Origin: Methylopila sp. M107
Lineage (GTDB): Bacteria > Pseudomonadota > Alphaproteobacteria > Rhizobiales > Methylopilaceae
Direction: 5' to 3'
NCBI RefSeq assembly: GCF_000384475.1
Contig: NZ_ARWB01000001.1
Coordinates: 62,001-126,000, forward strand
Length of the DNA: 64,000 bases
Shown here: positions 1-64,000 of the stretch, piece by piece
Numbering within the stretch: the first letter of the stretch is position 1
Layout: every line of letters begins with the position of its first letter
Program-made: the position numbers and the translations under genes
The notes under the pieces: model-generated
What the model saw: only the letters and a program-made list of their open reading frames with translations
What the model was told of the DNA's origin: nothing
The model's database searches: none

Positions 1-71
1 GCATCCTCGCTTCGCCTGAATCCTTCAGGAGCCGCACGCGCATCAACGGGCGTCCGGAGTTGCGGGTCCTT

Positions 72-692
72 TTACCCCTTCGCGCCAAGAATCCGCGAGA
101 TCGCCTGCTCGATCACCACGTCCGGCTCGCGCCCCGAGGGGATGCCCAGCACGCCGGGCCAGAACAGGCCTTCCTTGATCATGCCGAGGAACTGCAGGGC
201 GCGGGTCTCGGCCGGCATGCCGAGCGGATCATCGACGTGCTCGAAGATCCGGGTCAGCTCCGTGATCGCCGGGCCCTTGCCGGCCGCAAGGTAGCTGTCC
301 ATCAGGCCCGGCGCGGTCGCGCCTTCGGCGACGATGAGCTTCAGCAGCGGCATCACGTCCGGATGGCCCCAATGGCCGCGCATGCGCTCGACATAGGCGG
401 TGAGCGCCTCGCGGGGATCGCAGGCGCGCTCGCACGCCTCTTCGGGCGCGGTGAACGGCGCATAGGCGTCCGTGACGACCGCGGCGAACAGCGCCTCCTT
501 GCTCGGAAAATGATTGTAGAGCGTGCGCTTGGAGACCGGCGCCTCGCGCGCCACTGCGTCCATGCTGGTCGCAGCATAGCCCTGCGTCAGGAACAGCCGC
601 TTGGCCGCCGCGACGATGGCGGCCGGCTTGCCGCCGCGCGTTGCTGCTGCGTCCGCCTGGTCCTGGTCGCGCTCCGGCGCTTTGACGCTCAT
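72..692 (-). CDS. TetR/AcrR-family transcriptional regulator
   Basis: A 206-residue protein of normal TetR length. The N-terminal helix-turn-helix domain lies at about residues 26-73, with the family signature around T42-S43-M44-D45 and the recognition helix ending YNHFPSKEALF. The C-terminal half is the variable ligand-binding/dimer domain; its type resembles the AefR-like group, which is a family impression only. It is transcribed divergently from the aldo/keto reductase at 809, and a palindrome in the 116-base gap (713-737) fits a shared operator, so it probably represses itself and the reductase. The inducer cannot be read from sequence. The start at 692 is the only ATG that precedes the intact DNA-binding domain closely. 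Confidence 0.92.
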   Translation of the reverse strand: MSVKAPERDQDQADAAATRGGKPAAIVAAAKRLFLTQGYAATSMDAVAREAPVSKRTLYNHFPSKEALFAAVVTDAYAPFTAPEEACERACDPREALTAYVERMRGHWGHPDVMPLLKLIVAEGATAPGLMDSYLAAGKGPAITELTRIFEHVDDPLGMPAETRALQFLGMIKEGLFWPGVLGIPSGREPDVVIEQAISRILGAKG

Positions 693-705
693 ACCAACCT
701 GTGAA

Positions 706-737
706 TTGACAATGTAAACGGTACGGTGTAGTTTACA
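706..737. promoter_or_regulatory. Divergent promoter with palindromic operator (putative TetR site)
   Basis: An inverted repeat TGTAAAC-N11-GTTTACA occupies 713-737 between the divergent TetR and aldo/keto reductase starts. A TTGACA hexamer at 706-711 abuts it on the plus strand, so a bound dimer would cover the reductase promoter. Palindromes of this size in a divergent tetR intergenic region are typical TetR-family operators; binding is inferred. Confidence 0.55.
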
Positions 738-808
738 CCAAGTCGGGCCGGTTTTGAAGTCGTTCGCGTCGCCGCCCGGCCGCCCCCAAACTGACAGACA
801 GGCTAGAC

Positions 809-1798
809 ATGAAACAGCGTCCTCTCGGCCGCACCGGCCAGGTCGTATCCGAAATCGGTTTCGGCTGCATGGGCATGTCCGAGTTTTATGGTCCGAGCGA
901 CCAGTCGGAGAACTGGACCACGCTCGGCGCCGCGCTCGACGCGGGCGTCAATTTCCTCGACACGGCCGACACATACGGCCACGGCGCGAACGAGGAACTG
1001 GTCGGCCGGTTCGCCCGGACGGTCGGCCGCCACCGCGTCCTGATCGCCACCAAGTTCGGCATCGTGCGCGAGCCCGGCAAGATCGAGCGCCGCATCGACT
1101 CTTCTCCGGCTTACGTCCGCGCCGCCTGCGAGGCGTCTCTCAAGCGGCTCGGCGTGGACGCCATCGATCTCTATTACGCGCATCGCATCAATCCGGACGT
1201 GCCAATCGAGGACACGGTCGGAGCCATGGCGGACCTCGTGAGGGCCGGCAAGGTGCGGGCGCTCGGCCTGTCGGAAGTGTCGCCCGCGACGCTCAAGCGC
1301 GCGCACGCCGTGCACCCCATCACGGCGGTGCAGTCCGAGCTGTCGCTCACCGAGCGCGCGCCCGAGGACGACATGCTGCCGCTTTGCTGGGAGCTCAGCG
1401 TCACCTTCGTCGCCTACAGCCCGCTCGGCCGCGCGCTGCTGACGGGCCGGAACCTCTCGGCCGAGGCGCTCGACGAGACCGACTACCGGCGCTCGCTGCC
1501 GCGCTTCGTCGGAGAGGCGGCGGCCGCCAACGCCCGGCTCGCCGGCAACCTCAAGGCGATCGCGGCCGAGAAGGGCGCGACGCCGTCCCAGATCGCGCTC
1601 GCCTGGCTGCTGTCGTCCTTCCCGCATGTCGTGCCGATTCCGGGCACGCGCCGACCTGAGCGCGCCCGCGAGAACGCGCGAGCCTCGGACGTCAGGCTGA
1701 CGCGCGACGACCTCGAGAGGCTCGACGGCCTGTTCCCGATCGGCGCGACGATGGGCGCGCGCTACACGGAAGCGGGCTTCGCGGGGGTGAACGCTTGA
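809..1798 (+). CDS. Aldo/keto reductase
   Basis: A 329-residue NAD(P)H-dependent oxidoreductase with a TIM barrel. The catalytic tetrad is visible: D51 and Y56 in DTADTYGHG, K82 in ATKFG and H125 in YYAHRIN. The C-terminal cofactor region (VPIPGTRRPERARENARA) matches the AKR nucleotide-binding loop with its Arg. Length and start motif (RPLGRTG..VSEIGFGCMGMS) are those of the AKR11/AKR13-like soluble reductases that act on carbonyl compounds. It faces a TetR gene across a palindromic operator, which suggests inducible expression, possibly as a detoxification enzyme. Substrate is not predictable. Confidence 0.93.
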   Translation: MKQRPLGRTGQVVSEIGFGCMGMSEFYGPSDQSENWTTLGAALDAGVNFLDTADTYGHGANEELVGRFARTVGRHRVLIATKFGIVREPGKIERRIDSSPAYVRAACEASLKRLGVDAIDLYYAHRINPDVPIEDTVGAMADLVRAGKVRALGLSEVSPATLKRAHAVHPITAVQSELSLTERAPEDDMLPLCWELSVTFVAYSPLGRALLTGRNLSAEALDETDYRRSLPRFVGEAAAANARLAGNLKAIAAEKGATPSQIALAWLLSSFPHVVPIPGTRRPERARENARASDVRLTRDDLERLDGLFPIGATMGARYTEAGFAGVNA

Positions 1799-1881
1799 GG
1801 TGGCCGGAACGATAGGCGGAGGTCGGGTGAGGGGGCGTCTCTGCGCGTGCGCGTTGGCGAGACGTCGACCTAGTCAAAGCT

Positions 1882-1974
1882 GTCATGCCCGGCGGAGCCG
1901 GGTATCCACGACTTGCTGAGATCGTAGAGCGCTGCGATCAAGTCGTGGACGCCCGAGCAAGCTCGGGCATGACG
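1882..1974. repeat. Intergenic palindromic repeat, type A copy 1
   Basis: A 93-base element bounded by GTCATGCCCG...CGGGCATGAC inverted ends with two internal GTCGTGGA/TCCACGAC arms. Related copies occur at 3994, 24471 and 31650 in this window, and a more diverged one at 5193. It lies between the aldo/keto reductase and the antiporter. It resembles REP/RIME-type elements common between alphaproteobacterial genes. Confidence 0.8.
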
Positions 1975-2048
1975 GTCGAGATGACCTCGCCAACCTTAAA
2001 GGCGCTGGCTCGGCGGAGATTTGGCCCGTCAGACGATGCGCCTTGCGC

Positions 2049-3500
2049 TCACAGGAAGACGAGCCACGTCACCAGCAGGAAGCAGGGCCCCAGCACGCCA
2101 AAACTCCAGGCCATGTAGCCGAAGAAGCCGGGCATGTTCACGCCCCGGTTCTTCGCGATCGCCAGCACCATGAAGTTCGGCGCGTTGCCCACATAGGTCA
2201 GCGCGCCCATGAACACCGCGCCGCCCGAGATCGCGGCAAGCGTGTCGGCCTTCGCGGTCATCAGCTCGGCTGCGTTCCCGCCCGCGAGGTTGAAGAACAC
2301 CAGATAGGTCGGCGCATTGTCGAGCACGCTCGACAGCAGGCCGGTCGCCCAGAAGTACATCGCGGGCTTCGGGTTCCCGGCCTCGTCCGACACCAGCGCG
2401 ACAAGCGGCGCGGCGTAGCCGTCGGTTCCGGCTTTCAGGATCAGGATCGCCGGGATCAACACGGAGAAGATGCCGGCGAACAGTTTTGCCACCTCCCGGA
2501 TCGGCTCCCAATCGAAGCCGTTGCGTTCCCGGATGTCCTTCGGCGTCAGGGCGAGCGATGCGCCGGCAAGGGCGAGCAGCAAGCCGTCGCGCACGAGCGC
2601 CTGCAGCGGGACATGCGTGCCGAGAATGTCAAACTCGACCCCGGGCTTCCAGACGCCGCTCATCAGGATCGCGGCGACAACGCCGCCGAGCAGCGGGATG
2701 TTGACGAGGCCGGACAGACCGAGCGCCGAATCCGGCGTCGGGTCGGGCTTCGGCGGATAGCCCTCGCGCTTGTAGAACCAGTGGTCAAGCGCGAAAAACA
2801 GCGGCAGCAGGATCGCGACCAGAATGGCCGTTTCAATCGAGACGTGACGCGCGGTCCAGAAGAACTCGACCCCCTGCAGAAAGCCGAGGAACAGCGGCGG
2901 GTCGCCGAGCGGCGTCAGCGAGCCGCCGATGTTCGAAACGAGGAAAATGAAGAACACAACGACATGCGCGTTGTGGCGGCGGTTGTCGTTCGCGCGCAGC
3001 AGCGGACGGATCAGCACCATCGAGGCGCCGGTCGTGCCGATGACGCTCGCGAGAGTCGTGCCGAGCGCAAGCATCGTCGTGTTGACGGCTGGCGAGCCGT
3101 GAATGTTCCCGCGCACCAGGAGGCCGCCGGAGATGGTGAACAGCGAGAACAGCAGGATGACAAAGGGGACGTATTCCAGCAGCGCCGCGTGGACCACCTC
3201 GGACGCGACCGCCCCGAACCCCTGCGTCGCCGCGAATGGAACCAGCAGGGCGAGCGCCCAGAAGGCCGAAACCTTGCCGTAGTGGTGGTGCCAGAAATGC
3301 GGCGCGGCGAGCGGGAAGATCGCGATCGAGCCGAGCATGCCGACGAGCGGCAAGGCCCAGAGCAGCGAAAGTTCGCGGCCCTCCACATGGCCGTGCATGA
3401 GGCCGGCCAGAGATGGCGACAACGCGGCGATAAGGCTCAGTCCCGCGGCGAAAACCGCAATGCCAATCCAGAGACGTCGGCCGGAAGCCGTGGTCGACAT
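2049..3500 (-). CDS. Sodium:proton antiporter (NhaD/citrate-transporter-like, ion transporter superfamily)
   Basis: A 483-residue polytopic membrane protein with about 11-13 hydrophobic segments. Typical ion-transporter-superfamily motifs are present: the first-half re-entrant region SNIGGSLTPLGDPPLFLGFL and the second-half equivalent SSVLDNAPTYLVFFNLAGG, which includes the D-N-A-P helix break found in NhaD/ArsB-type carriers. A late segment FMGALTYVGNAPNFM is also diagnostic. It probably exchanges Na+ (or Li+) for H+ across the inner membrane. Family members are also annotated as citrate carriers, so the substrate is a family-level inference. It sits alone, divergent from the GlpM-like gene. 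Confidence 0.85.
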   Translation of the reverse strand: MSTTASGRRLWIGIAVFAAGLSLIAALSPSLAGLMHGHVEGRELSLLWALPLVGMLGSIAIFPLAAPHFWHHHYGKVSAFWALALLVPFAATQGFGAVASEVVHAALLEYVPFVILLFSLFTISGGLLVRGNIHGSPAVNTTMLALGTTLASVIGTTGASMVLIRPLLRANDNRRHNAHVVVFFIFLVSNIGGSLTPLGDPPLFLGFLQGVEFFWTARHVSIETAILVAILLPLFFALDHWFYKREGYPPKPDPTPDSALGLSGLVNIPLLGGVVAAILMSGVWKPGVEFDILGTHVPLQALVRDGLLLALAGASLALTPKDIRERNGFDWEPIREVAKLFAGIFSVLIPAILILKAGTDGYAAPLVALVSDEAGNPKPAMYFWATGLLSSVLDNAPTYLVFFNLAGGNAAELMTAKADTLAAISGGAVFMGALTYVGNAPNFMVLAIAKNRGVNMPGFFGYMAWSFGVLGPCFLLVTWLVFL

Positions 3501-3624
3501 GCGGGCCGTACCCCCGAAATCGCGCTTGGGCCGAAGCCTCCCGACTTGTTAGGCCAGGTGAAGCCAAGCGCCAAGGTGGCGGCGATGAAGCGGCCGTGAT
3601 GTGCGCCGGAAAAGGGGGGACGCG

Positions 3625-3954
3625 ATGGACGTGATCTGGAAAGGGGCGCTCGGCGGCCTCGTGACGGCGTTGATCGTGCTGGCCTCGAAGCGCGGCGACG
3701 TGCTGCCCGGCATCCTGCCGCTCGCCCCGACCTTCGCGCTGATCGCGCTGCTCGCGGTCGGCTCCAAGGGCGATCCGGACGGTTTCAGGACCGCGTGCCT
3801 CGCCGGCGCGAAGACGATTCCCGCCTATCTGACGTTTCTCGGCGTGTGCTGGCTGCTGGTCGGCCGGATGGACTATCGGCTCGCGATTATCGGCGGGCTT
3901 GTCGCCTGGCTGGTGGTGGCTAGCGCGATCTTCCTGCTGCCGAGCCGGGTCTGA
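3625..3954 (+). CDS. GlpM-like small membrane protein
   Basis: A 109-residue protein with four hydrophobic stretches (about residues 4-22, 29-45, 58-80 and 86-106), like the GlpM family first seen beside glycerol genes in pseudomonads. The reading frame is open from a GTG at 3601, but the ATG at 3625 is preferred: it is preceded by AAAGGGGGGA at a good Shine-Dalgarno distance, and the hydrophobic N-terminus follows at once. Its biochemical function is unknown; GlpM has been linked to alginate production in Pseudomonas, which need not apply here. Confidence 0.75.
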   Translation: MDVIWKGALGGLVTALIVLASKRGDVLPGILPLAPTFALIALLAVGSKGDPDGFRTACLAGAKTIPAYLTFLGVCWLLVGRMDYRLAIIGGLVAWLVVASAIFLLPSRV

Positions 3955-3993
3955 GTGAACTGGGACGTTCCGGCGACGTCGACGCGTCAGAGC

Positions 3994-4290
3994 CGTCATG
4001 CCCGGCGGAGCCGGGCATCCACGACTTCCTGGGATCGTAGGTCTTTACGACCGGTCCGCTTTACATAGAAGCGGACCGCTTAACATTGAAGCCGCCCGCC
4101 CCCTCACCCGGATGACTTTCAGTCATCCGACCTCTCCCCACCGGAAGAGGTTTAAGGGGCGGCGAGTCTTCACCTCTCCACAGTGGGGAGAGGTCGACCC
4201 AAAGGTCGGGCGAGGGGGGCGTTATCAGACAATGGTTTAGGCGAGTCGAAGCCGAACCGGACACTCGTGAGACAAGCGCGGGCATGACGG
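3994..4290. repeat. Composite repeat: type A element interrupted by a type B element
   Basis: The left end is a type A half (GTCATGCCCG...CCACGACTT, 3994-4027) and the right end is the matching GGGCATGACGG near 4278-4290. About 230 bases separate them. The insert holds a perfect hairpin GGTCCGCTT/AAGCGGACC (4053-4077) and a type B element (about 4096-4221) with CCCCTCACCC...GGGCGAGGGG ends and internal GACCTCTCCCC/GGGGAGAGGTC arms. This fills most of the 366-base gap between the GlpM-like gene and motB; no gene was seen in it. Confidence 0.7.
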
Positions 4291-4321
4291 CCGAGGCGAC
4301 GGTGCTTGAGCCGAAAGCGGC

Positions 4322-5137
4322 TCAGGGCTTCAGGTTCATCGGCACCGCGGCCGGAGCGGCGGTCAGCGAGATCGTGACGCGGCGGTTCGCGGCGATCTGG
4401 GGCGCGTCGGGGAACATCGGCTGGGTCGCGGCCCGGCCCTCGACCGACTTGAAGCGCGAATCCGGCACGCCGTTCGCCGCGAGCAGGCTGCGGATCGCGC
4501 TCGCCCGGTCGGCGGAGAGCCGCCAGGGATCGGTGTTCTGCGCCTCCGAGACGCCAGCGGCCGTGTGGCCGGCGATCTCGATCGGATAGCCGAGCGAGCG
4601 CAGAGACGGGGAGACGGCGGCGAGCGCGTCGACGACGCGCTGGGACGGCGTCGGCGAGCCGGGCTGGAACATCGAGCGGCCGTCTTCGTCGACCAGCGCG
4701 ATCGTCACGCCCTCGGTCGAGCTTTCGATCTGGATCTGGCTCGAAATGTCGGCGATCTCGGGCATCGCGCGGAGCGCCTGCCGCAGCGTCGCGGCGGCGC
4801 GGGCGTAGCCGCGGGCCGCGGCCTGCGTGTCGGCGCGCGTCGGCGACAGCGGCCCCGCAAGGTTGGAGGTCTCGTCAGGGGTGCGGGCGTCGTTGTTGAA
4901 AAGCTCGGTCCGCGCCGGCGATCCGCCGATGTCGATGATGCCGTCCGCCAGAATGTCCTTCTGGGTGCCGAACGCCTCGCGCATGGAGCCCGCGACGATC
5001 GCCATCTTCTTCTTGTCCTGCGTCGAGAAGGCGACCAGCACGACGAAGAACGCCATCAGCAGACCCATCAGGTCCGCGAAGGTCACGAACCAGCCATGGC
5101 CGCCGCCGTGGTCCGCATGCTTCTTCTTCATCGCCAT
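4322..5137 (-). CDS. motB: MotB-type flagellar motor stator / OmpA-domain protein
   Basis: A 271-residue stator B subunit. After a short basic N-terminus comes a single membrane helix with the signature WFVTFADLMGLLMAFFVVLV; D22 matches the proton-carrying Asp of MotB. A linker follows, then a C-terminal OmpA-like peptidoglycan-binding domain (about 140-265) with IEIAGHTA, LSADRASAIRSLL and the NRRVTI ending. It lies directly downstream of a motA homologue on the same strand, separated by a palindromic repeat. Together they would form an ion-driven stator anchored to peptidoglycan. No flagellar genes lie nearby, so a non-flagellar MotAB-like role remains possible. Confidence 0.88.
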   Translation of the reverse strand: MAMKKKHADHGGGHGWFVTFADLMGLLMAFFVVLVAFSTQDKKKMAIVAGSMREAFGTQKDILADGIIDIGGSPARTELFNNDARTPDETSNLAGPLSPTRADTQAAARGYARAAATLRQALRAMPEIADISSQIQIESSTEGVTIALVDEDGRSMFQPGSPTPSQRVVDALAAVSPSLRSLGYPIEIAGHTAAGVSEAQNTDPWRLSADRASAIRSLLAANGVPDSRFKSVEGRAATQPMFPDAPQIAANRRVTISLTAAPAAVPMNLKP

Positions 5138-5192
5138 CGTTCAGGCGCCCCCGGCGCAGTACGGCTTGGCGCCGCGCCGCGCCGTCACGATC

Positions 5193-5290
5193 GTCATCCC
5201 GGGCGGAGGCCCGGGATCCAGAACCGGCGCCGGTCCAGGATCAGCGGAATGCTCCGTGTTTCTGGACCCCGGCCCTGCGGCCGGGGTGAC
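5193..5290. repeat. Intergenic palindromic repeat (diverged type A) between motA and motB
   Basis: A 98-base inverted repeat with ends GTCATCCCGG.../...CCGGGGTGAC and inner arms GGATCCAGA/TCTGGACCC. It fills the gap between the motA stop and motB start. It would fold into a long hairpin in the motAB transcript and may damp or protect the downstream message. Confidence 0.7.
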
Positions 5291-5342
5291 CGGGAGCGCT
5301 GATTGGCGCTGGCGGGATGTCATTTCATTGCGCTCTCGCCGC

Positions 5343-6110
5343 TCACGCGGCTTCCGCCAGCGCTTCGCGCTGCTTCTCCGGCAGGTAGGCGAGCAGCATT
5401 TCCTTGATCACCGCGGGGCTCTTCGCGGCGCGGAGCTGCAGCACGCCGTCGATCACCAGCGTCTGGTTCAGTTCGTCATGGTTGAACTTGATCGCGAGCT
5501 TGTCGGCGATCGGCAGGAAGAAGAAGTTGCCCACGACCGCGCCGTAGAGCGTCGCGAGCAGCGCGATGGCCATGAACACGCCGAGCTTGGACGGGTCCGA
5601 CATTTCCGCGAACATCTGCACCATGCCGATCAGCGTCCCGATCATGCCGAAGGCCGGCGCGCAGTCGCCGATGCCGCGGAACACCTTTCCGGCCATCTCG
5701 ACGCGGTGGAGGTTCAGGTCGCGCTCGCGCTCCAGCGTCTCGCGGATGAAATTCTCGTCGAAGCCGTCCGCGACGTAGCGCACGCCCTTGGCGAGGAACG
5801 GGTCGTGCGGCGTCGCCTTGTCGAGCCCCACGGGGCCGGACTTGCGCACCACAGCGGCCATTTCGGCGATCTCGGCGATCAGGTCGCGCGGATTGCCGTG
5901 GCTGCCGCGGAACACCGTCTTGAGGGCGGTCGGGAAGGCCGACAGGAACGCGCCGAGCTCGAAACGGATCAGGGTCGCGGTGATCGAGCCGCCAAAGATC
6001 ACGATGACGGCGTGTTCGGAATAATAGCGCTCGAGGCCGCCGCCCTCATGGATGAGGAAGCTCAGCACGCCGATGCCGCCGACGAAGCCGATGATGGTGG
6101 CGAAATCCAT
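5343..6110 (-). CDS. motA: MotA/TolQ/ExbB-family proton channel (motor stator A)
   Basis: A 255-residue inner-membrane channel subunit when started at the ATG at 6110; an upstream in-frame ATG at 6161 would add 17 mostly basic residues before the first membrane helix and is less likely. Four hydrophobic segments are visible (about 3-20, 32-50, 148-172 and 180-205). The MotA/TolQ signature APAFGMIGTLIGMVQMF marks helix 3, and a long cytoplasmic loop lies between helices 2 and 3. It pairs with the MotB-type protein just downstream, whose Asp would complete the proton path. Confidence 0.88.
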   Translation of the reverse strand: MDFATIIGFVGGIGVLSFLIHEGGGLERYYSEHAVIVIFGGSITATLIRFELGAFLSAFPTALKTVFRGSHGNPRDLIAEIAEMAAVVRKSGPVGLDKATPHDPFLAKGVRYVADGFDENFIRETLERERDLNLHRVEMAGKVFRGIGDCAPAFGMIGTLIGMVQMFAEMSDPSKLGVFMAIALLATLYGAVVGNFFFLPIADKLAIKFNHDELNQTLVIDGVLQLRAAKSPAVIKEMLLAYLPEKQREALAEAA

Positions 6111-6177
6111 TGCGCGTCCCCGCAGGACCCGCCGGGAACGCATCCCGGCCGTCGGGGGCAAATGTGAAGATTTGAGG

Positions 6178-6714
6178 TTAAGGGCGGGTGAAGGCCGCCG
6201 GCGCGCCCGTCAGTCGCTTGGCGAACCTTGCGATCGACGAGCGCTGGAGCTCGCTCGGGCCGTCGCGGAGCGCCGCGACCTGCCGCAGCATCTCGATCAG
6301 GTCGGCCTGCTGCGGCGGCGTCAGGCGCTCCTTCAGCATGGGCGTGACCTCGTCGCTGACCAGACTGAAGAAGGCCTCCTGCGCGGTCATGCGCCAGGCC
6401 TGCTCGAACAGCGCCTGCGGATCGGCGGCGCCGATCGGGTCCGCGAGGCGGGCGAGGATCGTCTCCTTCTCTTCCGCCGTCATCGCGCCTTCGGAGCGCA
6501 CCAGCTGGATCATCAGCGCGGCGGCGGCGAGATCGGGCTCCCGGATCCTGCCGAGCGGCGTGCCGATCATGGCCGTGACGGCGTCCTTCGCCCGGTGCTG
6601 CAGCGGCTTCGTTTCGCGGTGCAGCCGCTTCGCCTCCTGGACCGCCCGCCTTGCGCGCACCACGAAGAAGATGGCGGCCGCAGCGATCGTGATCAGAAGG
6701 ACGAGCAGGTGCAT
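6178..6714 (-). CDS. Membrane-anchored TerB-like protein
   Basis: A 178-residue protein with one N-terminal membrane helix (about residues 2-22), a basic stretch with coiled-coil character, then a helical domain from about 65. The string LAAAALMIQLVRSEGAMTAEEKETI matches the first helices of TerB-like domains. The domain's molecular role is unclear in general; TerB proteins are tied to tellurite or phage stress and to membrane complexes. It sits 16 bases after kpsF and 67 bases before motA, all on one strand, so it may be cotranscribed with them. Confidence 0.65.
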   Translation of the reverse strand: MHLLVLLITIAAAAIFFVVRARRAVQEAKRLHRETKPLQHRAKDAVTAMIGTPLGRIREPDLAAAALMIQLVRSEGAMTAEEKETILARLADPIGAADPQALFEQAWRMTAQEAFFSLVSDEVTPMLKERLTPPQQADLIEMLRQVAALRDGPSELQRSSIARFAKRLTGAPAAFTRP

Positions 6715-6730
6715 CGGCGCGGCGCGTCCG

Positions 6731-7756
6731 TCAGACGAGGCCGAGCTTGAGCAGGTCGTGGATGTGCACTAGGCCGACCGGGCGGCCTTGGTCCACGACG
6801 AACAGCGCCGTGATGGCGCGGCCCTCGAGCTCGCTCATGGCGCCGGCCGCGAGGTCGTCGGGGCGGATCACGCGCGGCGAGCGGGTCATCACCTGGTCGA
6901 CCGCCATGGCGGTCAGCCCCGGGCCCATGTGGCGGCGCAGGTCGCCGTCGGTCACGATGCCAATCAGCATGCCGGCCTCGTCGACGACGCCGACGCAGCC
7001 AAAACTCTTCTGCGTCATGACCAGCAGCGCTTCCGACATCGGCGCGCCGGAGCGGATGAGCGGCGCCGCGTCGCCGGCGTGCATGACGTCGCGCACGAAA
7101 GTGAGCACAGCGCCGAGCTTGCCGCCCGGATGGAAGCGCTTGAAGTCGCCGGGCGTGAACTTGCCGCTTTCGAGCAAAGCGACGGACAGCGCGTCGCCGA
7201 GCGCGAGCTGCATCGTGGTGCTGGTGGTCGGGGCGAGCCCGTGCGGACAGGCCTCGCCGACATGCGGCAGAACGAGCGCGACGTCGGCGGCGCGGCCGAG
7301 AGCGCTCTCGAGGCTCGACGTGATCGCGACAAGCGGCACGCGGAACCGATGGGCGTATTGCAGGATGTCGCGGAGCTCCGCGGTTTCGCCCGACCAGGAA
7401 ATCGCGAGGATCACGTCGTCGGGGGCGATCATGCCGAGGTCGCCGTGGCTCGCCTCCGCCGGATGGACGAAGAAGGCGGGCGTGCCGGTGGACGCCAGGG
7501 TCGCGGCGACCTTGCGCCCGATATGGCCGCTCTTGCCGATGCCGGAGACGACGACGCGGCCCTTCGAGGCCACGATGGTCTCGACCGCGCGGGCGAAAGC
7601 GAGGCCGAGCGCGCCCTTCAGCGCGCCCGCGAGGCTGCCGAGCCCGGCCTGCTCGATCTCGACGGTGCGGATCGCAGCCGCGACGGAGGCGCTCGACTCG
7701 ACGTCGGAAACGTCGCGCGGCGCTGCGGCCGGGGTGGAGCGAAGCGACTGCGCCAT
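6731..7756 (-). CDS. kpsF: Arabinose-5-phosphate isomerase, KpsF/GutQ family
   Basis: A 341-residue enzyme that interconverts ribulose-5-phosphate and arabinose-5-phosphate, the first step to KDO for lipopolysaccharide or capsule. An N-terminal SIS domain (about 40-175) carries VSGIGKSGHIGRKVAATLASTGTPAFFVHPAEA and the ILAISWSGETAEL loop. Two CBS domains follow (about 205-335). The reading frame opens at 7888, but the ATG at 7756 is chosen because the upstream part is a low-complexity Arg-rich stretch foreign to the family. It heads the leftward cluster with the TerB-like gene and motAB. Confidence 0.93.
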   Translation of the reverse strand: MAQSLRSTPAAAPRDVSDVESSASVAAAIRTVEIEQAGLGSLAGALKGALGLAFARAVETIVASKGRVVVSGIGKSGHIGRKVAATLASTGTPAFFVHPAEASHGDLGMIAPDDVILAISWSGETAELRDILQYAHRFRVPLVAITSSLESALGRAADVALVLPHVGEACPHGLAPTTSTTMQLALGDALSVALLESGKFTPGDFKRFHPGGKLGAVLTFVRDVMHAGDAAPLIRSGAPMSEALLVMTQKSFGCVGVVDEAGMLIGIVTDGDLRRHMGPGLTAMAVDQVMTRSPRVIRPDDLAAGAMSELEGRAITALFVVDQGRPVGLVHIHDLLKLGLV

Positions 7757-7948
7757 GAGGGTTTTCTTAAAACTCCACGCGGGGCGCGCGTACGGTCGCG
7801 CCCGACTCCCCGCGCAGGTTCTAGCACCTTCCCGTCGGGCGCGCACGCGAACGGCGCGGCAAGCATTTCTTAACCACGTTCGTTTCACAGTCGTTAATCA
7901 TGTCGTCGCGCGCCCGGGGTTTCGGCTCTTCGGCGAACCAAAGTAGCC

Positions 7949-9727
7949 ATGCCAGCCAGCCGCGCGCTCCTCGCCGTCCTGCTCGTCTCCTGCGCGGCGA
8001 TCCCTGAACGGGCGCTCGCGCAGACGGCCACGACGGATCCGTCCGGGCGGCCGATCACGCCGGCGCCCGTCTATCAGGACGGCCAGGAGGTGCGCGCCTC
8101 CCGTCAGCAGCCGCAGGACCGCTTCGCGCCGACGGGCCGCAGGCTCGACGTGCCGCCGCTCGGCGGCGCGGCCGCGCAGTCGACGAGCGGCGGCCGGTCG
8201 TCGGCGCCGAGGCGCGAGCGGGATGCGGACGGAGAAGCACTGCGCCGGCTCGACCCAGAGGCGCTCGCCGGCGGACAGTCCAGCATGTCGGGCGGCGACT
8301 ACGGCACGGAAGTCGAAGAAGCGCAGCCGCTCGCCGGCGGCGACTACGGCGTGCCCGTGGAGCGGCAAGCCCCCACGGTGACGATCGGGCGTTCAGCGCT
8401 CGGCGATCCGCTGGCCGCGGCCCCGCGCGGCTTCAGGAACTCATCGCTTCCGGTGCTGCGGCGTCTGCCGGACCCGTCCACCCTGACCGCGCCCGGCGAG
8501 GTCGACCCGAACGATCCCTACGCCCCGATCGGCATTCGCGCCGGCGCTTTCCTGCTGCGCCCGACGCTCGAATCCGCGGTCGGCTACGACACCAATCCGG
8601 ACCGCACCGCGAAGCGCAGCGGAGATTCGACGTCGGGGACCGGGGGAGGGGGGCCGAAGGGCTCCAAATATTCCAGGCTGCGCGGCGATCTCGACGTGCA
8701 GTCCGACTGGGCGCGGCACGCGCTCGACTTCCGCGGCAGCGGCGAGATCCGCAAGGATTTCGACATCAAGGACAGCGGCTACGAGCCCCAGTTCAACGCC
8801 GCGCTGTCGGGCCGGATCGACGTCACCAAGCAGACGCAGCTGAACGGCGAGCTGCGCGGCTCGATTGCGGCCGCGAGGCCGGGCGATCCCGAGACCACGC
8901 AGGGCATCGACGGCGAGGAGATCACCCGCCAGGCCGGCGTCTCGGTCGGCGCCGCGCATCGCTTCAACCGGCTGAGCCTGAGGCTCGACGGCCTCGTCGA
9001 CCGCTACACGGTGGACGACGCCAAGCTGAAGACCGCCAATGAGGACGGCTCCCGCAAGGTCGACAATTCGGACCGCGCCTACAACCAGTACGAAGCGCGG
9101 CTGCGCGGCTCCTACGAGCTGTCGCCGAGGCTCGAGCCCTTCGCCGAGATCGCGATCGACACCCGCGACTACGACCGCGCGCGCTCCACCACGGTTCCGG
9201 ATGTCGGCGGCGCGTTCAAGCTCGGCTCCGACGGCTATGCGCTGCGCACCGGCGCCAAGTTCGAGGCGACGCGCCTCGTCACCGGCGAGGCGAGCATCGG
9301 CTACGGCCGACAAACGCCGAACGATTCCCGGCTCAAGGCCACGCAGGGGCTGCTGATCGACGGCTCCGTCGCCTGGGCGCCGAGCGCGCTCACCACGGTG
9401 CGCCTCGGCGCGACGTCCGCGCTGCAGGAGACGACGCTCTACGGGTCCGGCGCCGGCGGCGTACTCAGCCGCAACTTCGACGTCTCGGTCGAGCACCGCC
9501 TGCGCCGCAACTGGTCGGTCACGGCGCGCGGCGGCTTCGAATACGCTGACTATCAGGGCTCGACCCGCAAGGACAAGCAGACGACGCTCGCGCTCGAGAC
9601 CGAGTACCGCCTCAACCGAAGCCTCGCGCTGACCGGGAACGTCCAGCAGCTCTGGCTGAACAGTTCGCTGCCCGGCGAGGACTACAAGGCCTCGATCATC
9701 GAGTTCGGCCTGAAATACCGGCGCTGA
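7949..9727 (+). CDS. Outer-membrane beta-barrel protein (BBP2_2-like)
   Basis: A 592-residue secreted protein with an N-terminal signal peptide (residues 1-24, cleavage near ALA-Q). A disordered Pro/Gly/Arg-rich region runs to about residue 170. After this, alternating-hydrophobicity strands begin with GAFLLRPTLESAVGYDTNPDR and continue to the C-terminal EFGLKYRR. The pattern FLRPTLE...GYDTNP fits the BBP2_2 beta-barrel family, often found with exopolysaccharide export loci in Hyphomicrobiales. The neighbouring convergent gene is galU and kpsF is divergent, so a role in surface polysaccharide is plausible but unproven. Confidence 0.82.
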   Translation: MPASRALLAVLLVSCAAIPERALAQTATTDPSGRPITPAPVYQDGQEVRASRQQPQDRFAPTGRRLDVPPLGGAAAQSTSGGRSSAPRRERDADGEALRRLDPEALAGGQSSMSGGDYGTEVEEAQPLAGGDYGVPVERQAPTVTIGRSALGDPLAAAPRGFRNSSLPVLRRLPDPSTLTAPGEVDPNDPYAPIGIRAGAFLLRPTLESAVGYDTNPDRTAKRSGDSTSGTGGGGPKGSKYSRLRGDLDVQSDWARHALDFRGSGEIRKDFDIKDSGYEPQFNAALSGRIDVTKQTQLNGELRGSIAAARPGDPETTQGIDGEEITRQAGVSVGAAHRFNRLSLRLDGLVDRYTVDDAKLKTANEDGSRKVDNSDRAYNQYEARLRGSYELSPRLEPFAEIAIDTRDYDRARSTTVPDVGGAFKLGSDGYALRTGAKFEATRLVTGEASIGYGRQTPNDSRLKATQGLLIDGSVAWAPSALTTVRLGATSALQETTLYGSGAGGVLSRNFDVSVEHRLRRNWSVTARGGFEYADYQGSTRKDKQTTLALETEYRLNRSLALTGNVQQLWLNSSLPGEDYKASIIEFGLKYRR

Positions 9728-9731
9728 TCCG

Positions 9732-10610
9732 TCAGCCCTTGAGCAGCGCCTCGATCTCGGCGCGGAATTCGGCCGAGACCTCTTCGCGCGCGAGCCCGTA
9801 GGCGACGTTTGCGGTGAGGAAGCCGATCTTGGAGCCGGTATCGAACACCTTGCCCTCGAAGGCGAAGCCGGAGAACGGCTGGCTGTCGGCGAGCTTGAGC
9901 ATCGAGTCGGTCAGCTGGATCTCGCCGCCCGCGCCGGGCTCCTGCCTGGAGAGCAGATCGAAGATCTCGGGCTGCAGGATGTAGCGGCCGGAGATCGCGA
10001 GGTTCGACTGGGCCGTGCCCTTGGCGGGCTTCTCGACCATCGAGGTCATCTTGAAGCCTTTGCCGAGCGCCTCGCCGCGGCCGACGATGCCGTACTGGTG
10101 CGTCTGGTCGTCCGGCACCTCGTATGTGGCGATCACATTGCCGCCGCCTGCCTCGTTGTAGACGTCGATCATCTCGGCGAGGCAGCCGCGCTTCGCCTGA
10201 TGCAGCATGTCGGGCAGGATCAGCGCGAAGGGCTCGTCGCCCACGATGTCGCGCGCGCACCAGACCGCGTGGCCGAGGCCGAGCGGCTCCTGCTGGCGGG
10301 TGAAGCTGGTGGCGCCGGCTTTCGGAAGCTGGGCTTTCAGAATTTCGATCGCCTCCGCCTTGTTGCGGCGCGCGAGCGTGTCGTCGAGTTCGTATTGCTT
10401 GTCGAAATGATCCTCGATCACCGCCTTGTTACGGCCGGTCACGAAGATGAAATGCTCGATCCCGGCCTCCCGCGCCTCGTCCACCACATGCTGGATGACG
10501 GGCTTGTCCACGACGGTCAGCATCTCCTTCGGGATCGCCTTGGTGGCGGGCAGGAAACGCGTGCCGAGGCCGGCGACGGGGAACACGGCCTTACGGATCG
10601 GGCGGGACAT
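9732..10610 (-). CDS. galU: UTP-glucose-1-phosphate uridylyltransferase
   Basis: A 292-residue nucleotidyltransferase making UDP-glucose from UTP and glucose-1-phosphate. The N-terminal signature [18 protein letters not shown] is intact, with the substrate-binding region [13 protein letters not shown] and later VEKPAKG. Length is standard for bacterial GalU. UDP-glucose feeds exopolysaccharide and envelope glycan synthesis. The stop lies 4 bases from the convergent beta-barrel gene, and the start faces the lytic transglycosylase gene across 217 bases in which no gene was seen. Confidence 0.96.
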
Positions 10611-10827
10611 GGAGACTCCAGAAAGGGATGGAAATTCGACGCGGCCTCAGATTGGCCGCGGTGGCGGGGGAGATTTGGGCATTATCGGCCGCTCGTAAAG
10701 GCGCCCGTGCGTTTAGGCGGCGCCCGCGCGAACGTGGTTAACGGAATGCTAACCCGCGCGGGTAAGGTTGAGGCCGACAGACACGACCGCTCGACGACCG
10801 AGCATTCCCCCGCGAGGAGACAACCGC

Positions 10828-11934
10828 ATGCCGCCCGCGACCCGATCCACTTTTGCGCGACTCGCCGCGACGTTCTGCCTTGCGGCGTCGGCCGTCCTCG
10901 CCGGCGCGCCGGCGGCGAACGCCGAGCCCCAGCTCGACGCTTTCATCCGCAGCTTCAAGCCGACCGCGCTGAAAGCCGGCGTCAGCTCAGCGACCTATGA
11001 CCGCGCCTTCCGCAACGTGAGCTACGACAGCGAGGCGATCGAGAAGTTCGGCCGGCAGCTGGAGTTCAAGCTGTCGATCGCGAACTATGTCGACACCCAG
11101 GTGTCCGACACCCGCATCTCGCGCGGCCAGGACGCCTTGAAGCAGTACGGGCCGGTGCTGAACCGCATCGAGCGGCAATACGGCGTCGACAAATACTCCG
11201 TGCTCGCGGTCTGGGGCATGGAGACCAACTACGGCGCCACCATGGGCGGCCACAACGTCATCGCCGCCATTTCGACCCTCGCCTGCTGCGCCCATCGCCG
11301 GAACGACTTCTACCGCAAGGAGCTGCTGGCGGCTCTGAAGATTCTCGAAGCCGGCCACGTGACGCCGGAAAACATGATCGGCTCCTGGGCAGGCGCGATG
11401 GGCCAGACCCAGTTCATGCCGACCAACTTCAACCCTTACGCCGCCGACGGCGACGGCGACGGCAAGCGCGACATCTGGAATTCCGTGCCGGACGCGCTGG
11501 CCTCGACCGCGAACTTCTTGCGCAAGCATGGCTGGCAGCCGGGCCAGAGCTGGGGCCGGGAGGCGCCGGGCGGCAATTTCAAGCCCGCCGGCCCGAACGG
11601 CCCGACCTTCGCGACGACGGCGAACTATCGCGTCATCAAGCGCTACAACAACGCCGACAGCTACGCGCTCGCGGTCGCGCACCTTTCGGACCGGATCAAG
11701 GGCGCCGGCCCGTTCGTCACTCCCTGGCCGAACCACTCTCCGCCGCTCGACGAGGCCGGCCGTTTCGAGCTTCAGACCCATCTTGCGCGGCTCGGCTACG
11801 ACGTCGGCGAACCGGACGGCAAGATCGGGCCGGCGACGCGGCAGGCGATCACGGACTGGCAGAAGAAGCAGGGTCTTTCGCCCGACGGCTATGCGAGCGT
11901 CTCGCTCCTGCGCAAGATGAAGACCAGCCGCTGA
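10828..11934 (+). CDS. Lytic murein transglycosylase, MltB-type
   Basis: A 368-residue periplasmic enzyme that cleaves the MurNAc-GlcNAc bond with 1,6-anhydro formation. A signal peptide spans residues 1-32 (VLAGAPAANA-E). The SLT_2-type catalytic domain follows with E132 in VWGMETNYGATMGG, and the pair WAGAMGQTQFMPTNFNPYA is characteristic. A C-terminal peptidoglycan-binding domain (about 300-365) has LARLGYDVGEPDGKIGPATR. The ATG at 10828 with a GAGGAGA Shine-Dalgarno is the start; the open frame extends to 10768 but lacks a better site. Confidence 0.94.
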   Translation: MPPATRSTFARLAATFCLAASAVLAGAPAANAEPQLDAFIRSFKPTALKAGVSSATYDRAFRNVSYDSEAIEKFGRQLEFKLSIANYVDTQVSDTRISRGQDALKQYGPVLNRIERQYGVDKYSVLAVWGMETNYGATMGGHNVIAAISTLACCAHRRNDFYRKELLAALKILEAGHVTPENMIGSWAGAMGQTQFMPTNFNPYAADGDGDGKRDIWNSVPDALASTANFLRKHGWQPGQSWGREAPGGNFKPAGPNGPTFATTANYRVIKRYNNADSYALAVAHLSDRIKGAGPFVTPWPNHSPPLDEAGRFELQTHLARLGYDVGEPDGKIGPATRQAITDWQKKQGLSPDGYASVSLLRKMKTSR

Positions 11935-11989
11935 CCGCGCTTTCCCGCCATGGTGGCCGGCGCCGGCCGGCCGTGATAGCCTGCGCGCC

Positions 11990-13558
11990 ATGAAACGGCT
12001 CGTCCTCTGCGCCTTCATGGCGCTGGCCGCAGCGGCTGTCTTCGTCCCGCCCGGCCTCGGCGCTCGCGCGCAGGGCTGGTTCAGCGACATGTCGCGTCCC
12101 GAGCGCTCCGAGAGACAGCGCCGTTTCGAGGACGAGGACCCCGCCTTCCAACGCCGCATGCGCGCCTATGACCGCGACGCGATCGCGCGCCGGCGCGCCG
12201 TCCGCGAGGCCCGGCGGGCCGCCGATGACGACGAGCGGCGCGGCGGCGGAATGAACTTCTTCCAGCGCTTGTTCGGCGGCGGACGCGCCGAGGACGACGA
12301 CAGCGGCTGGCGCGCCAGGCAGGATTCCGGCGCGGTCGAGGTGCGGCCGAAGGTTCGCCGCCCGCGTCGCGTCGCGCCGGCTCCGGCGGCCGCGCCCGCA
12401 CTGGCCGCAGCGCCGCCTGCGATCGCCGCGCCCGGCGCGGCGCCGGGCTCGATCCCGCCGCCTCCGGGCGACCCGGCCGCGCCTCCGTCCCCGCCCGTCG
12501 CCCCGACCACCTTCGTCGCGGTGATCGGCGACTCGATCGCGGACAATCTCGCGGGCGGCCTCGAGGAGGGCTTCGCCGAGACGCCGGAACTCAAGGTGAC
12601 GCGCGTCACCAAGCCCAATTCAGGCCTCGTCCGGCAGGACTATTTCGACTTCGCGCCCGCCATCCACAAGGCGCTCGAATCCGGACCGATCACCTATGCG
12701 GTGTTCGACATCGGCGTGAACGACCGCCAGCCCTTCATCGATTCCCGCAAGGACGCGCCGCTGTCCGACGAGTGGCGGCGTCGCTACGTCGAGCGGATCG
12801 ACGCCGTGCTCGCGCCCTTCAAGGAGCGCAAGATCCCGATCTACTGGGTCGGCCTCGCCGCGAGCGAGGGCCGCCGCGCGACCGCCGACCATGTCGCCAT
12901 CAACGCCCTCGCCAAGGAGCGCGTCGAGGCCGCCGGCGGGACCTATGTCGACGTATGGGAGGGCTTCGTCGACGAGGACGGAGCCTATGCCGACGTCGGG
13001 CTGCTGCTCGACGGCCAGACCGGGCGCCTGCGGCTACCCGACGGCGTCCACTACACCAAGGCCGGGGCGCGCAAGCTCGCGCATTATGTCGAGCAGGAGA
13101 TCCGCAAGGTCTTCCAGCCGAAACCCGCGACGCCGGAGGCCGTGGTGGCCGCGATCGATCCCGATCCGCACGCCGCGCCGTCGCCCGGACCCGCGGCCGA
13201 GAAGCCGAAGCCGATCTCGAGCCCCGTGATGGTGCTGACAGCGCCGCGGCGCGGCGCTGACGGGGCGCTCGCGACCGCGCCCATGACGATCCCGGCGCGC
13301 GACGCTTCCGACGAGGCGACGCGGGTGCTGGTGAAGGGCGAGACGCCGTCCGCCGGTCCGGGACGGCTGGACGATCACCGCTGGCCAGGCGCGGAGCAGC
13401 CGAAATCGGCGGTGCTGCTCGACAAGGCCCCGCCGGCCGCGGAGCCGAAGCCAGTCGCCGCGTCGCCGGCTGAGGTCGCGCCGCCGCCCGCTTTGACCGA
13501 CCCGAAGCCCGCCGCCGAACACGCGCCGGAGCTGCAGACGACGCCGCCCCCGCAATAA
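11990..13558 (+). CDS. DUF459 SGNH/GDSL-type hydrolase, secreted
   Basis: A 522-residue protein with a signal peptide (1-28), an Arg-rich then Pro/Ala-rich linker, an SGNH hydrolase domain (about 172-375) and a long Pro-rich tail. SGNH blocks are visible: VIGDSIADN with nucleophile S182, the N-containing GVNDRQ block, and D351/H354 in [11 protein letters not shown]459 members are believed to act on acyl groups of envelope glycans, but the substrate is not established. It follows the lytic transglycosylase by 55 bases on the same strand, so the two may share a transcript and a role in cell-wall maturation. Confidence 0.88.
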
Positions 13559-13582
13559 GCGGGGGCCGCGCCGCCGCCCGCG

Positions 13583-15007
<1,425 letters not shown>

Positions 15008-15094
15008 TTCCGCTCCAAAATCCCCTCGGCGGAGCCGCGCCGCCCGGAGGCGGCTCCACGTCTTTAGTCCATTTCCAAACTGCGCGGCTAGAGC

Positions 15095-15469
15095 TTAAGG
15101 CTCCCGGCCGGGCAGGTCGCGTTGTCGCGTTCCGCTTGCGGTCATAATCGTGAGGCGACCGAACAACGCGTCCTCACCGAGCTCTCCGATGCGTTCCGTG
15201 ATCGTTTCGGCCATCGACCGCAAGTCGTTGTTTTCTCTCGCCGTGATGATCACGACGATCGCGAAGCCGTCGCGCCGCTCGCGGATGACAAGTTCGCCAA
15301 AGCCCCGATCCGCAGTGACGAGAACACGGCGTTCCCTTACCGACCTCGCAAGCACATCGAGGTCGACGTCGCCAGGCGCGTCCGATGCGGCGTAGGCCAC
15401 GTCGTGCCCTTTGCGCGCCAGCGCGTCGACGAAGTCGCTCGGTAGGCATTCGTCCGCCAGCAGCCGCAT
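15095..15469 (-). CDS. DUF5615 PIN-like protein (putative toxin)
   Basis: A 124-residue protein with the DUF5615/Mut7-C-like PIN fold: the N-terminal LLADECLPSDFVDAL places acidic residues at 6-7, and VLVTADRGFGELVI supplies a second Asp. In related families these acids bind metal for RNA cleavage. It starts one base after the DUF433 stop, the usual order for an antitoxin-toxin pair of the VapB45/VapC45 type. Toxicity is inferred from family and pairing. The pair is embedded in gltBD, and its 87-base distance to gltD leaves room for a separate gltD ribosome site. Confidence 0.8.
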   Translation of the reverse strand: MRLLADECLPSDFVDALARKGHDVAYAASDAPGDVDLDVLARSVRERRVLVTADRGFGELVIRERRDGFAIVVIITARENNDLRSMAETITERIGELGEDALFGRLTIMTASGTRQRDLPGREP

Positions 15470-15748
15470 TCACTCGGCCGCGACCGGACGTCCTTTGGTC
15501 CGCGCGAGATAGTCGGCGGCGAACCGTTGCGCCGCCAACACGTCGTCGCGAGAGATGTGCGGGTACTGTTCCGCGACCTCGTCCACAGTCATGCCGCTCC
15601 CGAGAAGGCTCAGTAGAACCTCGACCGTTACGCGTGTGCCGCGGATCACCGGCTTGCCGACCATGACTTTGGGGTCCTGCGATATGCGAGGATGCTCCAT
15701 GGCCGCATCCGCCAAGAAGTCGTCGATATCGTCGAGAGTCTCCACCAT
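15470..15748 (-). CDS. DUF433 protein (putative antitoxin)
   Basis: A 92-residue protein with the DUF433 signature HPRISQDPKVMVGKPVIRGTRVTVE followed by a helical domain (VDEVAEQYPHISRDDVLAA). DUF433 proteins contain a winged-helix-like fold and commonly precede DUF5615 PIN-like toxins. The start lies 9 bases after the gltB stop and the stop abuts the toxin start, so translation is probably coupled. It would neutralise the partner and may repress the pair. Confidence 0.83.
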   Translation of the reverse strand: MVETLDDIDDFLADAAMEHPRISQDPKVMVGKPVIRGTRVTVEVLLSLLGSGMTVDEVAEQYPHISRDDVLAAQRFAADYLARTKGRPVAAE

Positions 15749-15757
15749 CTCACGCCC

Positions 15758-18700
15758 TCACTCGGCCGCCTGCGGCATGCGCCGCCGCTCCAGTTCCTGC
15801 AGCGCCTTACGATACTCGACCGGCATCACCTTGACGAACTTGTTCCGGTAGCTCGCCCAGTCGTCGAGGATCTGCTTGGCGCGGCCCGACTCCGTGTGGG
15901 CGTGATGCGCGGTGATGAGCTGCTTCAGCCGCTCTTCGTCATGGCGCGTCATGTCCGGGTCGACGTCGATCCGGCCCTTGAACTCCAGGTCGCCGCCATG
16001 GTGGTGGAGCTCCTGCATGAGCTCCTCCTCTTCCGGCACAGGTTCGAGATCGACCATCGAGAGATTGCAGCGCGCGGCGAAATCGCCGGCCTCGTCGAGA
16101 ACGTAGGCCACGCCGCCCGACATGCCTGCGGCGAAGTTGCGGCCCGTCTTGCCGAGCACCACGACGACGCCGCCGGTCATGTATTCGCAGCCGTGGTCGC
16201 CCGCGCCCTCGACGACCGCGATGGCGCCGGAGTTGCGGACCGCGAAGCGCTCGCCCGCGACGCCGCGGAAGTAGCATTCGCCCTCGATCGCGCCGTAGAG
16301 CACGGTGTTGCCGACGATGATCGACTCCTCCGCCACGATGCCGGCGTCGGCCGCCGGGCGGATGATGATCCGGCCGCCCGAAAGTCCCTTGCCGACATAG
16401 TCGTTGGCCTCGCCCGTGAGGTCGAGCGTGACGCCCGCCGCGAGGAAGGCGCCGAAGCTCTGCCCGGCGGTGCCGGTCAGCTTCACGATGATCGTGTCGT
16501 CGGGCAGCCCGCCCGACCCGTGCGCGATCGCGACCGCGCCGGACAGCATGGCGCCCGCCGAGCGGTTGCGGCTGATGATCTCGCGTTCGATCACGACCGG
16601 CTCGCCGGTGTCGATTGCGGGCAGGGCGGCGGCGATCAAGTCGCGGTCGAGCACCTGCTCGAGGTGGTGGTCCTGCGTCTCGGCGTGGCGGATCGCGACG
16701 TCGGCGCCCACGACGGGCTTCGCGAACAGCTTGGTGAAGTCGAGCCCGCGCGCCTTCCAGTGGCCGATCGCGTCCCGCTTATCGAGCAGGTCGGACCGTC
16801 CGACGATGTCCTCGAGCTTCGAAAAGCCCATCTCGGCCAGCAGCCCGCGGACCTCCTCGGCGACGAAGAACAGGTAGTCGACGACGTTCTCGGGCGTGCC
16901 CTTGAAGCGCTTGCGCAGCACCGGGTCCTGGGTCGCGATGCCCACGGGACACGTGTTGAGATGGCACTTGCGCATCATCAGGCAGCCGGCCGCGATCAGC
17001 GGCGCGGTCGAGAAGCCGAACTCGTCGGCGCCGAGCAGCGCGCCCACCACGACGTCCCGTCCCGTGCGCAGTCCGCCGTCGACCTGCAGGCGCACGCGCC
17101 CGCGCAACTTGTTCATGACGAGCGTCTGCTGGGTCTCGGCGAGGCCGGTCTCCCACGGCCCGCCCGCATGCTTCAGCGAGGTCAGCGGGCTCGCGCCGGT
17201 GCCGCCCTCGAAGCCCGAGATCGTGATGTGGTCCGCGCGCGCCTTGGCGACCCCGGCCGCGACCGTGCCGACGCCCACCTCGGAGACGAGCTTGACCGAG
17301 ATGTCGGCCGCCGGATTGACGTTCTTCAGGTCGTAGATGAGCTGCGCCAGATCCTCGATCGAGTAGATGTCGTGGTGCGGCGGCGGCGAGATCAGGCCGA
17401 CGCCGGGCGTCGAGCGGCGCACCTTGGCGATCGCGGCGTCGACCTTGTGGCCGGGCAGCTGGCCGCCTTCGCCGGGCTTGGCGCCTTGCGCGACCTTGAT
17501 CTGGATGGTGTCGGCGTTGACCAGATATTCCGTCGACACGCCGAAGCGGCCGGACGCGACCTGCTTGATCGCCGAGCGCTTCGAGTCGCCGTTCGCGAGC
17601 GGCGTGAAGCGCTCCGGCTCCTCGCCGCCTTCGCCGGTGTTCGACTTGCCGCCGATCCGGTTCATGGCGATGGCGAGGCTTTCATGCGCCTCGCGGCTGA
17701 TCGAGCCGAACGACATGGCGCCGGTGACGAACCGCTTCACGATGTCGGCGGCCGGCTCGACGTCGTCGATCGAGACCGACTCGCGGCCGCGCTCGCTCGC
17801 CGGCTTGATGCGGAACAGGCCGCGCAGCGTGAGCAGCCGCTCGGACTGCTCGTTCAGGTCGCGCGCGAACTCTTCGTACTTGGCGTAGGAGCGCGTGCGC
17901 ACCGCGTGCTGCAGGTCCGCGACCGAGTTCGGCGTCCAAGCGTGGTCCTCGCCGCGGATGCGGTAGGCGTACTCGCCGCCGACGTCGAGCGACGAGCGCA
18001 GCACCGGGATGTCCGAGAACGCCAGCTTGTGACGGCGCACCGTCTCCTCGGCGACCTCGGCGAGGCCGACGCCGCCGACCGGCGTCGCGGTGCCCCAGAA
18101 ATACTTGTCGACGAAATCCTTCGACAGGCCGACGGCGTCGAAGATCTGCGCGCCGCAATAGGACTGGTAGGTCGAGATGCCCATCTTGGACATGACCTTA
18201 AGCAGGCCCTTGCCGATCGACTTGATGTAGCGGTAGCGCACCTCGGTCGCGTCGACGCGCTCGGGGAAGTCGAGCGCCTGATGCATCGCCTCGAGCGTCT
18301 CGAAGGCGAGATACGGGTTGATCGCCTCGGCGCCGTAGCCGGCCAGAACCGCGAAGTGATGCACCTCGCGCGGCTCGCCGGATTCGACCACGAGGCCGAC
18401 CGAGGTCCGAAGACCCTTGCGGATCAGGTGGTGGTGCACGGCCGCCGTCGCGAGCGCCGCCGGAATGGCGATGCGGCCCGGGCCGACGAGGCGGTCCGAC
18501 AGGACGACGATGTTGAAGCCGCCATGGACGGACGACTGCGCGCGCTCGCACAGCCGCTCGATCGCGTCCTCCATCCCGGCCGCGCCCTTCTCGGCCGGGT
18601 AGGTGGTGTCGAGCGTGCGGGTCTGGAAATGGCTCTCCGCGAGGTCGTCGATCGCGCGGATCTTCTCCAGGTCCTCGTTGGTGAGGATCGGCTGGCGGAC

Positions 18701-20473
18701 CTCGAGCCGCTTCTTCTTCGAGTTGCCCTCGAGGTCGAACAGGTTCGGCCGCGGCCCGATGAACGAGACGAGGCTCATCACCAGCTCTTCGCGGATCGGG
18801 TCGATCGGCGGGTTGGTGACCTGCGCGAAGTTCTGCTTGAAGTAGGTGTAGAGCAGCTTCGACTGCCGCGAGAGCGCCGACAGCGGCGTGTCGGTGCCCA
18901 TCGAGCCGGTGGCTTCCTGGCCCGTCGTCGCCATGGGCGACATCAGCAGCTTCACGTCTTCCTGCGTGTAGCCGAAGGCCTGCTGGCGATCGAGCAGGGT
19001 CGCCTGCTTGCGCGGCGCGGAGGGCGCGGCGTCGGGCAGGTCCTCAAGCACCAGCTGAGTGCGCTTCAGCCACTCACGGTAGGGGCGCGACGTGGTCAGG
19101 CTCGCCTTGATTTCCTCGTCGGAGACGATGCGGCCCTCGACCATGTCGATCAGCAGCATGCGGCCGGGCTGCAGCCGCCACTTGCGGACGATCTTGTTTT
19201 CCGGGAACGGCAGCACGCCCATCTCGGACGCCATGACCACAAGGTCGTCGTCGGTCTGGTACCAGCGCGCGGGGCGCAGGCCGTTGCGGTCGAGCGTCGC
19301 GCCGATCTGTCGGCCGTCCGTGAAGGCGATCGCGGCCGGGCCGTCCCACGGCTCCATCACCGAGGCGTGGTACTCGTAGAAGGCGCGCCGGTCCTCATCC
19401 ATCAGCGGGTTGCCGGCCCACGCCTCCGGCACCAGCACCATCATGGCGTGGACGAGGCTGTAGCCGCCGCGCACCAGGAACTCGAGCGCGTTGTCGAGAC
19501 ATGCGGTGTCGGACTGGCCCTCATAGGAGATCGGCCAGAGCTTCGAGATGTCGTTGCCGTAGAGCTCGCTGTCGACGGACGCCTGCCGCGCCGCCATCCA
19601 GTTGACGTTGCCGCGCAGCGTGTTGATCTCGCCGTTGTGCGCGACCATCCGATAGGGGTGGCTGAGCGACCAGGCCGGGAAGGTGTTGGTCGAGAAGCGC
19701 TGGTGGACGAGCGCGAGCGCGCTCTCGAACCGCTGGTCGCGCAGGTCCGGATAATAGGCCGCGAGCTGGTCCGCCAGGAACATGCCCTTGTAGACGATCG
19801 TGCGGCAGCTGAGCGAGACCGGATAGTAGGCCGAGGCCTGCGGGTTGTTCCCGTAGACCTCGTTCGAGACGATCTTGCGCAGGATGAACAGCCGGCGCTC
19901 GAACTCGTCCTCGTCCTCGATCGAGGGCGAGCGGCCGATGAACACCTGGAACTGGGTCGGCTCGGTCGGCTTGACGCTGACGCCGAGCGAGGAGTTGTCG
20001 GTCGGCACCTCGCGCCAGCCCAGCAGGGTGTGGCCCTCGCTCGCGACTGCGCGCTCCAGCGCGGCGCGAATCCGTTCCAGCGCCTCCGGATCGCGCGGGC
20101 CGAAGCCGTGGCCGACGGCGTACAAGCCGGGCTCGGGCAGGGCGAAGCCCAGGCGTTCCGCTTCGGCTGCGAAGAATTTGTGCGGGATCTGGACGAGCAT
20201 GCCTGCGCCGTCGCCAGCGCGCGGATCGGCGCCCACGGCGCCGCGATGCTCGAGATTCTCGAGGATCTTGATGCCGTGCTCGATGATGGTGTGGCTCTTG
20301 CGGCCCTTCATGTCGGCCACGAAGCCGACGCCGCAGCTGTCCTTCTCGTTGCGCGGGTCATAGAGGCCCTGCGCGGCCGGAAGGCCGTAGTCCATGACGG
20401 CGCGCGAACGCTCGGCCGGGGTCGCGCCCCGCGCTTCGAGATCCTCAGTCGCGCTCTCAAATGTCTTGGTCAT
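15758..20473 (-). CDS. gltB: Glutamate synthase (NADPH) large subunit
   Basis: A 1571-residue enzyme that makes two glutamates from glutamine and 2-oxoglutarate. The start is set at the ATG at 20473, giving a 46-residue propeptide before C47 in [11 protein letters not shown], the Ntn-type glutaminase nucleophile. The central and FMN-binding synthase domains follow, including [10 protein letters not shown] and the 3Fe-4S ligands in [13 protein letters not shown] (Cys-X5-Cys-X4-Cys). The C-terminal GXGXG beta-helix domain runs through [11 protein letters not shown]. Length is standard. A frame extension to 20518 lacks support. It leads the gltB-DUF433-DUF5615-gltD transcript. Confidence 0.97.
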
Positions 20474-20796
20474 GATCGTCCCCAAGATCGGGCCTGCTCG
20501 GACCGAGTGGTCATGCACGAACGGCGCCGGAACGCCGGTAGTGGTCGCAGGCTCAGGACGGAACGACAGCGCTCTGCATGAACCGCTGTCGTCCGCTCTC
20601 GCCCGGCGGATTGTCGTGACACGCGACGTCGTCGTCGCAAATGGACAGTGTTGCTGTCCTATTCCGGGTTTCTTTAATCAGAAAAGGGTCGATCGGTAAA
20701 GCGGGTGCGTCAAGGCGACCGACGATGGTCGACGCGTTCGCCACGAAAGAGCCGGTTTCGGTCGCAAACCCTAAACCTTTCGGATAGTGCGATCAC
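20474..20796. other. Divergent intergenic region, gltB / threonine aldolase
   Basis: A 323-base gap that must hold the gltBD promoter (leftward) and the aldolase promoter (rightward). A small hairpin GGACAG-TGTTG-CTGTCC is at 20643-20659, next to an A+T-richer patch (20660-20700). No coding sequence, riboswitch or known operator was recognised. Confidence 0.4.
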
Positions 20797-21912
20797 ATGA
20801 ACCTCACCAGCGACAACATCGCTCCCGCCCATCCGGCGGTCCTCGAAGCGCTTGGCGCCGCGAACAGCGGGCCGGCGCGGCCCTACGGCCACGACGAGGA
20901 GAACGCGCGGGTCGAGGCGCTGCTCTCGGAGATTTTCGAGAAACCGGTCGCGGCCTATCTCGTGACCACCGGCACGGCCGCCAACGCGCTCTCGCTCGCG
21001 CAGATGTCTCCGCCCTGGGGCGCCGTGATCGGGCACCGGGAGGCGCATGTCATGCACGACGAGTGCGGCGCGCCGGAGTTCTTCACCAACGGGGCCAAGA
21101 TCGTCGGGGCCGCCGGCCTCGACGGCAAGCTGACGCCCAACACCCTTGGCGCGCTGCTCGGCCGCGATTTCTGGACCCCGCCAACCCATGTGACGCCGTC
21201 CGCGCTCACTCTCAGCCAGGCGACCGAAGCCGGGACCGTCTACCGGCCGGCCGAGATCGCGGCGCTGTCCGAAGTCGCCCGCGCGCACAAACTTCGCGTC
21301 CACATGGACGGCGCCAGGTTCGCCAACGCGGTCGCGGCGACAAGGGCCTCGCCCGCCGACCTGACCTGGCGCGCGGGCGTCGAGGCGCTGTCCTTCGGCT
21401 TCACCAAGAACGGCGCGATGGCCGCGGAAGCGATCGTGCTGTTCGCCGACGACCTTCTCGCGGGGCTCGCCGAGCGTCGCAAGCGCGGCGGCCACACCTG
21501 GTCGAAGGGGCGCTTCATCGCGGCGCAGATCGCGGCGCTGCTCGAGGGCGGGCTGTGGCTCGACCTCGCCCGCACGGCCAACGCGACGGCGGCGGAACTC
21601 GCGATCGGCCTCGAGGCGCGCGGCTTCAGGACCGCGTTTCCGGTGGAGTCCAACGAGGTGTTCGTCTGGCTTCCCGCCGCCCTGCACGAGGCGCTGCAGG
21701 CGCGCGGCGCCGGCTATTACGTCTGGACGAGCGAATCGATCGCGTCGGACCGCGCGGGTCGCGCCGGCGAGGTCATCGCGCGGCTGATCTGCTCTTTCGC
21801 GACCACGTCGGCCGAGGTCGCGGCGGCGCTTGCGGAGATCGACGCCGCCGCGTCGGTGGCCGAGGGCGGGCGAAAAAGGGCGTCCCGGTCTCCCGGAACA
21901 CCCCTGTTCTAG
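20797..21912 (+). CDS. ltaE: Threonine aldolase family protein (PLP-dependent)
   Basis: A 371-residue fold-type-I PLP enzyme that would cleave L-threonine or allo-threonine to glycine and acetaldehyde. The start LTSDNIAPAHPAVLEAL matches the family's N-terminus, HMDGARFANAVAA carries the cofactor-contacting Asp and Arg, and K204 in SFGFTKNGAMA is the Schiff-base lysine. The GTAANALSLAQM loop binds the phosphate. Low-specificity aldolases and related beta-eliminating lyases share these features, so the substrate is a family-level call. It is divergent from gltB. Confidence 0.88.
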   Translation: MNLTSDNIAPAHPAVLEALGAANSGPARPYGHDEENARVEALLSEIFEKPVAAYLVTTGTAANALSLAQMSPPWGAVIGHREAHVMHDECGAPEFFTNGAKIVGAAGLDGKLTPNTLGALLGRDFWTPPTHVTPSALTLSQATEAGTVYRPAEIAALSEVARAHKLRVHMDGARFANAVAATRASPADLTWRAGVEALSFGFTKNGAMAAEAIVLFADDLLAGLAERRKRGGHTWSKGRFIAAQIAALLEGGLWLDLARTANATAAELAIGLEARGFRTAFPVESNEVFVWLPAALHEALQARGAGYYVWTSESIASDRAGRAGEVIARLICSFATTSAEVAAALAEIDAAASVAEGGRKRASRSPGTPLF

Positions 21913-21926
21913 ACGTTCAGCGGGCG

Positions 21927-22397
21927 TTACGCCGCCTGCTTCTCGACGGCCTGCGCGTCGATCGCGGGCTTCGCGCCGGAGCCGATCGGGATCACGCGGG
22001 GCTTTTTGGCCTCCGGGACCTCGCGGACGAGCTCGACATGGAGCAGGCCGTGCTCGAGGCTCGCGCCCGTCACCTGGACATGGTCGGCGAGCTGGAAGCG
22101 GCGCTCGAAGGCGCGGCCCGCGATGCCCTGGTGCAGCACCTCGGACTTCCGGTCCTCCGCGGCCTTCTCGCCGCGCACCGTGAGCGCGTTCTCCTTGACC
22201 TCGATGGTCAGGTCCTGCTCGCCGAAACCGGCGACCGCGACGGTGATGCGATAGGCGTTCTCGTCGGTGCGCTCGATGTTGTAGGGCGGGTAGCCCGGCG
22301 AGGCGTTCTCGCCATTGGCAGCGCCGTCGAGCAGCGAGAACAGGCGGTCGAAGCCGACGGTGGATCGGTAAAGCGGGGTGAGATCGTAAGTGCGCAT
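21927..22397 (-). CDS. Small heat-shock protein, Hsp20 family
   Basis: A 156-residue IbpA-like chaperone with the start MRTYDLTPLYRSTVGFDRLF, an alpha-crystallin domain (about 36-125) beginning PPYNIERTDENAYRITVAVAGF, and the RAFERRFQLADHV strand. These proteins hold unfolding proteins during heat stress. The 5' leader contains a ROSE-like RNA thermometer candidate, which fits rhizobial hsp genes. The gene is divergent from an alpha/beta hydrolase and convergent with the threonine aldolase. Confidence 0.95.
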   Translation of the reverse strand: MRTYDLTPLYRSTVGFDRLFSLLDGAANGENASPGYPPYNIERTDENAYRITVAVAGFGEQDLTIEVKENALTVRGEKAAEDRKSEVLHQGIAGRAFERRFQLADHVQVTGASLEHGLLHVELVREVPEAKKPRVIPIGSGAKPAIDAQAVEKQAA

Positions 22398-22470
22398 TCT
22401 GGTATCCTCCTGGACGAAGCGACACAGTTCCGGCCCGCCGCAATGGCCGGGCCGTTTTCTTCAATGATCG
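22398..22470 (-). promoter_or_regulatory. ROSE-like RNA thermometer in the hsp20 leader
   Basis: On the minus strand the leader has a 7-bp stem CGGCCCG/CGGGCCG (22431-22454) and then, just before the ATG, UCGCU-UCGUCC-AGGA (22408-22422). U(U/C)GCU pairing with AGGA of the Shine-Dalgarno, with a bulged G, is the hallmark of ROSE elements that block translation at low temperature in rhizobial small heat-shock genes. Sequence and position agree; folding has not been tested. Confidence 0.6.
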
Positions 22471-22498
22471 CAGCCTGTTGGCCTGCGACTCCGTTGAG

Positions 22499-23626
22499 AT
22501 GGTGAGCCGGATGGCGGCCTTCAAGAGCGAAAATGCGCAGCGCGCCGACGCCGTTTCGGCGGGTCGGCTCGGCTCCGCGCTCAGGAGCGCGTCGGGACGC
22601 GCAAACCTTCTGCTCGACGCCCTGATCCGCAAGCCCGACTCAAAACCTGCGGAAAAGCCTTCCTTCCGCCCGGTTCGCGAAGGGCTCGTGACCGCGAAGG
22701 GCGTCCCGCTGCCGGCGGGCGCGAAAACCCGCACGATCGAGACCGCCGACGGGATCAGGCTGCGGGGCGCGTTCTGGCGTCCCGAAGGCGCGGCGCGCGG
22801 CACCGTCTGCCTGTTCCAGGGCCGCGCCGAATTCGTCGAGAAGTATGGCGAGGTCGTCGAAGACCTGCTCAAGCGCGGTTTTGCGGTCGCGACCTTCGAC
22901 TGGCGGGGGCAGGGCGGCTCGGAACGGCTGACGAAGAATCCGCTCAAGGGCCACGTCTCGGACTTCGGCGACTACCGCGCCGACGCGGAGGCCATGATGC
23001 GGCAGCTCGCCTTTCTCAGCTGTCCGCCGCCGTTCTTCGCGCTGTCGCACTCGGCGTCCGCGCCGATCGTGGTCGCGCTCGCGGCGCGGCAGCCGCAATG
23101 GTTCGAGCGGATCGTGCTGGTCGCGCCCATGATCGGCCTGCCGCTCGACCGGGTGGAGTTCTTCGCCCGCGGGCTCGCGACGGGTCTTGGAAGCCTTGGT
23201 CTTGCAAGCGCCTACATTCCCGGCGGCACCAACCGCGTGATGGCGATGCGGCCGTTCGAGAAGAACCGCGTCACCTCCGACGCCATTCGCTACGGGCAGG
23301 CGCAGGCTCTGATCCGGGCGGAGCCGGGCCTGGCGCTCGGCTCGCCGACGATCGGCTGGGTGCATTCGGCGTTTCGCGCCATGACCGCGACGGCGCTGCC
23401 GGGCGTGCCCGAAACCTTCCGCGTGCCGACGCTCGCGCTGTCGGCCGCGCTCGACCGCATCGTCGACCCGCGCGCGAGCGATCGCTTCGCGGCGCGCATC
23501 CGCGGCGGCGGCCATCTGCTGATCCGCGGCTCCCAGCACGAGATCATGATGGAGCGCGACGTCGTGCGCGATCAGTTCTGGGCCGCGTTCGACGCCTTCG
23601 TGCCGGGGTCGAAGGGCCTCGCCTGA
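22499..23626 (+). CDS. Alpha/beta hydrolase (lysophospholipase-like)
   Basis: About 375 residues with an alpha/beta-hydrolase fold. The oxyanion region GTVCLFQGRAEFVEKY and the strand VATFDWRGQGGSERL precede the nucleophile elbow FALSHSASA, with S185 in S-H-S-A-S rather than the usual G-H-S-M-G. Asp of LSAALDRIVDP and His of GSQHEIMME complete a catalytic triad. It resembles the PldB/monoglyceride lipase group that cleaves acyl esters. The start is uncertain: ATG at 22499 is used, ATG at 22511 is possible, and the first 60 residues are poorly conserved-looking. Confidence 0.82.
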   Translation: MVSRMAAFKSENAQRADAVSAGRLGSALRSASGRANLLLDALIRKPDSKPAEKPSFRPVREGLVTAKGVPLPAGAKTRTIETADGIRLRGAFWRPEGAARGTVCLFQGRAEFVEKYGEVVEDLLKRGFAVATFDWRGQGGSERLTKNPLKGHVSDFGDYRADAEAMMRQLAFLSCPPPFFALSHSASAPIVVALAARQPQWFERIVLVAPMIGLPLDRVEFFARGLATGLGSLGLASAYIPGGTNRVMAMRPFEKNRVTSDAIRYGQAQALIRAEPGLALGSPTIGWVHSAFRAMTATALPGVPETFRVPTLALSAALDRIVDPRASDRFAARIRGGGHLLIRGSQHEIMMERDVVRDQFWAAFDAFVPGSKGLA

Positions 23627-23649
23627 GCGGGGAAGACGCCAAAGGCGGC

Positions 23650-23843
23650 GCCTCTTGATCCTCTCACGCTTTGGCGGGGGAGGGGGACCGCGAAGCGGTG
23701 GAGGGGCGGGCGTAGGGCGCGACGGTTTAACGCCCCCGCCGCGCGGGAATAGCGCTTGTAGACGAAACGGCGGCGCGAGGCCGCCCCCTCCACCATGCTG
23801 ACGCATGGTCCCCCTCCCCCGCTTCGCGGAGGAGGATCGAGGG
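23650..23843. repeat. Large imperfect inverted repeat (GGGGGAGGGGG type)
   Basis: The ends GATCCTCTC...GGGGGAGGGGGACCGCG and GGTCCCCCTCCCCCG...GAGGATCGAGG are inverted relative to each other, with inner GGTGGAGGGGCGG/CCGCCCCCTCCACC arms. It is about 190 bases long and lies after the hydrolase gene. It looks like a non-coding mobile or structural repeat rather than a terminator for one gene. Confidence 0.65.
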
Positions 23844-24391
23844 ACGCGCCTTTTCGTTCGCCGGCTCGATTTCGCCCGTCGTCGTCATGGCCTGCGATGT
23901 CAGACAGCGCATGCGAGAAGCAGGAAGGCGCGGAACGCCAGGCCACCGCTCATTCCGTAGTTTTCGGATAACCGGTCGCCCGGCGCCCCGCGCACGGCGT
24001 TTCGCATCGGCTGCAGAAGCCGCGCTCCGACGTCGGGCGAACCGTCGGTCCGGGGACTAACCCGGGTTCCGGTCCCATTGCGGCGACTTGGCGGGTCCGG
24101 ACATCCTTTCGGGACGTCGGCCCGGCAGTTTCGCCTCCCGTCGCGTTACGGCCCACTGAAGGGCGGCCCCGTCTTCACAGGGCGGGCGGCCAGTTTCACG
24201 CCGGGCGATCTCATCGATCTCACCCGCCAAGCCCGAAGGCGAAGCGGTCGAGACCGCGCATCTTGCCCGACGCCGCAGTCCGACGTCCCGCGGCCGAAGC
24301 TCCGGTGCTTCCAGCCGCTGGCGCCGCCCTCTCCCCGCATGGCCGGCCGGTACCGATCACGCCTTCCCGACGGGAAGAGGTGATCAAAAAA

Positions 24392-24406
24392 GAACATAGG
24401 AAGAAC
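24392..24406 (-). promoter_or_regulatory. LexA (SOS) box, no intact target gene
   Basis: The plus strand reads GAAC-ATAGGAA-GAAC, i.e. GTTC-N7-GTTC on the minus strand, the exact alphaproteobacterial LexA operator. A leftward TTGACA (plus-strand 24411-24416) stands just upstream, so the promoter would fire to the left. No intact SOS gene follows. The motif match is exact; function is inferred. Confidence 0.6.
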
Positions 24407-24470
24407 AACATGTCAAGGAATATTTTCCGATAACGCGACGCCGCCCGCATTCGCACGGGAACCATTACGC

Positions 24471-24565
24471 GTCATCCCCGCGTCTTCGCGGGTATCCACG
24501 GCTCGGCGTAAGCCGCTCGACGCTCTCAGAAAGTCGTGGATACCCGGCCTGCCGGCCAGGCATGA
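24471..24565. repeat. Intergenic palindromic repeat, type A copy 3
   Basis: A 95-base variant with ends GTCATCCCCGCG...CAGGCATGAC and the inner TATCCACG/CGTGGATA arms shared with the other type A copies. It lies between the LexA box and hisN. Confidence 0.75.
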
Positions 24566-24646
24566 CGGGTGAAGCGTCGCAGTCCCAATTCCTGAAATTG
24601 GCGCATGCGGGCTTGGCCGAAATGACTGGCGGCAATCGGCCCCGCG

Positions 24647-25432
24647 TCAGCCCCTCGCCAGCGTCTCCATCGCGGCCTCGTGGACCCGGCGGTCGCCGGC
24701 CGCGACGATGCGGCCGCCATTGCCGGCGGGTTGGCCGTCCCAGGTGGTGACGACGCCGCCCGCGCCCTCGATGATCGGGATCAGCGGCATGATGTCGAAG
24801 GGTTTTAGGTCCGCCTCGACGACGAGGTCGAGATGGCCGGCTGCGAGCATCGCATAGGCGTAGCAGTCGCCGCCCCAGCGCAGCTGCTTCACCGAGCCCG
24901 CGACCGCCTCGAAGGACGCTGTCTCGGCCTCATCAAACATGGTCGGCGAGGTCGACATCAGCATCGCGTCGCCGAGCGCGGCGCAGCTGCGGGTCCTCAG
25001 CTTCCGCGGGCCGTTGCGCCCGCGATAGGTCGCGGAGCGGCCGTCGCCGGAGAACTTCTCCCCGATGAACGGCTGGTGCATCAGCCCGTAGCAGGGCGCG
25101 CCGCCGCGCGTCAGGCCGATCAGCGTGCCCCAGATCGGCAGGCCGAGGATGAACGAGCGCGTGCCGTCGATCGGATCGAGCACCCAGACATATTCGGCGT
25201 CGGTCGCGACATCGTCGAACTCCTCGCCGATCACGCCGTGCTGCGGGAAATAGCGGCGGATCAGGTTCCGCATCACGCTCTCGGCCGCCTTGTCGGCGGC
25301 CGTGACGGGGTCGAAGCCCCTGCCGGACGCCTTGTCGTCCACGCCCATCGCGGTGCGGAAGAAGGGGAGAATCGCCTCGCCCGAGGCGTCGGCCAGTTGG
25401 TCGACGAAGGCGGCGAAGTCGACAGCGGTCAT
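24647..25432 (-). CDS. hisN: Histidinol-phosphatase, inositol monophosphatase family
   Basis: A 261-residue Mg-dependent phosphatase of the IMPase fold. Metal ligands are visible: E70-E71 in VIGEEF, D86 and D89 in VLDPIDGTRSF, and the C-terminal Asp in LKPFDIMPLIPIIEGAGGVVTTWDG. The WGGDCYAYAMLAAGHLDLVVE segment and the length fit the HisN branch that dephosphorylates histidinol-phosphate; a broader IMPase/SuhB activity cannot be excluded. It neighbours the MmgR/suhB-type sRNA, an arrangement that gave the RNA family its suhB name. Confidence 0.87.
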   Translation of the reverse strand: MTAVDFAAFVDQLADASGEAILPFFRTAMGVDDKASGRGFDPVTAADKAAESVMRNLIRRYFPQHGVIGEEFDDVATDAEYVWVLDPIDGTRSFILGLPIWGTLIGLTRGGAPCYGLMHQPFIGEKFSGDGRSATYRGRNGPRKLRTRSCAALGDAMLMSTSPTMFDEAETASFEAVAGSVKQLRWGGDCYAYAMLAAGHLDLVVEADLKPFDIMPLIPIIEGAGGVVTTWDGQPAGNGGRIVAAGDRRVHEAAMETLARG

Positions 25433-25530
25433 CCGAGGGACATCTCCGGGACGGAAAGAAGATCACGTCTTGTTTCAATGCGGGTCTGCAACATCGCGCC
25501 GACGCCGTTCAAGGTGTTGAAAACCAAGCC

Positions 25531-25576
25531 AAAAAAAATCGCCGGACTGTGCGACAGGCAGTCGCATCCGGCGATT
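25531..25576 (-). terminator. Strong Rho-independent terminator on the minus strand
   Basis: A two-part hairpin: outer AATCGCCGGA/TCCGGCGATT (10 bp) and inner TGCGAC-AGGCA-GTCGCA (6 bp), followed on the minus strand by eight T residues. It ends leftward transcription between the sRNA locus and hisN. The nearest upstream minus-strand gene is the N-formylglutamate amidohydrolase, whose stop is 240 bases away, so this transcript would run antisense through the sRNA. Confidence 0.8.
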
Positions 25577-25651
25577 AATGGGATTTGCCCTTGATTTTTG
25601 TGCAGCGCGGCCGCATCTTTTTGCAGTGCGGCATGTCGATCTTCTGATCGT

Positions 25652-25723
25652 TGTGTCGCTGCCCTCCTTGGGCGTTTCCTCCCTAGACTTGGGCCGTTCG
25701 CCTCGTGCGGACGGCCTTTTTTT
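25652..25723 (+). ncRNA. mmgR: MmgR/suhB (alpha-r8 family) small RNA
   Basis: About 72 nt. A small stem GCCC-TCCTT-GGGC (25661-25673) is followed by the unpaired ten-mer TTTCCTCCCT (25675-25684), then TAGACTTG and a terminator hairpin GGCCGT...ACGGCC (25692-25716) with seven T. This layout and the ten-mer are those of the alpha-r8 sRNA called MmgR in Sinorhizobium meliloti, listed in Rfam as suhB. The ten-mer is anti-Shine-Dalgarno-like and pairs with target messages; in S. meliloti it limits polyhydroxybutyrate granule formation. The 5' end is approximate. Confidence 0.85.
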
Positions 25724-25816
25724 ATTGGTCTTGTCCAGGCGCGGCGGAGATTGGCGTCACGCTCCGTCTTTTGCAAGGATTTTTCTATCATACGATCGGG
25801 CGAACGAAATCCGCCG

Positions 25817-26755
25817 TCATTCCGCCGCTGACCGGAGCGCGCCGAAAGACGCGAGCGGGGCCCGGGAGATGCGCTCGACGATTGTGGACATGCGGTCGAC
25901 GAAGGCGGCGAAATCCCGTCGTTTCTCATGGCGCTGCTCGTCCATGTAGAGCGCGCGGTTGATCTCGATCTGCAACGCGTGGAGGTCGCTCGCCGGCGCG
26001 CCGTAATGCTCGGTGATGTAGCCGCCCGCATACGGCCGGTTGCGGGTCGTATCAAAACCCTGTCGCCGGAACTCCTGCTCGACGAAGTCGACGATCGCGG
26101 GCGAGCAGCTCGCGCCGTAACGGTCGCCCAGCACGATGTCGGCGCGGCTGCGGTCGTCGCGGGCGACGCCGATGGAGGGCATCGAGTGGCAATCGATCAG
26201 CAGCGCGACGCCGTGTGCGCGGTAGGCGCGCGCGATCAGCCGCTTCAGCGCGCGGTGATACGGCTTGTAGATGGCCTCGATCCGCGCCAGCGCCTCGCCG
26301 ACGGGAAAACGCGCCCCGTAGATCTCCTGCGATTCGCCGACGATCCGGGCGATGGTCCCGAGGCCGCCAGCGACCCTGAGCGAGCGCGTGTTGGCGAATG
26401 GGGGCAGGCGACCCTCGAACATGCGCGGGTCGAGCTCGTAGGGCTCGCGATTGACGTCGACATAGGCGCGCGGGAAGTGCGCGCGCATCAGCGGCGCGCC
26501 GAACATGGGAGCGCAGGCGAACAGCTCGTCGACGAACGCGTCTTCCGAGCGCCTGAGCGCCCGGGCGTCGAGCCTCGACGCCGCCAGAAAGCTTTCCGGA
26601 TAGCGCGCGCCGGAATGGGGCGAGTTGAAAATCGCCGCGGAATCGCGTTCGGCAGGCTCGCTGATGTCGAAGGCCGGTTCGAATTCGGCCGCTGACTTCC
26701 AGGCCGCCACGCGTGCTGATCCTCTGTTAACCGCTTCCGGGCGAAGACCGAGCAT
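25817..26755 (-). CDS. N-formylglutamate amidohydrolase family protein
   Basis: A 312-residue member of the FGase family (PF05013-like). The start FNSPHSGARYPESFL, the AHFPRAYVDVNREPYELDP segment and the later LLIDCHSMPS and DIVLGDRYGASCSP blocks are family hallmarks; the His and Asp/Glu in them bind zinc. The family hydrolyses N-formyl-glutamate in histidine degradation, but homologues beside cpdR are widespread without other hut genes, so the true substrate is open. The first 38 residues are not conserved-looking and a shorter start is possible. It is divergent from cpdR. Confidence 0.87.
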   Translation of the reverse strand: MLGLRPEAVNRGSARVAAWKSAAEFEPAFDISEPAERDSAAIFNSPHSGARYPESFLAASRLDARALRRSEDAFVDELFACAPMFGAPLMRAHFPRAYVDVNREPYELDPRMFEGRLPPFANTRSLRVAGGLGTIARIVGESQEIYGARFPVGEALARIEAIYKPYHRALKRLIARAYRAHGVALLIDCHSMPSIGVARDDRSRADIVLGDRYGASCSPAIVDFVEQEFRRQGFDTTRNRPYAGGYITEHYGAPASDLHALQIEINRALYMDEQRHEKRRDFAAFVDRMSTIVERISRAPLASFGALRSAAE

Positions 26756-26870
26756 CGCCCATCGGCGATGCTAATGTCCATCTCCGCCGCGAGCGAAACG
26801 ATCTGTTTACCTAGATCGTCGCTTATGAAATGAATCGTCCCCGCTTGGGACAAAGCAGAGTCGATCTCAC

Positions 26871-27239
26871 GTGAATCCGAGCTCGAAAATCCTCCTCGCC
26901 GAAGACGACGACGACATGCGCCGGTTCCTCGTGCGCGCGCTGGAGAACGCCGGCCACTCCGTCGTCGCCTTCGACAACGGCCTGTCGGCCTATCACCGGC
27001 TGCGCGAAGAGCCGTTCGAACTCCTGCTGACCGACATCGTCATGCCTGAGATGGACGGCATCGAGCTCGCGCGCCGCGCGACCCAGCTCGATCCCGACAT
27101 CAAGGTGATGTTCATCACGGGCTTCGCCGCGGTCGCGCTCAACCCCGATTCGCAGACGCCCAAGGACGCCAAGATCCTGTCGAAGCCGTTCCACCTGCGC
27201 GAGCTGGTGACGGAAGTCGACAAGCTGCTGGCGGCCTGA
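26871..27239 (+). CDS. cpdR: Single-domain response regulator CpdR
   Basis: A 122-residue receiver domain with no output domain. Acidic residues EDDDD (11-15), phospho-acceptor D55 in LLTDIVMPEMDGIELARRA, and the Lys of ILSKPFHLRELV are present. The string from FELLLTDIVMPEMDG to MFITGFAAVALN is that of CpdR, which in its unphosphorylated form brings ClpXP to the pole to degrade CtrA and other substrates. The start codon is GTG. The place next to an N-formylglutamate amidohydrolase gene and tRNA-Val is usual in Hyphomicrobiales. Confidence 0.94.
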   Translation: MNPSSKILLAEDDDDMRRFLVRALENAGHSVVAFDNGLSAYHRLREEPFELLLTDIVMPEMDGIELARRATQLDPDIKVMFITGFAAVALNPDSQTPKDAKILSKPFHLRELVTEVDKLLAA

Positions 27240-27279
27240 GCCGATTTTCCTCGAAACGCGCGATCTCCTGCCGCTCGCC

Positions 27280-27444
27280 ATGATCGCCGCGGCGCTCGTC
27301 CTGTGGGGGACGGGCCTGCCGGATCGATGGGGGTTCGACGGCGCGAGCCAGGGGCTTGGCGTCGGCGCGGCCGTGTGCGCGCCGCTCTGGCTGCTGTCGG
27401 TCTATCGCAGGTCTCGTTCGCAGAACCGCGACGACGACGCCTGA
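27280..27444 (+). CDS. Possible 54-residue membrane peptide
   Basis: An ATG at 27280 opens 54 codons: a hydrophobic N-terminus (MIAAALVLWG), a short loop, a second hydrophobic stretch (about residues 27-42) and a basic-acidic tail (YRRSRSQNRDDDA). It lies 40 bases after cpdR on the same strand and before tRNA-Val. The two-helix hairpin profile with a positive tail looks protein-like, but no clear Shine-Dalgarno precedes it, so the call is tentative. Confidence 0.35.
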   Translation: MIAAALVLWGTGLPDRWGFDGASQGLGVGAAVCAPLWLLSVYRRSRSQNRDDDA

Positions 27445-27554
27445 ACCTTCCGGCGCCGCGCGATCGCTCTCCGTCGCGCTTGCGGGGCCAGAACCGATCG
27501 GCTATAGCCGCTCGCACAGTCGACAGGCGTCCCGCGCCGGCCGGCGACGAATTC

Positions 27555-27629
27555 GGGCGTATAGCTCAGCGGGAGAGCACTACCTTGACATGGTAGGGGT
27601 CACAGGTTCGATCCCTGTTACGCCCACCA
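27555..27629 (+). tRNA. tRNA-Val (anticodon GAC)
   Basis: A full cloverleaf: acceptor GGGCGTA/TACGCCC, D-arm GCTC...GAGC, anticodon stem CTACC/GGTAG with loop TTGACAT (anticodon GAC), T-arm ACAGG-TTCGATC-CCTGT, discriminator A and encoded CCA. Valine identity follows from the GAC anticodon. A Rho-independent terminator begins 13 bases later. Confidence 0.97.
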
Positions 27630-27641
27630 CTCGAATTCGAA

Positions 27642-27677
27642 AGGGGTCACGGGTTTTCCCGGGGCCCCTTTTTTTCG
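27642..27677 (+). terminator. Rho-independent terminator after tRNA-Val
   Basis: Hairpin AGGGGtcacGGGttttCCCggggCCCCT followed by seven T. It ends the rightward tRNA transcript just before the convergent response regulator gene. Confidence 0.85.
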
Positions 27678-27689
27678 TCCCGCCTGCGC

Positions 27690-28136
27690 TCACCGCATCG
27701 CGTTCGCGGCGTCCGACATGGACCGCTGGCGCGGCGCCGTCGCGGCCGGCGGGGACGCCAGGCATTTCGGGCGCGCGCCCGTCCGGGCGCCGGACAGCTG
27801 CGCCGCCACATAGCGCAGCGCCGCCGCGACGCCGTCCGCCGGATAGGGCTTTTCGATCAGCCCGATCGCGATGTCGGCCGGACACAGCGACCGGTTCGCC
27901 GTCGTGAACACCACCGCCACGCCGTTCTCCTTGGCGGCGCGCGCGACGTCGCCGCCCGTCCAGCCGTCGAGCAGCCTGAGGTCGATCAGCGCGAGGTCGA
28001 TCTCGCTGGAATGGATGAGCGCGATCGCGGTGTCGCGATCGGCCGCGAGCCCCACCAGCGTGCATCCGGCTTCCGTCACGATCGGGCCGAGGGCGCCGGC
28101 GATGATCATGTCGTCCTCGACGATTAATACACGCAT
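27690..28136 (-). CDS. Single-domain response regulator
   Basis: A 148-residue receiver protein started at the ATG at 28136, where MRVLIVEDDMIIA begins the fold; a frame extension to 28289 adds unlikely sequence. Acidic pair E7-D8-D9, phospho-acceptor D52 in LALIDLRLLDG, T in VFTTANRS and K96 in IEKPYPADG are all present, so it should be phosphorylatable. A 30-residue tail rich in Pro/Ala follows with no output domain. Sequence style resembles receivers tied to HWE/LovR-type kinases. No kinase lies nearby. Confidence 0.85.
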   Translation of the reverse strand: MRVLIVEDDMIIAGALGPIVTEAGCTLVGLAADRDTAIALIHSSEIDLALIDLRLLDGWTGGDVARAAKENGVAVVFTTANRSLCPADIAIGLIEKPYPADGVAAALRYVAAQLSGARTGARPKCLASPPAATAPRQRSMSDAANAMR

Positions 28137-28221
28137 TGATTGTCCCCGACTCGGATTCGCATATCCATAACCGTTGTCGTCAAGTCGGGTCCACGCGCCG
28201 AGGCGCCGCATTTCCGCCGCG

Positions 28222-28647
28222 ATGCGCTTCGTGCTAAGCGTGCCCGATGCTCGGGGGGAGCGACCGGATTTGAACGGACGCCGCGACATTGCGAGACTGA
28301 TCGGCGCGGTGCTGTGCGCCTATCTCGTCGTTCTGCAGGCGGTCGCGGGCGGCATCGCGATGGCGGAGCACGCCGCCTCAAGCGCCGATTCGCTCTCGAT
28401 CCGCTGTCTCGACATGTCGGGCTCCGGCCTCGACGGCGAAGCCGGCAAGGATCACGCGCCCGCCTCGTGCTGCACATTGGGCTGCGCGCCGGCGGCTTTC
28501 GCGGACGCCTACGAGCCGGTCGTCTCGGTCTTCCGCTACGATCCCCGTCCGACGCCCCGTCGCGCGCTCGAAGAGCGCGAGGCGCCGCGGCCGACCGAAA
28601 TCGTCGGACGGCTCAAACACCCCCGCGGTCCACCCTCCATAGGCTGA
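28222..28647 (+). CDS. Secreted Cys-rich protein, DUF2946-like
   Basis: A 141-residue protein if started at the ATG at 28222. A hydrophobic segment (about residues 23-47: IARLIGAVLCAYLVVLQAVAG) could be a signal anchor. Downstream Cys residues occur as IRCLDM and CCTLGC. Placement 150 bases before a TonB-dependent receptor, together with the Cys pattern, recalls DUF2946-type periplasmic proteins, some of which are copper-linked. The match is weak and the N-terminal 20 residues look atypical, so the start may lie further in. Confidence 0.55.
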   Translation: MRFVLSVPDARGERPDLNGRRDIARLIGAVLCAYLVVLQAVAGGIAMAEHAASSADSLSIRCLDMSGSGLDGEAGKDHAPASCCTLGCAPAAFADAYEPVVSVFRYDPRPTPRRALEEREAPRPTEIVGRLKHPRGPPSIG

Positions 28648-28796
28648 TCCTTGCGGCGTCCGCCGGCGCGCCTCCTGCGAGAATCGCAGGCGCGCTCGCC
28701 TGCGCGACGTCCTCTCGCGTCTCCGCGACCGGCGACGGACGGCTTCGTCCGACCTGCGCGCCCCGCGGCCTGATCTCCCGATGCACCGGACCGACC

Positions 28797-30998
28797 ATGT
28801 CTCGTTTTCTGACCCTCGCGGGCGCCTCGATCGCCTGCGCCGCCGCCTCGCTTCCGCTCGCGCCAGCCGCTTTGGCCGATGAGCACAATCTTGAAGAAAT
28901 CCGCGTCGAAGGCGCCGGGAGGCCTGCCTCCCTCACCGTGCCCTCGCTCGAGGAAACCCGCCGCGAGCTCGAGCGGACGCCCGGCGCCGTCGAGGTGATC
29001 GACGCCGAGGACTACAAGCGCTCGACGCCCGCCATGACCATCAAGGACGTGCTCGACTACACGCCCGGCGTGTTCGCGCAGCCCAAGTGGGGCGACGACA
29101 CCAGGCTCTCGATCCGCGGCTCGGGCCTGTCGCGCAATTTCCACCTGCGCGGCGTCCAGCTCTACATGGACGGCATCCCGATCAACACCGCCGACGGCTA
29201 TGGCGACTTCCAGGAGATCGACCCCTCGGCCTACCGGCTGATCGAGGTCTACAAGGGCGCGAACGCGCTGCGCTTCGGCGCCAACGCGCTCGGCGGCGCG
29301 ATCAACTTCGTGACGCCGTCCGGCCGCGACGCCAACGCCAGCGTCGCGCAAGGCGCGCTCGACGCCGGCGCCTTCGGCTTCCTGCGCGCGCAGGCGAGCA
29401 CCTCCGGCGTCCACGGCAAGGCGGACTGGTTCGTAACGGGCGCTGCGCAGCGCGCGAACGGGTTCCGGGACCATTCCGAGGGCGACGCCCAGCGGATGAG
29501 CGCCAATCTCGGCTACCAGTTCTCCGACGACGTCGAGACGCGCTTCTATTTCAACGCCAACACGGTCGACCAGAACATTCCAGGCGCGGTGACGCGCGAC
29601 GGCGCGCTGCGTCACCCGAAGCGGGCGGCGCTCGGCAATATCCTGAGGGACCAGGAGCGGAACATCGACACGTTCCGCTTCGCCAACAAGACGACGGTGC
29701 GGTTCGGGGAGACCACCAGGGCGGAGTTCGGCGCCTTCGCGGCCGACCGCCACCTGATGCACCCGATCTTCCAGTGGCTCGACTACCGCTACTTCGATTA
29801 TGGCGGCTTCGCCCGCGTGACCGACGAGCGCGAGATCGACGGCCGCGCCAACCGCTTCGTCGCGGGCGTCAACCTGCACAACGGCCGGAACGACGCGCAG
29901 CAGTTCGTCAACGCGCGCGACGTCGGGAGCGAGAAGGGCCCGAAGACCTTCGACGCGACGCAGACCTCGTCCAACGTCTCGCTCTATGGCGAGAACACGC
30001 ACTACGTGGTTCCGAGCGTCGGCGTCGTGACGGGCCTGCAGTTCCTCTACGCCAAGCGCCGCCAGAACGACCATTTCTTCGAGGTCGACGCGAACCGCAA
30101 CGACAGCGGCACGGAAACCTTCTCGCTCGCGAGCCCGAAGGTCGGCGTGCTCTGGGACGTCGATCCGTCCTGGCAGGTCTTCGCCAACGTCTCGCGCAGC
30201 GTCGAGGCGCCGAGCTTCGGCGAGAACAACTTCACCAACACCAATCCGACCATCGCGAAGGCGCAGAAGGCCTGGACGGCCGAGATCGGCACGCGGGGAC
30301 GGCGCGAGGACTTCACCTGGGACGCGGCGGTCTACCGCGCCCATATCCGCGACGAACTGCAGTGCCAGGACCCCAACGCCGCCGGCGCCTGCTCGGTCGT
30401 CAATCTCGACAAGACGATCCATCAGGGCGTCGAGCTCGGCTTCGGCGCGGCGATCCTCAAGGGCCTGTTCGTCGAGGGCTACGACGGCGGCCTCGTCACC
30501 AAGGACGGCGTGAAGGAGGGCGCGGCCGACAAGCTCTGGCTCAACGTCGCCTACACGTTCAGCGACTTCCGCTTCGACGGCGGCGGCAACCGACTTTTCT
30601 ACAATCCAGCCATCGACCCAACGAGCGAGTCCCTGAAGGGCAACAAGCTCCCCGGCGCGCCGCGGCACTTCATCCGCGCGGAGCTGCTCTACAAACATCC
30701 GGCCGGGTTCTTCGCCGGACCGAACGTCGAGTGGGTGCCGCAGGCCTATTACGTCGACAACGCGAACACCGAGAAGACCAAGCGCTACGCCCTGCTCGGC
30801 GCCAAGGCCGGCTACGACGCCGGCGGGGCGTTCTCGGCCTATGTCGAGGCGCGCAACCTGACGAACGAGAAGTATATCTCGAGCGTCAGCATCGCGGGCC
30901 GGGCGAGCGACAGGGCGACCGGCGTCAGCAAGAACCTTCCGCTCTACGAGCCCGGCGCCGGCCGCGCGCTCTACGCAGGCGTGAAATATCGCTGGTAA
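28797..30998 (+). CDS. TonB-dependent outer-membrane receptor
   Basis: A 733-residue receptor. Signal peptide 1-24 (PLAPAALA-D), a TonB-box-like EEIRVEG, then the plug domain (about 50-170) with RTPGAVEVIDAEDYK, LDYTPGVFAQ, SIRGSGLSRNFHLRG and GANALRFGANALGGAINFVTPSG. A 22-strand barrel follows, closing on an aromatic residue (GVKYRW). The frame is open from 28140, but the ATG at 28797 gives the signal peptide. It resembles iron/siderophore receptors of the FecA/FhuA type; the ligand is unknown. An upstream DUF2946-like protein hints at metal import. Confidence 0.92.
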   Translation: MSRFLTLAGASIACAAASLPLAPAALADEHNLEEIRVEGAGRPASLTVPSLEETRRELERTPGAVEVIDAEDYKRSTPAMTIKDVLDYTPGVFAQPKWGDDTRLSIRGSGLSRNFHLRGVQLYMDGIPINTADGYGDFQEIDPSAYRLIEVYKGANALRFGANALGGAINFVTPSGRDANASVAQGALDAGAFGFLRAQASTSGVHGKADWFVTGAAQRANGFRDHSEGDAQRMSANLGYQFSDDVETRFYFNANTVDQNIPGAVTRDGALRHPKRAALGNILRDQERNIDTFRFANKTTVRFGETTRAEFGAFAADRHLMHPIFQWLDYRYFDYGGFARVTDEREIDGRANRFVAGVNLHNGRNDAQQFVNARDVGSEKGPKTFDATQTSSNVSLYGENTHYVVPSVGVVTGLQFLYAKRRQNDHFFEVDANRNDSGTETFSLASPKVGVLWDVDPSWQVFANVSRSVEAPSFGENNFTNTNPTIAKAQKAWTAEIGTRGRREDFTWDAAVYRAHIRDELQCQDPNAAGACSVVNLDKTIHQGVELGFGAAILKGLFVEGYDGGLVTKDGVKEGAADKLWLNVAYTFSDFRFDGGGNRLFYNPAIDPTSESLKGNKLPGAPRHFIRAELLYKHPAGFFAGPNVEWVPQAYYVDNANTEKTKRYALLGAKAGYDAGGAFSAYVEARNLTNEKYISSVSIAGRASDRATGVSKNLPLYEPGAGRALYAGVKYRW

Positions 30999-31020
30999 GC
31001 CGGCTATCGGTCGGCGGCGC

Positions 31021-31458
31021 TCAGCCGCCGAGCCGGACCATCGCGACCGGCGCGGCGATCACGGCGCCGGTCGCGCAAAGCATCGCGATAAGCCATGCGA
31101 GGTCGGCGACGCGTTTCAGGCGCGGCGGCGTGACCTCGCTCATGTCCGCAGGATCCAGCAGCCGGTCGTCGGCCCAATGGGTGTGGACGACGGCTCTCAA
31201 TGTCCAATGCGCCCAGGCCGCGAGACCCGCGAGCAAGGTGAGCGTCAGGCCGGCGACAGCCGCGAAGCGCGTGGCAGCCATGGCGCCTTCGTCGACCAGG
31301 GCGCCGACGACAAAAGCGCCGGAATGGACGACGAGCAGCGCCGTCAGCGTCCAGCGGCCGCCGTCAGCCTGCGCCCTGCGGGCGAGGGCGGCCTGCGCGA
31401 CGTTGAAATCGTAGGTCGCGCGACGTTGCGCTGAGATGGTCTCGGGAGCCGGCGCCAT
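31021..31458 (-). CDS. Hypothetical membrane protein
   Basis: A 145-residue protein with three hydrophobic stretches (about residues 36-55, 61-85 and 120-142) and a soluble N-terminus rich in Ala/Arg/Gln. No family was recognised. It is convergent with the TonB-dependent receptor, 22 bases away, and stands alone. Codon usage looks typical of the window. Confidence 0.6.
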   Translation of the reverse strand: MAPAPETISAQRRATYDFNVAQAALARRAQADGGRWTLTALLVVHSGAFVVGALVDEGAMAATRFAAVAGLTLTLLAGLAAWAHWTLRAVVHTHWADDRLLDPADMSEVTPPRLKRVADLAWLIAMLCATGAVIAAPVAMVRLGG

Positions 31459-31475
31459 GGGCGGAGTCGTCCGTT

Positions 31476-31631
31476 AGAGCATGATGCGTTTCGTTCAGGC
31501 CGTCATCGCAAGGTTTGACCCGGCGATCCTTCGGCCCGCGGACGCGCCCGGCGAAGTCGGATGTGTCCGACTTCGCCCCTGCTGAGCGGGGGGTCGCCCT
31601 GAAATCAAAACGCAATGAAGCATTTTCGGTT
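31476..31631. repeat. Inverted-repeat element between membrane protein and lyase genes
   Basis: The ends AGCATGATGCGTTT and AAACGCAATGAAGCAT are imperfect inverses. The centre holds a perfect palindrome CGAAGTCGGA-TGTG-TCCGACTTCG (31552-31575). It is distinct from the type A repeat that follows it at 31650. The 322-base gap here contains only these two elements. Confidence 0.6.
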
Positions 31632-31649
31632 AGGCGGATCACCTCATCC

Positions 31650-31742
31650 GTCATGCCCGAGCTTGCTCGGCTATCCACGACTTGATCGCAGAGCGCTACG
31701 ATTTCAGTAAGTCGTGGATGCCCGGCTCCGCCGGGCATGACG
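31650..31742. repeat. Intergenic palindromic repeat, type A copy 4
   Basis: A 93-base element, GTCATGCCCGAGC...CCGGGCATGAC, in the opposite orientation to the 1882 copy: its right half matches the left half of copy 1. It lies 38 bases from the CitE-like stop and could act as a transcript end structure. Confidence 0.8.
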
Positions 31743-31780
31743 GCTTCGATCGCGCCGGAGCAAGGTCGCGACCCGCCCGC

Positions 31781-32668
31781 TCAGGTTCCCTTCGCGCGGA
31801 TCGCCTCGTGCCAGGCGACGGCGCGGCGCATCATGCCGAGGTGCTGGCGTTCGTACATGCGCCCGTCGACCTTGATCGCGCCGCGCTTGGCGTTCTCCTC
31901 GAGGTCGAACGCGCCGATCACGCTGTGGGCGCGCGACACCTCTTCCTCGCTCGGCGCGAAGCAGGTGTTGGCGGGCTCGATCTGGCTCGGATGGATGATG
32001 GTCTTGCCGTCGAAACCGAGGTCGCGCGACTGGCGGCACTCCTCCCGGCAGCCGTCGACGTCGGAGATGTCGTTGAACACGCCGTCGAGGATGGTCAGCC
32101 CGTTGGCGCGCGCGGCCGCGAGCGTGAACATGATCCAGGGCATCATCGGCGCGCGGCCCTTCACGAGCTGCGCCCAGGTGTCCTTGGCGAGGTCGTTGGT
32201 GCCGAGCACGAAGCAGGTCAGCCGGCAGCCGGGCACGGTGCGTCGGGCGCGCGCGATCTCCTGGATGTTGAGGATCGCGGCCGGCGTCTCGATCATGGCC
32301 CAGACGTCGATGTCCTCGGGCGCGTCGAGCGCCTCGAGCCGGTTGGCGATGTGCTCGAGCACCGCGGTCGAGGAAACCTTCGGCATCAGGATGGCGTGAG
32401 GCTTGACCTCGATCGCGGCCTTCAGGTCCTGCTCGCCCCACGGCGTCTGGGGACCGTTGACGCGGATGATGAGTTCCTTGTCGCCATAGCCGCCGGACTT
32501 CACGGCGGCGCAGACCTGTTCGCGCGCGATGTCCTTGGCGTCGGGCGCGACGGCGTCCTCCAGGTCGAGGATCAGGCTGTCGGCCGGAAGCTCCCGGGCC
32601 TTGTCGAGGGCGCGCTGATTGGAGCCCGGCATGTAGAGCACGCTGCGGCGAAGGCGGAGATCGGCCAT
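31781..32668 (-). CDS. CoA ester lyase, CitE/HpcH-HpaI family
   Basis: A 295-residue TIM-barrel enzyme of the CitE-like family. Landmarks are RRSVLYMPGSNQRALDKA, LILDLEDAVAPDAK with metal-associated Asp/Glu, IRVNGPQTPWGEQDL with its Arg, WAMIETPAAILN with the metal Glu, and the FDGKTIIHPSQIEPAN ending. Members split or hydrolyse malyl-CoA, methylmalyl-CoA or citramalyl-CoA. It stands alone without citrate lyase subunits, which favours a malyl/methylmalyl-type lyase or thioesterase over citrate lyase. The precise substrate is unresolved. Confidence 0.87.
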   Translation of the reverse strand: MADLRLRRSVLYMPGSNQRALDKARELPADSLILDLEDAVAPDAKDIAREQVCAAVKSGGYGDKELIIRVNGPQTPWGEQDLKAAIEVKPHAILMPKVSSTAVLEHIANRLEALDAPEDIDVWAMIETPAAILNIQEIARARRTVPGCRLTCFVLGTNDLAKDTWAQLVKGRAPMMPWIMFTLAAARANGLTILDGVFNDISDVDGCREECRQSRDLGFDGKTIIHPSQIEPANTCFAPSEEEVSRAHSVIGAFDLEENAKRGAIKVDGRMYERQHLGMMRRAVAWHEAIRAKGT

Positions 32669-32741
32669 CGATCAGAGGTCCCGTCTTGGAGGCGACGCCC
32701 TGTCCTTAGCAGAGATTGCGCGACATGGGTGCGGCTGGCCT

Positions 32742-34955
32742 CTAGGCCTTACGTCCGATCGTCATGCGATCATGAAAGGCCGAATCCCGCGCCAGCAGCG
32801 CGCCGAGCTCGCCGGACTTCTTCGGCTTCGCCACCAGCGGTCCCTGCACGCGCGCGCATTGGTCGTACTGGACCAGGAGAAGCTGGTCTGGCGTCTCGAC
32901 GCCGGTCGCGGTGACGATCGCGCCGAACGAATGGGCGAGCTCGATCATCGAGCGCAGGATGCCGCGTTCAAAGCCCGTCGCCCTCAGGCTGCGCAGAAAC
33001 CGCGGACCGACCCGCACCACGTCGAACCGGAGCGCCGCGAGCGCGTCCATCGAGGGACATCCGCCATTCTCCGCCGCGACGGACAGCAGGACGCCCGCGG
33101 TCCGCGCGCGTTCGAGCGCCGCGATCGATTCCTTTGCGCGCGCGAGCATCGAGGCGTCCGTCACGCAGAGTTCAAGGCGCTTGCCCTCGAGGCCCGAAGA
33201 TTTCAGCGCCTCCTCGACATGGCCGCCGAACTGCTCGGGCTGAAGGCGGCGAATCGGGATCGTGACCGCGAGGTCGACGCCGTTCCACTTCGCCGCCGCC
33301 ATGCAGCTCGCCCGCAGCAGCCACGCGACGAGCGGACCGATCATCTCGGTCTCCTCCGCCATCGGCAGAAAGTCGTCGGCGGCGATCAGACCTCGGGCGG
33401 GATGGCGCCACATCGGCCGCGCCTCGACCTGCACGAGGTTCATCGTGTTCGCGTCGAGGATCGGATCGAACGTCAGCAGCAGCTCGCCCGAGCCGATGGC
33501 GCGGGCGAGTTCGTGTTCCATGCCGGCCCGCGCGAACATGCCGTCGCTCATTTCGGGCTGATAGAACCGGAAGGACCGGCGGCCCCGGGCCTTGACCTGG
33601 TAGAGCGCGATGTCGGCCAGCCGCACCAGCTCCGCCGCCTCGGTCGCGTCGCGCGGGGCGAGCGCGACACCGATCGACAGCCCGACGCGGAGCTTGTGCT
33701 GCAGGTGCTCGATCGGCTGCGGGGCTGCGGCGAGCAGCGCGCGGCAGAGCGTCTCGACCTCCTCGACCGTGTTGCGGCGCGCCACGATGACGAACTCGTC
33801 GCCGCCGACGCGCGAGACGAGATCGTCCTCGCGGGCGGCGGCCCGCAGCCTTGCGGCCGTGACCTCCAGCACGAAATCGCCGACCGGATGGCCGAGCGTG
33901 TCGTTGATCAGCTTGAAGCTGTCGAGATCGCAATAGACGACCGCGACGCAGGGCGACGGCTTTTCGAGCGCCGTGGCGAGGTGCGCCATCAGCCTGGCGC
34001 GGTTCGGGAGCCCGGTCGCCGGATCGTGCAGGGAGCGGTGCTCGGCGTCGCGGAAGGCGAGCTCGAGCTTGCGCGCGCCGCTCTCGATCGTCTTCGTCGC
34101 GTCGCGCGCAAAGCCGACGATCAGGCCGACGAGCGCGAGCAGGACCAGCGCCGCGAGGCCGAGCCATGGCCCGAAATCGCGCAGCAGGTCCGAGCCCGGC
34201 TTGCGCGGGTCCCACCGCAAAGTGAGCTGCGGCGCGTCGCCGGGGGCGAGCGTGAGATGGGGCTTGGCCGCGGCGTCGGCCGCGTCGCGGGCGACGCGCA
34301 GCTTGGACAGGAGCGACTTGGCGCTCATGTCGGACAGGTCCTCGAGGCTCAGCTGATCGCCGAACAGCAGGATCGTGGGCGGGCCGGGCACGGCTTGCAC
34401 GCTCGGATCGCCGCCGGTCGTCATCGGCGCCGCGGCGAAGACCGTGGGCGCCCCGGCGATCGCGATCACCTTCCGGACCGCGGGGCTGTCCTCGCTCAGG
34501 CCGCGGGCTTCCTGGACGAGGTCGCCGAGCTGTTCGAGGACTCCCTTGAACTCCTGGTTCGCGACCAGCTGGCCGTCCTGGACGATGTAGATCGTCTCGT
34601 CCTGCGGATCGACGAGCGCCAGATAGTCGATGCTGAAATTGTTGAACAGGCTTCGACCGAGATTGTCGCCGTCATAAGCCCAAGCGCGGTCGAACTTGAT
34701 GTGCGTGTTCTTGTAAGCCTGGCCCCAATACGAATAGTCGCGGATGATCTTGACCAGATCGTCGCTTCGGTGACTGAACGAGAAGTCGAGCAGCGTGGTC
34801 GAGCGGCGTTCGGTTTCCGCGTCCTGCCGCGCCGCGATCTCGACCAGCGTCCACACCGAGAAGGCGAGCGTCACCACCAGCGCCCCGACGAGGGGCACCA
34901 GAATGCGCCAGATGAACGCGCCAGGGTTCGTGTGTGTCGTCGGCATGGTCGCCAC
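32742..34955 (-). CDS. CHASE4-GGDEF-EAL membrane protein with degenerate EAL
   Basis: A 737-residue c-di-GMP signalling protein. TM1 lies at about 13-35, a periplasmic CHASE4-like sensor to about 255, TM2 at about 262-285, a GGDEF domain at about 305-465 and an EAL-like domain at about 485-725. The GGDEF motif RVGGDEF is intact, and an RxxD inhibitory site (REDD, five residues upstream) is present, so diguanylate cyclase activity with product inhibition is likely. The EAL domain reads EAR in place of EAL, lacks the DDFGTG loop and has altered metal-site residues, so it should not cleave c-di-GMP. It is monocistronic. Confidence 0.86.
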   Translation of the reverse strand: MATMPTTHTNPGAFIWRILVPLVGALVVTLAFSVWTLVEIAARQDAETERRSTTLLDFSFSHRSDDLVKIIRDYSYWGQAYKNTHIKFDRAWAYDGDNLGRSLFNNFSIDYLALVDPQDETIYIVQDGQLVANQEFKGVLEQLGDLVQEARGLSEDSPAVRKVIAIAGAPTVFAAAPMTTGGDPSVQAVPGPPTILLFGDQLSLEDLSDMSAKSLLSKLRVARDAADAAAKPHLTLAPGDAPQLTLRWDPRKPGSDLLRDFGPWLGLAALVLLALVGLIVGFARDATKTIESGARKLELAFRDAEHRSLHDPATGLPNRARLMAHLATALEKPSPCVAVVYCDLDSFKLINDTLGHPVGDFVLEVTAARLRAAAREDDLVSRVGGDEFVIVARRNTVEEVETLCRALLAAAPQPIEHLQHKLRVGLSIGVALAPRDATEAAELVRLADIALYQVKARGRRSFRFYQPEMSDGMFARAGMEHELARAIGSGELLLTFDPILDANTMNLVQVEARPMWRHPARGLIAADDFLPMAEETEMIGPLVAWLLRASCMAAAKWNGVDLAVTIPIRRLQPEQFGGHVEEALKSSGLEGKRLELCVTDASMLARAKESIAALERARTAGVLLSVAAENGGCPSMDALAALRFDVVRVGPRFLRSLRATGFERGILRSMIELAHSFGAIVTATGVETPDQLLLVQYDQCARVQGPLVAKPKKSGELGALLARDSAFHDRMTIGRKA

Positions 34956-35052
34956 GATCGCTCCGCGACGGCGAGTCTGGCGACACAGTGTAAAGATTCT
35001 TCGCGCCGCCAGACGACAAATATTCCGGACCGCGGGAAGAGATTGTCAATGG

Positions 35053-35961
35053 TCAGCTCGTCAGGGCCTGCGTCAACGTCCTGAGGTTTGATCGCATCAT
35101 GTCGATATAGGTGGCGGCCGGGCCGTCCCGGGGCGACAAAGCGTCGGAATAGAGCGCGCCGCCGACCTTCGCGCCGGTCTCCCTCGCGATCCGTTCGATC
35201 AGCCGTTTGTCCGAAATGTTTTCGATAAAGACGGCTGGTGTCTTTTCGTTCTTGATCTGGCGGATGATCCTGGCGACGTCCTTGGCGGACGCTTCGGATT
35301 CGGTCGAGACGCCCTGCGGGGCGATGATTTCAAGGCCGTACGCCATGGCGAAGTAGCCGAAGGCGTCGTGCGAGGTGATGATCTTGCGCCGATCGATCGG
35401 AATCTTGGCCCAAGCCTCCTCGATCTCGGCGTTGAGCGCCTCCAGCCTTTCGACATAGGCCTCGGTCCTGGCCTCGTAGGCCTCGGCGCCGTCGGGATCG
35501 GCCGAGACCAGCGCGTCGCGGATGTTCTTCACATAGGCCACGACGTTGCGCACGTTCTGCCAAGCGTGGGGATCGACCGCGCCATGGCCGTGCGAACCAT
35601 GCGCGTGGTCGTCCTCGTCCTTCATCTCGATCGGGCTGACGCCTTTCGAGACCACCACGACCCGCGCGCCGGATCCGGCCGACTTTGCGAGCTTCGACAT
35701 CCACCCTTCGAGGCCGAGGCCGTTCTCGAAGACGATCTTCGCCTCCGCGACCTTTCTGGCGTCGGCCGGGGAGGGCGAGAAGACATGGGCGTCGCCGTTC
35801 GGGCCGACGAGCGTCTCGACCCGGACGCGGTCGCCGCCGACCTGGCTGACAAGGTCGCCGAGGATCGAGAAGCTCGCCACGGCCTTGAGCGGCTCCGCGA
35901 CGGCGGGCGATGAGATCAGGCCGGCCGCGAAGGCCGCGGCGACGAGTCGGTTGAGCTTCAT
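35053..35961 (-). CDS. znuA: Zinc ABC transporter substrate-binding protein
   Basis: A 302-residue periplasmic metal-binding protein (cluster 9 family). Signal peptide 1-22 (SSPAVA-E). Zinc ligands are visible in NGDAHVFSPSP, VDPHAWQN, ITSHDAFGYF and the acidic YSDALSPRDGP near the end. A His/Asp-rich loop DEDDHAHGSHGHG between the first two ligands is typical of high-affinity ZnuA and favours zinc over manganese. It is the last gene of the zinc operon, 13 bases after znuB. Confidence 0.93.
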   Translation of the reverse strand: MKLNRLVAAAFAAGLISSPAVAEPLKAVASFSILGDLVSQVGGDRVRVETLVGPNGDAHVFSPSPADARKVAEAKIVFENGLGLEGWMSKLAKSAGSGARVVVVSKGVSPIEMKDEDDHAHGSHGHGAVDPHAWQNVRNVVAYVKNIRDALVSADPDGAEAYEARTEAYVERLEALNAEIEEAWAKIPIDRRKIITSHDAFGYFAMAYGLEIIAPQGVSTESEASAKDVARIIRQIKNEKTPAVFIENISDKRLIERIARETGAKVGGALYSDALSPRDGPAATYIDMMRSNLRTLTQALTS

Positions 35962-35974
35962 CGGTGATGTCCTT

Positions 35975-36850
35975 TCAGGCGGTGCGATGGCGGCGGGCGG
36001 GCAGGGCGCGCCAGGCGACGCCGCCCGTGGCCCCGAACAGGATCGACGCGAGGTAGATCGCGCCCGCCGCCAGGATGATGGCGGGGCCGGTGGGCGCGCC
36101 GCTGTGGTAGGAGCCGAGCAGGCCTGCGACGCTCGCCAGCGCGCCGATCGCGACCGAGATCGCGAACATCGGCCCGAGCCGGTTCGACCAGAAGGCGGCG
36201 GCCGCGGCCGGCAGCATCATCACGCCGACGGACAGCAGCGTGCCGAGCGCCTGGAAGCCGGCCACGAGGTTCAGCACGACGAGGCCGAGGAAGACGAGGT
36301 GCGCCGGCCCTCCGGACCTGCTGACCGAGCCGAGAAAGGCCGGATCGACGCATTCGAGCACCAGCGGCCGGTAGACCAGCGCGAGCGTGACGAGCGTGAC
36401 GGTCGAGACGCTCGCGAGCAGCACGAGCGCGTCGTTCTCGAGCGCGAGCACCGAGCCGAACAGCACGTGGAGCAGGTCGACGTTCGAGCCCTTCAGCGAG
36501 ACCAGCGTCACGCCGAGCGCGAGCGACAGCAGGTAGAAGGCGGCAAGCGAGGCGTCCTCCTTCTGGCTCGTGACGCGCGCCACCAGCCCGGCGCCGAGCG
36601 CCACCGCGACGCCGGCCGCGAGGCCGCCGATCGTCATGGCGGGCAGCGAGAGCCCCGCGACCAGGAAGCCGATCGCAGCCCCCGGCAGGATGGCGTGCGC
36701 CATCGCGTCGCCCGCAAGGCTCATCCGGCGCAGCATGAGGAACACGCCGACGGGGCCCGCGCCGAGCGACAGGGCGAGCGAGCCGACCAGCGCGCGGCGC
36801 ATGAAGTCGAACTCGACGAAAGGGCCGATCAGGGCGTCGTAGAAATTCAT
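35975..36850 (-). CDS. znuB: Zinc ABC transporter permease
   Basis: A 291-residue permease with about eight membrane helices and the ABC-3 family start FYDALIGPFVEFDFMRRALVGSLALSLGAGPVGVFLMLRRMSLAGDAMAHA. GIAIGF-like and VGVMMLPAAAAAFW segments follow. It would form the channel with ZnuC. Its start overlaps the znuC stop by four bases, and znuA follows at 13 bases, so the three genes are one transcript. Confidence 0.94.
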   Translation of the reverse strand: MNFYDALIGPFVEFDFMRRALVGSLALSLGAGPVGVFLMLRRMSLAGDAMAHAILPGAAIGFLVAGLSLPAMTIGGLAAGVAVALGAGLVARVTSQKEDASLAAFYLLSLALGVTLVSLKGSNVDLLHVLFGSVLALENDALVLLASVSTVTLVTLALVYRPLVLECVDPAFLGSVSRSGGPAHLVFLGLVVLNLVAGFQALGTLLSVGVMMLPAAAAAFWSNRLGPMFAISVAIGALASVAGLLGSYHSGAPTGPAIILAAGAIYLASILFGATGGVAWRALPARRHRTA

Positions 36851-37608
36851 GCGGCGTGGTCCGCGCAGATCGGGGCGTGATCGTCGAAGGCCTCGCGCAT
36901 GCCGCGCGCCTCGATCAGCCGCTCCGGGCGGAGCGCCTCAGCCGTCGGCCCCCACGAGATCTGGCGACGCGCCAGCAGCAGCGTCTCGGGGAAGGCGCGG
37001 CGCACGGTTTCGAGATCGTGCAGCACCGCCACCACCGTGCGGCGTTCGCCGCGCCAGGCGGCCACGAGCTCCAGCAGGTCCGAGACCGTGTCGGCGTCGA
37101 TCGCCGCGAACGGCTCGTCGAGCAGGATCACGGGCGCGTCCTGCAGCGCGAGGCGCGCAAACAAGGCGCGCTGCAGCTGGCCGCCCGAAAGCGTCCCGAT
37201 GTGGCGCCGCTCGAACCCGCCCAGTCCGACGCCGGCGATCGCGTCGCGGGTTTTCTCCCGGCCCGTCCGGCCGATCCCGCCGAACAGGCCGGTCTTGCGC
37301 CACAACCCTGCCGCGACGAGGTCGAACACGTCGATCGGGAAGGTGCGGTCGAGCGAGGCGGCCTGCGGCAGATAGGCGATCTGGCCGGTCTTGAGGCCGC
37401 CGCGGTCGATCCGCCCGCCGAGCGGCTTCAGCGAGCCGACGAGGCCCTTGAGCAGCGTCGACTTGCCCGCCCCGTTCGGCCCCACGACCGCAAGCCCGGC
37501 CCCGGGCGCGATCTCGCCGTTCAGGTGATGGACCGCCGGATGCCCGTCATAGCCGAGCGTCACGTCGTCGAAGCGGATGGCGGGGACCGGGCTCACGCCA
37601 TGGTCCAC
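36847..37608 (-). CDS. znuC: Zinc ABC transporter ATP-binding protein
   Basis: A 253-residue ABC ATPase. Walker A VVGPNGAGKSTL, signature LSGGQLQRALFAR, Walker B VILLDEPFAAID and the switch His in VVAVLHDLETV are all intact. A C-terminal His/Asp-containing end (DDHAPICADHAA) is common in ZnuC. It starts inside the 3' end of the His-rich peptide gene with a 16-base overlap, which suggests coupled translation, and overlaps znuB by four bases. Confidence 0.94.
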   Translation of the reverse strand: MDHGVSPVPAIRFDDVTLGYDGHPAVHHLNGEIAPGAGLAVVGPNGAGKSTLLKGLVGSLKPLGGRIDRGGLKTGQIAYLPQAASLDRTFPIDVFDLVAAGLWRKTGLFGGIGRTGREKTRDAIAGVGLGGFERRHIGTLSGGQLQRALFARLALQDAPVILLDEPFAAIDADTVSDLLELVAAWRGERRTVVAVLHDLETVRRAFPETLLLARRQISWGPTAEALRPERLIEARGMREAFDDHAPICADHAA

Positions 37609-37805
37609 AGCACGCCGGCCCAGACGGCCGCGATCGCCGCGAAGGCGATGGCGAGCCGCGCCGCAGCAGATGCGCGCAGCAGCGAGAACGCTGGATCGCG
37701 CGGCTCGACACGCCGGGCGGGACGCTTCGGAGCGTCGTGAGCGTGCCCCGCATGCCCGTGCCCCGCATGGTCGTGATGCGCGTGGTCGTGATGCGTGTGG
37801 CTCAT
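37593..37805 (-). CDS. Small His-rich membrane peptide heading the znu operon
   Basis: A 70-residue protein: a His-rich N-terminus with 13 His in the first 24 residues (MSHTHHDHAHHDHAGHGHAG start), a basic middle, and one C-terminal hydrophobic helix (about 45-68). It is the first gene after the Zur-like box and overlaps znuC by 16 bases. The topology suggests a membrane-tethered His cluster that binds zinc. Possible roles include a metal store or a donor to the transporter. The family is not one I can name. Confidence 0.75.
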   Translation of the reverse strand: MSHTHHDHAHHDHAGHGHAGHAHDAPKRPARRVEPRDPAFSLLRASAAARLAIAFAAIAAVWAGVLWTMA

Positions 37806-37844
37806 TCCGCGGCGGCTCCCGTCGGGCGCTTGCCGACGATTTGG

Positions 37845-37861
37845 ATGTTATAATGTTACAT
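37845..37861 (-). promoter_or_regulatory. Zur-type operator
   Basis: ATGTTATA-A-TGTTACAT is a near-palindrome close to the alphaproteobacterial Zur consensus (GTNATRTTATAAYATNAC). It stands 40 bases upstream of the His-rich peptide and znuCBA start, where repression by zinc-loaded Zur would be expected. Confidence 0.7.
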
Positions 37862-37998
37862 AACGATTGCGCAAGCGCCGCGTGAAGTCGGGGCGCAGGA
37901 AGCGAGGCGTCGAAAAAAAATCAGCCGGGGTCGGATCGCGATGAACCGATGCGTCCTTCGGGACGACCAACGGTCAAGACAGCGCCGGAGGACAGGCC

Positions 37999-38178
37999 AT
38001 GACGACCCTCGATAACACCCGCAGCGATCTCTCGAACGAAGAGTTCGCTGGCGCGCGTCCGCCGCTGTTTCCCGAGACCAATCGCGGCGTGCAGTCGGCG
38101 ATCTCGCCCGAAGAGCGGCAGGCCGACGAGGACCGGTCCAGCGCCTGGCGCGCGGTGATGGCGAGCCATCTGCTCTGA
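37999..38178 (+). CDS. Small hypothetical protein (59 residues)
   Basis: An ATG at 37999 with a GGAGGACAG Shine-Dalgarno opens 59 codons of acidic, polar protein ending in WRAVMASHLL. It has no membrane segment. The ribosome site, spacing and third-position G/C bias support translation. The family is unknown; small conserved acidic proteins of this kind are common in Hyphomicrobiales. Confidence 0.6.
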   Translation: MTTLDNTRSDLSNEEFAGARPPLFPETNRGVQSAISPEERQADEDRSSAWRAVMASHLL

Positions 38179-38220
38179 AAAAACTGCGCCCTGACAGGCT
38201 ATTCCGTCAGCTGCGCGAGA

Positions 38221-38472
38221 CTAGACGTCTTCCGAGCGCGCGTTCCGGACAGCGCTCTTGACGAAGGCGACGACCGCCCAGACGCCGAGCCCGAGCCCGA
38301 TCGCTTCAAGCGCGTAGGCGGCGTACTCACCGAGCCCCAAAAAGCCCGCGATCGCCCAGCCGCCGGCGACCGCCGCCGTGATCGTCTGCGCGGCGATCAG
38401 GATCGTGGCCGAGATCAGCGTGATGGAGCGCGCAAGCGCGCTCTGGGGAACATGGGCGGGAATTTCGGACAT
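38221..38472 (-). CDS. Small hypothetical membrane protein
   Basis: An 83-residue protein started at the ATG at 38472, with two hydrophobic helices (about 14-44 and 50-72) and a short basic tail. An open frame to 38577 adds a Pro/Arg-rich stretch that looks non-coding. It follows the TIR-like gene on the same strand but 100 bases away, with higher G+C than that gene, so the two are probably unrelated. No family was recognised. Confidence 0.6.
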   Translation of the reverse strand: MSEIPAHVPQSALARSITLISATILIAAQTITAAVAGGWAIAGFLGLGEYAAYALEAIGLGLGVWAVVAFVKSAVRNARSEDV

Positions 38473-38573
38473 GAGAGGTCCGGCTCCGAAAAGAAATCGC
38501 GGAAAGCCTTTTAGTGACCGGACGTGTGGGCGTCGAGGGGGTAACGCCGTTCTGACCTCGATCGCCGGTGCGT

Positions 38574-39392
38574 TCAATATGGAAACAAGTCGCGGATCTG
38601 CGCCGCCAGCTTTCGCGGCGATCGAAATTTGGGCGTGGCATGCCCCACGATCTTTCCCGCGTGATTGTAGATGAACAGAAGTCCAGCCGCCCGGAAGTGC
38701 GGCAGTTTAAACTGATGGGTCGCGAAACAAGCTTCTGCGGCGGCGCGCCATTTGTCCTCGTACGGGACTTGGCCATGATACGTGATGAGATGATCGCTCG
38801 GCGGCAGGATGAAGACCGTTTTGCCAAACGCGCCAAGTCTCTTGATCTCGCCGATCTCCCATAATGTTCCCGGATTGGCGGACGGAATGATGAAGATGCG
38901 GGAGGAGCTTTCGATCGCCTTGCCCACCTTTTCGCGCCAGTCTTCGAAAAAGCCGCCGACTGCGGGACCAAACCGGTCCGCGCTACGCATCCCGAGCGAA
39001 TGCAGGGGGTAGCTTCTCTCCCCTGCGTCATCCAGCGATCGTTCAAATGAATCTTGCCCCGGCCGAGCGTACTGGCCCCAGGAGAAGAGATTGAAATGGC
39101 GGCGAGAAATCTCGAAAACGCCATCAACCTCAAACGGCCGGAGGTAGATTGCTTGTCCCTGGAAATCGCCGCTTGCCCAGCGCCTGACCGACTCTTCGTT
39201 CTTCTGATTTTGTTTTCTGATGGTCGCTGATAGGACGGTAATAAGGCCGGACGCTAGTATTATTACGCCTAGAATCCCATAACTAAATATTACTTCACTA
39301 TCGAAACCGTGACCGGCGACTTTTTGTCCGGGAATTGACTCATATATTAAGTACAAACCAACAAGACAGAGTGACTTTCCAATAAACGACAT
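38574..39392 (-). CDS. Membrane-anchored protein with TIR-like C-terminal domain
   Basis: A 272-residue protein in the most A+T-rich stretch of the window. Two membrane helices (about 6-22 and 33-55) precede a soluble domain from about 75. Its order is a strand with AIYLRPFEVDG, a second block LHSLGMRSADRFGP, the helix FFEDWREKVGKAIESSSRIFII, then GTLWEIGEIKRLG and KTVFILPP. This layout recalls TIR/SEFIR-like alpha/beta domains and a widespread uncharacterised family in which the same blocks follow membrane helices. NAD-hydrolysing or defence function is not shown. Base composition suggests recent acquisition. No partner genes were found. Confidence 0.6.
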   Translation of the reverse strand: MSFIGKSLCLVGLYLIYESIPGQKVAGHGFDSEVIFSYGILGVIILASGLITVLSATIRKQNQKNEESVRRWASGDFQGQAIYLRPFEVDGVFEISRRHFNLFSWGQYARPGQDSFERSLDDAGERSYPLHSLGMRSADRFGPAVGGFFEDWREKVGKAIESSSRIFIIPSANPGTLWEIGEIKRLGAFGKTVFILPPSDHLITYHGQVPYEDKWRAAAEACFATHQFKLPHFRAAGLLFIYNHAGKIVGHATPKFRSPRKLAAQIRDLFPY

Positions 39393-39809
39393 TTCAAAAT
39401 CATTTGGTTAAATGGCCGCGGAAATACTTATTTATTTCGTATAGTGTGGACGCATGTCGGCTTCAAGGCGCCGTTCGAGCCAAGGTAAGATCGTTCCACT
39501 TCAGCCGTCTCATGTGGGCTTCAATCGAATACTGTATCTCGATCCGAACGCAGGATTCTTCTTCAGGATCACACAAATTGCAATGCAATGATTGCCTGTC
39601 CTGCGATTGAGAATTCGCTGTAATCGCTCGTCGGACGGCGGGGCTGAACGTCGAGTGTGCTGGCGTTCTGAAAGATGGTCAGCAGGGAGGGCCCAGACCG
39701 GCTCCCTCGATCTGATAAACGCTCGCGACGCCATTCTGGCTTGCTTGCCGCCGGCGGCCCGTCCCTGTACGCCCTGCCGCCTGACCGAATAGGGAAGGCC
39801 GAAGGCAGA
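39393..39809. other. A+T-rich intergenic stretch
   Basis: A 417-base gap with G+C falling well below the window mean between about 39200 and 39560. Small open frames here lack coding bias and ribosome sites. No tRNA, repeat or integrase was seen. It probably holds the divergent promoters of the TIR-like gene and the GGT-family gene. Confidence 0.4.
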
Positions 39810-41405
39810 ATGTCCCTCACCGCCGCCTCGTCCCGTGGGGTCGTCGCCGCGCCGCATTCCGCGGCCGTCGAGACCGGCCGCGCCATTCTGGCCGAAGGCG
39901 GCGACGCCTACGAGGCCATGGTCGGAATGGCCGCGACCGTCGCGGTCGTCTATCCGCATATGAACGCAATCGGCGGAGACGGGTTCTGGCTCGTCCGCGA
40001 GCCGACCGGCGAGGTCCGCTACATCGAGGCCTGCTCGGTCGCAGGTTCGCGCGCGACCATCGGCTTCTATCGCGACCGCGGCCATGACGAGATTCCGGCG
40101 CGCGGACCGCTCGCGGCGCTGACCGCCCCTTGCGCGGTCGACGGCTGGCGGCTCGCGCTCGAGATTTCAGAATCCTATGGCGGGCGCCTGCCGCTCGACA
40201 TGCTGCTCGCCGACGCCGTGCGCCATGCGCGCGCAGGTTACGCCGTGTCGCCCGGCCAGGGACGCACCGTCCCCAAGCTCGCCCATGAGCTGTTCGAGGC
40301 GCCGGGCTTCGCCGACGTCTTTCTCGTGGACGGCAAGCTGCGCGCCGCCGGCGACATGTTCGGGCAGCCGAAGCTTGCCGACACGCTGGAGCATATCGGG
40401 CGGGCGGGGCTTCGGGACTTCTTCGAGGGCGACGTCGGGCGCGAGATCGCCGCCGATCTCGAGCGTATCGGCGCGCCAGTGACGCGCGATGACATGAAGA
40501 AGCGGGAGGCGCGGCTGCGCCCGGCGCTGGAAGTCCGCCTCAAGGGCGCCAGCGTCTACAATTCGCGGCCGCCGACGCAAGGGCTGGTCTCGCTGATGAT
40601 TCTCGGCGTGCTGGAGCGCCTGGGCGTAAAAGGCGACGAGGACGCCGCCTTCATCCACGCCTGCGTCGAGGCGACCAAGCGCGCCTTCCTGGTCCGCGAC
40701 GTCATGTGCGTCGATCACGACCGCATGCCGCAAGACCCGCGCGATGTCCTCACGCCGGGAGCGCTCGATCGCGAGACCGCAGCGGTCGACCTGAATCGCG
40801 CTGCGCCCTATCCGGCGAGCCGGACGGGCGAGGGCGACACGATCTGGATGGGCGCGATCGACGCCAAGGGGCGGGCGGTCAGCTACATCCAGAGCATCTA
40901 CTGGGAATATGGGTCCGGCTGCGTGTCGCCCTCGACCGGCGTGCTGTTACAGAACCGCGGGGCTGCCTTCTCGCTCGATCCGAACGCGCCGAACGCGCTC
41001 GCGCCCGGACGCCAGCCGTTCCACACGCTGAACCCGGCGCTTGCGGTGTTCGACGACGGTCGGACGATTGTCTACGGCGCGATGGGCGGCGAGGGCCAGC
41101 CGCAGACCCAAGCCCAGATCTTCGCGCGCCATGCCTGGCTTGGCCTGCCGATCGAGGAGGCGCTCGCCCGGCCGCGTTTCCGGCTCGGCCGCTCCTGGGG
41201 CGAGAACGATGCCTCGCTGCGCTACGAACCGCGCTTCGCGGGCGAGGAGATCGACCGGCTGGAACGGATGGGACACCGGGTCTTAGCCTGGGGGGAAGCG
41301 TTCGACGACGAGGCGGGGCACGCCGGAATGATCGTGCGACGACCCGATGGGGGTATCGAGGGCGGTCACGATCCGCGCGCCGACGGCGGCGCGGCCGGGG
41401 CTTGA
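39810..41405 (+). CDS. Gamma-glutamyltransferase family protein
   Basis: A 531-residue Ntn-hydrolase. N-terminal GVVAAPHSAAVETGRAILAEGG and NAIGGDGFWLV match the family. The autocleavage/nucleophile threonine is T344 in GEGDTIWMGAIDA, where the usual T-T-H-x-S is replaced. The GGT small-subunit GAMGGEGQPQTQAQIF segment follows. It lacks the classic oxyanion GGSR sequence, so the substrate may not be glutathione; members such as cephalosporin acylases share this fold. No signal peptide is visible, so it is probably cytoplasmic. It precedes phnM by 32 bases. Confidence 0.85.
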   Translation: MSLTAASSRGVVAAPHSAAVETGRAILAEGGDAYEAMVGMAATVAVVYPHMNAIGGDGFWLVREPTGEVRYIEACSVAGSRATIGFYRDRGHDEIPARGPLAALTAPCAVDGWRLALEISESYGGRLPLDMLLADAVRHARAGYAVSPGQGRTVPKLAHELFEAPGFADVFLVDGKLRAAGDMFGQPKLADTLEHIGRAGLRDFFEGDVGREIAADLERIGAPVTRDDMKKREARLRPALEVRLKGASVYNSRPPTQGLVSLMILGVLERLGVKGDEDAAFIHACVEATKRAFLVRDVMCVDHDRMPQDPRDVLTPGALDRETAAVDLNRAAPYPASRTGEGDTIWMGAIDAKGRAVSYIQSIYWEYGSGCVSPSTGVLLQNRGAAFSLDPNAPNALAPGRQPFHTLNPALAVFDDGRTIVYGAMGGEGQPQTQAQIFARHAWLGLPIEEALARPRFRLGRSWGENDASLRYEPRFAGEEIDRLERMGHRVLAWGEAFDDEAGHAGMIVRRPDGGIEGGHDPRADGGAAGA

Positions 41406-41437
41406 AAGCGACGCCGGAAGCGGCGAGACATCCCGGC

Positions 41438-42580
41438 ATGAGCGATCAGATCGTCCTCACAAACGCCCGGCTGGTGCTCGACGACGAGGTCGTCGAGGGC
41501 ACGGTCGTGCATGCGCACGGATTGATACGCGACCTTTCGCGCGGGCGCTCGCGCGCCGCCGGCGCCATCGATCTCGACGGCGATCTCCTGGCGCCGGGCC
41601 TGATCGAGGTCCATACCGACAATCTCGAAAAACACTTCTGCCCGCGGCCCGGCGTGATTTGGCCGAACCCGCTGGCGGCGGCGCTCGCGCATGACGCCCA
41701 GATGGCCGCGGCCGGCGTGACGACGGTCTGCGACGCGCTGTTCGTCGGCGGCTACGAGGTCGAGAACGACGCGCGCCGGGGCCTGCTGCCGCAGATGGTC
41801 TCGGCCGTCGAGCGCGGCGCGGAGCTCGGTTTGTTCCGTTGCGACCACCGCCTGCACCTGAGATGCGAGCTGACCGATCCGGAGCTCGTCGAGCGCCTCG
41901 CTCCTTACGCGGACCGGCCGCTGGTCGCGCTCGCCTCGTTGATGGACCACACGCCCGGGCAGCGCCAGTGGCGCGATATTGCGCTGCTGAAACGCTTCAT
42001 GATCCGCGAGGGATTGGCGCCCGACGACGCCGACGCGCTGATCGACAAACGCATGACGGACGGCCGCCGGGCGGCCGCGGCCAACTGGCCGCAGGTCGTC
42101 GCCCTGTTCCGCGGCCGGGGCGTCGCGATCGCGAGCCATGACGACACCACCGTGGCCGACGTGAGCGAGGCGAGGGACGCCGGCTGCGCGATCTCCGAGT
42201 TCCCGACGACGCTCGAAGCCGCGCGCGCCGCGCGCGCCGCGGGGCTTGCGACAGTCGGCGGCGCGCCGAACGTCGTGCGCGGCGGCTCGCACAGCGGCGG
42301 GGCCGCGGTCGTGGAGTTCGCGCGGGAAAAAACGCTCGACGCGCTGTCCTCCGACTATGCGCCCGCGAGCCTTCTGCAGGCCGTGGAGCGGCTGGCGCGC
42401 GAGGATTTGAGCCTGCATGAGGCGTTCAGCTTCGTGACGTCGCGTCCGGCCGCCATGCTCGGCCTCGCCGATCGGGGCCGGATTTCGCCGGGCCTGCGGG
42501 CCGACTTCGTGCGGCTGCGTTTCGTCGAGGCGACGCCGGTGGTGCGAGGTCTGACGGTGCTGGGCGGGAGCGTGATGTGA
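41438..42580 (+). CDS. phnM: Alpha-D-ribose 1-methylphosphonate 5-triphosphate diphosphatase
   Basis: A 380-residue amidohydrolase-fold enzyme. Metal-binding features include APGLIEVHTDNLEKHFCPRPGV and ASHDDTTVADV. In the C-P lyase pathway PhnM removes diphosphate from ribose-1-methylphosphonate-5-triphosphate. The segment PNPLAAALAHDAQMAAAGVTTVCDAL and the length are those of PhnM. No phnGHIJKL core is present in this window, so the gene may act with a locus elsewhere. The ATG at 41438 is chosen. It overlaps the DUF1045 start by four bases. Confidence 0.92.
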   Translation: MSDQIVLTNARLVLDDEVVEGTVVHAHGLIRDLSRGRSRAAGAIDLDGDLLAPGLIEVHTDNLEKHFCPRPGVIWPNPLAAALAHDAQMAAAGVTTVCDALFVGGYEVENDARRGLLPQMVSAVERGAELGLFRCDHRLHLRCELTDPELVERLAPYADRPLVALASLMDHTPGQRQWRDIALLKRFMIREGLAPDDADALIDKRMTDGRRAAAANWPQVVALFRGRGVAIASHDDTTVADVSEARDAGCAISEFPTTLEAARAARAAGLATVGGAPNVVRGGSHSGGAAVVEFAREKTLDALSSDYAPASLLQAVERLAREDLSLHEAFSFVTSRPAAMLGLADRGRISPGLRADFVRLRFVEATPVVRGLTVLGGSVM

Positions 42581-43275
42581 GCGCGGCCCGCTACGCCATC
42601 TACTACGCTCCGCCGCCGGAGAGCCCGCTCTGGACCTTCGGTTCGGCGGTGCTCGGCTATGACGCGGCGACCGCCGAACCCCGCCCGCCGCTCGCGCCCG
42701 AAGGGATCTCGACCGCGGACTGGACCGCGATCACGGCCCAGCCGCGGCGCTACGGGTTCCACGGCACGCTGAAGGCGCCGTTCCGGCTGGCCGAGGGCGC
42801 GAGCGAGGACGACCTCGTCCGCGCCGGCCATGTGTTCGCGCGCAAGCTCAGGGGGTTCGAGCTTCCGCCCCTCGAGATCGGCCCGGTCGCCACCTTCGCG
42901 GCGCTCAAGCCGCTTGGAAGGTCCGAGCCGCTTGAAGCGATGGCTGCGAAATGCGTCGAGGCGTTCGAGCCGTTCCGCGCGGCGCCGACCCCGACGGAGG
43001 TCGCGCGCCGGCTCGAGGCGCCGCTGACGGAGCGTCAGATGACCTATCTGGAACGCTGGGGCTATCCTTACGTCTTCGAGGATTTCCGGTTCCACATGAC
43101 CCTCACCGGCAGCCTGCCCGAGGACCGGCTCGCCACCGTCGTCAGCGGTCTGGCGGAGCTCTACGAGCGGCATGTCGGCGCCGCGGCGACGCATGTCGGC
43201 GCCGTGACGCTCTATGTCGAGGAAGACCCGCTTCTGGGTTTTCACATCGTCGACCGCTTCGTGTTCGGCGCATGA
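42577..43275 (+). CDS. DUF1045 protein, 2H phosphoesterase-like
   Basis: A 232-residue protein with paired HxTx motifs: H62 in GFHGTLKAPF and H173 in FHMTLTG, as in 2H phosphoesterases. DUF1045 genes usually sit in phosphonate clusters and are thought to act on cyclic ribose phosphate products of C-P lyase, though the reaction is not settled. A GTG start overlaps the phnM stop (GTGATGTGA), so translation is coupled. Confidence 0.9.
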   Translation: MSAARYAIYYAPPPESPLWTFGSAVLGYDAATAEPRPPLAPEGISTADWTAITAQPRRYGFHGTLKAPFRLAEGASEDDLVRAGHVFARKLRGFELPPLEIGPVATFAALKPLGRSEPLEAMAAKCVEAFEPFRAAPTPTEVARRLEAPLTERQMTYLERWGYPYVFEDFRFHMTLTGSLPEDRLATVVSGLAELYERHVGAAATHVGAVTLYVEEDPLLGFHIVDRFVFGA

Positions 43276-43322
43276 GAGGCTCCGCCCCGTTTCGGCCGCA
43301 CTCGCGGGAGATCGCTTTCGGC

Positions 43323-43970
43323 ATGATGGCGAAACGCATCCTGGCCGCGGCTCTGGCTTCGCTCGGTGTCGCGGGCGCGGCGCAGGCGCATCCGCATGTC
43401 TATGTGACGGCGCGCAGCGAGCTCGTCTTCGGCCTCGACGGCCGCATGAAGGCCGTGCGCCACGCCTGGACGTTCGACGACATGTTCTCGTCCATGGCCG
43501 TGCAGGGGCTCGACGCCAATGGCGACGGCAAGTACTCGCGCGAGGAGCTGGCGCCGCTCGCCGAGACCAACGTCACCTCGCTCGACGAGTACAAGTTCTT
43601 CACCTTCGGCAAGGCCGGCGACAAGCGCGTGAGCTTCGCTCAGCCGGTCGACTATTGGGCCGAGAGCGGCGCGGACGGCCGCGTGACGCTGCACTTCACG
43701 CTGCCCGTGAAGGACGCCGCGCCCGAGAAGGGCCAGCCGTTCCGCGTCGAGGTCTACGACCCGAGCTATTTCGTGGCTTTCGAGTTCGCGAAGGACAATC
43801 CCGCGAAGCTCGACCAGGCGCCCGCGAACTGCGGCGTGGCGCTGGAGCGTCCGCCGGCGCCCGACGCCGGTCAGCAGCAGAAGCTCTCCGAGAGCTATTT
43901 TTCCGGCCTCTCGCCCGGCGCGAATTTCGGCGCGCAGTTTTCGAACACCCTGCTCGTGACGTGCAAGTGA
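43323..43970 (+). CDS. DUF1007 periplasmic protein
   Basis: A 215-residue protein with a signal peptide (cleavage near AGAAQA-H). The mature start HPHVYVTARSELVF is the DUF1007 signature. An EF-hand-like loop DANGDGKYSREEL sits at about residues 60-72. DUF1007 proteins are usually encoded beside NicO-type metal exporters/importers, as here, and are presumed periplasmic partners. The start is either ATG at 43323 or the one at 43326. Confidence 0.88.
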   Translation: MMAKRILAAALASLGVAGAAQAHPHVYVTARSELVFGLDGRMKAVRHAWTFDDMFSSMAVQGLDANGDGKYSREELAPLAETNVTSLDEYKFFTFGKAGDKRVSFAQPVDYWAESGADGRVTLHFTLPVKDAAPEKGQPFRVEVYDPSYFVAFEFAKDNPAKLDQAPANCGVALERPPAPDAGQQQKLSESYFSGLSPGANFGAQFSNTLLVTCK

Positions 43971-43981
43971 GGCGGCGCGAC

Positions 43982-45160
43982 GTGTTCCCATCCCCCTTTT
44001 GGGGAGGGGTTAGGGGTGGGGGTGGTCCAGAACATGGCTCCCGCGAGGATAGTACGCGCCGCCAGTCTTCCTCCGGCAGTCGCTCAGATGGAAAACTTCG
44101 GCGCGGAAACGCCCCGGTCGGCCTCTGCGGCGAGCCGGCGCGGGCATCGTTTCATTCTGAACCACCCCCACCCCTAACCCCTCTCCACAAGGGGGAGGGA
44201 GACAGGTGGACGCTTCTCACGCTCGCCCTCTCCGTTTTCACCCTCGTTCTCCTCGTCGACCACGCGCTCGCCCAGAACGCCGGGCCGTTCGGCGTCGCCC
44301 GTCCCGATGGGCCTGCGCCGGGCGGAACGGGCGGCCTGTTCGGCTGGATCGCGGCGCAGCAGTCGGCGTTCTACAAGGACCTGGCCTCGGCCGTTCGCTC
44401 GGTGAAGGACAGCCCTGCGGCGCTGGCGACCCTCGCGGCGCTCTCCTTCGGCTACGGGGTGTTCCACGCCGCAGGTCCCGGCCACGGCAAGGCGGTCATT
44501 TCGTCCTATCTGATCGCGACCGGCGACGGGTTCCGCCGCGGCGTCGCGCTGTCCGCCGTGGCCGCCCTGCTGCAGGCGGTGACGGCGGTTGCGGTGGTCG
44601 GCGTCTTCGCCGTGGCGCTGAAGGCGACCAGCATGGCGATGGTTGGCGCGACCTGGTGGATCGAGGCCGCGAGCTACGCCGCGGTGGTCGCGGTCGGGCT
44701 GTGGCTGGTCTGGCGCAAGGGCAGAAGCTTCGTGCGCGCGCTGCAGGGCCGCTCGAGCCATGTCCACGGCCCGGATTGCGCCCATGGCCACGGCGTCGAT
44801 CCGCGCGTCGCGGAGGGGAAGATCGACTGGCGGCAGGCGGGGGGCGCGGTGCTCGCGATCGGCCTTCGGCCCTGCACGGGCGCGCTGGTCACGCTGGTCT
44901 TCGCACTTGCGCAGGGCGTCTTCTTGGCCGGGATCGCGGCCGTTTTCGCCATGGCGGCGGGCACCGCCGTAACGGTGGCGGGCATCGCGGCGCTCGCGGT
45001 TGCGGCCAAGGCGACGGCGCTGCGCATCGCGTCCGCGCGGCCGGGCGCCGGCGCCGCGATCGTCGCCGGACTCGAGACGCTCGCGGCGCTGCTGATCCTC
45101 GGCCTAGGCGCGCTGCTGCTGGGCGGCCTGCTCGTCTCGGGAACGGGCTGGGCCGGCTGA
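43982..45160 (+). CDS. NicO-family nickel/cobalt transporter, start disturbed by a repeat
   Basis: The membrane part is intact: about six helices with SFGYGVFHAAGPGHGKAVISSYLIATGD (His motif), a His-rich loop SSHVHGPDCAHGHGVDP and LRPCTGALVTLVFALAQG. This is an RcnA/NicO-like Ni/Co transporter, fitting the DUF1007 neighbour. A signal-like stretch LLTLALSVFTLVLLVDHALA-Q begins near 44213, but no ATG, GTG or TTG lies in frame just before it. The nearest is the GTG at 43982, and 44-200 bases of repeat lie between, in frame. So either the protein carries about 75 repeat-encoded residues or the gene has lost its start. Confidence 0.72.
   Translation: MFPSPFWGGVRGGGGPEHGSREDSTRRQSSSGSRSDGKLRRGNAPVGLCGEPARASFHSEPPPPLTPLHKGEGDRWTLLTLALSVFTLVLLVDHALAQNAGPFGVARPDGPAPGGTGGLFGWIAAQQSAFYKDLASAVRSVKDSPAALATLAALSFGYGVFHAAGPGHGKAVISSYLIATGDGFRRGVALSAVAALLQAVTAVAVVGVFAVALKATSMAMVGATWWIEAASYAAVVAVGLWLVWRKGRSFVRALQGRSSHVHGPDCAHGHGVDPRVAEGKIDWRQAGGAVLAIGLRPCTGALVTLVFALAQGVFLAGIAAVFAMAAGTAVTVAGIAALAVAAKATALRIASARPGAGAAIVAGLETLAALLILGLGALLLGGLLVSGTGWAG
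43985..44205. repeat. Inverted-repeat element inside the NicO 5' end
   Basis: About 220 bases bounded by CATCCCCCTTTTGGGGAGGGGTTAGGG at the left and CCCTAACCCCTCTCCACAAGGGGGAGGG at the right, with GGGGTGGGGGTGG/CCACCCCCACCCC inner arms. It is out of place: the NicO frame reads straight through it with no stop. Confidence 0.75.
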
Positions 45161-45859
45161 GGCCGTCGGAACGGCGGCGATCTGCTCCGCAAAGAAGCGC
45201 CGGCCGGCCTCCGGCACGTCGAGGGTCCGGCCGTCCTTGCGCCGCGCAAGATAACCGCGCCGGATCAGCGCCTCCATCAGGCCGCCGCCCAGCGCGCCGG
45301 CGAGATGGTCGCGGCGCTCGCTCCAGTCGAGGCAGCAGCGCGCAAAGGCCCGCGTCGAGGTTCTGGCCTTGGCGACGTCAACGCCGAGCGCGCGGAACCA
45401 GCGCTCGCCCGCGAGCGTCGGCTCGAAGCCGTCATGGCCGCGGCGAAGCAGGTCGCGCCGCACGAGCCCTTCGACGAGATCGACGGAGAGCGCGCCGGCA
45501 AGATGGTCGTAGCAGCTGCGGGCATGGCGGAACGCGGCCTCGTCGGCGTTCCGCGGTCGGGCGGTCGGGCGCGAGAGCGCCGCGAGCGCCATCAGCCGTT
45601 CGAGGATTTCCGCGACGTCCGGGCCCGCCAGCCGCACGTAGCGATGCCGCCCCTGAGCCGCGACGGAGATCAGTTCCGCCGCCGTCATCTTGGCGATATG
45701 GCCGCTCGCGGTTGCGGGCGTCACGCCCGCGAGGCTCGCAAGCTCCTTCGCGGTGCGGGCGCGTCCGTCCATCAGCTGGCCGAGCATGGCGGCGCGGGTC
45801 GGATCGCCGATCAACGAAGCGGCCTCGGCGATGAGCGGATCGGGGACATGCGGCTTCAT
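45104..45859 (-). CDS. ArsR-family winged-helix regulator
   Basis: A 251-residue regulator with an ArsR-type winged helix (about 5-85): LIAEAASLIGDPTRAAMLGQLMDG, LAGVTPATASGHIAKM recognition helix and RHRYVRLAG wing. A longer C-terminal half with Cys in HARSCYDHLAG and RCCLDWSERRDHLAG follows; the two C-containing, His-near repeats could sense metal or thiols. The start is the ATG at 45859. The 3' end overlaps the NicO 3' end by 57 bases. It is divergent from the ABM monooxygenase, with a perfect palindrome between. Confidence 0.87.
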   Translation of the reverse strand: MKPHVPDPLIAEAASLIGDPTRAAMLGQLMDGRARTAKELASLAGVTPATASGHIAKMTAAELISVAAQGRHRYVRLAGPDVAEILERLMALAALSRPTARPRNADEAAFRHARSCYDHLAGALSVDLVEGLVRRDLLRRGHDGFEPTLAGERWFRALGVDVAKARTSTRAFARCCLDWSERRDHLAGALGGGLMEALIRRGYLARRKDGRTLDVPEAGRRFFAEQIAAVPTASAGPARSRDEQAAQQQRA

Positions 45860-45901
45860 GGCTCGGACGCTACGCCCGAACGGCCGATCCCGCGACCCTC
45901 G

Positions 45902-45925
45902 ACGCTTCGGCCGCAGCCGAAGCGT
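45902..45925. promoter_or_regulatory. Perfect palindrome between ArsR-type regulator and ABM gene
   Basis: ACGCTTCGGC-CGCA-GCCGAAGCGT has ten-base arms. Its place in the 126-base divergent gap fits an ArsR-family operator; an RNA hairpin in one leader is the alternative. Confidence 0.45.
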
Positions 45926-45985
45926 TCCGGCTTGCCTTTCGCGCGCGCCTCGCGCGTTTAGAAGCGGTCCAAGGGAGAGTTCCGC

Positions 45986-46330
45986 ATGATCGCCGTCATC
46001 TTCGAAGTCATTCCCGCAGAGGGCCGCGCCGCGGATTACTTTTCGATGGCGACGCAGCTGAAGGCCGACGTCGAGCAGGCCGACGGGTTCATCTCTGTCG
46101 AGCGCTTCGAGAGCGTCACCCAACCCGGCAAGTTCGTGTCGCTGTCGTTCTGGCGAGACGAGGCGGCGCTGCAGGCATGGCGCGCCCATGGCCGCCACCA
46201 GATCGCGCAGAAGGCGGGAAGGGCGGGGGTCTTCGCGGACTACCGCCTGAGGGTGTCGAGCGTCATCCGCGACTACGGCATGAGCGAGCGCGCCGAGGCG
46301 CCGGAAGACGCGATCGCGCTGCACGGGTGA
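45986..46330 (+). CDS. Antibiotic biosynthesis monooxygenase (ABM) domain protein
   Basis: A 114-residue ferredoxin-like ABM protein. IAVIFEVIPAEGRAADYF, GFISVERFESVTQPGKFVSLSFWRDEAAL and WRAHGRHQIAQKAGR are family blocks. ABM proteins act as small cofactor-free oxygenases or haem-degrading enzymes; the substrate is unknown. The ArsR-type regulator is divergent, so the gene may be controlled by it. Confidence 0.88.
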   Translation: MIAVIFEVIPAEGRAADYFSMATQLKADVEQADGFISVERFESVTQPGKFVSLSFWRDEAALQAWRAHGRHQIAQKAGRAGVFADYRLRVSSVIRDYGMSERAEAPEDAIALHG

Positions 46331-46345
46331 GGAGGCGGCTGCGGC

Positions 46346-46918
46346 TTACTCCGCGAACGGCAGGCCCTCGAAGATGTCGCGCGCCGCGATCCGGCAGTCG
46401 ATCTCGGGAAGGTCGACGACCGCGTCGAGGTCGACATAGGACTGCGGCGTCCAGATATCGCCATGCCGGACGTGAAGCGTCAGCTGCGGTTTTTCAGTGT
46501 CGACCAGCAAGATGTAGGCGAGCGACGGGACGGTTTTGTACTCGTCGAGCTTTTTCACGCGGTCGTAATTCATCGTGCTCGGCGATAGCACTTCGACCAC
46601 GAGGCGGGGCGCTGACGCGGAGGTCCTCTTCAGATCCAATGGGCCGCAATCGACGAGAACGTCGGGCCTTCGAATGCTACCCGACTTGATGAGGATCGCC
46701 GTGTCGTCCGTTCGCGCGCGACACGGCTTGCGCCTGAGTTGGGTCGATAACTCGCGCAGGACGTTCACGGTGACGGTGTCATGCGCGCCGCTTGCGCCGG
46801 TCATCGCTTTGAGCGGCAATACGGGGATTCCGTCGACCAGCTCGTAGTTGCGATCCTGCGCCTGCTGCCAGACGAGGAACTCGTCGACCGTCATGCGCTT
46901 CAGTTCAGGCTCGCCCAT
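46346..46918 (-). CDS. Uma2-family (DUF820) putative restriction-fold endonuclease
   Basis: A 190-residue protein of the PD-(D/E)XK fold: MTVDEFLVWQQAQDRNYELVDG start, RRPDVLVDCG with the metal Asp, LVVEVLSPST with the Glu, and DRVKKLDEYKTV. Uma2 genes are common in cyanobacteria and some Proteobacteria, usually stand-alone, with unknown function and some mobility. The start is the ATG at 46918. It faces hemH. Confidence 0.88.
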   Translation of the reverse strand: MGEPELKRMTVDEFLVWQQAQDRNYELVDGIPVLPLKAMTGASGAHDTVTVNVLRELSTQLRRKPCRARTDDTAILIKSGSIRRPDVLVDCGPLDLKRTSASAPRLVVEVLSPSTMNYDRVKKLDEYKTVPSLAYILLVDTEKPQLTLHVRHGDIWTPQSYVDLDAVVDLPEIDCRIAARDIFEGLPFAE

Positions 46919-47051
46919 CGCGGCGTCTCGGTTCGAGGATGTTCGCAATCCTATCACAGCCCTTGCGCGTAACCGAGCGGCAGGCGGATGGATGACTTCG
47001 CCGACGGCCGGCTCTATCTAGAGCGCGACCAGCCAAGGAGCGCCAGTCTCG

Positions 47052-48110
47052 ATGAACGCCCCCTTCTCCCAGGGCGACGCCCGCGCCGTGCGTCTGCCGG
47101 CCGACCATCCGCCGATAAAGTCCGGCCGCATCGGCGTGCTGCTGGTCAATCTCGGCACGCCGGACGGCACCGACTACTGGTCGATGCGGCGTTACCTCAA
47201 GGAGTTCCTGTCCGATCGCCGGGTGATCGAGACGCCGCGCCTCATCTGGTGGCCGATCCTCAACGGCGTGATCCTGACCACGCGTCCGGGCCGCAAGGGC
47301 AAGGACTACGCCTCGATCTGGAACAAGGAGCGCGACGAGAGCCCGCTCCGCACCATCACGCGCAGCCAGTCGGAGAAGCTCGCGGCCTCGCTCGCGGCCT
47401 CCGAGCCGAGGCTCGTGGTCGACTGGGCGATGCGCTACGGCAACCCGTCGATCGCCTCGCGGATCGACGCGCTGCAGGCGCAAGGCTGCGACCGGCTGCT
47501 GCTGGTGCCGCTCTATCCGCAATACGCGGCGGCGACGTCCGCCACTGTCTGCGACAAGGCGTTCGACAGGCTGAAGGAGTTGCGCTGGCAGCCGGTTCTG
47601 CGCGTCGCGCCGCCCTGGGCTGACGATCCGGTCTATATCGAGGCGCTGACGGGCTCGCTGAAAGACGAGATCGCGAAGCTCGACTTCGAGCCCGAGGTCA
47701 TCCTCGCTTCGTTCCACGGCGTGCCCAAGAGCTATCTCGAGCAGGGCGATCCGTATCACTGCCAGTGCCAGAAGACCGCGCGGCTGATGCGCGAGGCGCT
47801 CGGCTTCGACGAGTCGAGGTTCCGCCTGACCTTCCAGTCGCGCTTCGGGCCGGCCGAATGGCTGCAGCCCTACACCGACAAGACCGTCGAGGCGCTGGCG
47901 AAGCAGGGTGTGAAGAACATCGCCGTCTGCATGCCCGGCTTCACCGCCGACTGCCTCGAGACGCTGGAGGAGATCGCGGGCGAGAACGCCGAGATCTTCC
48001 ACCACAACGGGGGCGAGAACTTCGCCGCCATCCCCTGCCTCAACGACAGCGAGGAGGGCATGCGCGTCATCGAGCACGTCGTCCGCCGTGAACTTATGGG
48101 CTGGATCTGA
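47052..48110 (+). CDS. hemH: Ferrochelatase
   Basis: A 352-residue enzyme that inserts Fe2+ into protoporphyrin IX. GVLLVNLGTPDGTDYWSMRRYLKEFL start, SFHGVPKSYLEQGDPYHCQC with the active His, FRLTFQSRFGPAEWLQPYTDKT and GFTADCLETLEEI with the conserved Glu are present. Length fits alphaproteobacterial HemH. It ends the haem pathway and is a peripheral inner-membrane protein. Confidence 0.96.
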   Translation: MNAPFSQGDARAVRLPADHPPIKSGRIGVLLVNLGTPDGTDYWSMRRYLKEFLSDRRVIETPRLIWWPILNGVILTTRPGRKGKDYASIWNKERDESPLRTITRSQSEKLAASLAASEPRLVVDWAMRYGNPSIASRIDALQAQGCDRLLLVPLYPQYAAATSATVCDKAFDRLKELRWQPVLRVAPPWADDPVYIEALTGSLKDEIAKLDFEPEVILASFHGVPKSYLEQGDPYHCQCQKTARLMREALGFDESRFRLTFQSRFGPAEWLQPYTDKTVEALAKQGVKNIAVCMPGFTADCLETLEEIAGENAEIFHHNGGENFAAIPCLNDSEEGMRVIEHVVRRELMGWI

Positions 48111-48177
48111 GCCGCCAACTTGCCATCGGCGACGCGCTTGGGCCCTATGCGTCGCGTGAAGCGCAAGGACTTCGCAA

Positions 48178-49194
48178 ATGACGGGATTCGGCATGTCCGG
48201 TTTTGATATCGCGGCGATCGTGGTCGCGCTGCTGATCATCTTCGTGATCTTCGCGGGCGTGAAGACCGTTCCGCAGGGTTATAACTACACGGTCGAGCGC
48301 TTCCAGAAGTACACCCGCACGCTTCATCCCGGCCTCACCATCATCGTGCCGTTCATCGACCAGATCGGCCGCAAGATGAACATGATGGAGCAGGTGCTCG
48401 AAATCCCCCGGCAGGAGGTCATCTCCCGCGACAACGCCATCGTGCAGGTCGACGGCGTCGCGTTCTTCCAGGTGATCGACGCGCCGCAGGCGTCCTACGA
48501 GGTCACCAACCTCGAGCGCGCCATGATGGCGCTGACCATGACCAACATCCGCTCGGTGCTGGGCTCGATGGATCTCGACCACATGCTGAGCCAGCGCGAC
48601 GAGATCAACACGCGGCTGCTCCATGTGGTCGACGCCGCGGCAGGCGCCTGGGGCGTCAAGGTCACGCGCATCGAGATCAAGGACATCACGCCGCCCTCCG
48701 ACATCGTGACCGCGATGGGCCGGCAGATGAAAGCCGAGCGCGAGAAGCGCGCCTCGATCCTGGTCGCCGAAGGCGCGAAGCAGGCGCAGATCCTGGAAGC
48801 CGAAGGCCGCAAGGAGGCCGCGTTCCGCGACGCCGAGGCGCGCGAACGTTCCGCGCAGGCCGAGGCCAGCGCCACCACGATGGTGAGCGAGGCGGTGTCG
48901 CGCGGCGACATGGCGGCGCTGAACTACTTCATCGCGCAGAAATATGTCGAGGCGCTGAAGGCCATGGCGGCCTCGCCGAACCAGAAGACGATGATCATCC
49001 CTTACGAGGCGACCGCGCTGCTCGGCTCGCTCGGCGGCATTGCAGAACTCGCCCGCGACACGTTTGGCGGGGGCGCCGCGGCGACGCCGGCCGCGCGCGC
49101 GACGGCGCCGTCGTCTCGCACCAGCGTTCCGCAAAGCGGCGTGGTGACGACCGGCGCGTCGCCGTTCTCGACGCCTCCCGGCGGGGCGGTCTGA
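48178..49194 (+). CDS. SPFH/band-7 domain membrane protein
   Basis: A 338-residue stomatin-like protein. N-terminal membrane helix (about 7-25), then the SPFH domain from [21 protein letters not shown] through [25 protein letters not shown] and a long Ala/Glu-rich coiled coil (about 180-255). A Pro/Ala-rich tail ends it. It pairs with NfeD 4 bases downstream; SPFH-NfeD pairs organise membrane microdomains. Escherichia QmcA is the closest named relative. Confidence 0.93.
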
Positions 49195-49198
49195 CGCG

Positions 49199-49651
49199 AT
49201 GCTCGCAAGCCTCTGGCTGACGCTCGGCGGCTGGCGCTGGATCGTCGTCGGCCTCGTGCTGCTTGGGCTTGAGCTGGTCGCGCCCGGCACCTTCCTGCTC
49301 TGGCTCGGCATCGCCGCCATCCTGGTCGGTCTGATCGCGCTCGTGATCGATCCCGGCTGGCAGGTCGAGCTGATCGCCTTCGCGGTCCTCGGGCTCGCCG
49401 CCGCGGTCGGCTGGTGGGTCTACGGCCGCCCCGACAACGCCGCCGTCAGCGACCAGCCGATGCTGAACCGCCGCGCCGAACGTCATGTCGGCAAGGCCTT
49501 CGTGCTCGATGCGCCGATCGTCCATGGCGACGGCAGGCTTAGAATCGACGACACCACATGGCGCGTCTCGGGGCCGGACCTTCCGGCCGGCGCGCGCGTT
49601 AAGGTCGTGGCGGTCGAGGGCATCACGCTCGTCGTGGCGGCGGACAGCTGA
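49199..49651 (+). CDS. NfeD-family membrane protein
   Basis: A 150-residue short NfeD. Three to four hydrophobic segments (about 10-30, 32-52 and 58-80) precede a C-terminal OB-fold (about 95-148) with GKAFVLDAPIVHGDGRLRIDDTTWRVSG. Short NfeD proteins partner with SPFH proteins, here the gene 4 bases upstream. It may stabilise the SPFH oligomer. Confidence 0.92.
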   Translation: MLASLWLTLGGWRWIVVGLVLLGLELVAPGTFLLWLGIAAILVGLIALVIDPGWQVELIAFAVLGLAAAVGWWVYGRPDNAAVSDQPMLNRRAERHVGKAFVLDAPIVHGDGRLRIDDTTWRVSGPDLPAGARVKVVAVEGITLVVAADS

Positions 49652-49659
49652 GAGGCGCG

Positions 49660-50304
49660 ATGCTGGGTTGGTTCCGGGCGCTGATGCCCAAGGAGGACAG
49701 CTTCTTCGAGCTGTTCTCGCGCCATTCGCAAACCCTTGTGGCGGGGGCGGAATCTCTCCGGAAGCTGCTCGACGGCGGCGACGCGACGCCCGACCATTGC
49801 GCCGAGATCGTCCGGCAGGAGCACCTTGCCGACGACATCGCGCGCGAGGTGCTGCAGGCGGTCAACCGCAGCTTCATCACGCCCTTCGACCGCAGCGACA
49901 TCACAGGCCTGATCCAGGCGATGGACGACGCCATCGACGAGATGAACAGGACCGTGAAGGCGGTGAACCTCTATGAGCTCCGCGTGTTTGACCCGCTGAT
50001 GCGCGAGATGGGCGACACGGTGGTCGAGGCCGCGAAGCTCACGCAACAGGCGATCCCGCTGCTCAGCGCCGTCGGGACGCATGCGCAGAAGCTCGGCGAG
50101 CTGACCGAGCGGATCATCCGGGTCGAGGGCCGCTCCGACGACCTGCACGACCAGGGCGTGAAGGAGCTGTTCCGCACCGTCGGCCGCACCGACCCGATGG
50201 CCTACATCATCGGCCGCGAGATCTACGGCGACCTCGAGGACGTGGTCGATCGGTTCGAGGACGTCGCGAACAAGATCTCCGGCATCGTCGTCGAGAACGT
50301 CTGA
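49660..50304 (+). CDS. DUF47 PhoU-like protein, Pit accessory
   Basis: A 214-residue all-helical PhoU-like protein (DUF47/TIGR00153). PKEDSFFELFSRHSQTLVAGAE start, LADDIAREVLQAVNRSFITPFDRSDI and IDEMNRTVKAVNLYEL are family blocks. It is next to pit, the usual arrangement in which DUF47 modulates low-affinity phosphate transport. Confidence 0.92.
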   Translation: MLGWFRALMPKEDSFFELFSRHSQTLVAGAESLRKLLDGGDATPDHCAEIVRQEHLADDIAREVLQAVNRSFITPFDRSDITGLIQAMDDAIDEMNRTVKAVNLYELRVFDPLMREMGDTVVEAAKLTQQAIPLLSAVGTHAQKLGELTERIIRVEGRSDDLHDQGVKELFRTVGRTDPMAYIIGREIYGDLEDVVDRFEDVANKISGIVVENV

Positions 50305-50340
50305 GGATGGCTCGGTCGAAGTTTCTCCCTGCCGACCGTC

Positions 50341-50463
50341 CGCCCCCTCACCCGTCCCTTCGGGCCGACCTCTCCCTGGGGAGAGGTGCGAAACGGCCCC
50401 GTCTCTTCACCTCTCCCCAGCGGGGAGAGGTCGCGAGGCGGAGCCGAGCGGGTGAGGGGGCGG
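50341..50463. repeat. Type B palindromic repeat between DUF47 and pit
   Basis: Perfect outer arms CGCCCCCTCACCCG (50341-50354) and CGGGTGAGGGGGCG (50449-50462), inner GACCTCTCCC...GGGGAGAGGT pairs. It fills the 181-base gap between the two cotranscribed genes. Confidence 0.85.
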
Positions 50464-50485
50464 ACGGCCTCGCGGTGACGCGCTG

Positions 50486-51490
50486 ATGGACGCCGCCATC
50501 TCCTTCCCGCTGCTCGTCGCGCTGATCGGCGTCGCGCTGGCGTTCGATTTCCTCAACGGGCTGCACGACGCCGCGAACTCGATCGCGACGATCGTGTCGA
50601 CCCGCGTGCTGAAGCCGCGCTACGCGGTGATCTGGGCGGCGTTCTTCAACTTCATCGCCTTCCTGTTCTTCGGCCTGCATGTCGCAGAAACCGTGGGGCG
50701 CGGCATCGTGTCGGCCGATATCGTGACGCCCGCCGTGATCTTCGCGGCGCTCGTCGGCGCCATCGCCTGGAACCTGATCACCTGGGCGCTCGGCATCCCG
50801 TCTTCGTCGAGCCATGCGCTGATCGGCGGGCTGGTGGGCGCGGGCCTCGCCAAGACCGGGTTCTCGGCGATCGTCTGGTCGGGCCTCCTGAAGACCACGG
50901 CCGCGATCGTGCTGTCGCCGCTCACCGGCTTCATGCTGGCTCTGCTGCTGGTGCTGATCGTCACCTGGACCTTCGTGCGCGCGACGCCGTTCGCGGTCGA
51001 CCGGACCTTCCGGATCGGGCAGTTCGTCTCCGCCTCGATGTACTCGCTCGGCCATGGCGGCAACGACGCCCAGAAGACCATGGGGATCATCGCCGTGCTG
51101 CTCTACAGCCAGGGCGTCTACGGCGGCGAGTTCCACGTGCCGCTCTGGGTCGTGCTGTCGTGCCAGGCCGCGATGGCGCTCGGCACGCTGATGGGCGGCT
51201 GGCGGATCGTCCACACCATGGGCTCGCGCATCACGCGGCTAAATCCGATGCAGGGCTTCTGCGCCGAGACCGGCGGCGCGCTCACCCTGTTCGGCGCGAC
51301 ATGGCTCGGCGTGCCGGTCTCGACCACGCACACCATCACGGGCGCGATCGTCGGCGTCGGGGCCGCGCGGCGAACCTCCGCGGTGCGCTGGGGCGTCGCG
51401 AGCAACATCGTGGTCGCATGGGTGGTGACGATCCCGGCGGCCGCGATCATCGCTGCGCTGACCTATTGGGCGACGCGCCTCTTCGCCTGA
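50486..51490 (+). CDS. pit: Inorganic phosphate transporter, PiT family
   Basis: A 334-residue membrane carrier with about ten helices. PiT repeats are visible: DFLNGLHDAANSIATIVSTRVL in the first half, and GSRITRLNPMQGFCAETGGALTLFGATWLGVPVSTTHTITGAIVGVG in the second. It would import Pi with H+ or a divalent cation. The DUF47 gene upstream forms a transport unit with it. Confidence 0.95.
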   Translation: MDAAISFPLLVALIGVALAFDFLNGLHDAANSIATIVSTRVLKPRYAVIWAAFFNFIAFLFFGLHVAETVGRGIVSADIVTPAVIFAALVGAIAWNLITWALGIPSSSSHALIGGLVGAGLAKTGFSAIVWSGLLKTTAAIVLSPLTGFMLALLLVLIVTWTFVRATPFAVDRTFRIGQFVSASMYSLGHGGNDAQKTMGIIAVLLYSQGVYGGEFHVPLWVVLSCQAAMALGTLMGGWRIVHTMGSRITRLNPMQGFCAETGGALTLFGATWLGVPVSTTHTITGAIVGVGAARRTSAVRWGVASNIVVAWVVTIPAAAIIAALTYWATRLFA

Positions 51491-51494
51491 CCGT

Positions 51495-53051
51495 TCACTC
51501 GAGATCGAACGTCACGCCCTGCGCGAGCGGCAGGTCGGAGCCGTAGTTCACCGTCGCGGTCTGGCGGCGCATGTAGATCTTCCAGGCGTCCGAGCCGGAT
51601 TCTCGGCCGCCGCCAGTCTCCTTCTCGCCGCCGAACGCGCCGCCGATCTCGGCGCCGGACGGGCCGATATTGACGTTGGCGATGCCGCAATCGGAGCCGC
51701 GCTCTGACATAAAGATCTCCGCCTCGCGGATGTCGTTCGTGAAGATCGACGACGACAGCCCTTGCGCGACGGCGTTGTTGAGCGCGATCGCTGCGCCGAG
51801 GTCGTCGACGCGCATCACATAGAGGATCGGAGCGAAGGTCTCCTGCAGGACCGGACCCGCATGCTCGCCGATTTCGATCAGCGCCGGGCGCACATAGCAG
51901 CCGCACTCTTCGACGTCCGGCCCGACGCGTCCGCCGCCGAAGATCGTCGCCCCCATGGCGCGGGCGGCGTCGAGCGCAGCCGTCATGGCCTCCATGGCGC
52001 GGGCGTCGATCAACGGCCCGACGAGCGTGTCGGGCTCGCGCGGGTCGCCGACGATCACGCCGGCGTAGGCGTCGTGCAGGCGCTCGAGAAGCGCGTCATA
52101 GACGTCGCCATGCACGAACAGCCGCCGCAGGCTGGTGCAGCGCTGGCCGGCCGTCCCCATGGAGGAGAACGCGACCGCCCGCGCGGTCAGCGCGATATCG
52201 GCGGACGGCCGCACGATCGCGGCATTGTTGCCGCCGAGCTCCAGCAACCCACGCGCGAAACGGCCTGCGAGCCGGGGCGCCACGGCGCGGCCCATGGCGG
52301 TCGACCCGGTGGCGGAGACGAGCGGGACGCGAGGGTCGTCGACAAGCGCTTCGCCGACGTCGGCTCCGCCGAAAACAACGCTCGAAAGATGTTCCGGCGC
52401 GAGCGAACCCTCGTAGCGGAACCGTGTCACCGCGACCTCGAACAGCGCCTGCACGGCGAGCGCGGTCAGCGGCGTCTTCTCGGAGGGCTTCCACACGACC
52501 GCATTGCCGCACACGACCGCGAGCGCCGCGTTCCAGGCCCAGACGGCGACCGGGAAGTTGAACGCCGAGATGATCCCGACGACGCCCAGCGGACGCCATG
52601 TCTCGGCCATGCGGTGGTCCGGGCGCTCGCTCGCGATCGTGAGGCCGTGGAACTGGCGCGACAGACCGACGGCGAAATCGCAGATGTCGATCATTTCCTG
52701 AACCTCGCCGAGGCCTTCGGAGATGATCTTGCCGCTCTCGATCGTGACGAGGCGGCCGAGTTCGGTCTTGGCGGAACGCAGCGTTTCGCCGAACAGGCGG
52801 ATCAGCTCGCCGCGCCGCGGCGCCGGCACGGATCGCCACTCGAGATGGGCGGCGTGGGCCGCCGTCACTGCGTCCGCGACCGAGGCTGCGTCGGTGAGCG
52901 CGACGCCGCCGATCATGCTGCCGTCGATCGGGGAGCGCGCGGTCAGCCGGCCCTGCGCGAACCGCGCGGCCGGGACCCCGAGGTCGAGCAGAAGCGTTTC
53001 GGTCTCGCCAGCGAGCGTGGCGACGGCCATGCGCTGGGTCATATTGTCCAA
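51495..53051 (-). CDS. ALDH7-type aldehyde dehydrogenase (AASADH-like)
   Basis: A 518-residue NAD(P)-dependent dehydrogenase. Catalytic Cys in [13 protein letters not shown], Glu in [11 protein letters not shown], and the cofactor loop [33 protein letters not shown] are present. Segment order and [25 protein letters not shown]-like ending point to ALDH7 (alpha-aminoadipic semialdehyde / L-piperidine-6-carboxylate dehydrogenase), used in lysine degradation. It is divergent from putA with only 46 bases between starts. ATG at 53030 is an alternative start. Confidence 0.9.
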   Translation of the reverse strand: [518 protein letters not shown]

Positions 53052-53097
53052 ACAGGTCAGGACGAACGGCTCCAGGTGCTCACGAGATCGGGTCCGA

Positions 53098-56000
53098 ATG
53101 ATAGCGCAACCAAGACGTGCTTTTCTGTCACTTTTCGACGAATTCTACGGTCGCATTCCGCTGAGGGAAGGCGTCGCGGCCGCTGCGTTTCGCGCCGAAA
53201 CGGATTGCCTGCCACAGCTCCTTGAATTTGCAACCTTGACCCCTGGCGAAGAAGCGGCCGCTCACGCGCTTGCGACGCGCCTTGTCCGCAAACTTCGGGG
53301 CGAACGCAATCGCGGCGGCGTCGAGGGGCTGATCCGCGAATACGATCTTTCGAACGAGGAAGGCGTCGCCCTGATGTGCCTCGCCGAGGCGCTGCTGCGC
53401 ATCCCAGACGCGGAGACCCGAAACGCGCTGATCCGAGACAAGATCGGCGGCGGCGACTGGCGCAGCCACCTCGGCCATAGCCCGTCGCCCTTCGTCAACG
53501 CGGCGACCTGGGCGCTGGTCATCACCGGGCGCATGACCGCGACAAGCCATGAGACCAACCTGACCTCCGCGCTCGTCCGCATCATCCGGCGAAGCGGCGA
53601 ACCGCTGATCCGCGCCGGCGTCGACATGGCTATGCGGCTGCTGGGCGAGCATTTCGTGGCCGGGCGCGACATCGAGGAGGCGCTGTCGCGGGCCAGGACG
53701 CGAGAGCGCGAAGGCTTTCGACATTCCTACGACATGCTCGGAGAGGCGGCGCTGACGGCGACGGACGCGCAGCGCTACTTCGCCGCATACGCTCGCGCCG
53801 TGGGGAAGATCGGCGCCGCTGCGGAGCGTCAAGGAACCGTCGAGCGGCCGGGCATTTCGATCAAGCTTTCGGCGCTTCACCCGCGCTACGCCCGCGCCCA
53901 AAAAGCGCGGGTGATGGACGAGCTCTACCCGCGACTGCTCGCGCTCGCCGTCCAAGCGAGGTCCGTCGACATCGGCCTCAACATCGACGCGGAGGAGGCC
54001 GATCGCCTCGAACTCTCGCTCGATCTCCTGGAGCGGCTCTGCTTCGAGCCCGAACTGGCCGGCTGGAACGGCGTCGGCTTCGTGGTCCAGGCCTATGGCC
54101 GGCGCGCGCCGCACGTGATCGACTGGCTCGTCGATCTCGCGCGCCGCTCCGAGCGCCAGCTGATGGTGCGGCTTGTGAAGGGGGCCTATTGGGACAGCGA
54201 GATCAAGCGCGCCCAGGCGCTCGGGCTGCCGGAGTTTCCGGTCCTCACCCGCAAGATCCACACCGACGTCAGCTATCTGGCCTGCGCGCGCAAGATGCTC
54301 GATGCGGGCCGCGCGCTCTATCCGCAGTTCGCGACCCACAACGCGCGCACGGTCGCGGCCGTCTACGAGATGGCCGGCGCGGACGCTCCCCGTGACGCAT
54401 ACGAATTCCAGTGCCTGCACGGTATGGGAGAGCCGCTTTACGAAGACGTCGTCGCCAAGACTACGCTCGACCGGCCATGCCGGATCTATGCGCCGGTCGG
54501 CCCGCACGAGACGCTGCTCGCCTATCTCGTCCGGCGGCTGCTCGAAAATGGCGCGAACTCCTCATTCGTGAACCTCGTCGCGGACCCGACGGTCGCAATC
54601 GACGATCTCGTCGCCGATCCGGTCGCGGCGGCTCGGGCCCTCGAGCCGCCGGGGAGGCCCCACGACGCGATCGCCCGGCCGCGCGATCTTTATCTGCCAT
54701 CGCGGCGAAACTCCGCCGGCTTCGATCTGACCGACGAGACGACGCTTTTTCGCCTGAGCGAGGCGCTCGGCGCGCGCGCGGAGCGGCGGTGGACCGCCGC
54801 GCCGATGCTGGCGGACGGCGTGCGCGATCGAGCGGCCGTCCCGATCAGAAACCCGGCGCGACGCGACGAAATCGTGGGGCTCGCAGCCCATGCGGCGCTG
54901 GAAGACATCGAAGCGGCCCTCCGCTTCGCGGCAGCGGAACGGGGATGGGCGGAGACCGCGCCCGCGCGTCGGGCCAAAATCCTGATGGACGCGGCCGACC
55001 GCATGGAATGCGACGCCGCCGACTTCCACCTGTTGCTGATAAGCGAAGCTGGCAAAACGATTTCAGCCGCCATTGCCGAGGTGCGGGAGGCCACGGACTT
55101 CCTGCGCTACTATGCAGCCGGCGTCGCGGACTGGGCGAACGCTACCCATCGCTCGCTCGGCCCGGTCGTCTGCATCAGCCCGTGGAATTTTCCGCTCGCG
55201 ATCTTCACGGGCCAGATCGCGGCGGCGCTCGCAGCCGGAAACGCCGTGCTGGCGAAGCCCGCGGAGGAGACGCCGCTGATCGCGGCCCGCGCGGTCGCGC
55301 TCCTGCTTGAAGCGGGCGTGCCGGGCGCCGCGCTGCAGCTCCTGCCCGGCGAGGGCGACGTCGGCGCGGCGCTGGTGGTGGACGAACGCGTCGCCGGCGT
55401 TCTGTTCACCGGGTCGACCGAGGTCGCGCGGCGCATCCAGGCGGCGCTTTCCACGCGGCTGGGAGCGGACGGCGCGCCGATCCCGCTCGTCGCCGAGACC
55501 GGCGGCCAGAACGCGATGGCGGTGGGTTCCTCCGCGCTGCCCGAACAGGCGGTCGGCGACATTCTGGCGTCCGCCTTCGACAGCGCAGGCCAGCGCTGTT
55601 CCGCGCTCAGGCTGCTCTGCCTGCAGGAGGACGTGGCGGACCGCATCCTCGACATGCTGAAAGGCGCCGCGGCCGAACTCGCCGTCGGCGATCCCGCTTG
55701 GCTCTCGACCAACGTCGGCCCGGTCATATCGGCGGACGCGCAAGCCGCGATCGCGCAGCATGTCGAAGCGGCGCGAAACGGCGGCGCCGCCGTCTGGTCG
55801 ACGGCGCTTCGCGACGACTGCGGCCTTGGGTCGTTCGTCGCGCCGACGATCATCGAGATCGCCTCGGTCGCGCAGATGACCCACGAGGTCTTCGGCCCGG
55901 CGCTGCACGTCCTGCGCTTTCCGCGAGAGGGCCTCGATCGGCTGGTCGAGGAGATCTGCGCGCTCGGCTACGGGCTGACGTTCGGGCTGCAGACGCGCAT

Positions 56001-56754
56001 CGACGAGACCGTTGAGCGCATCGTGAAGCGCGCGCCGGCGGGCAACATCTACGTCAACCGGAACATGATCGGCGCCGTGGTCGGGACGCAGCCCTTCGGC
56101 GGCCACGGGCTGTCGGGAACCGGCCCGAAGGCCGGCGGCCCGCTTTATCTGAAGCGCCTGCTGGCGCGCCGTCCGCCCGACCGCGACCTCGTCGGGACCG
56201 CGGCGCCGGCGGCCGAACGTTTCGCGCGCTGGCTCGAGGGTAGGGGCAGAACGGCGCTCGCGGAACGCTGCCGCGGGCTGTCGCGTCGGTCGCCTCTCGG
56301 CGTCGCGCGGGAGATGCCGGGCCCTGTCGGCGAGCTCAACGTCTACGAACTCAGGCGGCGCGGAACCGTCCTCTGCCGGGCGGACGGCGAACAGGCGCTG
56401 TTCGTGCAGATCGCGGCGGCGCTCGCGACCGGGAACACGGCGGTGTTCGACGCCCCCGCCGGGCCGGCGGAGGCGCTGCGCGATCTCGACAGGGAACTGG
56501 CGGAAAAAGTCCGGCCGCTCGACGGCGGGCCGCCCCACGAGATCGACTGCGCATTGGTCGAACCAGGGCCTCTGGCGCTCGCGACCCTGAAGGCGTTCGC
56601 CGACAGGCCGGGCCCGATCGTCCCGGTCTTTGCGGCGCCGACGGGCGACGGCGACGAGAGCCTGCCGCTCGACATGCTGGTCCGCGAGATCACCGTGAGC
56701 GTCAACACGGCGGCCGCGGGCGGAGACGCAAGCCTGATGACGCTCGGCGGCTAG
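53098..56754 (+). CDS. putA: Bifunctional proline dehydrogenase / L-glutamate-gamma-semialdehyde dehydrogenase
   Basis: A 1218-residue PutA that oxidises proline to glutamate. The FAD proline-dehydrogenase barrel (about 125-440) has ISIKLSALHPRYARAQ, LMVRLVKGAYWDSEIKRAQ and the YEFQCLHGMGEPLY loop. The P5C-dehydrogenase domain (about 540-1000) has catalytic Cys in DSAGQRCSALRLL and Glu in VAETGGQNAM. A further C-terminal ALDH-superfamily domain ends with VSVNTAAAGGDASLMTLGG, as in type B PutA. The ribbon-helix-helix repressor domain of enteric PutA is absent, so control must come from another regulator. Confidence 0.95.
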   Translation: MIAQPRRAFLSLFDEFYGRIPLREGVAAAAFRAETDCLPQLLEFATLTPGEEAAAHALATRLVRKLRGERNRGGVEGLIREYDLSNEEGVALMCLAEALLRIPDAETRNALIRDKIGGGDWRSHLGHSPSPFVNAATWALVITGRMTATSHETNLTSALVRIIRRSGEPLIRAGVDMAMRLLGEHFVAGRDIEEALSRARTREREGFRHSYDMLGEAALTATDAQRYFAAYARAVGKIGAAAERQGTVERPGISIKLSALHPRYARAQKARVMDELYPRLLALAVQARSVDIGLNIDAEEADRLELSLDLLERLCFEPELAGWNGVGFVVQAYGRRAPHVIDWLVDLARRSERQLMVRLVKGAYWDSEIKRAQALGLPEFPVLTRKIHTDVSYLACARKMLDAGRALYPQFATHNARTVAAVYEMAGADAPRDAYEFQCLHGMGEPLYEDVVAKTTLDRPCRIYAPVGPHETLLAYLVRRLLENGANSSFVNLVADPTVAIDDLVADPVAAARALEPPGRPHDAIARPRDLYLPSRRNSAGFDLTDETTLFRLSEALGARAERRWTAAPMLADGVRDRAAVPIRNPARRDEIVGLAAHAALEDIEAALRFAAAERGWAETAPARRAKILMDAADRMECDAADFHLLLISEAGKTISAAIAEVREATDFLRYYAAGVADWANATHRSLGPVVCISPWNFPLAIFTGQIAAALAAGNAVLAKPAEETPLIAARAVALLLEAGVPGAALQLLPGEGDVGAALVVDERVAGVLFTGSTEVARRIQAALSTRLGADGAPIPLVAETGGQNAMAVGSSALPEQAVGDILASAFDSAGQRCSALRLLCLQEDVADRILDMLKGAAAELAVGDPAWLSTNVGPVISADAQAAIAQHVEAARNGGAAVWSTALRDDCGLGSFVAPTIIEIASVAQMTHEVFGPALHVLRFPREGLDRLVEEICALGYGLTFGLQTRIDETVERIVKRAPAGNIYVNRNMIGAVVGTQPFGGHGLSGTGPKAGGPLYLKRLLARRPPDRDLVGTAAPAAERFARWLEGRGRTALAERCRGLSRRSPLGVAREMPGPVGELNVYELRRRGTVLCRADGEQALFVQIAAALATGNTAVFDAPAGPAEALRDLDRELAEKVRPLDGGPPHEIDCALVEPGPLALATLKAFADRPGPIVPVFAAPTGDGDESLPLDMLVREITVSVNTAAAGGDASLMTLGG

Positions 56755-56852
56755 GCCGTCGATTCCAATGTCGACATGGACGCCCGCATCTGTAGGTTTG
56801 CCCGGTGGCGTCTCGCGTCATCGGTAAGAAGCATCCGAGCTGGGGATCGACA

Positions 56853-59351
56853 GTGGCGCTTTCCCGAATCGTCCGTGCGATCGCGACCGTTGCGGCGATG
56901 TTTCTCGCCGGGGACGCGCTGGCCGCGACGCCGGCCGAATGGGCGCGATGCGCCGCGACCGATCCCGAAGTCGCCATTCCCGCCTGCACGGCGATGATCG
57001 AGCGGAGCGCCGGCGACAGCAAGGCCAACCGCGCCATCATGCTGCGCAATCGGGGTCTCGGCTATCACAACAGGGGCAATTTCGATCTGGCGATCGCGGA
57101 CTACAACCGCTCCCTCGCGGTCGACCCGAAATACATCGAGGCGCTCAATTCCCGCGGCTTCAGCTTTCAGGCGAAAGGCGATCTCGACAGCGCGCTGGCC
57201 GACTACGAACGCGCGCTTGCGCTCAATCCGAAGCATCCCTTCGCGCTCGGCAATCGAGGCGATGTCTATCGCACGAAGGGCGCGCTCGACCTCGCCATCC
57301 GTGACTACGACCGGCTGATCGCGGTCAATCCGAAGCATGTCGACGCGTTCAACAGCCGCGGCTTCACCTACCAGCTGAAGGGCGACCGCGAGCGCGCGAT
57401 CGCGGATTTCGACCGCGCCCTCGCGCTGAACCCGGTCCACCAGAACGCGCTCGGCAACCGCGCCGACACATATCGGGCGATGGGCCAGCTGGACCGCGCA
57501 ATCGCGGATTACGACCAGTTGCTGGCGCTCAACCCGAAGCACGTCGCGGCGTACAACGCGCGCGGCTACGCCTATCAGCTGAAGGGCGACCTGGACCGCG
57601 CGATCGTCGACTTCGACCGGACCCTCGCGATGGATCCGAACCACGTCAACGCGCTCGGCAATCGCGGCGACGCCTATCGGGCGAAGGGCGATTTCGACCG
57701 CGCCATCGTGGACTACGACCGGCTGGTCGCGCTCAATCCGAAGCACGACGCCGCGTTCAACGCCCGCGGCTTCACCTATATGAAGAAGGGCGAGCTCGAT
57801 CGCGCGATCGCCGATTTCGACCAGGCGCTCGCGATCAATCCGAAGCAGGAGAGCGCGCTCGGCAATCGCGGCGACACCTATCGGACCAAGGGCGACCTCG
57901 TCCGCGCGCTCGCCGACTACGACCGGCTGATCGCCGTCAATCCGAGACATGACGGCGCGTTCAACGCCCGGGGCTACGTCTACAAGCTGAGGGGCGAGAC
58001 CGACCGCGCGCTGGCCGAGTTCGACCAGGCGCTCGCCATCAACCCGAAACAGGAGAACGCGCTCGGCAACCGGGCGGACATCTACCGTGAGAAGGGCGAC
58101 CAGACCCGCGCGATCGCGGACTACGACCGGCTGATCGCGATCAATCCGAGGCATGTCGAGGCGCTGAACAACCGTGGCACCTCGTACTGGGCCATGAACC
58201 AGTTGGACCGTGCGATCGCGGATTTCGACCGGGCGCTTGCGATCAATCCCAAGCATCCGCATTCGCTCAACAATCGGGGCTTCGTCTATCAGGCGAAGGG
58301 CGACCTGACCCGCGCGCTCTCCGATTTCGACCGCGCCATGGAGTACAGCCCGGGCTTCGCCTCGCGCCTCTCGTTGCGGCTCGGGCGCGCCCGGCTGTTC
58401 CGCGATCTTGGCCGCCCGGCCGACGCGAGGGCCGAATTCGACGCCGCGCTCGCCATTTCGCCCGACAGCGCGGAAGCCCGGCGGGAGCGCGACGCGCTGG
58501 GAAGCGGGAGCGCCGGATCGCAGGTCGCGGGCGTCAGGCCCGCGCCGCAGCCGTCCGCTCAGGCCGCCGCCGCGGAATCGACCGCGAAGCCCGCCATTCC
58601 GCGGCGCATTGCGCTGGTCGTGGGCAACGGCGCCTATGCCGAGGTGCCGACGCTCAGGAACCCGACCGCCGACGCCCGCGCGATCGGCGACAAGCTCAGG
58701 ACCAAGGGATTTGAGGTCACCCTGACGCTCGACGCCGGCCGCTCGGCCATGCTGCGCTCGATCGACGGCTTCCTGCGCTCGATCACCAAGGACGCCGAGG
58801 TTCTGGTCTATTACGCCGGCCACGGGGTCGAGTTCGACGGCGCGAACTACATCGTGCCGGTCGACATGCCGGCCTTCTCGGCCGACGCCGAGCAGTTGAT
58901 CAAGGACAACTCAGTCAACCTGAATTCGCTGCTGGTCGAGATCGGACGGCGCAAGAGCGGCGCCGCCGTCGTCATCCTCGACGCCTGCCGCGACAACCCG
59001 TTCCGATCCGTGCAGGTCGCGGGTCTCAGCCGCAGCATCGGCGGCAAGGACGGGCTCGCCCCGGTCGCGGCCCCGCGCGGCGTCTACGTGCTTTATTCGG
59101 CCGGCGTAAACCAGAAGGCGCTGGACAGGCTCAGCATGGACGACGCCGACCCGAATGGCCTGTTCACCCGCAAGCTCCTGCCGCTGATGGACCAGGAGGG
59201 GCTGGAGATCCGCACGCTCGCGACGCGACTCAGGCGCGAGGTCAGCGCGGCCGCCCGCACGGTGACGATCACCGACAAGGAAGGCCACGACCAGTCGCCG
59301 GCCTCCTACGACCAGATGGACGGCGATTTTTACTTCACGCCCGCGAGGTGA
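56853..59351 (+). CDS. TPR-caspase (peptidase C14) protein, secreted
   Basis: About 832 residues from GTG at 56853 (an open frame from 56805 is possible). A signal peptide (VALSRIVRAIATVAAMFLAG...LAA) precedes about 14 TPR units of 34 residues (nucleotides about 57048-58475), which alternate between two types to make a 68-residue period. A Pro/Ala linker then leads to a caspase-like domain (about 590-830) with RIALVVGNGAYAEV, the His of VYYAGHGVEF and Cys of VILDACRDNPF, the C14 dyad. TPR-caspase proteins are periplasmic or envelope proteins; substrates are unknown. The gene has no cotranscribed partner. Confidence 0.9.
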   Translation: MALSRIVRAIATVAAMFLAGDALAATPAEWARCAATDPEVAIPACTAMIERSAGDSKANRAIMLRNRGLGYHNRGNFDLAIADYNRSLAVDPKYIEALNSRGFSFQAKGDLDSALADYERALALNPKHPFALGNRGDVYRTKGALDLAIRDYDRLIAVNPKHVDAFNSRGFTYQLKGDRERAIADFDRALALNPVHQNALGNRADTYRAMGQLDRAIADYDQLLALNPKHVAAYNARGYAYQLKGDLDRAIVDFDRTLAMDPNHVNALGNRGDAYRAKGDFDRAIVDYDRLVALNPKHDAAFNARGFTYMKKGELDRAIADFDQALAINPKQESALGNRGDTYRTKGDLVRALADYDRLIAVNPRHDGAFNARGYVYKLRGETDRALAEFDQALAINPKQENALGNRADIYREKGDQTRAIADYDRLIAINPRHVEALNNRGTSYWAMNQLDRAIADFDRALAINPKHPHSLNNRGFVYQAKGDLTRALSDFDRAMEYSPGFASRLSLRLGRARLFRDLGRPADARAEFDAALAISPDSAEARRERDALGSGSAGSQVAGVRPAPQPSAQAAAAESTAKPAIPRRIALVVGNGAYAEVPTLRNPTADARAIGDKLRTKGFEVTLTLDAGRSAMLRSIDGFLRSITKDAEVLVYYAGHGVEFDGANYIVPVDMPAFSADAEQLIKDNSVNLNSLLVEIGRRKSGAAVVILDACRDNPFRSVQVAGLSRSIGGKDGLAPVAAPRGVYVLYSAGVNQKALDRLSMDDADPNGLFTRKLLPLMDQEGLEIRTLATRLRREVSAAARTVTITDKEGHDQSPASYDQMDGDFYFTPAR
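57048..58475 (+). repeat. Tandem TPR-coding repeat, 102 bp units in a 204 bp super-period
   Basis: Fourteen units of 34 codons. Even-numbered units begin with an N-x-R-G-F/Y motif and carry FDxALAINPK; the others begin GNRxDxYR and carry YDRLIAxNPxH. The alternation gives an exact 68-residue (204-base) period. The DNA is similar enough between units to allow recombination. Confidence 0.85.
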
Positions 59352-59387
59352 CGTTCTGCGTGCAACGCTCGGGCCGGCGACCCCGCG

Positions 59388-60275
59388 TCATGACCTGACC
59401 TTCGCGGTCAGGTCGTCGACGGCGCGGCGGGCGTCGTCGATGTCGGGGGCGTCGATGCGCCGCCAGAGCGCCTGGACGACGCAGAACGCGCCGAACGCCG
59501 CGAGCCCGGCCGCGACGATCGCGAGCAGCGCCCAGCCGTAGGGCTGCTCCTCGAGCGCCTCCAGCGCGCCGCCGAGCCCCTTGGCCTCGCGCGAGTCGAC
59601 GCGGATGGCGGCGACGATCAGGAAGGCGCCGATCATCCCGAAGGTGACGCCGCGCGCCGCATAACCGAGCCGGCCGAGCATCCGCGCAAGGTCGCGGCGA
59701 GCGGGCGGCGCGTGGAGGCGCTTCATGACGTCGCCCTTCCAGCCCTTCCAGACGTGATAGGCGCCGCCTCCGAGGATCGCGAGACCGACCGCGCCGACCA
59801 GCCATCGGCCGAAGGGCTGCGTCAGCAGCCATGCGGTCCAGTCCTTCGCGGAATCGTCGTCGCCGCCGACCGCGCCGGTCCCGAGCGCGAGATGAAACGC
59901 GGTGAGGGCGAGAGCGCCGTTCACGAGGCCGCTCAACGCGTGCAGGACGCGCGTGAAGAGCCCCTTGGCCGAGCTTCCATGATCGTCGGCGTCGACCAGC
60001 GCGCTCACGATGCGCCATGCGGCGAAGAACACGAGGCCGAGGCCTACCGCTCCGAGCAGGATCGCCCCGAAGGGCTGCGTGACGAGCGATTTGAGCGCGC
60101 TCTTGCCGCCGCCGACGTCGCCCATGCCGGAGCCGATCGCGGCGAGCAGAGCGAGCGCCCCCACGAGGATGTAGACAGCGCCGCGCGCCGCAAAGCCCGC
60201 GCGGGCGAAGTGCTCGAGGCTCAGACGGCGGGATGGATTGAGGACGGCGGCATGCATTCGGTCATCGCTCCGCAT
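59388..60275 (-). CDS. DUF1206 membrane protein
   Basis: A 295-residue protein with six hydrophobic segments arranged as three repeats, each starting FARAGFAARGAVYI-, FTRVLHALSGLVNG-like or GRLGYAARGVTFG- and containing QPFG. This is the DUF1206 pattern. Function is unknown. It is convergent with the TPR-caspase gene, and an ATG at 60257 is an alternative start. Confidence 0.88.
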   Translation of the reverse strand: MRSDDRMHAAVLNPSRRLSLEHFARAGFAARGAVYILVGALALLAAIGSGMGDVGGGKSALKSLVTQPFGAILLGAVGLGLVFFAAWRIVSALVDADDHGSSAKGLFTRVLHALSGLVNGALALTAFHLALGTGAVGGDDDSAKDWTAWLLTQPFGRWLVGAVGLAILGGGAYHVWKGWKGDVMKRLHAPPARRDLARMLGRLGYAARGVTFGMIGAFLIVAAIRVDSREAKGLGGALEALEEQPYGWALLAIVAAGLAAFGAFCVVQALWRRIDAPDIDDARRAVDDLTAKVRS

Positions 60276-60356
60276 CGCCCCCCGGTCAAACGCGCGGTTG
60301 GCTTGATGGTTGCGGGGCCCGGTCTGGGGCGATCGCTGAAGCAGGAGCGCGGTTCT

Positions 60357-60489
60357 TCACCTCTCCCCGCAGGGGAGAGGTCGCGAGGCGAAGCCGAAGC
60401 GGGTGAGGGGGATCGGGCTTCTCCGGAGAGAGCGAGACCCCCTCACCCGGCGCTGACGCGCCGACCTCTCCCCGAAGGGGGAGAGGTGC
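60357..60489. repeat. Type B palindromic repeat copy
   Basis: Arms CACCTCTCCCC...GGGGAGAGGTG, with inner CGGGTGAGGGGG/CCCCCTCACCCG. It fills most of the gap from the DUF1206 start to the small leader ORF promoter. Confidence 0.8.
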
Positions 60490-60525
60490 AGGGCCGTCGC
60501 GCTTCTCGGCGATTGTTCCACCGGC

Positions 60526-60554
60526 TTGCGCGGCGGCCGAGGCGCTCCCATACT
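60526..60554 (+). promoter_or_regulatory. Candidate sigma-70 promoter for the small leader transcript
   Basis: TTGCGC (60526-60531), a 17-base spacer, CATACT (60549-60554). The start point would be near 60561, about 30 bases before the GTG at 60590. Hexamers are one or two bases off consensus. Confidence 0.5.
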
Positions 60555-60589
60555 CCCCGCGTCGTCAACAACCGAAAGGAGGTGATCCA

Positions 60590-60664
60590 GTGATCTCATT
60601 GTCACGATCCGCGCTTGGAAAGTGCTGCGGCCTGGATTTCCGCCGGTGCGGAGATCTCGCCTGA
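60590..60664 (+). CDS. 24-codon ORF with a full-length anti-16S Shine-Dalgarno
   Basis: GTG-initiated peptide starting MISLSRSALGKCCGLDFRRC, 24 residues, with three Cys and five basic residues. Immediately before it, GAAAGGAGGTGATCCAG (60574-60590) is complementary to 17 bases of the alphaproteobacterial 16S 3' end, far more than a normal Shine-Dalgarno, and the GGAGG core is 7 bases from the GTG. A candidate promoter lies upstream and a hairpin (60718-60749) follows, 90 bases before prpE. It may be a leader peptide or the coding part of a short RNA. I cannot name a family. Confidence 0.6.
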   Translation: MISLSRSALGKCCGLDFRRCGDLA

Positions 60665-60717
60665 TCTCGATCGCAGGCGAAGGTCGTCGGTTCTTGAACA
60701 CCGCGATCTTGAGAATG

Positions 60718-60749
60718 GGAGGGGTCGTCGCGCATGCGGCGGCCCCTCC
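60718..60749 (+). terminator. Hairpin between leader ORF and prpE (terminator or attenuator)
   Basis: GGAGGGG/CCCCTCC outer stem with inner CG-CGC/GCG-CG pairing over a GCATGC centre. Only TCATTT follows, so termination strength is unclear; an attenuator ahead of prpE is possible. Confidence 0.5.
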
Positions 60750-60838
60750 GTCATTTCGATCGATGGCGGACGGCTTGTCCGCGCGCTAAAATGCCGGGAC
60801 ACAACAAGCGGCCGAAGCCGCGATCCGGGGAAACGACC

Positions 60839-62752
60839 ATGGACGCCGTCGCGGACGCACGCAGGTCGTATGACGAGGTCTACTGCGCCTCGCTGGACGA
60901 TCCCGAGGGGTTTTGGCTGAAGGCCGCGGAGGCGATCGACTGGTTCGAGGCGCCAACCCGCGCCTTCGACGCATCGCTCGGCGTCTATGGCCGCTGGTTC
61001 CCGGACGGCGTCGTCAACGCCTGCCACAACGCGCTCGACCGCCATGTCGCGGCCGGAAACGGCGCGCGGACGGCGCTCATTTACGACAGCCCTGTCACGG
61101 GCGCGAAGCGCAGCTTCAGCTTCGCGGAGCTGACCGACGAGGTCTCGCGCTTCGCCGCCGTGCTGCAGGATTTCGGCGTCGAGAAGGGCGATCGCGTCAT
61201 TGTCTACATGCCGATGGTGCCCGAGGCCGTCATCGGCGTTTACGCCTGCGCGCGGCTCGGCGCGGTGCATTCGGTGGTGTTCGGCGGGTTTTCGGCGGGC
61301 GAACTCGCCAAGCGCATCGACGACGCCAAGCCGAAGCTGATCCTGACCGCCTCCTGCGGAATCGAGCCGAGCCGGAAGGTCGCCTACAAACCGCTGCTCG
61401 ATCAGGCGATAGACCTGTCGGCCCATGCGCCCGACACGGTCATCCTGCTGCAGCGGCCGGAACTCCCGGCGGAGCTTCGTGACGGTCGCGACCACGACTG
61501 GGAGGCCCTGCGCGACGCCGCGAGCGGCCGGACGACCGAGTGCGCGCGCATGGCCGCGACGGACCCGCTTTACATCCTCTACACCTCCGGCACGACCGGA
61601 ACCCCGAAGGGCGTGGTGCGCGACACCGGCGGCTATCTGGTCGCGATCGCCTGGACCATGTCGGGCATCTACGACATAAAGCCCGGCGAGGTGTTCTGGT
61701 GCGCTTCCGACATCGGCTGGGTGGTCGGCCACTCGTACATTGTCTACGGGCCGCTGCTGATCGGCGCGACCACGGTTCTCTATGAGGGCAAGCCGGTCGG
61801 CACGCCGGACGCCGGCGCCTTCTGGCGGGTGATTTCCGAGCACAAGGCGGTCTCGCTGTTCACCGCGCCGACCGCCCTGCGAGCGATCCGCAAGGAGGAC
61901 CCGGAGGCGAAGGAGCTGGACGGCTACGATCTGTCGGGCTTCCGCGCGCTGTTCCTGGCGGGCGAGCGCGCCGATCCCGCGACCCTGCAATGGGCAGAGG
62001 AGAAGCTCGGCGTGCCGGTGATCGACCATTGCTGGCAGACCGAGACCGGCTGGGCGATCGTCGGCAACCCTTTGGGGCTAGGCCTGCTGCCCATCAAGCA
62101 TGGGTCGCCGACCGTGCCGATGCCGGGCTACGACGTGAAGGTGCTCGACGACGAGGGGCATGAGGCGCCGGTCGGGAAGCTCGGCAACGTCGTCATCCGG
62201 TTGCCGCTGCCGCCGGGTTGCCTGCCGACGCTGTGGAACGACGAGAAGCGGTTCCGCGCGAGCTATCTTGAGGGGTTCCCGGGCTACTACCAGACGTCCG
62301 ACGCCGGTTTCGTCGACGAAGACGGCTACGTCTTCTTCATGGCGCGCACCGACGACATCATCAATGTCGCGGGCCACAGGCTCTCGACCGGCGGCATGGA
62401 GGAGGCGATCGCGTCGCATCCCGACGTCGCCGAATGCGCGGTCGTCGGCGTCGCCGACGCAATGAAGGGTCAGGCACCGGTCGGCTTCGTGGTGCTGAAG
62501 TCCGGCGTCGACCGCCCGGCGGCCGAGCTCGAGCGCGAGATCGTCGCCGTGGTGCGCGACAAGGTCGGCCCCGTGGCGGCGTTCAAGACGGCGCTGACAG
62601 TCGCGCGGCTGCCCAAGACCCGGTCCGGCAAGATCCTGCGCGGGACGATCCAGAAGATCGCAGACGGCGACGCATGGACGATGCCCGCGACCATCGAGGA
62701 CCCAAGTGTGCTCGACGAAATCGGCGAGGCGCTGAAGGCTTGGCGCGGGTGA
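60839..62752 (+). CDS. prpE: Propionate-CoA ligase
   Basis: A 637-residue acyl-CoA synthetase. Adenylation motif YILYTSGTTGTPKGVVRDTGG, the IDHCWQTETGWAIVGNP block and the C-terminal GHRLSTGGMEEAI and TRSGKILRGTI with the catalytic Lys are intact. The VVRDTGG after the phosphate loop and the length favour PrpE over acetyl-CoA synthetase. It activates propionate (and likely acetate). Start at ATG 60839 after GGGGAAACG; the frame is open from 60734. Confidence 0.88.
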   Translation: MDAVADARRSYDEVYCASLDDPEGFWLKAAEAIDWFEAPTRAFDASLGVYGRWFPDGVVNACHNALDRHVAAGNGARTALIYDSPVTGAKRSFSFAELTDEVSRFAAVLQDFGVEKGDRVIVYMPMVPEAVIGVYACARLGAVHSVVFGGFSAGELAKRIDDAKPKLILTASCGIEPSRKVAYKPLLDQAIDLSAHAPDTVILLQRPELPAELRDGRDHDWEALRDAASGRTTECARMAATDPLYILYTSGTTGTPKGVVRDTGGYLVAIAWTMSGIYDIKPGEVFWCASDIGWVVGHSYIVYGPLLIGATTVLYEGKPVGTPDAGAFWRVISEHKAVSLFTAPTALRAIRKEDPEAKELDGYDLSGFRALFLAGERADPATLQWAEEKLGVPVIDHCWQTETGWAIVGNPLGLGLLPIKHGSPTVPMPGYDVKVLDDEGHEAPVGKLGNVVIRLPLPPGCLPTLWNDEKRFRASYLEGFPGYYQTSDAGFVDEDGYVFFMARTDDIINVAGHRLSTGGMEEAIASHPDVAECAVVGVADAMKGQAPVGFVVLKSGVDRPAAELEREIVAVVRDKVGPVAAFKTALTVARLPKTRSGKILRGTIQKIADGDAWTMPATIEDPSVLDEIGEALKAWRG

Positions 62753-62773
62753 ACGGAACCCGCGCCCGAAAGA

Positions 62774-63481
62774 TCACCGCCGGCCGCGGTGATCGTCGTC
62801 GTCGTCCTCGTCGGTCTCGTCGCGCTTGAGCTGCTTGAGCTTGGCGAAGACGCTCTCGACGTCGAGGTCGCCGGCGCCCTCGCGGGTGGTCTCCTCCGCC
62901 GACAGCAGGGTCTGCTCCTCGGGCTCCTCCTCGCGCCGGATGACGGCGTCGGGGTTCGCCTTGGCGCCCTTCGAGACCTCGAAGTCGAGGTCGATCTGCG
63001 AGCAGAGGCCGAGCGTCACCGGGTCCATGGGCGTCAGGTTCTGGGCGTTCCAGTGCGTCCGGTCGCGGATCGCCGCGATCGTGGTCTTGGTGGTGCCGAC
63101 GAGGCGCATCACCTGGCTGTCCTTCAGCTCAGGATGGTTGCGCACGAGCCAGAGGATGGCGTTCGGCCGGTCCTGGCGGCGCGACACCGGCGTGTAGCGC
63201 GGGCCCTTGCGCGGCTTCACTGGCGGCAGGCGCACCTTGGAGACGAGCAGCTGAAGCCGGTAGTCGCCGTTCTTCTGGCCCTTCTCGATCTCCTCGCGGG
63301 TCAGCTGGCCGTTGGTGATCGGATCATGCCCGCGGATGCCCTGCGCGGCGTCGCCGTCGGCCACAGCCTTCACCTCGAGCTCGTGCAGCTTGCAGAAGTC
63401 GGCGATCTGGGCGAACGACAGCGAGGTGTTCTCGACGAGCCAGACCGCGGTCGCCTTCGGCATCAGCGGCGCGTTCGACAT
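62774..63481 (-). CDS. trcR: Cell-cycle transcriptional regulator TrcR (DUF1013)
   Basis: A 235-residue DUF1013 protein. MPKATAVWLVENTSLSFAQIADFCKLHELEVKAVADG start, NAILWLVRNHPELKDSQVMRLVGTTKTTIAAIRDRTHWN contains a helix-turn-helix-like region, and the C-terminal third is acidic. DUF1013 is confined to alphaproteobacteria and has been named TrcR for a role with the CtrA cell-cycle network. Start at 63481 with AGGAGA upstream; frame extension to 63739 is unlikely. Confidence 0.9.
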   Translation of the reverse strand: MSNAPLMPKATAVWLVENTSLSFAQIADFCKLHELEVKAVADGDAAQGIRGHDPITNGQLTREEIEKGQKNGDYRLQLLVSKVRLPPVKPRKGPRYTPVSRRQDRPNAILWLVRNHPELKDSQVMRLVGTTKTTIAAIRDRTHWNAQNLTPMDPVTLGLCSQIDLDFEVSKGAKANPDAVIRREEEPEEQTLLSAEETTREGAGDLDVESVFAKLKQLKRDETDEDDDDDHRGRR

Positions 63482-63695
63482 GATACAAATCTCCTGTTGC
63501 TCCGACCGCCGGGGAAGGCGGAGCCCTGATCGAAATCTCGATGACGGGGTGTTGGGTCGATATAAGCGTTTCGGGCAATGAGCGCAACGCGGGTGTCGTG
63601 GCGCGCGGGCGGTCCGGATGCGGGATCGGGATTGCGGCGCGCCGTGCCATCGCGGCACGATGGCGGTCCGATCCGCACGGTAGGAGCAGGACGCC

Positions 63696-63896
63696 ATGGC
63701 GGTTTTCGACGACGAACCGGGCGCGCCGCCGGCGCGCAAGATCGCGCATGAGATCGGGCAGGACCTCTACCGGGTCTCCGTCGAGGAGTTGGGCGAGCGC
63801 ATCGCGCTGCTCCGCGAGGAGATCGCGCGGCTCGAACGTGAAGTCGCCTCCAAGTCCGCACAGCGGAACGCGGCCGATCTGCTCTTCAAGCGGTAG
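63696..63896 (+). CDS. DUF1192 small protein
   Basis: A 66-residue protein. VSVEELGERIALLREEIARLEREVASKSAQRNAADLLFKR is the DUF1192 signature, with a coiled coil at about 28-55. The gene is divergent from trcR, a usual alphaproteobacterial pairing. Function is unknown. The rest of the window to base 64000 contains nothing recognisable. Confidence 0.9.
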   Translation: MAVFDDEPGAPPARKIAHEIGQDLYRVSVEELGERIALLREEIARLEREVASKSAQRNAADLLFKR

Positions 63897-64000
63897 GAAA
63901 GACCGTATTCGCACGCCAGGGTTTTGATCTTAACGCGGCGTTAACCTTTCTGGACTATCAATGATTTGTCCAGTTTCTGGATTCGGGCGGATCCTGTCCG

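Follow-up and report, generated by a model that had tools for sequence, protein, structure and literature searches.

The window analysed here, a stretch of 64,000 nucleotides from Methylopila sp. M107, contains a short element in which an extended Shine–Dalgarno (SD) sequence, complementary to 17 nucleotides at the 3' end of 16S rRNA, runs into a 24-codon open reading frame (ORF). The architecture of the element is well supported. Among its relatives the sequence is conserved, the length of the ORF is constrained, the peptide is constrained weakly, two helices covary and no neighbours are conserved. These properties suggest an RNA that responds to free ribosome subunits; they point away from a gene for a peptide and from a switch acting on the adjacent gene. 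We propose, giving the proposal about an even chance, that the element acts as an independent RNA of the RF01867 kind, that a pseudoknot holds its start codon until the 16S tail opens it, and that it captures or reports free 30S subunits.

Kinship with RF01867 and distribution of the element

Judged from its sequence, the window element is firmly assigned as a divergent relative of Rfam family RF01867 (CC2171, a Caulobacter sRNA). The match runs end to end (model positions 1–159) and scores 54.5 bits (E 7.8e-11), where the gathering cut-off is 75; the Rfam search at gathering scores missed the window copy. Eight relatives were run against Rfam; six scored above the cut-off (for instance L052 with 91.5 and L014 with 84.2 bits) and two, L055 and L063, below it. 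Because the match is full-length and six of the eight relatives exceed the cut-off, we regard the homology as firm despite the low formal score. Matches to RF01867 were present in all 13 of the 13 genomes of the genus, one in each and none at the cut-off, and in 61 of 289 genomes of the class, nine of them above it; from these 61 genomes, 30 matches were taken as loci and read. The RF01867 consensus shares with the window element the SD block, the helix that we call H2 (its counterpart in the consensus is CAUUGUC:GACAAUG, before the final stem-loop) and the final stem-loop itself. It differs from the proposed element in having no H1.

The open-access literature on RF01867 yielded no function, no ORF and no link to 16S rRNA. 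A Mesorhizobium table lists the family with a 215-nt RNA-seq product (PMC5596092), and RF01867 is among the families whose Rfam structures were improved by covariation (PMC11701678). In ribosome profiling of Caulobacter, intergenic ncRNAs were described as untranslated save two that had been predicted earlier, and CC2171 is possibly among these (PMC4117421); the finding counts against translation of the short ORF. In the literature found, neither the 16S-tail logic nor the ORF with little constraint on its peptide nor H1 was described.

Within the order, 199 genomes were searched by blastn with the block; 48 gave a match, which spanned the anti-16S site in 46 and was confined to the later part in G012 and G108. 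Of 385 genomes of the class, 77 contain the pattern GAAAGGAGGTGATCCNRTGTC with at most one mismatch. The same pattern was found in 71 of the 398 genomes of a phylum sample, all of these within the 135 of the same class and none among the other 263, and the reversed control gave 0. The window copy itself escapes the pattern because of an extra A. Titles, available for 80 of the 120 stretches with exact-pattern matches, included Hyphomicrobiales, Acetobacteraceae, Brevundimonas and Rhodospirillales. The sequence-only reading had proposed a search for the block ahead of other genes in Hyphomicrobiales; it was found there, and well beyond that order. Three single cases are of note. L104 is a metagenome-assembled genome labelled Ramlibacter, perhaps mis-binned; L193, from the same genus as the window strain, and Hansschlegelia zhihuaiae (L073) share one and the same sequence of the element between -60 and +180; and G210 has two copies, one with GATCGAATG and the other with GATCCGATG.

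Two sets of copies were used. The ORF set consisted of 172 distinct copies, identical ones being counted once, of which 110 came from the exact pattern. Left aside were L001, L032–L034 and L172, which either repeat the window copy or are chance sites; L086, L100, L105, L110 and L139 had no full copy, being cut by contig ends, and L197–L246 were left out of the analysis. The tests of H1, H2, neighbours, promoter and hairpins were performed on the 134 copies left after removal of near-copies. The exact-pattern regular expression fixes AAGGAGG, G-6, T-4, C-3 and a purine-T-G start, so conservation at these positions is partly imposed. It also excludes TTG starts, which are found in G216, G445 and G530 among the GAAAGGAGGTGATCCNRTGTC matches.

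The 16S complement, the short frame and two crossing helices

The features of the element are collected in Table 1.

Table 1. Features of the element, in window positions
Feature	Position	Strand	Basis
Putative transcript	60561–60757	+	Ends inferred; contains the RF01867 match, 60566–60746
Promoter-like pair TTGCGC, CATACT, spaced by 17 nt	60526–60531, 60549–60554	+	Sequence; position common to relatives
Extended SD GAAAGGAGGTGATCCAG, 17-nt complement of the 16S 3' end	60574–60590	+	Sequence, pairing energy
ORF, GTG start, 24 codons, TGA stop	60590–60664	+	Frame length kept in 170/172 copies
Extra A after start codon	60593	+	Missing from 12 same-genus copies
H1 5' arm GATCCAG, takes in first base of start codon	60584–60590	+	Covariation
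H1 3' arm CTGGATT, copy of the 16S end within the ORF	60632–60638	+	Covariation
H2 5' arm TCTCATT	60594–60600	+	Covariation; its CAUU/AAUG in predicted fold
H2 3' arm AATGGGA, overlapping the stem-loop foot	60714–60720	+	Covariation
Terminator-like stem-loop GGAGGGGTCGTCGC GCAT GCGGCGGCCCCTCC, weak T tract	60718–60749	+	Sequence, fold

The 17-base anti-16S site that had been claimed is present. The 3' end used as the 16S reference is found exactly in plasmid-borne rRNA operons of named alphaproteobacteria. Since RF00177 had no match in the genome assembly of the window strain, the complementarity is to the 16S rRNA of its relatives. The 15-base core AAAGGAGGTGATCCA occurs once in the 4.45-Mb genome (reversed control 0), and the 17-mer would be expected in 0.0005 copies under a uniform model. 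Pairing of the 17-mer with the 16S end was calculated at -32.2 kcal/mol; its ten-base 5' part, which lies outside H1 and is a candidate toehold, contributes a pairing of -15.0 kcal/mol. The complement was near-invariant in the 55 copies outside the exact pattern, at positions that the search expression leaves unconstrained (G-16 in 100%, A-15 in 98% and C-2 in 95%). The conservation expected among relatives was found for the SD and hardly for the peptide, which is nearly unconstrained; the near-invariant stretch of the element is the complement of the 16S tail together with the context of the start codon. An SD is present in only 24.6% of Caulobacter coding sequences (PMC4117421), against which a near-invariant match to the whole 16S tail stands out. 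In E. coli, lengthening of the SD helix close to the start codon is reportedly impeded by protein bS21 (PMC13009471), which speaks against the proposal.

The claimed 24-codon ORF was likewise confirmed. An ORF of 18–30 codons was open in frame 0 in 170 of the 172 distinct copies, compared to 17 in frame +1 and 36 in frame +2. The 62 copies outside the exact pattern gave the same picture: frame 0 held such an ORF in all 62 and frames +1 and +2 in 3 and 9, with the start codon (GTG in 47, ATG in 15) at one place.

H1, in its family form, pairs GATCCNG of the SD, running into the start codon, with CN'GGATC in the ORF, where the 16S end recurs as a CUGGAUC-like copy. The 134 copies include 122 GTG rows, in which the N/N' position was A-T in 81, G-C in 10, C-G in 2, T-A in 1 and G-T in 1, and it was unpaired in the remaining 27 (A-C 14, A-G 4, T-T 4, C-C 2, T-C 2, G-A 1). 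The association of A/G with T/C gave a Fisher p of 6e-7, an inexact value, as are the covariation p values generally, because the rows are related and not independent. H1 pairing was 86%, compared to 10–57% when the 3' arm was shifted by 1–6 bases, and 7-mer pairing at at least 6 of 7 positions was found in 120 of the 134 copies against a null of 66.9 (sd 5.5). Pairing between the SD segment and the ORF was better than in shuffles (mean z -1.68; 0.07 and 0.17 in control regions). The energy of H1 is -9.3 kcal/mol, and that of the window's own H1 -7.7 kcal/mol. In some further copies, H1 lies in another reading frame.

H2 pairs codons 3–5 with the segment before the stem-loop, in the window with seven pairs of which one is G-U. 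Distant copies swap both arms (ATGAGAT/ATCTCAT in L176, CGAGATC/GATCTCG in L182), and the unfiltered test on the 134 copies against mononucleotide shuffles gave a mean z of 1.28, with 70% above 1. The two helices were evaluated jointly on an alignment of 76 copies, drawn from the 106 that had passed a filter on H2 score and spacing, a selection biased towards H2 and not towards H1. It held 50 double-change cells, compared to 11.8 (sd 2.8) after shuffling, a level reached in 0 of 500 shuffles, and pairing was 90%, compared to 21–45% when slid by 1–3 columns. By this alignment comparison, the two helices cross each other and covary; neither they nor the Rfam family figured in the sequence-only reading. 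In the window RNA, the nested minimum-energy fold contained part of H2 and not H1, an absence that is to be expected of a pseudoknot, yet gives H1 no support. The two helices may also be alternatives instead of a pseudoknot. Two other candidate pairings were rejected: pairing of the later ORF with the SD core GAAAGGAGGT, which would mask it, was weak (mean z -0.80, 124 of 134 copies), and additional hairpins within the ORF reached z of only -0.42 and -0.56.

The putative transcript folded better than 200 of 200 shuffles (z -4.3). The sigma-70-like promoter of the sequence-only reading stands in part: a pair resembling -35 and -10 elements lies where relatives have theirs, while a consensus scan of the window reported no sigma-70 site at the element. 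In 108 of the 134 copies, the best -10-like hexamer was 32–38 nt upstream of the start codon, a count made without a shuffle control. The stem-loop that had been noted at the other end is indeed strong, and the corresponding region of the relatives gave z -5.1 (114 of 134 copies); it is absent from the terminator list of the consensus scan because of its poor T tract. Directly upstream of the promoter, at 60361–60490, two palindromic repeats, CCCTCACCCG..CGACCTCTCCCC, face each other as a REP-like element. The repeat pattern has 53 plus 48 occurrences in the genome, often as facing pairs (reversed control 0).

Peptide, neighbours and other readings of the element

That the element is a strongly translated mini-gene, with a functional peptide of 22–25 residues (MSHCxxPR...TWIxAS...A) as its product, is unlikely in our estimate. 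Such a gene would account for the retention of the ORF and start codon, and codon 2 encodes Ser in 168 of 172 copies, though mostly by one codon (TCT in 163). The last residue is Ala in 73 of the 134 copies (GCC 39, GCG 25, GCT 5, GCA 4), and this terminal Ala (60659–60661 in the window) is reached through all four GCN codons, though the remaining peptide drifts. There were 77 synonymous changes where 65.2 (sd 6.3) were expected, and 12 of 300 nulls had at least as many. The slight synonymous excess and the Ala ending with its mixed third bases make some selection on the peptide possible; from these sequence comparisons it is weak at most. Against a peptide gene, third-position changes were not enriched (77, 83 and 85 substitutions at codon positions 1, 2 and 3 in 34 disjoint close pairs), and the conserved residues coincide with the helices: His3-Cys4 lie in H2, and Trp, which is replaced by Arg or Gly where H1 covaries, lies in H1; the further copies with H1 in another frame argue in the same direction. 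Paired indels also alter the frame between start and stop. Among the 172 copies, the extra A after the start codon is found only in L002, the window copy, and L008, and the window ORF has one base fewer near its end than L193, L194 and L196. These two compensating indels place 18 codons in another frame and leave the start and stop codons as they were, along with the closing residues CGDLA that L194 and L196 also have; L008, from another family, has the same extra A, compensated earlier. The Cys-rich peptide of the sequence-only reading was thus translated correctly, and it is a frameshift product, in a frame other than that of the 12 same-genus copies, and not the peptide of the family. As the product of the element it was rejected.

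The remaining readings concern what the SD or the RNA would act upon. That the RNA is non-coding and acts on the 16S end as an antisense, or helps to guard or process it, with the ORF as a by-product, is improbable: the complement does cover the whole 3' tail and exceeds what initiation needs, but a by-product would have no need of the start codon and frame length that 170 of 172 copies retain. CrfA in Caulobacter is a sponge for sRNAs with an anti-SD motif (PMC12559287), and the window contains at 25654–25731 (+) an sRNA of the alphaR8 type (RF00519, suhB/mmgR, 70.6 bits) with a UUUCCUCCCU core; a tRNA gene lies at 27555–27626. A sponge for sRNAs such as alphaR8/MmgR is nevertheless very unlikely here. 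The SD core can pair with CCUCC motifs, and the 15-mer pairs with the mmgR of the window at -14.3 kcal/mol, but this is the level of chance, equalled by 66 of 500 shuffled mmgR sequences and 58 of 500 random window pieces, and the alphaR8 core gives -8.7 kcal/mol compared to -28.0 for the 16S end. The MmgR sponge was rejected for this want of specific complementarity. Finally, attenuation of the CoA-ligase gene downstream (prpE) by a translated leader has in its favour that the element is directly upstream on the same strand, with the stem-loop in between. Its neighbours are not conserved: naive calls gave 245 flanking ORFs in the 134 copies, which fell into 199 blast clusters, the largest of 6, and right-hand neighbours were on the minus strand in 65 and on the plus strand in 57 (n = 122). 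With no downstream gene recurring and orientation near even, a prpE leader is extremely improbable, and the attenuation that had been suggested was not borne out. The element is a stand-alone unit, in agreement with the other suggestion, an independent module of about 190 nt; its exceptional anti-16S site is upheld together with it, conserved well beyond Hyphomicrobiales. The name prpE holds insofar as the downstream gene encodes a propionate/acetate-CoA ligase whose best NCBIfam match is propionate--CoA ligase, at 748.5 bits and so under the curated cut-off of 955. A DUF188/YaiI-like downstream neighbour as a rule was rejected as well, as the largest right-hand cluster has only 6 members.

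Other genes lie nearby in the window. A DUF1206 protein (PF06724) at 59388–60275 (-) is divergent from the element and is the left neighbour also in L013, L073 and L194. An 848-residue TPR-repeat protein with a C-terminal caspase domain (PF00656, residues 600–842) is encoded at 56805–59351 (+), and a TrcR-family protein (PF06242, 218.1 bits), listed as a transcriptional cell cycle regulator, at 62774–63481 (-).

Proposed opening of the start codon by the 16S tail

The helices vary in their letters and still pair, while the 16S complement and the start context stay, which makes the ribosome the evident partner of a stand-alone RNA. Its layout is that of a toehold followed by a displacement domain: after the first ten bases, the internal copy of the 16S end competes with the 16S tail for pairing. 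As long as the RNA is free, its start codon would lie within the pseudoknot of H1 and H2. The 16S 3' tail of a 30S subunit would pair first with the ten SD bases outside H1 and would then displace the internal copy from the next bases, freeing the start codon. The subunit would initiate, and some 24 codons of indifferent sequence would be translated, through the 3' arm of H1; translation would halt short of the 3' arm of H2 (median offset 113 nt) and the RNA could refold. The simultaneous formation of H1 and H2, the strand displacement and translation in the cell are steps that we infer. Any use of the two states, open and closed, to gauge, buffer or store 30S subunits in the cell is a guess. 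Among the roles offered by the sequence-only reading, the sequestering or measuring of 30S subunits fits best.

The sequence of docking, displacement, initiation, short translation and refolding is proposed by analogy with E. coli rpsO, whose mRNA docks on the 30S subunit through its SD before its pseudoknot unfolds (PMC3858243). In the published accounts of rpsO that bear on this point, the SD is accessible, a pseudoknot holds the start of the coding sequence and 30S docking precedes unfolding, as would be the case in the element; rpsO differs as a cis regulator of a protein gene, with S15 as the ligand (PMC3858243, PMC8470358). The element, in contrast, has no conserved downstream gene and no known ligand, and the strand to be displaced repeats the 16S end. 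The gene downstream in the window encodes a CoA ligase and not, as in the rpsO type, a ribosomal protein, and neighbours vary. The extended SD sites described in Staphylococcus aureus also extend SD pairing toward the start codon, but serve start-codon choice in ordinary mRNAs (PMC13009471); in the element, the match takes in almost all of the 16S tail, and the very small ORF belongs to no larger mRNA.

Synthetic toehold switches operate by binding at a toehold, followed by strand displacement that frees the start codon. The element would differ from these in being natural and in having the 16S tail as its proposed trigger. Tentatively, as a possibility that we hold with less than even confidence, we suggest that it is a natural toehold switch triggered by the 16S tail, made up of the complement and the internal copy, in which the 24-codon ORF serves as a ribosome-driven reset and which, spread over a single class, gauges or buffers free 30S subunits in bacteria that make sparing use of SD sites.

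Should the proposal hold, RF01867, the family for which we found no function in the literature, would become a ribosome-facing regulator, through which the sensing or buffering of free 30S subunits in alphaproteobacteria could be approached. Displacement by rRNA would then have a natural example, and the short ORF would be one retained because it is translated more than because of what it encodes.
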